Of a stretch of DNA of 34,702 nt, positions 1 to 34,702 are shown in pieces. The notes below the pieces were generated by a model. The model had not been told where the DNA came from. It worked only from the letters and a program-made list of their open reading frames with translations, and searched no databases. The stretch comes from Thermomucor indicae-seudaticae (lineage: Eukaryota > Mucoromycota > Mucoromycetes > Mucorales > Lichtheimiaceae), in contig JSYX01000341.1 in assembly GCA_000787465.1 (NCBI GenBank), forward strand, positions 1 through 34,702, written 5' to 3'. Positions within the stretch are counted from its first letter, which is position 1, and each line of letters opens with the position of its first letter. The translations under genes and the position numbers were made by a program.

Positions 1-1
1 T

Positions 2-1273
2 ACGCCCCGGTCTTACCAAGCTCATTTGCAAAAGACTTTGCAAGATGCTGTTCCTCCCCGTCCGCGTTTCGAAGCCAAGGGGACATTCAGAACAAATGGC
101 GTGTGTTTGAACGTGTCCTTCATAGACTGGGGAAAGAGGAAGCCGTTCTTCAGGAAGAAGTTCCTGCCAGAAATCCGGACAGTCATCCAAAGGGATAAGA
201 ACCTTGAACTTAGCTCCTTCCAAGGTGTAATTGGGATTGACTTCGGAAAGACATACTCGGCAGCAACATTTTTCCTACCAAGCGATCCCACACGTCAAGG
301 CTCCCAGCTCCTGCCCAAGCGCAACGAGCTTTACGGCAGATATAGACGAAACGCAGCTAGGTTGGAGAAACTCAAGATTGCTGCCGGTATTGGGGAAATC
401 GAGCAGGCGCTCTCGGCCGGGTCGCAGTTCTCAACATTGGAAGCCTATATGAGATACGTCAGAGCGTGGCAGCAAGATCAAAATGGGTTGCGAATGCATG
501 CTTTCTACAGCAACAAGGCTATACTTAGGAACTCATGGGACACGACCAGGACCATTACGTCCGCCGTCGACAAGGCTTGGCATCGCATTTTAACACAGCC
601 CCAACTAGGACAGCCTGCCACACCGATGCAGCCCATTGTTTTTGCGCTCGGATACGACAACATGACCACAAGAGGCAGGAAAGAAGCACCAAGTCCAATG
701 GACTCTCGGTTGAAAGATGCTTTGGAACGAGCCATTCGGTCGGCAGGACAGGGCCACATTATCTGCCGGGTGGATGAATACATGACCTCCAGGATCTGCT
801 GCCACTGCATCCAAAATGGCCAGATAAAATTCACTGAGCATCTAGAAAAGCGCGACGGAACCAAGTGTATCAGGGTGCTGGTCTGTACGAACTGTAACAA
901 ATTCTTTCACCGGGACGGTAACGCTGCCCACAATATCGCAAGCATAGCCACATCTATGATCAAGGACCATCAAAGTCCTAGCTGCTTTATACGACCGTCA
1001 AGAAGACCGCGACCATCTCAACCAGAAGCCGGTCCATCCTCCAGTCAGCCTCACCCGCCAGCACCTGATACTCGTGGCGATGACCCTCCTGAAGATATCC
1101 CAGAACAAGTTGATCCTCCGTCCCGTACCTGTAGCTGTCTGTCTTGGCTGAAGCGTGTATGCTGTCTGCAAAATCGAAATCAAAATCAAAACAAAATCAA
1201 AATCAAGATTAATCCATCTGATGACCGATGGATCGAGTGTTTACGCTCTGGGGTAAGTGGCTTGTCCTATTAG
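2..1273 (+). CDS. Fanzor (eukaryotic TnpB-like RNA-guided endonuclease), 5'-partial
   Basis: The frame is open from the left window edge and has no ATG near the edge, so the true start lies outside. Seen: a RuvC-I motif GVIGIDFGKTYSAA (Asp at 239-241), then DEYMTSRICCHC (Glu at 776-778), a four-Cys zinc finger (CxxC at 797-808, CxxC at 884-895) and RuvC-III HRDGNAAHNI (Asp at 914-916). This order (RuvC-I, RuvC-II, Zn finger, RuvC-III) is the signature of TnpB/Fanzor. The Glu just before TSxxCxxC matches the relocated RuvC-II glutamate described for Fanzors; the canonical position (around IVFALGYD) has none. Known role of the family: RNA-guided double-strand DNA cleavage, usually carried on transposons. 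Odd: a tail of about 110 residues after RuvC-III, Pro/Ser-rich, then Cys-rich (RTCSCLSWLKRVCC), then an Asn/Gln/Lys/Ile repeat. No intron interrupts the core, unlike most neighbours. All three catalytic acids and four Zn ligands are present and there is no internal stop, so it may be functional. Confidence 0.9.
   Translation, partial: TPRSYQAHLQKTLQDAVPPRPRFEAKGTFRTNGVCLNVSFIDWGKRKPFFRKKFLPEIRTVIQRDKNLELSSFQGVIGIDFGKTYSAATFFLPSDPTRQGSQLLPKRNELYGRYRRNAARLEKLKIAAGIGEIEQALSAGSQFSTLEAYMRYVRAWQQDQNGLRMHAFYSNKAILRNSWDTTRTITSAVDKAWHRILTQPQLGQPATPMQPIVFALGYDNMTTRGRKEAPSPMDSRLKDALERAIRSAGQGHIICRVDEYMTSRICCHCIQNGQIKFTEHLEKRDGTKCIRVLVCTNCNKFFHRDGNAAHNIASIATSMIKDHQSPSCFIRPSRRPRPSQPEAGPSSSQPHPPAPDTRGDDPPEDIPEQVDPPSRTCSCLSWLKRVCCLQNRNQNQNKIKIKINPSDDRWIECLRSGVSGLSY
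1170..1210 (+). repeat. Short AAAATC-type repeat inside the Fanzor tail
   Basis: About six imperfect AAATCA/AAAATC units encode the NQNQNKIKIKIN tract near the C-terminus of the Fanzor ORF. Such a tract is prone to expansion and suggests that the tail is not under tight constraint. Confidence 0.6.
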
Positions 1274-1311
1274 ACATTTCGGAGAATGAACTAAGTTTTG
1301 TGGATGAATAG
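1253..1311 (+). other. Possible GT-AG intron at the end of the Fanzor ORF (59 nt)
   Basis: A strong donor GTAAGT begins at 1253 and an acceptor ATAG ends at 1311, with AACTAAG as a possible branch point. Length and signals match the genuine introns of the neighbouring genes. Splicing replaces the last eight residues with RNPKRARALMPFIP and moves the stop to 1354-1356. Which C-terminus is used cannot be decided from sequence alone. Confidence 0.45.
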
Positions 1312-1356
1312 AGAAATCCCAAACGTGCACGAGCCTTAATGCCTTTCATTCCGTAA

Positions 1357-1815
1357 ATCCGATCCGACATCATGTCACAAATTCATCGACTGGGTGTTCA
1401 AAACCAAATGCGCATACTACAGCCTAGAAGGCTTAGGAGTGGAGTGTTTGCTAATTCTTTATCTCTGGAAGCGGCTCCAGCATTGTTTCACACGTGTTTC
1501 TTGCAGCAACAGAACCGTAAGCTTGGTATCAGCGGTTCCCTGATGACTTTCGGGTCATTGCGCCAGCAATTGGCGTAACTTGGAGAATAGCCATAGCTGC
1601 AAATGATAAACTATGTATCACGTGATAAGTATCTGTCGCATGAGTTCATCAAAACAGTACAGCGGTCACAAAACAAATCGAAGCATACCAATGCTTTGGT
1701 CTGGATGTCTTTAAAAAAACCAATGTCGTACAGAAACCCTTTCCTGTAACCAGAATGTCGGAAATAAATGCGGGGAATACAAAGATATGATTTATGTGCA
1801 AGAGAAATGATGTGC
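1357..1815. other. Fanzor-UTP3 convergent spacer; candidate transposon right end / guide-RNA region
   Basis: No recognisable gene. The interval separates the Fanzor 3' end from the UTP3 stop codon. It holds a small hairpin (CGCCA/TGGCG, 1561-1575) and a perfect 12-bp palindrome TATCACGTGATA (1616-1627). Two overlapping open frames (1340-1543 and 1372-1578) cover the first 240 bp; neither is recognised. In prokaryotic TnpB loci the guide RNA overlaps the 3' end of the gene and the element end, so by analogy this is a place to search for the Fanzor RNA. No terminal inverted repeat can be paired because the left end is missing. Confidence 0.4.
1616..1627. promoter_or_regulatory. 12-bp palindrome with an E-box core
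   Basis: TATCACGTGATA is a perfect palindrome containing CACGTG, the site class bound by bHLH factors such as Cbf1. It lies 3' of both flanking genes, so a promoter role is not obvious. It could be chance, a distal site, or part of a mobile-element end. Confidence 0.3.
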
Positions 1816-4092
1816 CTAGAATTTGATAGATTTGACCAAGTTGCTCTTGATACCAGTTGCCTCGCCTCCATAAGTTCCAGTAAGAGGCTTGACCACCTGC
1901 CGAACAGAGGACAACTTCTTGAGCTTCTTCGCGTATTTCTTTCTGTGCTTGACACGAGTGTTGCGGTCCTCCTTCTTGCGATGCCGCGTCAGACCCTTGT
2001 TCTTCAACATCTTGTAAGAAGCCAGACGCTTCTGGCCATCTTCAACTTGCACATCGTCATTTATTATCTCTGGCCGTGTCGCTTCGTATTCAGCCTTCTT
2101 GCTTTCCTTCTTAGCTGCCTTGCTTGCTGCAACCTCCTTATAGTAATCGTCATCCTCTTCGTCACGCATTCCTTGTGCTGTTACGAGGTCGTTTTCATCA
2201 TAGTCATTATCATCCAAATCTGCTGATTGATCCGTCGGCTGTTCCACTCCATTCTTCTCCCTGATTTGCCTCTCTTTATACGGGATGTCGGCGTCACCTT
2301 GGTATTTGGCTTGCTGCTTAGCTTGTTTCTATATAAAGTCATATTAGCATTACGGAACAAAACACGGCGACCATTGCATGATAACGTACAGCATCGATCT
2401 TCGTGACGTAGTCTCTTATTGATCGTTTCTTTCTAAGCTTATCTTCCATATCCAACTCATCCAATGCCTCCAGTTCACCGAAATCATCCTCCATTGTCCG
2501 CTTGCGTTTCTTAGCAGCCTTCTTAAGACTCTTGAACTCTTCCTCAATGTCGACAACATCGGGTTCATTGTCCCGCGATTCCTCCTCGACGTCTGCGCCA
2601 TTAGATACCGTAATAACTGGCGAACTTTGTTTCTTTTTGCTGGATTTCTTCTTTTTCTTCGGTATCCGCTCTGTCTCTGACGGTAATTCCTTAACTTCTT
2701 CTGTAACCGTAACTGGTGCATCCAGACTCTGAACGAAGGTCTCGATAGCAGATCGCATTTGTTCTTCTGCCTGCTCCGTCTTCTCCAAGGCCGCTCGAAG
2801 TTCTACAAGAGCTTCAATCACGGGATGATTACTGACGTCGGGCAAGCCTGATGCTTTTAATACAAAGTAGAATGATACGTTTGTCATATAATTGAGTAGT
2901 AGTTCTGCCAGACACATACTGTTATCAGTTCAGACACACGCAAACAGCAATCGATTGCACTTACGATGCTTAAAGCGAATAAATTTCGCTTCATCGTCTT
3001 CAGTACGACCTCTTGCTTGGATCCTATAGAAGGCAAAGACGGTCAATAACTCGTTCCCGCCAAATCGATGCCAGGCAAGTACCTCTCGAGCAGAATTTCC
3101 AATGTCGCTATCATCTGAGATTTATCCTTGAACTCGTTCAACAAGTCCATCAGTTCTGGTGATTCGTTTTGCAATATCTTGATCTTTTCGGTCACAGGCA
3201 GGTCTTTCCGCCGTCTAGCTGCCGATTTACTAACACTGAAAAATAATTCAATAAAACTCTGCCACGCGGTTACGAAGTCTGCAAAGGACTTACTCAAATG
3301 AAATCTCTTCCAAGTCCTTGTTCATACTCTCCACAAGCTGCTTATCGTCAAGTGTATCCTAAACAAGGAACGAATAAGTCATGCGCAACAGTTTTCAAGA
3401 CGTAGGGAGACTTACATCGCGAGCTCTCAGACCCCAGCCTGGAACGTCGTTATCCATAAAGTCAGCTTCGTCCATGGTGGCGATACGCTCCTTTTGGATC
3501 CTCAACGCCTCGGTTTCTTCTTCTTTCATTTCATCGAGGTTCCGACCTTGGTCTGCATTATAGTACAACTTCCTGTTGCGACCCCATGCTCTGTCTATAA
3601 AAACCATGTCTGAATACCATCACGAAAACCGCATTTTCTTCTCGTCGACACTACCATCATATTCCTCTTCTTGTTCTCCTGTGTCCAGGATGTCGTCATC
3701 GCTTTTATCAGCTTGTTGATCTTCCTCCTCCCCTTCCTCTTCGTCAGAGTATCCTGCATCTATGCCATATACTTCGGTTTCACTTCCTTCGCCGTCTATA
3801 TAAGTTCCTCCACAGCGTCAGCTCAATCGTAACTTGTCAATCAATAGCAAATCAATATTACCATCATATTCTTCAGTTTCGTCAAGCAAAACTTTTTCCC
3901 GAGATTCGTGGACTAAAGGATAACGTAAGTTTGGAAATGGTAGAACAGCCACATCCGAAGACAACGCTCACATTCGTCCTCTGAATCGTGCTCAATGTCA
4001 TCCCAAGTTCGTATAGCATTTATTTTCGAGTCCTCGCGTTTATTCTCTTGCGCCGAGGCGTCTCGGAACACGGGAGCTCGCTTCTTTCCCAT
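1816..4092 (-). CDS. UTP3: UTP3/SAS10 small-subunit processome protein (9 exons)
   Basis: Exons: 4092-3972, 3912-3862, 3795-3655, 3594-3416, 3358-3294, 3235-3083, 3023-2965, 2904-2390, 2328-1816; 598 residues, close to yeast Utp3. Role known for the family: U3 snoRNP/90S pre-ribosome component needed for 18S rRNA processing in the nucleolus. Seen: N-terminus MGKKRAPVFRDASA, acidic stretches in exons 2-3, the WGRNRKLYYNAD motif, the Sas10/C1D-like helical region at about 195-290 (VTEKIKILQNESPELMDLL, then NYMTNVSFYFVLKASGLP), a Lys-rich linker, and the diagnostic C-terminal domain (NKGLTRHRKKEDRNTRVKHR, then YGGEATGIK) in the last 75 residues. All introns are 57-66 nt GT-AG. Intron 3 has two possible acceptors (ends 3610 or 3595) that differ by five codons. 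It diverges from BUD13 and converges on the Fanzor gene. Confidence 0.96.
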
Positions 4093-4226
4093 AATGCAGA
4101 ATTTTACGTTGAACTGCCGTGTCTTTGAAAAAAAGCTTTATGCGGCGGATGGGAGAGCAGAAGCAAGTGGCTTGGCTCAGCTGAATTCCATTTTTGTGTG
4201 TGGGTTACGACCCCGATTTCTGCGTA
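4093..4226. promoter_or_regulatory. Bidirectional promoter of UTP3 and BUD13
   Basis: Only 134 bp separate the two start codons, so both promoters must share this stretch. It contains an A-run (GAAAAAAAG), a CAGCTG E-box-like site and a short inverted repeat GGGT/ACCC around TACG (4201-4212). No TATA box is evident, in keeping with housekeeping genes. Confidence 0.75.
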
Positions 4227-5552
4227 ATGGACTCAGCAGAACGAGACGAAATCCTCAAACGAAAATACCTTGCACGGGGACCGGGCGATGCAGCAACCCG
4301 CGAATACGTTGTCAATAAATATCTCGGCGGCGGAGGCGCTGGAGATAGCGACGAAACAGAAAAACGAAAGAAAAAGAAGAAAAAAGTGAAATCAACCATT
4401 CGAAAAGGCAATCTCGGCATTGTCGATGAGGACGACTTTGGATGGAAGCAAATCGATCCCGATCAAGAAGATGAACGACAGAGAGCAAAGCGCGAAGAAT
4501 TAGAGCGAATCGAACGCGAAGCTGCTGCCAACAGTAAAGGAGTATTTCGGGGCAAAACGGAAGGTTGGCATACGATCCAGGAAGGAGTTCCAAGTGAAAC
4601 CAGAGAAGATGAAATGCCAGCAATAGTAACGGAGACCAAAGAAGAAGAGGAGGAGGTCTTGCGAGTATTAGGAAGACAGGAAGTGACAGAGAAACAAAGA
4701 AATGAAGGTTCAACAGGAGAAGGCCCGAGAATGTCAAGTGGACAAAGAGCCGGACTATTGACAAGTGATGAGATCAAGCGAGAGGCAGCCCGGGCTCGGG
4801 AAGCGGAGAGGCAGATAATCAATACATTGGAACAAGATTCAGGGCAGTATGCGGAGACAATATACCGAGATGAGACAGGTCGTAAAATCGACCCGAAGAT
4901 TAAGCGAGCCGAGGAGGCAAGAGCAAGAAAGGAAGCAATGGAAAGGGAAGAGAGACGAATGGAGTGGGGAAAGGGGGTTGTCCAACGCAATGAAGCAGAA
5001 GAACAGCGACGACGACTGGAAGAGGAGAAGCATAAACCACTAGCCAGGCAAGTAATGAAATCAGTGTACCCGGGGGAAGGGGGCCGAAAGGGAGCGATGA
5101 CCGGAGACACACGAGTTAAACTGTCCTGTTGCCTTTGGGTTGGGGGAAGGGAGCTCATAATTGCTTGGGAGATATGGTGTATTAATATTATTGCTTTCTT
5201 TCCTTAGATATGCAGATGATGAAGAATACAATCAGGGACTTCGAGAACAACAACGATGGAACGATCCAGCTGCGGGGTTCTTGACTGTAAGTTCTACCTT
5301 CTCTTTATTGTAACCTTCCCTAGGAGTTACTTTAACTAACTATCGCATTACTAGAATGAACCCAAGCGGAAAGGGCTCACAAGGCCACGGTACAAAGGAC
5401 CTTGGAAACCTAATCGTTACATGATACCGCCTGGCTATCGATGGGACGGCGTCGATAGATCCAATGGATTCGAGGACCGATTCTTACTGTACCAAAACCA
5501 AAAGAAGGCACGAGCGGTAGAAGCACATGCATGGTCCACTGAGGACATGTAA
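4227..5552 (+). CDS. BUD13: BUD13/CWC26, RES-complex pre-mRNA splicing factor (3 exons)
   Basis: Exons: 4227-5047, 5208-5286, 5355-5552; 365 residues. Known role: subunit of the RES (retention and splicing) complex with Snu17 and Pml1, which binds activated spliceosomes and helps splice introns with weak 5' sites. Seen: the N-terminal YLGGGG motif followed by a Lys run and IVDEDDFGWKQID, a long charged helical middle, and the C-terminal Bud13 domain from about 208: RDETGRKIDPK, KPLARYADDEEYN, and RYMIPPGYRWDGVDRSNGFE. The start is ATG 4227; the open frame upstream has no ATG. Intron 1 is a 160-nt GC-AG intron; intron 2 is an ordinary 68-nt GT-AG intron with an AACTAAC branch point. An AATAAA signal overlaps the region just after the stop. 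The gene is divergent from UTP3. Confidence 0.95.
5048..5207 (+). other. Non-canonical GC-AG intron in BUD13
   Basis: The only junction that restores the conserved KPLAR-YADDEEYN reading is AG|GCAAGT to TTCCTTAG|A. A nearby GT (GTAATG at 5051) would put the downstream exon out of frame with an immediate TGA. AG|GCAAGT is the typical strong context of GC-AG introns. At 160 nt it is more than twice as long as any other intron assigned in the window. Retention would add about 53 codons and stop at the acceptor TAG itself. Confidence 0.85.
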
Positions 5553-5558
5553 AATAAA
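5553..5558 (+). terminator. BUD13 polyadenylation signal AATAAA
   Basis: A canonical AATAAA hexamer begins at the base after the TAA stop codon (5550-5552). It is followed by a T-rich stretch, which fits a very short 3' UTR. Confidence 0.55.
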
Positions 5559-5751
5559 GAAAAGTCTGTGTGCAGGTTTATTTTTTAATTCTCCTCGATC
5601 CACCTTTCCTAAGGCAGTCTCCTAATTGTTATATGAAGCTTCAGGGAGACATAGGGCTTGTCAATAGGCTCTAAATGATTGTAAAGATCTGCAATACATC
5701 GCCTACAGACAACAGGCACATCAAGAAGGGGATGCCTAATCTTTTGACAGA

Positions 5752-5760
5752 TATATAAAG
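5752..5760 (+). promoter_or_regulatory. TATA box of the homeobox gene
   Basis: TATATAAAG lies 91 bp before the ATG at 5851, oriented toward the gene. Its spacing is right for a TATA-directed start with a short leader. Confidence 0.55.
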
Positions 5761-5850
5761 GCTGACGATTTCTTGTTTACTACTGTGCTAATTACAAAAG
5801 GTCCTTTAGTATTGATTGAAAAAGCCTATTTCTATTTCTCTGTAACCAGA

Positions 5851-6462
5851 ATGAAGTCTATTTCTACGTGCACTTTACCTCCTGTTTCGGATTTGCTTGC
5901 TCCACCACGTTCGTCTGTCTTGGGTGTTCCAAACCTACTTTCACCGTCTCCGGTCCAGGCGACCTATTATTATCATCATCAATCGTCTCCGTCCTACAGC
6001 CAGGCCTACAGCATGCAAACACCACTCAAGGCCAAACGAAAACGAGCGTCACCAGCTCAATTATCAGTCCTCAACCGCGTTTTCAGCCAAACTTACTTTC
6101 CGTCCACGGAACTACGAATCGAATTGGGCAAGCAGCTGGGCATGAGCCCACGTGCGGTGCAGATATGGTTTCAAAACAAACGGCAGTCTATGAGAACGCG
6201 CGAGCGTCAGCAGCAGCAACAAGCCAAGATGGCATCACCCGCCAGCTATCAACATCCGTATAGCTCTTCTCCTTCTGCCTCTACCCTCCCTCCGGTCTCT
6301 CCGCCCCTGTCTCCACCTTCATGGCATCAGCGTGTTTCTTTGGATGAAGCTCCAGATTCAAGACCTTCTCATATTTCGTTGCCACCTCTGCAGCTGCCAT
6401 CCACACCGTCATCATCTGCATATCCAAGTCCTGCTTCCATCGATTCCATTATCCTCCACTGA
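5851..6462 (+). CDS. Homeodomain transcription factor (intronless)
   Basis: 203 residues from ATG 5851; the in-frame extension upstream has no ATG and contains the TATA box region. Seen: a homeodomain at about 59-118 (KRKRASPAQLSVLNRVF, then AVQIWFQNKRQSMR) with the invariant W106, F107, N109 and R111, corresponding to homeodomain positions 48, 49, 51 and 53, and Gln at recognition position 50. No three-residue insertion is seen, so it is a typical rather than a TALE homeodomain. The flanks are low-complexity: Ser/Pro/Tyr-rich before, a Q run and Ser/Pro-rich after. Expected role: a nuclear DNA-binding regulator of development or growth; the target is unknown. It stands alone with about 1.8 kb of gene-poor DNA downstream. 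Confidence 0.95.
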   Translation: MKSISTCTLPPVSDLLAPPRSSVLGVPNLLSPSPVQATYYYHHQSSPSYSQAYSMQTPLKAKRKRASPAQLSVLNRVFSQTYFPSTELRIELGKQLGMSPRAVQIWFQNKRQSMRTRERQQQQQAKMASPASYQHPYSSSPSASTLPPVSPPLSPPSWHQRVSLDEAPDSRPSHISLPPLQLPSTPSSSAYPSPASIDSIILH

Positions 6463-8231
6463 ATGCATTCATCGTTCACAACAGAAACGAAAAGTTATCA
6501 CCAATCTCTGTATTATTTCATTATGTCGACTTGCTATTTTCTACCCCTTCCCTTCTCACCCCTTTTATGCTCGTTTCTTCTCATTGGTCTGTCAATCATC
6601 TTTTACCCGAAGTTCTCTTCTTTGCGTAGTTATTAAGCATCCACTTTCTTGTATATGCTGCTATCTTTTCCTTCTGTTATGTGACCGTTCTAAGTCTTAG
6701 AAACACATTTACTTATTTTATCTTTTTCTTTTTTTCGTACGTACGATCAATGATAATTTGAGTTTGGTGGTATCCATGACAATAAATGCAAATGCTTAAA
6801 AATCATGTATGGTAGAGAACTCAAAACACATTTGTCCACATGAAAATCATGTGGCGCGCATTTACAACCGATGCATGCTATTGAATAGGCCCTTGTTTAT
6901 GTGCATATTTAGTACCAATGTGGGATGCATGCAGAAAAGAGTTCAGCTGTAACAGAGCAAATGACGCTTACTGTTTTCCAGGACGTCCAGCTTACTTTCG
7001 GTTTCGAGACTTGGGAAACAAACGTTGAGAGAGGAGGTTTAGGGAGTGATTACGCCGAGCATTCCCCGCCCCCCTCCTCCTCCAGTTAACTGAATCAGAT
7101 CTAGAAGATCTTTCTTAGCCTAATCTGTACAAGGAGATTACATCCTTGGCCATAATCTCGGCCTATCCGAATCCTTTTCCAGCAGGGAGTCTCGATTCTC
7201 CCTCATCCCAATGTTGGGAAAACATTAAGCTGATATCACGTAGATAGCCAAGCTAAACTATAGCAGTTCACAGATACGGTTCGCATATTTGAGGAGGGAA
7301 TTTGTACACTATTCTCCTTCAAATAGCACACTCACAGATAATCTGTACGAGATATCATAACTCTTTTCAATGTCTTGCGTTCTCTTACTTTTAACAGTTC
7401 GGGCGCTTCCGCGCGCCACCCCTTATTTTCTTTCTCCCCGAGGATGGGATCAGTTCTTACCAGGAACGAGGAATTCTTGCCAGAGTACGTACGCATAAGG
7501 TTAGGCTCAATTCACGCTTTATGTAAAAAAAATGAAGGACTGTCGGATGTTGGGATATGGTACATGGGTGTTAACCAGCTGTCACCATACTTTAAGAAAT
7601 CATGCCATTCTTAATTGCTTCTTTTAGACTTTCTCCCTTGGAAAGCTTACATTTACCATAATCTAACCATAAAGGATAAGAACATAGAATCTAATACAAA
7701 ACGCTGGAAGACTATTGTAGCGCTAAAAGCGATCCTTAGCTGCACCAATAGAGACCTCTTTTTGCTCCACCGGATCAACCACGTACAAAGACCAAGAAGA
7801 CTGCTAAACGCGTTACTCCTTATAGCATTCCATAGGTCGCCCATGGATCGCTCTTCTCCTTACATAGTACCGGATGCTGTAAGGTTATAATGATCTGTGA
7901 GGGATACCGCTGCTTCTAATGGTTATCCCGTCTGCAGTAATTGAGGTTTTGTTTTCGGATTTTGCTGTAGAATCACAACAGCGCAAGCAGATCAATTCTT
8001 TCGAATAGCTATTACTGTAACAAGTATGCTAGGAGCTAAGATCCTCCTATTACGTAGACTATGATGACTCACACAATTCAAACATGCTACATTATCCACC
8101 CCCCGCATCTGGTATGCAAGCTGATTAACATGAATGCACATAAGAAAGTTGTATTTGCTGTAATGATGATACATTATTGTCTTTCGCAGGACACCCAACG
8201 AGTCATGTGTTGTAGTGAGCACAGACCCGGG
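6463..8231. other. Gene-poor interval after the homeobox gene
   Basis: No convincing gene. The first part is a T-rich homeobox 3' region. It contains a perfect hairpin (6836-6854), a direct repeat GATGCATGC (6870-6878 and 6924-6932), and two AGATCT sites (7097-7111). Several open frames of 60-90 codons (for example 7375-7614 and 7615-7890) lack recognisable motifs. It could contain non-coding transcripts or distal regulatory DNA of the homeobox gene. Confidence 0.5.
6836..6854. repeat. Perfect inverted repeat (8-bp arms)
   Basis: CCACATGA and TCATGTGG are separated by AAA. The hairpin lies 374 bp after the homeobox stop codon. The right arm echoes an AAAATCATGT stretch at about 6799. Possible RNA hairpin or double site for a dimeric factor. 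Confidence 0.5.
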
Positions 8232-8744
8232 TCACTCTCTTTCCCTGTGACCACTGAACCGCCGTAAAGGGCACCACCTTTTCTTCGTTCGCGTCACTTC
8301 CCGCAGCTTTACCTCGTACTCAACAGGGCGTGACCAATCCGGATCCACGCTAAAGCCCAATGACTCTATCAAGACCACGCGAATCAGCTGCTGATCGCCC
8401 ACAGCTCGGTCATACAATTGACATTCCACATGAGGCTGGTAAAAGTACGCTTGCCATAGGGTTTCCTGGTTCTTGGGCTCAAAGATTTGCCACCCATGAT
8501 CATCACTTCCAATGACGCGAAAGTACCAAGCGTATCGTGCGGAACGCAGCCATTGCAAGCGCCGATATCTCCAGTATAGGAACGCAATCAGCCGTGGCCA
8601 ACGCATTTGACACCAATGGCGGCGATTGTTCACGGGTTGCTGCGGCGGGTACCCTGCTGCCATACTGGCTGTCGGTTCCATTGCCCGGCGATCTACACGA
8701 GGCGTGAAGGATTGAATATAGGAGGAAACGGGATCTTCAGACAT
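8232..8744 (-). CDS. Trp/Arg-rich protein of unknown family (possible WWE-like fold)
   Basis: 170 residues from ATG 8744, uninterrupted. I do not recognise the family with certainty. Seen: a short polar N-terminus, an Arg/Trp-rich helix-like block (RHWCQMRWPRLIAFLYWRYR), then W-rich beta-like sequence AWYFRVIGSDDHGWQIFEP followed by TLWQAYFYQPHVECQLYD. The spacing of W, W, Q-x-x-x-A-Y and a following beta strand loosely recalls WWE domains, which bind ADP-ribose chains or ubiquitin-pathway partners; this is only an inference. Composition is clearly protein-like and the ATG-to-stop frame is intact. It is isolated, with no near neighbour on its strand. Confidence 0.6.
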   Translation of the reverse strand: MSEDPVSSYIQSFTPRVDRRAMEPTASMAAGYPPQQPVNNRRHWCQMRWPRLIAFLYWRYRRLQWLRSARYAWYFRVIGSDDHGWQIFEPKNQETLWQAYFYQPHVECQLYDRAVGDQQLIRVVLIESLGFSVDPDWSRPVEYEVKLREVTRTKKRWCPLRRFSGHRERE

Positions 8745-9040
8745 GTGTAAGGCGTGAACAGGTCGTCATTGCCGCCGAAACAACAGTAAAGGCAAGTGAA
8801 AGAGATGAAAGGAAGACCAAAAAAGTGAGTCCCTTTTTTAGTGTGTGCCTGGCCAGCTGACCATCGTGGAGTAGTCGTGGATACCGATATCTAAGTTCTA
8901 TCCTTTGCACTAAGGTTACAATGCTTTGCGTCGCTGCGAGATAAAGGCTTGTTACGCCTTGTGTTTTTCATCTCCCCGCTGAACGCTCACACTTCCTTCC
9001 TAATCGATTACGCGATGCTGGCGATAAACACAAGATCTCG

Positions 9041-9061
9041 GTTATTATTATTATTATTATT
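9041..9061. repeat. (TTA)n microsatellite
   Basis: About seven TTA units in tandem in non-coding DNA, useful mainly as a polymorphic marker. Confidence 0.9.
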
Positions 9062-9237
9062 TTCTGTCTCTGAACAAACGTAATGTGGACGTAAACGCGC
9101 CATTTGCCTCGACCAATGGGCTAAGCCGTGAAAATTTGGTTTGTCATCAAGCACGGACCGAAGTTTCCCCGATTATGCATGTCTTTCAAACAGATCAGTG
9201 AAACTCTCGTGTGCATATGTTTCTCGTTCGCATGAGA

Positions 9238-9245
9238 TATATAAA
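9238..9245 (+). promoter_or_regulatory. TATA box of the questin-oxidase-like gene
   Basis: TATATAAA lies 47-54 bp upstream of ATG 9292. This supports that ATG over the in-frame ATGs at 9217 and 9232, which sit at or before the TATA box. Confidence 0.6.
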
Positions 9246-9291
9246 CGTTTCTTTTTCTTCTGCGTCTGCTCGCAAATTCTGCTTTCGTACG

Positions 9292-10816
9292 ATGGCTTCT
9301 TTCACACCTCAAACACCAGCAATCCCGAGTCGGTATGCTTTTATTATACCAGGCGTCACGCCTGATACCTTGCAAACGACCCAACAGCTTCTCGAAAAGA
9401 ACCACAAGGAACATGATATATTCTTTAATCCACAAGGATTTCACAAGTAAGGAATGATTGATGAAGAATAAGAATTCGGCGTCTTAACCATATGCATATA
9501 TAGTCACTTGACCCATCATTTTCTGGCTGCCTATTCCATGGGCGCAAACACGGAGCGCCTCAAGGAAATTTACGACGACCATGCTTCGTATCAACGTAAA
9601 CTTCCTCCACCCGTGCAAGACATCAACCGTGAGAACTTTCGGTCACAGCTCGGTAACCGTGCTGCTTACACGAGCTACCTCGAATTTTTCCAGCGAGAGA
9701 TCGCGGCCCATGGTATGATCGACACCATTCGAAGATTTGTCTGGTCTGGAGATATGCTGGCCCGGACGCTCGGCGGCGCTTACCATCCCATTATCCATTT
9801 GGGCTACGCTGTCGAATTCAACCTGCCACCCTTGGCGGCCGAGGGTCTGGCAATGGCTGCCTGCACTTCCGGCACCCTCAAGCCCGTGATCCCCGACTTG
9901 GGCCCAGCGCAGGACCATCTCACGGCCGTGCAAGCAGCAACTTCTGCTGCCGTCACAAAGGACGCGATATCCAAGCTCGCTACAGACTTTGCGGACACGT
10001 TGGGCTTTGAAAAGAAAAAGGCGGATGAAGTTGACAAGGAAGCGGCAACCGATATGCAAGAGAGCCTCAAGTCAGCCGTGAAAAACAATGCCATCGTCAG
10101 TCTGGCAGAAGAGACCCGACGCGATAGAGAGCTTGATGGTGTGGTCAAGTTCAAGGACGAGAGCAAGCTTCCGACACTATTGGAGAACGAAAAGGCAGTA
10201 CGCAAAATGGTTGCTTATGCATCTCGCTGGAAAGTGCACGGTAAGCTGGTTACATTTTTCCCATGGCTACACCCAATTAACTAACTCTCACCCTCTCGCA
10301 CACGCAGAGAGCTTGGAGGACATACAAGCCAAATTGAGAGAGCTTTATGAGGGCGCCACACTTTGCTATGCTGCGTCTGGTATACGAGAACAAGGCGTGA
10401 AACTCGACTTTTTCTTGGTTCATGCAGTGACGTCCATTCATGCTGTTCATTCACTGGTGCCTTACCTGAGTCCCAAGGAAGCAGCCCTCTTGCTCCAAGG
10501 TCACGCTGCCACTACCCTCTGCTACTACGTTTCCCGTGGTCGTCCAAGCTTACAAGTTGATCTGCTCTTGAACTATGAATCGAAAACGCCGTCAAAGAAA
10601 GTCAATCCATGGCTCGACGTTATTGACCGTGCAATTCATGCGGTTGAAGTACATACCATCAAAGCCGTTCGTGCTCTGGCGCTCGGGCAGATTATGTATG
10701 GGCACCATGATGTCGACACATTTGCCAAAGCTTGGCTCAAAGCGGCCGAACTTACTCTCGATCAGAATGGTGAATGGGACCATAATGGTATTGGCTTTGA
10801 TGAGGACTGGCAATAA
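9292..10816 (+). CDS. Questin oxidase-like (DUF4243) family oxidoreductase (3 exons)
   Basis: Exons: 9292-9446, 9504-10240, 10308-10816; 466 residues. The family includes fungal questin oxidase and the aflatoxin-pathway protein AflY, linked to Baeyer-Villiger-type ring opening of anthraquinones. Seen: GFHNHLTHHFLAAYSMGA across the first junction, the motif block ENFRSQLGNRAAYTSYLEFF, GGAYHPIIHLGYAVEFN, and a C-terminal FFLVHAVTSIHAVHSLVPY with conserved histidines suited to cofactor or metal binding. Introns are 57 and 67 nt with CTAAC-like branch points. No polyketide synthase or other secondary-metabolism gene is in the window, so the substrate is unknown and a role in primary detoxification is equally possible. 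Confidence 0.86.
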
Positions 10817-11399
10817 GCCTGCCTAGTAACTCGTAACTTCTTTCTTTGAAACATATGTAATATCTACCTCTCGTGTGAATGAATGCTGGAATTCCAAATA
10901 TAGTTGTTGTGAACTCGAAAGGCCTCTCGGAAATGCGAAAGGTCGTGATCCAAGCACCCCAGAATCTTGTAGAAACAACTGGGAAGGATTCCTTTTGCCC
11001 TTCGCGATTCCAATGCTCTGTCCGCAGCACGATGAAGTTTCACAAGCCTATACAACACAAGCTTACATAACCCTTCCGGGCAAGGAAAAACGACTCGTTG
11101 GCTTCATCAGTGTAGCGCGCAATGTCCGAGAGGTAGAAAAGAGGATTTTGCCCTTGCGCGTTTCATTTTTAATCCGTTCGCCTGTTTCCTGTCAAAGCCT
11201 CTCCACTGTCCGATGACGATCCTTGTTATTGACGCTTGAGACAATTCATCTGCAAACGATCTTATCGACAGCTTTATTGTCGAAACGTTATCCCGCAATT
11301 CCGATCATGAAAACATATAAATAAGACCCCTCTTCGTAGCTAATGCCAATAGATCTCTAATCGAGAATAAACACCGGCTAAACAGTCTCACCGTACTTC
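10817..11399. other. Intergenic region with a lone TATA-like site
   Basis: No gene recognised. ATATAAATAAG near 11314, followed by a CT-rich stretch (11390-11425), looks like a plus-strand core promoter, but no ATG-initiated protein-like frame follows it. It might drive a non-coding transcript. Confidence 0.4.
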
Positions 11400-11753
11400 T
11401 CAGTCTCTACGTTTCTCTCTTCTTTCATAATAAATTAAACAATACGACACCCTCGCACCAAAGACGTCCTTGTATCTTGATCTTTTTTCCAAGGCGCAAT
11501 CGTCGATATTTCGCAGTGTAGCTGCTCCTAAACCCGAGATACACCATGATGATGAGGTGGGCGGAAGAAAGAAACATGTCTGCAATTACTCACCTCTTTC
11601 AATCGCTTCAATCTTCGTTTGCCTCTTCAAATCGAGGACGCGTACCCTGACCGATTCAGGGGTATTAAAAACTCCTCGTGCGACCTCTTCAACGTCTGAT
11701 TGATCGAGGCGCTGCCATAAACGGTTTCGCACACGCTCAACAGATCCCTCTCA
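11400..11753 (-). pseudogene. Coding-like continuation downstream of an in-frame TGA
   Basis: Directly after the TGA that ends the ORF at 11751-12197, the same frame stays open for 52 codons (11750-11594) with convincing composition (RLWQRLDQSDVEEVARGVF, then RVRVLDLKRQTKIEAI). It runs into a clean donor GTGAGT at 11593. A matching acceptor GGTTTAG ends at about 11528, and a further open stretch reaches a stop at 11400. This is a decayed gene, a gene with a very short intron covering the TGA, or stop-codon readthrough. The family is not recognised. Confidence 0.4.
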
Positions 11754-12197
11754 CTGCCAGTGCTCGATCAGCGCCACTGGATGCCATTTGCCGCATCGGG
11801 CCAAAAGAAGTTTCTGCTCCTGTTCATCTGTGTCAGCGTAAAGGGCGTCTGAGGCAGCGAGTATCGCATCGTCGCGGTTTAGAGTTGCATTCACCAGTGG
11901 TGTGAAAGGTTTATCTACAAAATATGACTCCTTCTCAATTCGCTGCATCTTAATATCCGGCAGAAAGGCGTCTTCATCATCCTTTGAGTTTGCGGATGCC
12001 TGATCATTATCATGATGCTCTCGTTTCTTTTTCCACAGTGAGCCTGTCCACTTTCGGCAACATGCTCCACATTTGCGCCATGGTTCTTCTGGATATGCGT
12101 TTTCAACGTAACAGTGGCGGCGTTGGCGCTTTTGCAATCCGGAAAGAGAGCAGCAAATGCCCAACCGAGGGACAAAGCAGCAAACACTAACCGGCAT
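11751..12197 (-). CDS. Hypothetical protein, possibly the 5' part of an interrupted gene
   Basis: 148 residues from ATG 12197. The first third is Cys/Arg-rich (WRKCGACCRKWTGSLWKKK); the rest is acidic and protein-like, with ASDALYADTDEQEQKLLLAR and CGKWHPVALIEHWQ before the TGA. I do not recognise it. A shifted minus-strand frame and an acidic plus-strand frame (12157-12438) overlap its start, so the 5' boundary is uncertain and an upstream intron is possible. The downstream in-frame coding-like stretch (11750-11594) suggests that the gene originally continued past the TGA. Confidence 0.4.
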   Translation of the reverse strand: MPVSVCCFVPRLGICCSLSGLQKRQRRHCYVENAYPEEPWRKCGACCRKWTGSLWKKKREHHDNDQASANSKDDEDAFLPDIKMQRIEKESYFVDKPFTPLVNATLNRDDAILAASDALYADTDEQEQKLLLARCGKWHPVALIEHWQ

Positions 12198-13363
12198 TCA
12201 GACGTCAGCAGCACCGTTGCCAGCTGATTCCGATCACGACGATTTCGGTGCGGTCTTCGGCTTCGATGACGACGATGTCCCAGTGGCTCGCGCGTCTGTC
12301 CCTCGTCCTGTTTTCGTGTCTTCGAGTGAAGAACGTAATTCGGCTGATCTGGCGGTGCTTTTACCTTCACTTGTCAAAGCCTATAAACCAACAACACCGC
12401 GATGGGAGGCAATATCGTGCGTTCTCTATGGTAAATGATGCAGTTACCGGTGTCCGCGTACACCACGGGGTCAGTGTCCCCATGTAATGACGCCCAAAGA
12501 TGACGACGTGGCACTCGCCCCGCATGACGAATCACCCAGCCGTAACAAAGGAGGCTCGCAGACCGCCCAACACGATTGCAGACTCAAAAGTCCTCCATTC
12601 TTGATGGCGCGATGATGTCCAGACAGGATTGCCGCCTCCAATATGGCAACGTGATGTTTACTTGCAGCGATGAAAGGCGGAGTGCCCTTAAGCAAATAAC
12701 AGAAGGCAAGAGAAAGAAGGTAAAAAATGAAAAGGACTGTTCCGTCCATTATATATGGTCTGATGATGTCAGCCATAAGTTTCATGCAACTTGTCTGTTT
12801 CATGTGATTCTTGGTAAAACTGGATCCTCACTTGTTTATCGAAAATCTTTTCTGGTTTCACATTCGGTTTGGAGAATATGCAATAAGTCTAACAGGTTGG
12901 AATCATGATATTAAGACGGACCGGTAAGCCTAACTTTTGCTTCAATCAGGGTAATAGGAGGTTGATATTTTCTTACAGACTGCGTTTTGCAAATGATAAG
13001 GTGTCCGCCACTGCCAACGAGAAGACATCACAAAATATCCAGCTTCTGTTGGAAGCCGAGTTTAGTCCAGAATAATGTCTACCTTTCTCCCTCTCACCCT
13101 TCTATTCTTGTCGCGCTTATGATATCAAATTTGGAGTGGTCTTTCATTTGGCTCGCAAAGATTATAAGCAAGCACCCCCAGATCCACTAATCCTACAAGG
13201 TTTTACACAGAGAAAGAAGGGTATCCAGAAACGCTTGTTAAAGTAGATTGACACGCGGTAACCTTTGAACCAGAGAGCTCTCCAGTGGCTATCCGCGCGT
13301 GTTTAAGCGAACTCTGAAACCTGATAAACAGGCAATATTCCCATGTCGCTTCAAATCGCTGTC
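12198..13363. other. Interval without a supported gene
   Basis: It contains scattered open frames on both strands (12157-12438 plus, 12471-12803 minus, 12576-12908 plus), none with a recognisable motif. It separates the candidate broken gene from the 3' end of the Aven homologue. Confidence 0.45.
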
Positions 13364-14700
13364 TTATCCGAGTATCTCATCCAGCCACGCTTCATCGTCT
13401 TCTTTTCTTGTTGCAGGGGGTTTCGACGGCTTCGGTAAAGATGGCTTGACTAAACTTGGTTTGTGTGATGGTTTTTCTGCAATGATGATGATGATGATGA
13501 GTATGATGAGTTCTGGCTTCCAGGAGGTTGTAAGCCGTGTCCTACCTTTATTTTGAGGGATTGGCGGCCTCCCCGGTCCCGCAGTGTCCTCCAGAGTTTT
13601 GGATGCTTTAAGATGAAGCATGAGACGACAAGCACAACAGTCATGCGATAGTGGCTGCCAAGTTGCTTACATGAAGCTTTGTCTGAACCTGCGTCCATCG
13701 CCAACAACTCCTCCAGATCGTCTACGCCCCCAATCAGTTTTGTGGCGTCAGGTCTTTGGCTCTGCTATTCTTACCATCCTCTTCTGGCTCCTTCTGCACG
13801 ACTTTAGTAGTTGTTGCGTGCGCTAGCTGGTGACTTGAACCATCATTCCGTAAGAAGATGCCATCTTTTGTTTGCCCAGTTCCTGTCACGATCGACGACG
13901 ACTTGAAAAGGATGACGCCTCGAGAGTTTTTGGCAAAAGCAGGCACTAGTGGCTTTTCCAACGTAACCGGTCTTTGCTTAAGGGCGAGCTCCATCTTTTG
14001 AACCGTCTCCTTTAGTGATCAGTCTGTTACCCTCCTTCCAAGCGTTTTTTTACCAATTCTGCGTCTTGTTCTGCCAAATCAAGTACAGCTTGACTATCGG
14101 CTTGGGATAGGATACTTTCGAATTGATCGAGATTCACCTGAAACAGCGATTGTTCTGGCGCAACAGGCTCTACATCCCAAGCCTGCTCTTCTCTGAATTT
14201 AAAGTAGGCCGAACCCGAGGCGTCGTCTTTGTGATTGTCAACCGAACGCTCTGTTATGCGATAACGTTTGGTACTGACCTGTCTTTTCAAGCATATCCAC
14301 GAGGTTGGTTGTTTCTCGGTCGATACCCATTTCAGCATCCTGTTGTAATTCGTCTGACGCATACTGTAAGCCATAATAATGCATTGGCATGCATTGAACC
14401 GATCGGTATACCTTCCAAAGACATTTCTTCATAGCGGCTCGCATTGCTGACGATCTTTCGTCGTGAATATTTTCTAGATCGCTCTTTTGCAATAGCTTCG
14501 GACTCTTCACGTTGTTGCTGTATGGAAGGTAATTCGCCGTTACGTCTTCTAATAGCAGCAATGCTGGTTCCGGTGTCGCGAGCTTTTGCTGCATTTTGCC
14601 TTCGACGTTCGGCAATTTCGGCTGCTGTTGTGTCCCCTTGATGTTTTTTTCGCGCTTGATATCGTCGCGATGCTTTAGCTTTGTACTCGTCTGGACGCAT
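13364..14700 (-). CDS. Aven-like apoptosis / DNA-damage regulator homologue (7 exons)
   Basis: Exons: 14700-14412, 14353-14279, 14226-14054, 14009-13775, 13721-13671, 13605-13546, 13476-13364; 331 residues. Seen: a basic Arg/Lys/Ala-rich N-terminus in place of the animal RGG region; YSRRKIVSNASRYEEM, matching the animal Aven block SRREIVSNWDRY; FKFREEQAWDVEP, matching FRFAEEKEWDSE; a VNLDQFESILSQADSQAVLD helix; DLEELLAMDAG, like the late leucine motif; and the terminal DDEAWLDEILG, like EDWLDSMI. Animal Aven binds Bcl-xL and Apaf-1, activates ATM, and helps translate G-quadruplex mRNAs through its RGG box. Fungi lack the classical Apaf-1/Bcl-2 partners, so a checkpoint or RNA role is likelier here (inference). 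Introns are 44-69 nt, the 44-nt one unusually short. Confidence 0.85.
13481..13507. repeat. (ATG)n microsatellite in the last Aven-homologue intron
   Basis: A tandem ATG/CAT tract occupies the 3' end of intron 6 (13545-13477), next to the acceptor on the minus strand. Length variation here could alter the branch point to acceptor distance. Confidence 0.8.
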
Positions 14701-15032
14701 GTTCTGAACACTTAGATCAACGAAAAATGTTGTCAATCCAATTTTGGTGATCTGGGCTGACTTCAATGACAGCGCACTGTTCGGATCAAAGACAGACTGA
14801 TTATACTGGCCACACTAGCTACAATTCAACGTGGCAGAATTGATCTTTTATAACGGTTTTGTATGTATATACAGACATGTCAATGAAAGCGCACATTCGG
14901 TATACAATTGCAGATAAAGTATATACCGGCTCCCTCTAGATGCAGGATTGATGCTTTCTCTTTTTTCTTGTGAGGGTAGTGTGAATATGCGGTAGAATGC
15001 TTTTGGACGAAATGGTATATAAAGGAGAACGA
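14701..15032. other. Spacer between the PDK/BCKDK-family gene and the Aven homologue
   Basis: Promoter side of the Aven homologue and 3' side of the kinase, both on the minus strand. The open frame extends a little upstream of ATG 14700 but that ATG matches the family start. No TATA box or other gene is clear. Confidence 0.5.
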
Positions 15033-16578
15033 TTAACTTCGAGCCATGTGGCTTCTGCTCCAGCCATCGGTTTGCGCCTTCTTTGATTGAGATTCGTGTT
15101 CTTTCTCCATGGGTGATAGCCCGTCTATAGCCGACCAGGATAACGGGTCTTCTTCAAACCCCAGGTTCTCAGCCTTTGTGCCAAGTCTGGGTATCCGGAG
15201 ATAGGCATCAGTACCGTAACCCTCAAGCGTCATCACTTGCAGCTCGCCGCCCCAGTATTCTGCATACACCCGGCTCATTGGTAAACCCATTCCAAGATGA
15301 GCTTGGCCTAGATCAGCAGCCTGGTTCGCTCGTTCATCGATACTCGTAGGCATCCGATGGACTTGACTAAAATGCCGAAAGTCACCTGTTGGTGCCCTTG
15401 CCTGGTATGACCATAATCCTGGATATCGGTCTTGTGGGATTCCGCCGCCCTGGTCCGATACCCGGAAAAAGACATCCGTTTCGTTGGCGCTCACTGTCAG
15501 CTGGATAGGAGGATAGCCTGAAGGGTTGTCGCGATTGGTTGACATGGTAAACCTCACTGCGTTGCTAAGAAGCTCAAAGAGGATATACTCAATATGTTCA
15601 GGTACCTAGATCATCTCGTTAACCAACCCCTCTGCAGAGACTCCAAGTGATGATCCTTACATAGGCAAAGACGATCTCGCTTGGATCCTCAGCTTGCCGC
15701 AATCCTTGTGTGTTATCCGGACGCACGTCTACTTGGATTGCTGGCAGTGGCCGATCGATCTGAAGATTTTTAGCGTACACAGTTTCAGCGTGCCGTCTGA
15801 CAAGCTGCGATGCTCTCTCGACCAAGTCGCGTGCTGAACACCGTACAAAGATGATACCGACGTAGCCATCCCCTTCGCCCATCATATCCCATCCGTGATC
15901 GAATGCATCCGTGAGTGCGAGATGCTGCTCTGCCAACATGCGCCGTGAGATCCGTGACCGCAACATGCGATTCACGAACCGATCGAGGTCATGAGAACCG
16001 TGATAATAGGCAGCACATTCCGTCACGCCCAGGGCCAGCCGAGGCACAACTAACTGACCGTCCTCAAGCAAAGCACGCAGTGACTCGCAGAACCGAGCAT
16101 TGTCCTCCAAACTCTTGATCTCCGGATGTTTCCGAAGCTTCTCAAACGCGCCCCAATAAAGTCGATAAATAAATTCGATATGCGGATTCGTGCCCACAAA
16201 GAACGGAAGCTGCTGGAAGTCGCGGATACGGTGCGCCAGCCGCACAAGAAGCTCGTTTCGGACCCAGTTGGCAGACTTGATCAGCCGATCGCCTGTCATT
16301 TGTCGACCGAAAAAGATGTACTGCCTCAGAGTGCCAGGGTTCACCGGTCGCCGCACATAGTCTTCAAGTACTTTGGTTTGGTAAAAGTGGTACGGCGAGT
16401 CGGACTGTACAGAGTCTAGTAATGCCATGCGTGGCAATCTTTCGGAACCTGATCGGTTATGCGCTGCCGTCGTGGCCTTGTCGCAATTCACAGGTGTACT
16501 GCAAAATCTCTGCAGTTGGACTCTAGAGACGGAATGCCATCGTGAAGCACGCCTCGTCAGTACAGTCAGACGATGCAT
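15033..16578 (-). CDS. Mitochondrial PDK/BCKDK-family protein kinase (2 exons)
   Basis: Exons: 16578-15661 and 15605-15033, with a 55-nt intron; 496 residues. Role of the family: ATP-dependent Ser kinases of the GHKL fold that phosphorylate and inactivate the E1 of the pyruvate or branched-chain 2-oxoacid dehydrogenase complex in the mitochondrial matrix. Seen: an Arg-rich presequence without acidic residues (MHRLTVLTRRASRWHSVSRV); the N-terminal four-helix domain with HFYQTKVLEDY, ELLVRLAHRIRDFQQLPF and ARFCESLRALLEDG; the N-box FELLSNAVRF (E317, N321); the G1 box VSDQGGGI (D357); the G2 box GMGLPMSRVYAEYWGG; and GTDAYLRI. HRI-x-x-F-x-x-LPF and the helix spacing resemble BCKDK somewhat more than animal PDK1-4, but fungal members of both types are similar. 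It is longer than the usual 400 residues because of the presequence and a polar C-terminal tail. Confidence 0.94.
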
Positions 16579-16853
16579 TAGGAGAGAGAGAGGCAGCAGC
16601 AACTGATGTGAGACCAGCTGACTTTGTTTTTCTGATCAAACAGAAACTGTCTCTAATCAATTTGGGCATGACAAATCTTGTTTCTAAAGGCCGAATCACT
16701 ATCTGACCATCGTGCCCTCTCTGCATCGATTCATATGCTTATTATTTCCATGGAATTTCAAGACAAAAAGAGAGATTTTTGACAATTCGTTTCAGAGTTA
16801 CACCAACTGAAAAGAAAAGGTCCATGATCCAAGGTGATATTCGTTGCGTGTAG
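16579..16853. other. Spacer upstream of the PDK/BCKDK-family gene
   Basis: Contains the promoter of the kinase and the 3' end of the IF1-like mini-gene, all minus strand. An in-frame extension of the kinase ORF begins only with a TTG at 16602, so ATG 16578 is preferred. Confidence 0.5.
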
Positions 16854-17161
16854 CTATGTCCCATGATGGCCCATCCATTGCTTCTTTTTGAGTTTGACGA
16901 CTTGCTGCTTCAGATCTTCAGCCACCTTCTGGTGCTCAAGCAATGCATCTCGCAGCATCAAGAGTCGTTGATGGCTCTGACTCAACCTGTGTCAACGCCT
17001 CTGCTCTCTTTGTGCAACCTAAATCGGCTTACGATCGCTCTGATTGCCCAGTGATTCTCCGTTCCCTTTGGATTGGCCCCGGCGTCACCTTGAGTTTGAA
17101 GATGCCGCCACTGATACAGCGATGCTCTGGCAGTCCTTCGCAGTGCTGGTTTGACAAACAT
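16854..17161 (-). CDS. IF1-like mitochondrial F1F0-ATPase inhibitor (2 exons, 83 residues)
   Basis: Exons: 17161-17033 and 16976-16854, joined by a 56-nt GT-AG intron (GTAAGC donor, TCAG acceptor, GTTGACAC branch). Seen: a basic presequence MFVKPALRRTARASLYQW, a Gly/Asn/Lys-rich linker, ENHWAIRAI aligning with the inhibitory segment of IF1 proteins, then an amphipathic coiled-coil helix (LLMLRDALLEHQKVAEDLKQ). Total length equals yeast Inh1 (about 85). Known role: binds F1-ATPase at low matrix pH and blocks ATP hydrolysis. Divergent: the FxxRE motif before the helix is not evident. An alternative splice to another frame is possible, so the call rests on length, presequence and coiled coil rather than on strong identity. 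It lies tail-to-head with the mitochondrial kinase. Confidence 0.55.
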
Positions 17162-18166
17162 GAGAGTGAGAAGAAAAGCGATGGAGTCTTTTTTCTTACT
17201 GCCGCTTTATAATTGGTCGCTGTGGGAACCATTCGACACACATTTTCCCAACATAGAAAGTCTTTTGTACAGTACATATCGCGCGCGCTTTTCTTTTCCT
17301 TCCAATGAGATGCTCTTGACAATCATTTTAACGGGACACGAGGACTTGCTGAACTTCGTATAAAATGAGTAAAAGTTCACTATGCGCCTTGGACTATGCT
17401 GGCCTTCAAAGCCGGTAGAGACAACGGAATGCTTTTGTGGTATTATAAAAGGAAACGACAAGTAGATCTGGGTGTCCCATCCAAGTTACGTCGATTACTG
17501 GACATGTGTCACTCTACCATCTCCGCTAGAGTCGTATTAGATGAAGTTCGGTAGCGTAGGGATAGCTCATTCTCCTTCTCGTCGTAAACGCACGTGTGGA
17601 GTCCCCTCGTACCTCTTGGTTACCTATCATCATCCACCTCTATTGATCCTACCCATCCATCATCATATACGACAGTTTTTAACAACGAAAGCTAAGGTCG
17701 GTTTCACTGACGGTTACTATGTGGGATGAAGAGCTCTCGCGTTGTTTCTACGCCATCCGCTGCCTACCGCGACGGGGACTTACAGATACCAATTCCCTCT
17801 GCATTATGCTGTAATATCCGTCTGAACGATTTTCGGGGTGCCTTACCGTCTGGACAGGACATCTCGCTAAAGGCGCAGGAGCGCATTTGCCTTGTGAAGG
17901 CTTTATTCAGCCATCCTTGTTCTGTGATTAATAACAGTTGGCGGCAAAGACAGTATCCGGGCAACATAGCTTCCGCTGTCCGCTAGCTGTTCCCGAAAAA
18001 AGCAGCACGAAAGAAGTGCTCATCCCCCCCTACACCAGGACCAGTTACGTATGTCGTCCAAGAATTGTTCATAAACTGAAATTCCCGAATGTCTTCGGTA
18101 CAACTCGTGTTAGATATCCGACATGGTTGAAGGGGGGTTGGGGCTGGCATAGCGCTGAGACCGCAG

Positions 18167-18179
18167 GTTGCCAGGCAAC
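18167..18179. promoter_or_regulatory. RFX-type X-box-like palindrome
   Basis: GTTGCC-A-GGCAAC has perfect 6-bp arms and fits the X-box pattern recognised by RFX proteins (including yeast Crt1), whose half sites are separated by 0-3 bp. It sits about 200 bp before ATG 18375 and 150 bp before the TATA box. Binding is inferred only. Confidence 0.4.
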
Positions 18180-18326
18180 ATTAGAAAGGGGACAGCCGAT
18201 TGGACGACCGAATCCGCAGATGCTTAAATTCGAAGGCTTGCATTGGTCTTTGTGGCGGTATCCGGACCAATTGAGTCAAAAGATTTGCCGAAAGACCCTG
18301 TGACTGGGCTCCTGGTTTTTTCCGGC

Positions 18327-18334
18327 TATAAAAG
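18327..18334 (+). promoter_or_regulatory. TATA box of the CHCHD2/MIX17-type gene
   Basis: TATAAAAG lies 41-48 bp before ATG 18375 and is followed by a short A-rich leader, a strong match to a TATA-directed fungal promoter. Confidence 0.65.
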
Positions 18335-18374
18335 GGGGATTGCGTTACGAGAATCTTCGAAAACAAAAATAAGA

Positions 18375-18964
18375 ATGCCCCGCCAAGTAAGTTGTGCATG
18401 CAAGCGATTCAATGAACGACATGCGTTAACCATTGGTTCGTAATTGAACAGACTAGACGTTCTGCTCCTGCTCAACAAACGCGCCAGGCCCACACGATGC
18501 CTGTTCGTCAGGCCCCTGCACCGCAACAGCCTGCTCGTCCAGCTGCTCCAGCTCCTGCTCCTGCTCCCCAGCAGCAACACGCCATGACTTCTGCACCTGC
18601 TCCTACTACACCCGCCGTGGCTCAACCTCAACCTCAACAACCTGGTCTCTTTGCTCAAATGGCTTCGACCGCTGCCGGTGTTGCTGTCGGTTCGGCTGTG
18701 GGCCACACTGTTGCCAATGGCATCTCGAGTCTTTTCGGCGGTTCCAGCGACAAGCCGGTTGAACCCGCTCCCGCTCCTGCTGCTCAACCTACTCAGTATC
18801 AAGCTTACCAACCGCAACAACAATTCCAACCCGGTGCCGGTGCCTGCGAAGCTGATGCCAAGGCGTTCACAAAGTGCTTGGAGAACAACAACAATGACGT
18901 TTCCGCTTGCCAGTGGTACTTGGATGCTCTCAAGTCTTGCCAGCAGATGGCATCCCAGTACTAA
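18375..18964 (+). CDS. CHCHD2/CHCHD10/MIX17-type twin-CX9C mitochondrial protein (2 exons)
   Basis: Exons: 18375-18386 and 18452-18964, with a 65-nt intron after only four codons (MPRQ); 174 residues. Role of the family: mitochondrial intermembrane-space protein imported by Mia40, affecting respiratory complexes and cristae; animal CHCHD2 also enters the nucleus. Seen: a basic N-terminus (MPRQTRRSAPAQQTRQ), a long Pro/Ala/Gln-rich region, a Gly/Ala-rich hydrophobic segment (AAGVAVGSAVGHTVANG), and a CHCH domain with two CX9C motifs (CEADAKAFTKC and CQWYLDALKSC) separated by ten residues. The four-codon first exon is easily missed by gene finders. A TATA box and an X-box-like site lie upstream. 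Confidence 0.93.
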
Positions 18965-20704
18965 ACTAGCTACGAGTAATAATAATACCTGTTCCCTCCA
19001 CCTTCATTCAACTCTATAGACCATGTTCGACGCAACCTTTTCTCATGACGTAACTCAATGAAAGGATATAACCCTATCTTTTGTTTGAACGGTCATCGCA
19101 TGATGTGCTTTGCTTTTCGAAAAACATGTGCTTGTACAGAATTAACCAGTCAGTCCGGTCGTCTTGCGTGTCCAAGTGCCAACTCTATCTACGTTCTATA
19201 TTAAATTGTACGACATAAGGTCAATAGTGAGTGTTCGGTTTAGTCTGGACTGAAGCAGGCTTGAGAAAGAACAAATGTAGAACTGCACAAAGAGTATTCA
19301 TTGTTCTCGACAAAACGATATAAGAGCCAAACTTCACAACGGTCTTCTTCCTGTATCTTCGCACGAAGACCCAATGTAAGGAACTTTTGCTCCAACGTAA
19401 GACAGTTCCGTCCGTGACGGAAAGATGCGATCGTTGCATCAAGAATATCATACCAGCGGAGGGAGGACGAGATTGCATGTTTGCGATCGCCATCTCGACA
19501 GTGTGGTCTCGATTCATGTTGTCATTTCAGATGTGCAGAACAAATACTGTTGGACGAAATGTCCAGAAGCCTTATTCGAAAAGGCTATTTTTTATCAGAG
19601 TATCCAGCCGGAACGGCGAATTCTATTTCAACCAAAACACAGTGCCCATGTTGGGACAAGTATGCATACAGGTAATTCCAAATGATCTTGCCCTTTCAGT
19701 CCTTTACCTTTTGTCAATGCCAAATTTCCCCAGCCATGCCCAATGGGAGCAATTAATGCAAAGGTTTAGCACGAGGATCGTACGGCCTCGGTTGTGGAGT
19801 TTGCCGTTTAGTGTATTGTGTACACATTCATGTACCGGCCGCGAATTCCAGGTCAAGAACGGCCTCCTCCCGCGCATTCATCTTTTTCCACCATGTCCCC
19901 GACCCCGGGAACTGTATTGATTACAATGTACAGGGCAAAGCAAAGTTCTAAACCCACATCGTTCAAGTTGGACTGCCGCTTCTGTCTCGCACCGTCTTTG
20001 TCTTTCAGTGGAAGCAAAACGGCGGGCGGCCACGCTCCATACCACACTCCACCTTCGGCTGGGTCTTTCCCCGATCTGGATTCGCACTTTGGGCTTCCTC
20101 GCCTCCCACATCATTCCCCTTGGTCGTGCTTCCTACCTTGGACTCAAGAAGCCATAGATGGTTATACGCAACTCCTATACACAATCGGGGCCCTTTCCTT
20201 TGGAGAAAACGCTTTCATCAAATATTCAAATCCTGGACAAGTAATGTGGGCTTTAAAAAACAGTGTCCTTTTGTCTAAAACCACCGTTCTGCATTATTTG
20301 AAAATACCCTCAGTCCGTTTTATCTCGTGTGTCTTTTAATGCCTTGCTTAATGAGCCTGTTTTTAGCCTACTAATAGCCGACTGACTTTACGCTTTTACT
20401 AGGCGGTTAGCTGCGGCCGAGGCTGTTGGAATAGCATGCTCCCCAGGGACAAGGATCTCATCTTTCTGTCTTTGCCAGAGTTTAAGAGTAAACCGTTCAT
20501 TGTATTCCATTGAATGATCAGCATTCTTGTTGTTTTCGTGCCATACAAGAAGGGAGGTCAAGGAGCTGGAAACGAGTAGTTTTACGTGCATTTATTATTA
20601 GTACTAGTACGCGTTGCAGACGAAATAACAGCAAACATTGAACAACACCAAATACGAATAAAAAACAACAACAAACGGAAGAACGCATAAAACAAACAGA
20701 ACGA
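18965..20704. other. 1.7-kb convergent interval without a recognised gene
   Basis: It lies between the 3' ends of the MIX17-type gene and the bHLH gene. Several open frames overlap (19387-19920, 19425-19685 and 19818-20339 on plus; 19221-19517 and 19853-20047 on minus). The 19425-19685 frame is the most protein-like but matches nothing I know. A small intron-rich gene or decayed sequence cannot be excluded. Confidence 0.4.
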
Positions 20705-22426
20705 TCAAGATTTATCATTTGCTTCTTCTTCTTTAGGGACGTGATGCTCTTTTTCTTCTCCTTTTTCCTCCTGTTCCTGCTCCTGCTCTTTTTTGTCATC
20801 AGTCAAGTTATTACCTGGCTGCAAGCCAAGCCGGTCCCGTAAAGACTGAACTTCTTGTCGTAACTTCTCCAACTCCTTGTCTTTTTCGCGATTCTCGCCT
20901 TTTAACCGCACAATGTATTCGTACGAATGCTTTATCAGCACGACTTTACTCATCTGCTTCACTTCCTTTTCTTTCTGTTCCTTGAGCTCCTCGAGATTAT
21001 CCGTCTTGCCTTCTTCGCTCTCAATCAGCGCATCCGCAATCTCCTTTCGCAGAGAATCAAAACTCTGTTTCAATGTATCCCGTCGTTTCTGCTCCGCGGC
21101 CTTGTGCGCCGACCGCCGGTTGTCGATCCCGGACATGAAGCTCGAAGAGAAATCGATCCCCAGGCTCTTGGCCTTGCCCTCACGCATATTCTGATAGTTG
21201 CTTTTCGAGGCCAAGGCTGCCGCCGCCGCCTCTTCTTCGAGCGCAGACAGCTTCTTGCCGTTTGGTTGCAGGGATGGCGAGATCAGTGGCTTGAGCGCGC
21301 GCGGCGAGGCAGAAACAGGTGGGACATGAGGTCGAAGCGCGGCGGGTGATACGAGCGCCGCAATGGTCGGGTCCGTAGTAGGGTGTACAAGTGGGGACAT
21401 GTGGACAGTGGGGACCAGCCCCGGTGACGTGAATGCTGCTGCTGAGGATGAGGAAGTCCGTGCTACTTTTCGCCGTTTGGATGAAGACGTCGAGGCCGCT
21501 GGCTTCTTTGTTGATTTGACGTCCAGCATGGCTGCAGGGAGTGATCCCATGTTATCCACCGCTGCATAATTGGTCTGGGGAGCCGTCCCACCGCCTCCTC
21601 CCAACTTCATCAGTAACGACGGAGTCGCAGGCGCAATGAACCCGGATGATTGCCGTGGCTGCAACGACTTTTCATGTGAGCTCGTCATGACTGGATGCGG
21701 TACGGTGGCGTGAAATTGCGGGCTGGATAGGGACTGTCCATGCAGATGTCTCAGTTGCTGCTGTTGACGCTCAATCATGGCCAACTTTTGCTGTAATATC
21801 GATTCAGGCGACTGTTCTCCAAAGTCCATCAGACCGGTCCCGGAATACTGATGCTGTACTGCATGCAAAGCTGGCGATGTTAAGGGTGAAAAGGTCGTTG
21901 TCTCTGCCGTAGCATTGTTTCTATTACGATCAAAACTTGGTCCGATGGCAGGAGATTCAAGAGGGCTGAAAAACTCCTGGAGAGACACAGATCAGTCACA
22001 CACACAAAATACATGGTCTTCTTCTTCTTCTTCTACCTCATCCTCTGTTACTCCTTTCAACTCCCCCATCATATGAATTCGGGACGATATCTGCAGGGGC
22101 GACATGGCATGGTCTGGATTGCTTCCTGTCAGGGCACTGCTGCTGCTTGTAAAGTTGTTGCTTCCTCTCACATCCGGCGTCAGCTGAGGCTGTTGTTCGC
22201 TGTAAGAACCATCAAGTTGGGTCGTTGAAGACGGCGGATGAGAGTTCGTGTGCAACCCGCCCACAGTTTGATCCAAGTTGTAATCTGCAGACGCATCCGC
22301 AAACGAAAAGAAGTCCACAGAACTGTCGAGCCCACTCTGCTGCTCAGAATGACCTAGCTGCCCGCTAACTGAATAGTCTTCCTTGAAATTGGTCTGACTC
22401 TCAAAGTCGAAGGATCCAAAATCCAT
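20705..22426 (-). CDS. bHLH-leucine zipper transcription factor (2 exons)
   Basis: Exons: 22426-22037 and 21976-20705, with a 60-nt intron; 553 residues. Start is ATG 22426; the open frame above it has only a TTG. Seen: Gln/Ser/Pro-rich N-terminal regions, short repeated FFSPLESPAI and TFSPLTSPAL motifs typical of fungal regulators, a basic Ser-rich SKRRKVARTSSSS tract (likely NLS), then the basic region NRRSAHKAAEQKRRDTLKQS with the H421-E425-R429 pattern of E-box (CACGTG) binders. Helix 1 is followed by an unusually long charged loop of about 25 residues, helix 2 SKVVLIKHSYEYIVRL, a leucine-zipper-like coiled coil and a Glu/Lys-rich C-terminus. Expected role: dimeric nuclear regulator; the target is unknown. 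Confidence 0.94.
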
Positions 22427-22585
22427 GAGTCGCCCGGATGTTGTCTTTTGGTAAAAAGGACGCAAACTCAAAAGTTTCCCAAAAGGGCTTAAGACTGTTC
22501 AAAGTCCGCTGGATGAGAAAGTGAAAAGGCGATTCACATTGTTATTGCAAGCAGACAAGAAAAGACTGATAATAGCTTTCTCTCT

Positions 22586-24158
22586 CTACATGATGACGCA
22601 GTCGTCGTCCTTTTTATTACTGCTCTTGTTTTGCTCGGCAGGTTTGCCGCCTTGTAATCGCTGAATGGCGCGTTTGTCGCCATGTTCTGCTGCTTTCCGG
22701 TACCAATTCATGGCCTCTTCTGGGTTCTTGGCCGTGCCGATACCGACTTCAGTAAAGTAGCCTACTGCATATTCTGCCTTGGGCAATCCCTTCTCGGCGG
22801 CTCTCCGTGCCCAGACGTACGCTTCTTGATCTGACTGCGGCAGGATACCCGGTGATCCTACCAGGTACCATGCCGTCAATGCAAAACATGCTTCTCGATG
22901 CCCTTGCTGAGCTGCAATCGTATAATAATGGATCGACAGCGCTGGATCTTGCTGGCAATTCAGTTTTCCGTATTCGTAGCATTCACCGAGACGGAAGGCT
23001 GAAGGCGCATAGCCCAGCTCGGCGGCTTGTGCATAGAGCGAGACGGCGTAGGCCAAGTCGACAAAGACCACGTTATCGATTCCCTTTTCGTGAAGCAGCG
23101 CCAACTCGTGGATCGCATGTGGGTACTCAGGTGTTGCCGCCTCTGCAGCCCGTTTGAGCCACTTTACTCCATCACGCGCGTTTTTTGAGATGTTCAATTC
23201 GCCATTGATTTCCGCCACACCTAACCGATACATCGCTCCCGGGTGACTTAGTGCCGCTGCCTTTCTATTGTCATAAGCAAAAGGTGGGGGTTGGCAGGTC
23301 CATCTATAACACAGCTACACAATCATAAACACTACCTGTAAAACTGCACAGCCTTGGCACTATCTCGACGTGTTCCAAGACCGTCTTCATAGCATTTAGC
23401 AGCTCTAGAGAAATTTATCAGAGGGAGGAGAGGACAACGCAGTGAAACCTATTTTATCCACCCAACCTGTAAGCTGCATCCGGATGATGATGTTTTGTTG
23501 CCTGGACAAAGTACGGAAACGCCTTGTCGAATTCATTCTTGCCTTTTCGACTCAAGAGGCCCGACGCATACAGATTGCCAAGATAATACTGGGATTCCGC
23601 GTGGCCACGTGAAGCTAATTGTTTCAGCAGCTTTTCCGCCTCGCCCAAGTACTCCCACCGGGTGTCCTCCTCGGCCACCAGTGACTTGGCGGCCTCGACC
23701 ATAAAGATGGCAAAATCACATTGGATGTCCGGGTTGTTGGTCTTTTTCGCATTTTCCCGATACATATTGATCGTCTGTGCATACGAGAGCAGAGACGCGT
23801 TGCTGCCTGGCTTAAGGTGTGAATGGTCCAGGAGCTGGTCACTGTTCATGCTCGAGACCTCGAGAACAGACGAACTCGACCGAGTGCTGCCGGCAAGCGT
23901 CTGTGAGGGTGTCGGTGACCGCGGACTATTACTACTGCTATGACGAGGCGCAGGAATAGACAGTGACGACTCGTTGTTGGCAGCAGCATAATTACTAGTA
24001 GGTGGATCCACCAGATGCTTCGGTGGAGGTGGAGGAATATTCTTATTGGCGTATTGGCTGTGCGGCGGAGGTTGAGGAGAAGGTGAGCGCATATAATGGT
24101 CTGGTGGTTGTTTTTCTGGCTGAACAGCTTGCGACATGTCCGATATTGAATGCATCAT
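22586..24158 (-). CDS. SKT5/CHS4-type chitin synthase regulator, Sel1 repeats, CaaX tail (3 exons)
   Basis: Exons: 24158-23467, 23404-23336, 23264-22586; 479 residues; introns of 62 and 71 nt. Role of the family: prenylated activator and localiser of chitin synthase III at bud necks and septa. Seen: a disordered Pro/Ser-rich N-terminal 110 residues, then about seven Sel1-like repeats (AESQYYLGNLYASGL, DAAYRAAKCYEDGLGT, GAMYRLGVAEINGEL, APSAFRLGECYEYGKL, AEYAVGYFTEVGIGT) through about residue 455. The protein ends in CVIM, a farnesylation CaaX box identical to that of yeast Chs4. All repeats are in frame across both introns. The first exon runs from ATG 24158, immediately followed by a second ATG. 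Mucoromycota have large chitin synthase families and several SKT5 paralogues, so orthology within the family is not settled. Confidence 0.93.
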
Positions 24159-25698
24159 GATGAACGATTAAGATGCAAGAAGAATGTGGAGAGTGAAAAA
24201 GAGAGAATGCTCTGAGAACCCGGGAACGTACTATTCTCTCACTCTGTTTAAAAAAAAAGGTATGAACAAGACCAAAAATAGCTCAAAAGGACCCAACTAT
24301 ATCTATATACACACACACACACACTCACACACACACACTCTCTCTCTCTCTCCCTTTTGCCCCACTCCTGAGGTTCTTGTCCCCCTCCCTGTTGCTCTTT
24401 ATACGAGTACATGTTAATGATAGATTGACGAGACTCTGCCTTGTTCTTCTATCAGCATATCCAGGGATAAAAGGCATCATCCCCTGAGTACTTTTATATC
24501 GAAATAGAACATGTTGTTATGGGGCCATGGAAATTTCTTTTTCCTCAGATTGATTGCATGCATGCGAAAGAAAACGTAAGCATGGTAACAGAAATTTTGG
24601 GTCGTGCGGACCATTCTCACTTTTCTCAGCACTGCCACATTTATCAGATTGCAACGTGTCGCACCAAGCTTCGTCTGTCTGAACGGAGATCGTGCTGCGA
24701 TCAGGACTTCATCTATGCGCAATAATCAACAATTGTCGTGATGTCCTGGTAATCTATTGTCACGCTAAATATCCATCCATTGATTATTAAACATTATGGG
24801 ATGCGGAGCATTTTGACTTGCGCGCTTTCACAAGGTACTGAAAATAGGTTCGGTTCCGGACAATGTCTCAAGGCAGTGGACACAGTCAGAGCTGCATATT
24901 GTCTGTAGCGATAAAAGGCATGGATGCTCTATCTGCCCATTTCTGGTTTGTAGCCATTGAACTTGCGTCTCCTGGCTCGTACCTGCTCAAAATACGATTG
25001 GCAATATTCATTCAGATTTGGAAGATGGCACTCTGGTGCTGGGTGCAGCCAATTCATAATGACCATCATTTTCTTTAGTAGCGAGTCACCGCGCAATATC
25101 TTGACGACAGTTGGTCCGCTATGCTATTGAGCTGCGTATACAGATAGATGATCGCTAGCCTCTCGCAGAAGAATGCAACATCTATTTCTTTACACGCTGT
25201 GTATATCCAGCTGCAGTTACTGTCCATGCGCGATCAAAAACGCGTTGTATTAGAAATCGGCGAATCAATAACGCTGATCTATACTATACTGATCGTCTGT
25301 CCGATGAAAGAACCGGGCGTATGCAAGCAAACATTCAGTCAGCCGCAAACAAATTCTGCTGCAAAATCCGAGGAAATTTTTTCGGCCGTAAAGCCCTTCG
25401 GCGCTGCCCGATTTGAAATCTGCATGCGGGGAATCACGACAATCGCGTGTAATAATTGACTGATTTATCAGTCATATATGGATTGAGAAGGAGGACCATC
25501 AGTTCGCTGTGCTGCATCATGCGGTGTAACTTTTGAAACCTTGATCTGGAACGAGAATGAAGAAAAAAGACGTAATCGTTTCTTGCCATTTGGGGGCGAT
25601 TGCGTGTCAGACTTTTCCAAATCATCCATTTTATTCTTCGATCTTCCCTTTCCCTTCTTCCCACTCTTTCTTTTTCTTTCTTTTTCTTTTTTGCGCTG
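24159..25698. other. Divergent intergenic region (SKT5 / GATA-like gene)
   Basis: 1.5 kb without a recognised gene. It holds a (CA)n(CT)n microsatellite at 24309-24352 in the SKT5 promoter side and a long T-rich pyrimidine tract just before the GATA-like ATG. Open frames at 24519-24725 and 25148-25459 show no motif. Confidence 0.5.
24309..24352. repeat. (CA)n-(CT)n compound microsatellite
   Basis: An uninterrupted dinucleotide tract changes from CA to CT, about 150-195 bp upstream of the SKT5 start codon. Such tracts can exclude nucleosomes. Confidence 0.92.
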
Positions 25699-26779
25699 AT
25701 GATGAATCTTGGGGCGACGTATGAAGTGTATGAAGGAAACAAGGTGATGACTGGTCCGTTTGATCCGGTACGATCGGCGGCCATGATTCCACGTCCGAGT
25801 GCGTTTCAGAGGATACCATCATCATCCATCACGTCGCCTCCCGGTTTAATACACCACCACGACAGCGAAGAAGACGATGAAGATTCGCTTCCATCCTTGT
25901 CACCGTCGTCATCTTCCTTTTACGTCCTGAAACATGTTCGTCATGAACAGCCCCTGTTCGCGGTGGGTGGTCAGCAGACAAACTCCGGCTTGCAGCCTGC
26001 ACAACCTTCTTTGTCGTCAAAACAGGTTGATGACGGTGATGTTGTCTTCCAACTTGACGTTACAGCTCGCGCCTTCAAACCCACGATCCTTACCTTGTCC
26101 AACACCAATGCTGCACCTCGCCACCGTCATCGCCCACGTCTGTATCACCCAAAAATGCGTCCAATCACTCGAATCTCCTTGCCAAGAAGAGGCACCGTAC
26201 CACCAATAACCAAACCATTGGTACCATCACCACCATCGCCACTTCTGCCACCACCCTCTTCTTTCCTTAGTCATCATCGTTCCAGCACAACAAGCGTGAC
26301 GGCTGCTCGTCCCACATCAACGCGTTCCAAAGGCCCGTGTCAAGCATGTCAAGAGTCCTCTGACGGATGTATGCGGAAAGCCTTCAACTGGCCATTCCCA
26401 TCCAACGCCGTGTTCCATGACAAGGGTCGACCGTATGTCTATCTATGCAACAAATGTGGCCTAAGGTAAACAAGACCATATGAATTTTTTTGTACATGTG
26501 CTAAATATACACAAAATCAATAGGTACAACAAGAGCGGCGGCTGTGTATGTCGCCACTGTCGTTGGGTATTCTGCAAAGAAGAGAAACGCAAAGCGATGC
26601 TTCATATAGCGTATATGCGCCGACTGCGACCGGACGGGCGCGTAGATCCAAATGAAGACATTGCAGACTTTGTGTGTTCACCGAAATACTGGGCCTGTGG
26701 ACGGCCTTGGAAAGTAGGATGGGTCCTACGAGACGAAGTTGATGATGATGCTGTATATCCATCTCGTATCACTTGCTGA
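25699..26779 (+). CDS. GATA-like zinc-finger protein with enlarged loop (2 exons)
   Basis: Exons: 25699-26465 and 26524-26779, with a 58-nt intron; 340 residues. Seen: a disordered Ser/Pro/His-rich N-terminal two thirds, then a Cys cluster: C214-x2-C217, C224, C250-x2-C253, C263, C265, C268, C273. The segment CNKCGLRYNK closely copies the second Cys pair and following helix of GATA fingers (CNxCGLxYxK), but the spacing between Cys pairs is 32 residues instead of 17-20. A second Cys group (GGCVCRHCRWVFCKEEKRK) follows at once. A conserved-looking tail (DFVCSPKYWACGRPWKVGWV) closes the protein. Probably a DNA-binding regulator of an early-diverging fungal family. The intron splits the GATA-like motif at the R codon. 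Confidence 0.78.
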
Positions 26780-27374
26780 TTTCTGTATACTTGTACATAT
26801 ATGCGCCCCCCTCTCCCTCTTTTTGAATGAATTCTGTCCACTCTTTGTACTATGGAAACATTCATCTCAAACATGCCAGTGTCTCGTGTGCTTCGGAGCT
26901 CCCCAATGATAATAAGTGACACTCTCCCAGATGCCAAGGCTGCGCGACGCGTGATCAGCCGCGGGGCTGTGCGCAGATCGTAACTTTTTCCCGGCTCAGC
27001 GGCCGGTTTGTCCCCGCAATGCATGATTAGCTGTGACTCTTGACACCAAACTTTGCTGGGAAAGGCAACACATCACAGGTTGCTTGTTTGACTGTACAAC
27101 CAAGCTGTCTTGTCGCTGACAATACAATCGAAGCAGCAGGTCATGAAAGCTGGAATTGACTATATTCAACCCGGTGCAGCTATAAATAAAGGGGGGGGGG
27201 ATAAAAAACAACAAGAGGAGTAGGCGTAAGAAAAGAAGAAGAACTGGGGTCTGGATAGCTTAATAATGGTATGCTTAAAAAGTGGAGCAAGGATAGAGCA
27301 TATAAATATCAAATAAGTACGACTACGTAAACAAGAAAAAAAAGGAGGAAGGGTATATCGAATAGGTCCTTTTT
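26780..27374. other. Convergent 3' intergenic region with a G10 run
   Basis: Separates the stops of the GATA-like and TBC genes. It contains TATAAATAAAG followed by ten G residues (27191-27200). The minus-strand frames here are not recognised. Confidence 0.5.
27191..27200. repeat. G10 homopolymer
   Basis: Ten consecutive G, flanked by A-rich sequence. It is a slippage-prone site and could be an assembly-uncertain length. Confidence 0.9.
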
Positions 27375-30300
27375 TTAGATGGCTTGAGGTTCTTCAGTAA
27401 CCAAGTCTTCATTCGATTGTTTGTTTTGTCCAGTTGAGAACGTGTTCCATATGCGAGAATACATGCTGGACCGTTTTGACGACGTATTGGATGCCAAACT
27501 GTCAGTGGATTGTCTAGGCTCATAAAAGCTGGATGGCGACGCTGGCAAGCTCATGCGGCCAACCATCATCGAAAGCGACGCGGCCGAGCTACGCTTGGCA
27601 GCCACGGCGGATCGACGTCGGTGCGGTGGTGGGTGCTGCAGAGACACACGCGGCAAAGGCGACGCTGCTGCTTCGTATTCCGCGAGCTTGTACTTGGATT
27701 CCGCCAGCAGCTTCTCTAATTCTCTGCATCGCAGCTCGCTCTCGATATACTTTTTCTGGTACTCGTCATTCACAACAAGCTGTTTACCGTTCGGCAGGCA
27801 TTGCAGTGTATGACGTCGATTCACTTCCTGCTTGTTCTTCTTTTCGCCAAACAGCGTCTGGTGCGCCGCAAGCACCTCCTCCGTAAACGACCCACGCGGC
27901 ATCAGATACTCGCGTTTCTCATCCTCAAGTTCCTTCACGCGCTGCTCGAGACGCTCCACATCCTTGGCCAGTTCCAGTTTTTCAAGCTGCAGTTCGGACG
28001 ACGTCTTCTTGGCAGCCATCATCTTCTCTTCCTTGTCGCGGTTGTCCTGTTCCAGCTCATCGCGCTCTTCAAGCAACTGCTCCTTTTCCGCTTGCAACGT
28101 CTCCACTTCGTTCTGCAACTCGACCGTCTTGGCGATCAGCTCTTCCTGGCTCGCTTGGCTAGTCCGCAGTTGCTGCTCCAGCTGCTCGTACTTTTGCGCA
28201 AGCTCGTCGTACTTTTGCGCCAGTTCAAAGTTGGCCAGCTTGTATCGGTCTAGTTCGGCTGCCATCACGCTGTCCTCTTCCTCCTTTATCGTCGTTGTGG
28301 GTGCTTCCTCCTCGTCCGTGGATGATTCCACCACAACCACCTTAGACAACGCCTGCTGCTGCTGCTGTTGTCCTTCAGAGCTCAAGGCGCCGGCAATCAG
28401 TGCGCCAAAGTCTCCACTCATACGCAACGAATCGACAAACGAACGGAACTCGGGATCGCGTTCCAGCTCCTGCAACCGACTGACTTCCTTGCTGTTATCG
28501 ACTGGCGATACAGGGCTCATCTGCGTCGCCGCTGCCAATTTGTTCTTGAACTTTTTGACCCGTTTTTCCAAGACCGCGATACGCTTCTCAAGTTTCTGCT
28601 TTTCCGTTTCGTGGTCCATTTCCCGCATTTTGAGGTTCATCATTTCCTCGGACAACTGCGAGTGTTCCTTTTGCAACTGCGATAGCGCCACGACCAGATC
28701 CTCGATCTGCTGATGAAGCATCTGCACGCTTCGGTCTTGTCGCGGAACAGTCGGGCTGCTGGGCGGCGACGTGGTCGACGAATCGCGACGCTGCCGCGAG
28801 AACCAGGACTCGCGCTTGGATGACCTCTTGCTCGTGCTGCTGTTGCTGCTACCTCCGAATCGGATAGCAAGCAGCTGCTGCGCACGGCTCTTTTCTTGCT
28901 CGAGCTCCTTGTTGTGCGACTGCGCAATGCTATCCATCTTGCTCTTCGTGATCACTGAGCTGAGATCCATCGCCTCCGCGATCACGGCCTCGGGGTCTGA
29001 ATCGAATGCATCCTCATACAGTTTGCGCGACGAGAGATAGAGCATCAGCTTCTCGAATTCGTCGATCCCCAGCAGCGTCTCTTCGTTCTTGCGCATCACT
29101 GCAATCGCAACCCGCGTGATCGTCTCGACCGCGCCCTCTGCAAACACCAAGTCGTAGATCCGAAGCACAAGCGAAACCGGGAACGTGTACGCAAACAGCG
29201 TCAGGAACCATTGCGAGGCGTACATCGCTGGGTGGATCGAGTGCTCCGCAAGGTGAGCATCCAGTTTGGGACACAGCTGCGATAGCAGGACTGAAAATTG
29301 GTGCAGACGAAGGTGAAGTCCTTCCATATTAAGCGTGAACATGGTGCGCATGTCATATGTTTCCATCAACCTATAACAAAATTTAGAACTTCGTCTGCGG
29401 CCACGTGGCTATAGACTCACCTGACAAAGACACAGAATGCTTCTTTTTCAGGCATCTGTCAAATAACGATTAACATCCATGGTAAACGAACGATAGAGAG
29501 ACTATCTTTTCTTTACCGTCATGAGCAGAGGACCGACAAGAAAAGCAAGGCCTTGGCAATACCCGACATGAGCATCATAAACACTATACGCACGGAGCAA
29601 CCGACCCATCGCCTGCTGTCCTTCACCACCGTCCGTCTTGAACATTTCCACGTGCGGGTACGTTCGCGCCAAATCGCGACGAATCACTCGGTCGTACGGC
29701 GACGTCTCGATCCCTTCCTGGACCAGCTTATCATAGATCGATTCGAGGTTCGTCGCGGGCGAGAAGCACATAGCCCGCCAGACGATACCTCGCACAGGAG
29801 CAGGGATGCCACCGTGGCGGAGTTTAGCTGCAAGCAGATGCGGCAGTTGAGAAGCCGCTCTGCCAAAATCATGAACCACGCATTCCCAAAAGTCCCACTC
29901 CATAGCGTCGTCTTCCTTTTGAAGCTGGCTGCGTAATGCTCGGAACTCATCCTCAAGCCGACTCATCTCGATGCACACCGATTTGGGATCCGTGTGGAGC
30001 AATGCATTCTGTCGTTCGAGTCGTGCCAAAATGTAATCTTCGGAGGCCTAAAAACATGATCAGTTTGACAAAGAAAGAAAGAGAGAGAGAGAGAGAGACG
30101 GGAAAATTTTTTTCACTCTAGTACCTGAGGTGACAGATCGGCATTCTCCTTTTCAAAGCGCTCAAAGGCGCTCATGGGTGTGGCTGGATCGTCGCTGGTA
30201 TCGGCAAGCGTACGACGAGCTATCTCGGCATAGAGCTTCAGTTTCTCGGGAGAATCAGGCACACGTCGACGTTCAGCGAGGGTCGTCGTCGATTTCGATT

Positions 30301-30553
30301 TGGTGAGCGCTCGACGAGGGAAGTCCTGAGGTTGCGGTGCTTGCAGTTGCCCGAGTCGGTCGGCTGATTTCGACGCATGAGGCTGAGCGAGATGATCAAG
30401 GTTGGCTGCCCTGAGTACTTCATCGACCGAGACCTGGTGTTCAGACTCTTGGAGTTTGCGGAGTCGGTCCAAGACCTGCGGCGTCAGTTGGAGCGACGAT
30501 GAGGGAGTGTCGCTGCTGCTGGTCATGACGGCTACAGTGGTCGTTGTTGTCAT
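27375..30553 (-). CDS. TBC-domain Rab GTPase-activating protein, Gyp5/EVI5-like (4 exons)
   Basis: Exons: 30553-30125, 30047-29517, 29455-29421, 29370-27375; 996 residues. Role: accelerates GTP hydrolysis on Rab/Ypt proteins in Golgi and exocytic traffic. Seen: a Thr/Ser-rich N-terminus; a TBC domain from about 215 to 420 with GIPAPVRGIVWRAM, the catalytic arginine finger IRRDLAR (R271) followed by TYPHVEMF, and the glutamine finger VGYCQGLAFL (Q308); then LMETYDMRTMFTLNMEGLH and the closing TLFAYTFPVSLVLRIYDLVF. Long coiled coils (about 500-850; SQLQKEHSQLSEEMMNLKM and others) and a Ser-rich tail follow, the arrangement of Gyp5 and EVI5. Exon 3 is only 35 nt. Intron 1 (77 nt) contains a (GA)n tract. 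Both catalytic fingers are intact. Confidence 0.95.
30081..30099. repeat. (GA)n tract in TBC intron 1
   Basis: A run of GA (CT on the coding strand) lies inside the 77-nt intron 30124-30048, near the donor side. It lengthens that intron relative to its neighbours. Confidence 0.9.
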
Positions 30554-32245
30554 AACGCAGGTAACTGCTGGCTAAGAAAAAAAGTAACAGATAAGGGGGA
30601 CCTGGTTATGTCTGAGCACGGGCAAAAAGAGGGAGAGAAGAAGGAAAGGGGGAGCGGATTGCCCTTTGAAAGGCACAAGCTTAATAAAACTCGATTTTGA
30701 AATTCCTTCAAGGTCGTGCAACGTGTAACAGTAACCAAAAACAAGAAGGTTGACGTGTATACACACAGCAAAGGCAGTAATGATGATGATATACCCGCAA
30801 GAGAATTAAACGACTAGATCGCGAAACTGAATTACTATTCTTTTACTCTCGCATACATCAATCCAACGTGTATAAAACGGTATGCTAGGTATTCTTTGAC
30901 TTGTGCTCTTCCAAGGAAATGCTTGATCATAATATCCGCCCAAGTGTTCAACCAACGTCGCTGATCCTGCTATCATCATTGTCATCAAACAAACTCCAGG
31001 TTTTCATCGGATTTGTTTCGTTTGGCCCTCTCAGGTGAAATCCCACCCCTGGTCTGACCTAACGAATGAGAGCCATATATGTCAACAGGATTACATGTCG
31101 CCCGTTTGAGGTTTTCAGCAGTCTATGCCTTAACGGAAACTACCATCGTTTGATAGGGTATCATCAGACCATCGATCATAACAACAGCAGGCAACATGGA
31201 CGCGCTATTATAGTAGAATAGGAGGCTGCTGCTGCTACTGTTATGAATGCTCATCGCCAAACACGTTTGTATATGCCACAGTCTGGTCTGCGATTCCCGT
31301 GAACAAGTCTCATTGATTATAGGAAAGGCGTGGTACACGCGGCAAACCCAGTATCCAAGCGACGACAAGGCCCTGTTTTAAATTACACACTGTTAATGAG
31401 AAGAATGCAGACAGCATTCAAAAGCGGCGTTTAAGCTTGTACTCCATGGCGGCGAATTTGAATAAACTAAAGACAGTTCTCATGCTGTGATAAGATTATA
31501 CCCATCGTAGCCAGGGAGGGGAAACCTCAGTGGTAGGCCAAAATACCCAAGCGATCGCCACACTGAGTTTCAAGTTTCCCTTCGCCACAGGAGCCTCGCG
31601 ACACTGAATTTCAGGTTGCCCTTCGCTACAAAAGTGTAGCAAGACTGACATCCAACAAGATCAGTCGATAGGACGCTGAAGCATGAATCAGCTCGCCAAA
31701 AATACATCACGCAACGGTCCGAAGCAGATCACACTCTCTTTCCTGCCTTCCAGCTCAACTCTGGTTTGGTCGGGTGCCGTACGATGGGTCTAATAGGCAA
31801 CGAGACGGATCACATCGGCACGTGTTTGTCACGATGTATAAACGACTGTTTAGAAGCAAAAACATCAATAAAACTGTCAATAAACTCTTGACAACGCAAG
31901 AGGTCCCTCATCATCGGGATTTGAATTAAATGACTTCCTTAAGACAAAGCAACTCCTTCGACGTCACTTCGCAAGGGAAGTCTCCCAAGAAAGGTTAGAA
32001 AGCGTCACTAGCGCCCCACTTGGCAGGACTTCTTTTTCTCTTTCTATCTTTCTCACTCTCTCCTTATTCACAAGACCTCTTGAGTTCATTACCTTTAAAG
32101 GTATCGTAATTTACCATTGGCTCCATTCCTTCGTCGGTCCGCATTAGAACTTTTTCGCTCAACGTTGGACCTGATTGGAACTTGGTGCAAAAGCAACCTC
32201 AACGTGTCGTAAGCTCACTTGTTTCGCGTGTTCCATAGTCAGAGC
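30554..32245. other. Divergent intergenic region (TBC / FYR genes)
   Basis: 1.7 kb without a recognised gene. It contains a pair of imperfect 29-bp direct repeats and a perfect short hairpin at 31561-31640. Open frames at 31123-31368 and elsewhere are not protein-like. The last 150 bp before 32246 should hold the FYR-gene promoter; no TATA box is clear. Confidence 0.5.
31561..31640. repeat. Imperfect 29-bp direct repeat pair plus hairpin
   Basis: Unit 1 (31561-31589) and unit 2 (31602-31630) match at 25 of 29 positions, with a common core CCCTTCG. Directly at the end of unit 2, GCTACA-AAAG-TGTAGC (31625-31640) forms a perfect 6-bp hairpin. Only two units are present. Confidence 0.7.
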
Positions 32246-34191
32246 ATGACGTTGTGGGTACCTGAAACCAACGGGCAGTCCGATACTACTCCAATACCTA
32301 CCGCGGGCGGATGTGTCTCTGAAGAGAAGTACAAACTATTGAAAAGACGACTACGGGAAGTCACTGAAGTAAGACAAGAAAGAGAATCGCTGCCCTTCGT
32401 TGACTGATATTGAAACCTTAAAAGCGCAACGAAATATTGTCCCACGACCTGAACCGGGCAAAGAAACGATTACGCCGCCTGGCAAAAGAGAAAAGGTACA
32501 AAAAAAGAAAGCGGACGGACCACGCTTCATTGTTCTAACACAGTCTCTCTCTAGTATATTACTGGATAGAATTTTGAAATATGATAATCAAGCAGGCAGA
32601 CGCAAAGTGCGCGATCAAGGCACCAACACCTCCCCTATGGAGTTGGTCTCTGACCTTAATATCGGAAAAGGTAAGAATTGACCATCTAAAAAGAAAGCCC
32701 CTCCTAATGATCGTCCTGAACAGTTTCACCTTTTACACCAAACGAATCACCACCTACTTTACCTGTACCATGGCAGCAGCAGCAGCAGCAGCAGCCGCCT
32801 GCTAAACCACAGCCTATCCAGATGCAACCACAGGTGTTGCCACCACCACCTCCTCCTATAACTCATGCTCCTGCTGCTGCTCCACCTCCACCACAGCAAG
32901 TAATGCCATCACCAGCAGCAGCGTCCGAGACGCCTGCGCACGGTCAATCTCCTTCCTCTGATCAAAGTCAAAGCTCATCCCAAGCAAGTTGTTCTTCTGG
33001 ACGTCCACGGGTGGACGTCATGTTTCAAGACGGCAGAATGGTACCTTCGTCAAGGCCAAAGCGCATGCGACGAGGTCCAGTCGAACAAAAGCTGCGGCGC
33101 GTGCAACCCCTTGAAAAGGATCCTATCTCGGGTGAATACAAGTTACCAGCCCGTGTGGGTATCTTGACGGTACATTCTCTTGGCCGAGTGGTGCCACTGC
33201 CCACCTATCACAATGACCGATACATCTGGCCACCTGGCTTTAAAGTGAGCAGGTATGTATTGTTTTCGAGATACTCACTTTGAGCCGGAAACCTAAATTT
33301 GCAGAATAGAACTTACTTGAGCATGGTGAATCCGAACGCAAATACAGTGTACACATGCTCCGTCGAAGAAAATGGCGAGCAAGGCCCTCGGGTAAGTGAA
33401 TGATTTTACTCTCTTTAAGGCAATATCACCAATGTCTTTTCGTTAGTTCCGAGTGGTAGCGGACGATTGCCCAGATCAACCAATCGTTGCCAACTCTGCC
33501 ACAGGTGTCTGGACAGCCATTGTGAAGCGAGCCAATGAAATCCGCAACCGAGACCATTCGAATTCAGGTTCGTCTAGTCACCCGTCGTCTCTAATGGATA
33601 ACTTGCTAATACCATCTATTTGCAGCGTCCGGCCCTGATTACTATGGCTTTACACATGCGACGATTGCCAAAATGATTCAAGACCTCCCTGGAGCCGATA
33701 ACTGTATCAATTATGTGTGGCAAAAGTTTGGAGAAATGCATGAACGTACTGCCGCTGGAGTAGCAGCAGCAGCACAAAAGAAGTTGACCAACCTGGAAAT
33801 CATGGGCAGCGCCAACAAGCGACCACCGCAGATCCCGCCTCCTAAGCAACAGCAACGACAACAGCGGCAACAACAACAGCACCAGCCACCACGGCTGCCA
33901 CCACCAGCGCAGCATCAGCAGCAACAACCGCCCCCGCCGCCACTGCCGCATCCGCAACAACAGCCACTACCGCCGCCGCAGCAGCAGCATCAGCAGCAAC
34001 AGAGGCCACCATCTGTAGCAATCAAGAGAGAAGAAACGTCTATTTCACCTGCACTTCAACGCTTTTCCAATGTAGCGGAATCCAGTGTCAGGAACCCGCC
34101 TTTACCACCTCCTCCTTCTGCTGATCCCCGACCTGTTCATAATCCAGCTGTTATAAAGATGGAACCACGAGAAGATGAGCCGATGCAGTAA
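32246..34191 (+). CDS. TBRG1-like FYRN/FYRC-domain chromatin protein (7 exons)
   Basis: Exons: 32246-32368, 32425-32495, 32555-32670, 32724-33252, 33310-33391, 33447-33567, 33626-34191; 535 residues; all introns 53-59 nt. Seen: an N-terminal coiled coil (EEKYKLLKRRLREVTE, then LNRAKKRLRRLAKEKSILLD) as in animal TBRG1, a Q7/Pro-rich linker, FYRN at about 250-307 (HSLGRVVPLPTYHNDRYIWP), FYRC at about 308-375 (RVVADDCPDQPIV, YYGFTHATIAKMI), then a Gln/Pro-rich tail with two psi-K-x-E sumoylation motifs (AIKREE and VIKMEPRE). FYR domains pair into one fold and occur in MLL-type methyltransferases and in TBRG1 (a growth-arrest nuclear protein). No SET or PHD domain is present here, so the TBRG1-like architecture fits best. 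Expected place: nucleus. Confidence 0.9.
32774..32794 (+). repeat. (CAG)7 in the FYR gene
   Basis: Seven pure CAG codons encode Q7 at the start of exon 4's low-complexity linker. It is a possible length-polymorphic tract. Confidence 0.95.
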
Positions 34192-34573
34192 ATATCATGG
34201 GTCAAAATATATATATTCGTATATATTACACGTTTTGTTGAGAGCTATTCTTTTATATATCCCCGTTCCCCTTGCACATACAATCTGTATCTTTTTTCTT
34301 TGCCAAGTAAATTTTACATTTGCGGTAGATCTTGACATGAATATGTTATTTGGACCCGGATGTAACAGCACGCATACTACCTGAACCTTTGTGAACAAGG
34401 GTCAAGCATCTTTCTGATCAAGCAATAAACCAACCAAGAGTCTCTGCTGTTATGGTCAAGTTTCTGCTTTGCTTTCAAGTTTAGTGACTCGTTTCAATCT
34501 TTTCATTTTCCGCCCAGATCTGCTCCCAAGAAAATAAAAGTTTTGAAGTCAGGGACCGCTTTCTCTCGTAGAA
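34192..34573. other. Tandem intergenic region, FYR gene 3' end and next promoter
   Basis: AT-rich 3' region of the FYR gene (ATATATATATTCG near 34207) followed by the upstream region of the right-edge gene, with an AAAATAAAAG stretch about 40 bp before its ATG. No gene lies inside. Confidence 0.45.
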
Positions 34574-34702
34574 ATGTATTCAAACAAAATGGCAAATGCA
34601 GTTACTTCCAACTCTGGGATGGTACTCGACGTGCAACGTATATCAGAACCTATCCGTGTTCGTAAAGAAGAGTTCCTCGATTGCTTCGAAAGACTCCAAC
34701 AA
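34574..34702 (+). CDS. Start of a gene cut by the right window edge
   Basis: ATG 34574 opens a frame of 43 codons with no stop before the edge. The sequence is protein-like, ending in EPIRVRKEEFLDCFERLQQ, an amphipathic charged helix. The family is not recognised from so short a fragment. It runs in tandem with the FYR gene. Confidence 0.5.
   Translation, partial: MYSNKMANAVTSNSGMVLDVQRISEPIRVRKEEFLDCFERLQQ

Follow-up and report, generated by a model that had tools for sequence, protein, structure and literature searches.

The window analysed here, a stretch of 34,702 nt from Thermomucor indicae-seudaticae that forms a complete contig (G000:C294) of a 24.8-Mb genome in 735 contigs, begins with what is probably the 3' half of a non-autonomous transposon with terminal inverted repeats (TIRs), a member of a largely decayed family that encodes a variant, DFG-type, Fanzor1-like RNA-guided nuclease. 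Fanzors are eukaryotic RNA-guided DNA nucleases, kin of TnpB and Cas12. A nuclease-encoding element is the explanation preferred because of the motifs of the catalytic triad, the match to PF07282, the dN/dS values, the copies in the genome, the conserved 3' block, the shared ends, the TIR scan and the top two Foldseek matches, the last obtained with a poor model. C numbers denote contigs of this genome and the copies on them; papers given by PMC number are cited from excerpts.

Open frame, catalytic residues and contig context

The following features of the coding part are referred to below.
2..1273 (+): 3' half of a DFG-type Fanzor1-like nuclease (frame, Pfam, homologue and codon checks)
92..100 (+): T-N-G, residues 31-33, at the place of the Fanzor1 WED 'TDG' motif (alignments)
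239..247 (+): RuvC-I D80-F81-G82, DFG and not DPG (codons, core profile)
776..778 (+): relocated RuvC-II glutamate E259 (Ealt), six residues before the first zinc-binding cysteine (codons, core profile)
797..895 (+): C4 zinc finger C266, C269, C295, C298, PF07282 (Pfam, codons)
914..916 (+): RuvC-III D305 within HRDGNAAHN (codons, core profile)

Translation of 2..1273 gives 423 amino acids with no internal stop and an end open at the contig edge, as an earlier sequence-only reading had claimed in describing one unbroken frame; the remaining two forward frames contain 20 and 16 stops in the first 1300 bases of the window. That reading had also named an aspartate at 239-241, a glutamate at 776-778, four zinc-binding cysteines and an aspartate at 914-916, all of which were found in the codon check: GAC at 239 (D80), GAA at 776 (E259), GAC at 914 (D305), and cysteine codons at 797 (C266), 800 (C267), 806 (C269), 884 (C295) and 893 (C298). 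The zinc-ribbon model PF07282 matched at 31.8 bits (cut-off 26.3). In the TnpB profile search that the sequence-only reading had proposed, the NCBIfam TnpB models gave weak matches to the window protein (best 33.2 bits, cut-off 100). Taken with the core profile and a PDB profile, the codons and PF07282 support a TnpB/Fanzor-type RuvC nuclease with every visible catalytic residue and zinc ligand. The description 'catalytically intact' applies solely to the half that lies on the contig.

The TnpB/Fanzor motif D-X(125,275)-[TS][TS]-XX-C4 zinc finger-X(5,50)-RD (Bao and Jurka 2013, PMC3627910) fits the window: D80, 181 residues, T262 and S263, R and I, C266/C269/C295/C298, five residues, R304 and D305. 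The spacing of the relocated glutamate is that of E259-YMTSRI-C266; the canonical TnpB glutamate (Ecan), about 50 residues before the zinc finger, is absent, the aligned residues 212-219 (IVFALGYD) containing no glutamate. According to Yoon et al. 2023 (PMC10711439), the Fanzor fingerprint combines a RuvC-I DPG, 'near exclusively', with a glutamate six residues before the zinc finger; TnpB homologues with the relocated glutamate and D-Phi-G form a separate clade, apart from the DPG clade that contains the Fanzors; and a TDG motif in the WED domain is a feature of Fanzor1. The label 'Fanzor' is thus partly supported, by the C-terminal motif and the relocated glutamate but not by RuvC-I, which is DFG instead of the fingerprint DPG; since the window type has the relocated glutamate without DPG, it is not filed here as a canonical Fanzor. 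In the other motifs tested the window type resembles a canonical Fanzor: the Bao-Jurka motif fits, and a T(D/N)G before RuvC-I is a candidate counterpart of the Fanzor1 motif; at this position the alignments have TNG in the window and TDG in P0002 and C64, and a DG pair is seen by eye in one TnpB as well.

The same contig carries genes for SAS10, Bud13, a BCKDK-type kinase, a questin-oxidase-like protein and RabGAP; SAS10, Bud13, the BCKDK-type kinase and RabGAP identify the window as eukaryotic and support the claim of a eukaryotic copy, and homologues bearing the names Apophysomyces and Absidia point to a fungus. The SAS10 gene (1816-2929, minus strand) stands tail to tail with the nuclease gene and has a 61-nt intron, and two direct repeats of about 47-50 nt each, 80% identical, occur at 33877-34001. 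The sequence-only reading had placed the 5' part outside the window and advised extending the contig leftward; the 5' half is indeed missing, but because the window is the entire contig this half is absent from the assembly itself and extension within it is impossible. The only contigs listed in a DNA search of the genome that used window 1-2400 were C294 itself, C508 and C35, with no overlapping contig end among them, and a genome search for the 5' half with the frame of C65 yielded no contig joinable to the window.

Copies in the genome, selection and element ends

The window protein matched 56 stretches of its own genome, a count that contains the window and several pieces of single copies; PF07282 matched 37 stretches, 35 of them marked as over the cut-off. 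Forty regions were fetched and, together with the window, their stop-to-stop frames were scored with the core profile, which matched in 40 of the 41. A single open frame from RuvC-I to RuvC-III was present in four (the window, C368, C591 and C4), each of which has D, E, four C and D; the remaining loci are either interrupted or truncated where a contig or a fetched region stops. The best protein match is C65 (55% identical), with a stop just before the zinc finger; its frame has 818 codons before the zinc finger and about 960 codons in total, one stop included. The closest DNA relative is C508 (76% over window 527-1248), which is frame-shifted and rearranged. Two further inverted-repeat structures lie next to such copies: two 126-nt inverted repeats, 96-98% complementary and 1.4 kb apart, upstream of the C368 frame (L030, 3714-5361), and an element with 35-nt inverted repeats, 91% complementary and Tc1/mariner-like by eye, directly adjoining the C508 copy (L029, 393-1761).

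RuvC-I could be read with the window-type profile in ten loci: DFG in eight, DSG in one, DLG in one and DPG in none; outside this genome, P0002 has DLG and P0003 has DIG. As DPG is absent from all ten readable loci and from both of these proteins, its lack is a trait of the lineage. The relocated glutamate is present in 32 of the 34 loci readable at that column, both nuclease types taken together. The same genome holds DPG-type fragments with WGVDPGLLDVFVAVDG (C282, L051 188-1300) and AIDPGRTQIYVAVNG (C616, L060), and a DYG relative on C415 (L055); by motif, the remnants on C282, C616 and C415 are canonical Fanzor1. DPG is likewise found in P0004, in P0005 (Absidia cylindrospora) and in P0006 (Apophysomyces). 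Identity between the window type and the two DPG-type proteins compared is about 21-31%.

Purifying selection is visible in the comparison of the window with C508 (dS 0.51): dN/dS is 0.25 for all 222 codons, with 0.17 in the 131 core codons and 0.39 in the 91 tail codons, as against 1.39 and 1.46 in the wrong frames. Because values of 0.17-0.25 at dS of about 0.5 were obtained with a dead partner copy, the window frame was probably constrained for most of the time since the two lines parted. Among the other copies, four recent pairs (dS 0.06-0.12) have dN/dS of 0.52-0.78, in keeping with relaxed constraint, and an older pair, C591 and C3, has 0.28 in a weak alignment. That the frame is open by chance is not plausible, in view of the PF07282 score, these dN/dS values in the correct and wrong frames, and the best homologue, P0002 (E 1.6e-77; protein search with 3899 candidates scored and two relatives found).

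The ends of the element were found by comparing copies; a repeat search around single copies had recognised no TIRs. The right terminus AGAGAAATCC is common to the window, C65, C290, C31, C351 and C356 (in C31 it reads AGAGAGATCC, one base different) and is followed by unrelated flanks. Left ends in C31, C356 and C51 read CTCTAAATCTCA... and are the inverted complement of the right subterminal sequence; the left end expected for the C294 copy, CTCTAAATCTCAACAC, would lie off the contig. Six conserved bases separate the right TIR from the end of these elements; in the window the right TIR has decayed and the terminus is retained. A TIR pattern built from these copies, with up to two mismatches, matched eight sites in a scan of the genome, against none in a reversed control; seven of the eight sit at ends of these elements, and the eighth (C82:55445), whose surroundings match none of the compared elements, was taken as chance. 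By their ends, therefore, the copies are TIR elements, and carriage by a TIR transposon as in Fanzor1 is found in the left ends of C31, C356 and C51 and in six right ends including that of the window. The TIR ends argue against an IS607-type element with a serine recombinase, as carries Fanzor2; asymmetric ends of the Helitron2 type were set aside, the right repeat lying 6 bases from the end here and not 20-30. No transposase was identified for these elements, and no target site duplication (TSD) was seen in C31 and C356, the two copies with both ends, when their flanks were compared by eye. Shortened elements also occur: C351 (L066), C356 (L067) and C51 (L073) keep the 3' block (C51 its hairpin part only), with no nuclease core seen between the matching parts, and C109 retains only about 110 nt.

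The conserved 3' block and a candidate guide RNA

Features of the 3' region are as follows.
about 1168-1196 (+): CAAAAT-like repeats, 29 nt extra relative to copy C508 (pairwise alignment)
1209..1319 (+): 3' terminal block, candidate omega-RNA scaffold and transposon right end (copy comparison, folding)
1212..1233 (+): predicted hairpin 1, 7 bp, with one C-G to U-A exchange relative to other copies (folding, alignment)
1235..1248 (+): predicted hairpin 2, 5 bp, register shifted relative to other copies (folding)
1253..1311 (+): intron-like GTAAGT...CTAAG...ATAG, 59 nt, overlapping the decayed right TIR (copy comparison, genome yardstick)
1310..1319 (+): right terminus AGAGAAATCC (copy comparison, six copies, unrelated flanks after it)
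1320..1340 (+): flank, the would-be guide if an omega-RNA is made (from PMC10711439)

The frame of C508 ends ...CCFQNQD-stop at the place that corresponds to the window TAA at 1210-1212 (hand translation). In the window this TAA is passed out of frame and reading continues through the 3' block to 1273; as the 29-nt repeat insertion shifts the frame past the TAA, the frame end at 1273 is probably an over-read, and the final 25-30 or so residues, for which the 3' terminal block would be the coding sequence, are probably a recent addition.

A block of about 110-125 nt, reaching from the expected stop to the shared right end, is conserved among the copies. C65 and C290 are 93.5% identical over 124 nt of the block versus 67.8% over 400 nt of coding DNA; for C65 and C31 the values are 80.6% over 139 nt versus 65.9% over 947 nt. 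Searched against the genome, the C65 block matched C65, C290, C351, C356, C31, C109 and C51. When folded, window 1209-1252 (44 nt, a part chosen after folding the whole) had z -2.79 with none of 200 shuffles as stable; the full block 1209-1319 had z -0.18, and the other six sequences folded ranged from z -1.70 to +0.71. The lowest-energy folds of the window, C65, C290 and C356 contain hairpin 1, that of C31 has it in part, and those of C351 and C508 lack it; a predicted closing stem in C65, C290, C31 and C356 leaves six bases unpaired before the flank. Over nine copies 93.7% of cells pair, versus 38-58% with slid partners, the structure having been derived from these same sequences; two pairs changed on both sides, a covariation matched by 185 of 500 shuffles and so not above them. 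No Rfam family matched in the window.

Fanzor1 RNA runs about 15 nt beyond the transposon TSD and includes TIR sequence (PMC10711439), and on this ground the guide would be expected in window 1320-1340. If the family works as Fanzor1 does, the last part of the transcript (hairpins and right end, 1209-1319) would fold into omega-RNA and the flanking host DNA after 1319 would act as the guide. Cleavage of the matching empty site by the protein would then favour keeping or copying of the element; guide RNA, cleavage and a role in transposition are what we infer from this analogy.

A stretch with the appearance of an intron, 59-68 nt long, lies within the block in six copies. It starts with GTAAGT (GTACGT in C290), and CTGAC, CTAAC or CTTAC stands about 20 nt before TTTAG in the copies, farther from the AG in C356; the window has CTAAG. 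As a yardstick from the same genome, the 61-nt SAS10 intron reads GTACGT...GCTAATATGAC...TATAG, and its removal keeps the frame open. Sites like GTAAGT or GTAAGG are also present soon after the core in other subfamilies (L045 of C215, 400-680; L026 of C4, 4850-5140; L053 of C587, 800-1100). Removing the stretch joins GG to AGAAATCC and gives a hairpin with a GNRA loop in five of the six copies (not in C290), a result equalled by 19 of 1348 junctions in a test that was made after the pattern had been seen, on related copies and with C109 left out. It is conceivable, and on present evidence doubtful, that the spliceosome matures the guide RNA of the family, the right TIR being part of an intron that separates the two scaffold hairpins from the last bases AGAAATCC. 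Were the intron real, most of the TIR would be spliced out of the guide RNA, and a third, GNRA-loop hairpin would come to stand directly before the guide; the predicted closing stem in the unspliced folds speaks for the opposite.

Placement, rival explanations and meaning

With the window protein as single query, no PDB entry matched at an E value under 0.09. A profile of five sequences, two DPG-type Fanzor1s among them, placed PpFz1 (1.3e-8), mimivirus L79 (7e-7) and SpuFz1 (4.3e-6) first among PDB entries; with the DPG-type Fanzor1s omitted, TranC, L79 and TnpBs ranked ahead of SpuFz1. Fanzor1 structures are marked by a kinked REC2 helix pair and WED insertions. An AlphaFold2 model from the same five sequences reached a mean pLDDT of 43, too poor for the three acids to be superposed. 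Foldseek with this poor model against 350,542 PDB chains, to be read with caution, had SpuFz (4e-7, TM 0.22) and PpFz (2e-4, TM 0.16) as its top two; VIA-align of the Foldseek matches had no Fanzor among 50 rows. In a tree of 13 rows (the C282 piece, the P0006 piece and C290 were left out of sixteen prepared), the nine window-type rows grouped (85/90) and the two DPG-type rows grouped (93/92), the order of the groups relative to two TnpBs being weak (78/64) and no branch reaching the strong mark. Taken together, the PDB profiles, Foldseek and the tree favour a position of the window type beside Fanzor1 or as a branch derived from it. A protein search with the 818-aa C65 frame gave zero matches at E 0.001 among the 7991 candidates sharing most words, and a mixed-profile search gave five at E up to 1, likewise among 7991 such candidates. 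Scans of prokaryotic and viral contigs with two to six short peptide patterns per scan found no relatives, and plasmid records matched only at E 0.07 or worse, many being annotated as TnpB or transposase.

The window type might instead go back to a separate uptake, by eukaryotes, of a prokaryotic TnpB in which the relocated glutamate and a hydrophobic RuvC-I residue were already present; it would then be a third line derived from TnpB, next to Fanzor1 and Fanzor2. The pairing of relocated glutamate and D-Phi-G in a clade apart from the DPG clade holding the Fanzors (PMC10711439) fits this, as does the grouping of the window type apart from DPG-type Fanzor1 in the tree with its weak order; yet the T(D/N)G before RuvC-I is as in the Fanzor1 rows, an RPxxFxRP-like tail is shared (partly present in TnpB too), two Fanzor1s top the Foldseek ranking, and no relative appeared in the single prokaryotic and viral contig scans with two short peptide patterns each. 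A haloarchaeal TnpB (L076, 571-1821, DLG) considered as an example of relocated glutamate with D-Phi-G was rejected, a glutamate being seen by eye also at the canonical position (PEDV, about 50 residues before the zinc finger), and as no clean example it lowered a little further the standing of independent origin, which we consider improbable. Somewhat better placed, and a possibility to be held tentatively, is an ordinary Fanzor1 family in which the RuvC-I proline has merely changed and nothing else is different: 'near exclusively' DPG (PMC10711439) leaves space for exceptions, and a list from 2013 already names Fanzor1 families of Mucor, Rhizopus and Phycomyces (PMC3627910), but none of the ten readable window-type loci, nor P0002 or P0003, has DPG, and the DPG-type remnants of the same genome are clearly separate.

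Against the preferred reading of an element whose nuclease was under constraint stands that of a relic, a dead piece of transposon that has kept its frame open merely because its death was recent. It has considerable weight, though it falls short of being probable: the genome has few whole copies, the four recent pairs of other copies show dN/dS of 0.52-0.78, the expected stop of the window was lost to a repeat insertion and its right TIR has decayed, against which the dN/dS of 0.17-0.25 at dS of about 0.5 was reached despite a dead partner copy. As for the 3' block, its conservation solely as a transposase-binding end, making no guide RNA, seems to us rather unlikely. It does contain the right TIR, its covariation is not significant, and as a whole it shows no unusual stability in the folded copies; but the conserved part extends from the stop codon, a good way ahead of the TIR, across the hairpin region, the 44 nt of the window with the hairpins (chosen after folding) beat all 200 shuffles, and C51 and C109 keep the hairpin part though their right end is lost or diverged.

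Like Fanzor1 (SpuFz1, PpFz1 and the Bao-Jurka fungal families), the variant Fanzor1-like nuclease described here has the C-terminal motif, the relocated glutamate and a candidate T(D/N)G before RuvC-I, and is carried by a TIR element without visible transposase and with a distinct conserved 3' end; unlike Fanzor1, it has DFG and not DPG in RuvC-I, about 21-31% identity to the two DPG-type proteins compared and, in C65, the 818 codons before the zinc finger. With the D-Phi-G, relocated-glutamate TnpB clade, as that paper describes it (PMC10711439), it shares the active-site pair, but it has a eukaryotic host, a TIR transposon and no prokaryotic relative in the contigs scanned. The SPu-1 element with SpuFz1 (PMC3627910) is similar in layout, with TIRs and one Fanzor frame, but in the present family six conserved bases come after the right TIR and neither of the both-ended copies showed a duplication. 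The structure of the Mucorales protein PpFz1 has been solved and the protein is active in vitro (PMC11423790); with this and the Fanzor1 families of Mucor, Rhizopus and Phycomyces from 2013, a Fanzor-type protein in such a fungus is expected, and the novelty lies in the lineage with DFG together with the ends of its elements and the conserved 3' block. In the literature covered, an incomplete selection that included excerpts of PMC10711439, PMC3627910, PMC11423790 and PMC10432273, neither a D-Phi-G lineage in eukaryotes nor splicing of a Fanzor guide RNA was found to be described.

A relocated glutamate without DPG in a eukaryote splits two traits that are used jointly as the Fanzor fingerprint, and the DFG lineage bears on whether such nucleases were acquired by eukaryotes once or repeatedly. 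Many copies, mostly fragmentary, beside remnants of DPG-type Fanzor1 in one 24.8-Mb genome allow comparison within one host, and the defined element ends are a concrete place to seek the guide RNA. With the intron-like block, the conflict of transposase ends with guide RNA becomes open to direct test; if splicing of it were true, the transposon would reconcile the demands of its transposase with those of its guide RNA by having one of the two served from within an intron.
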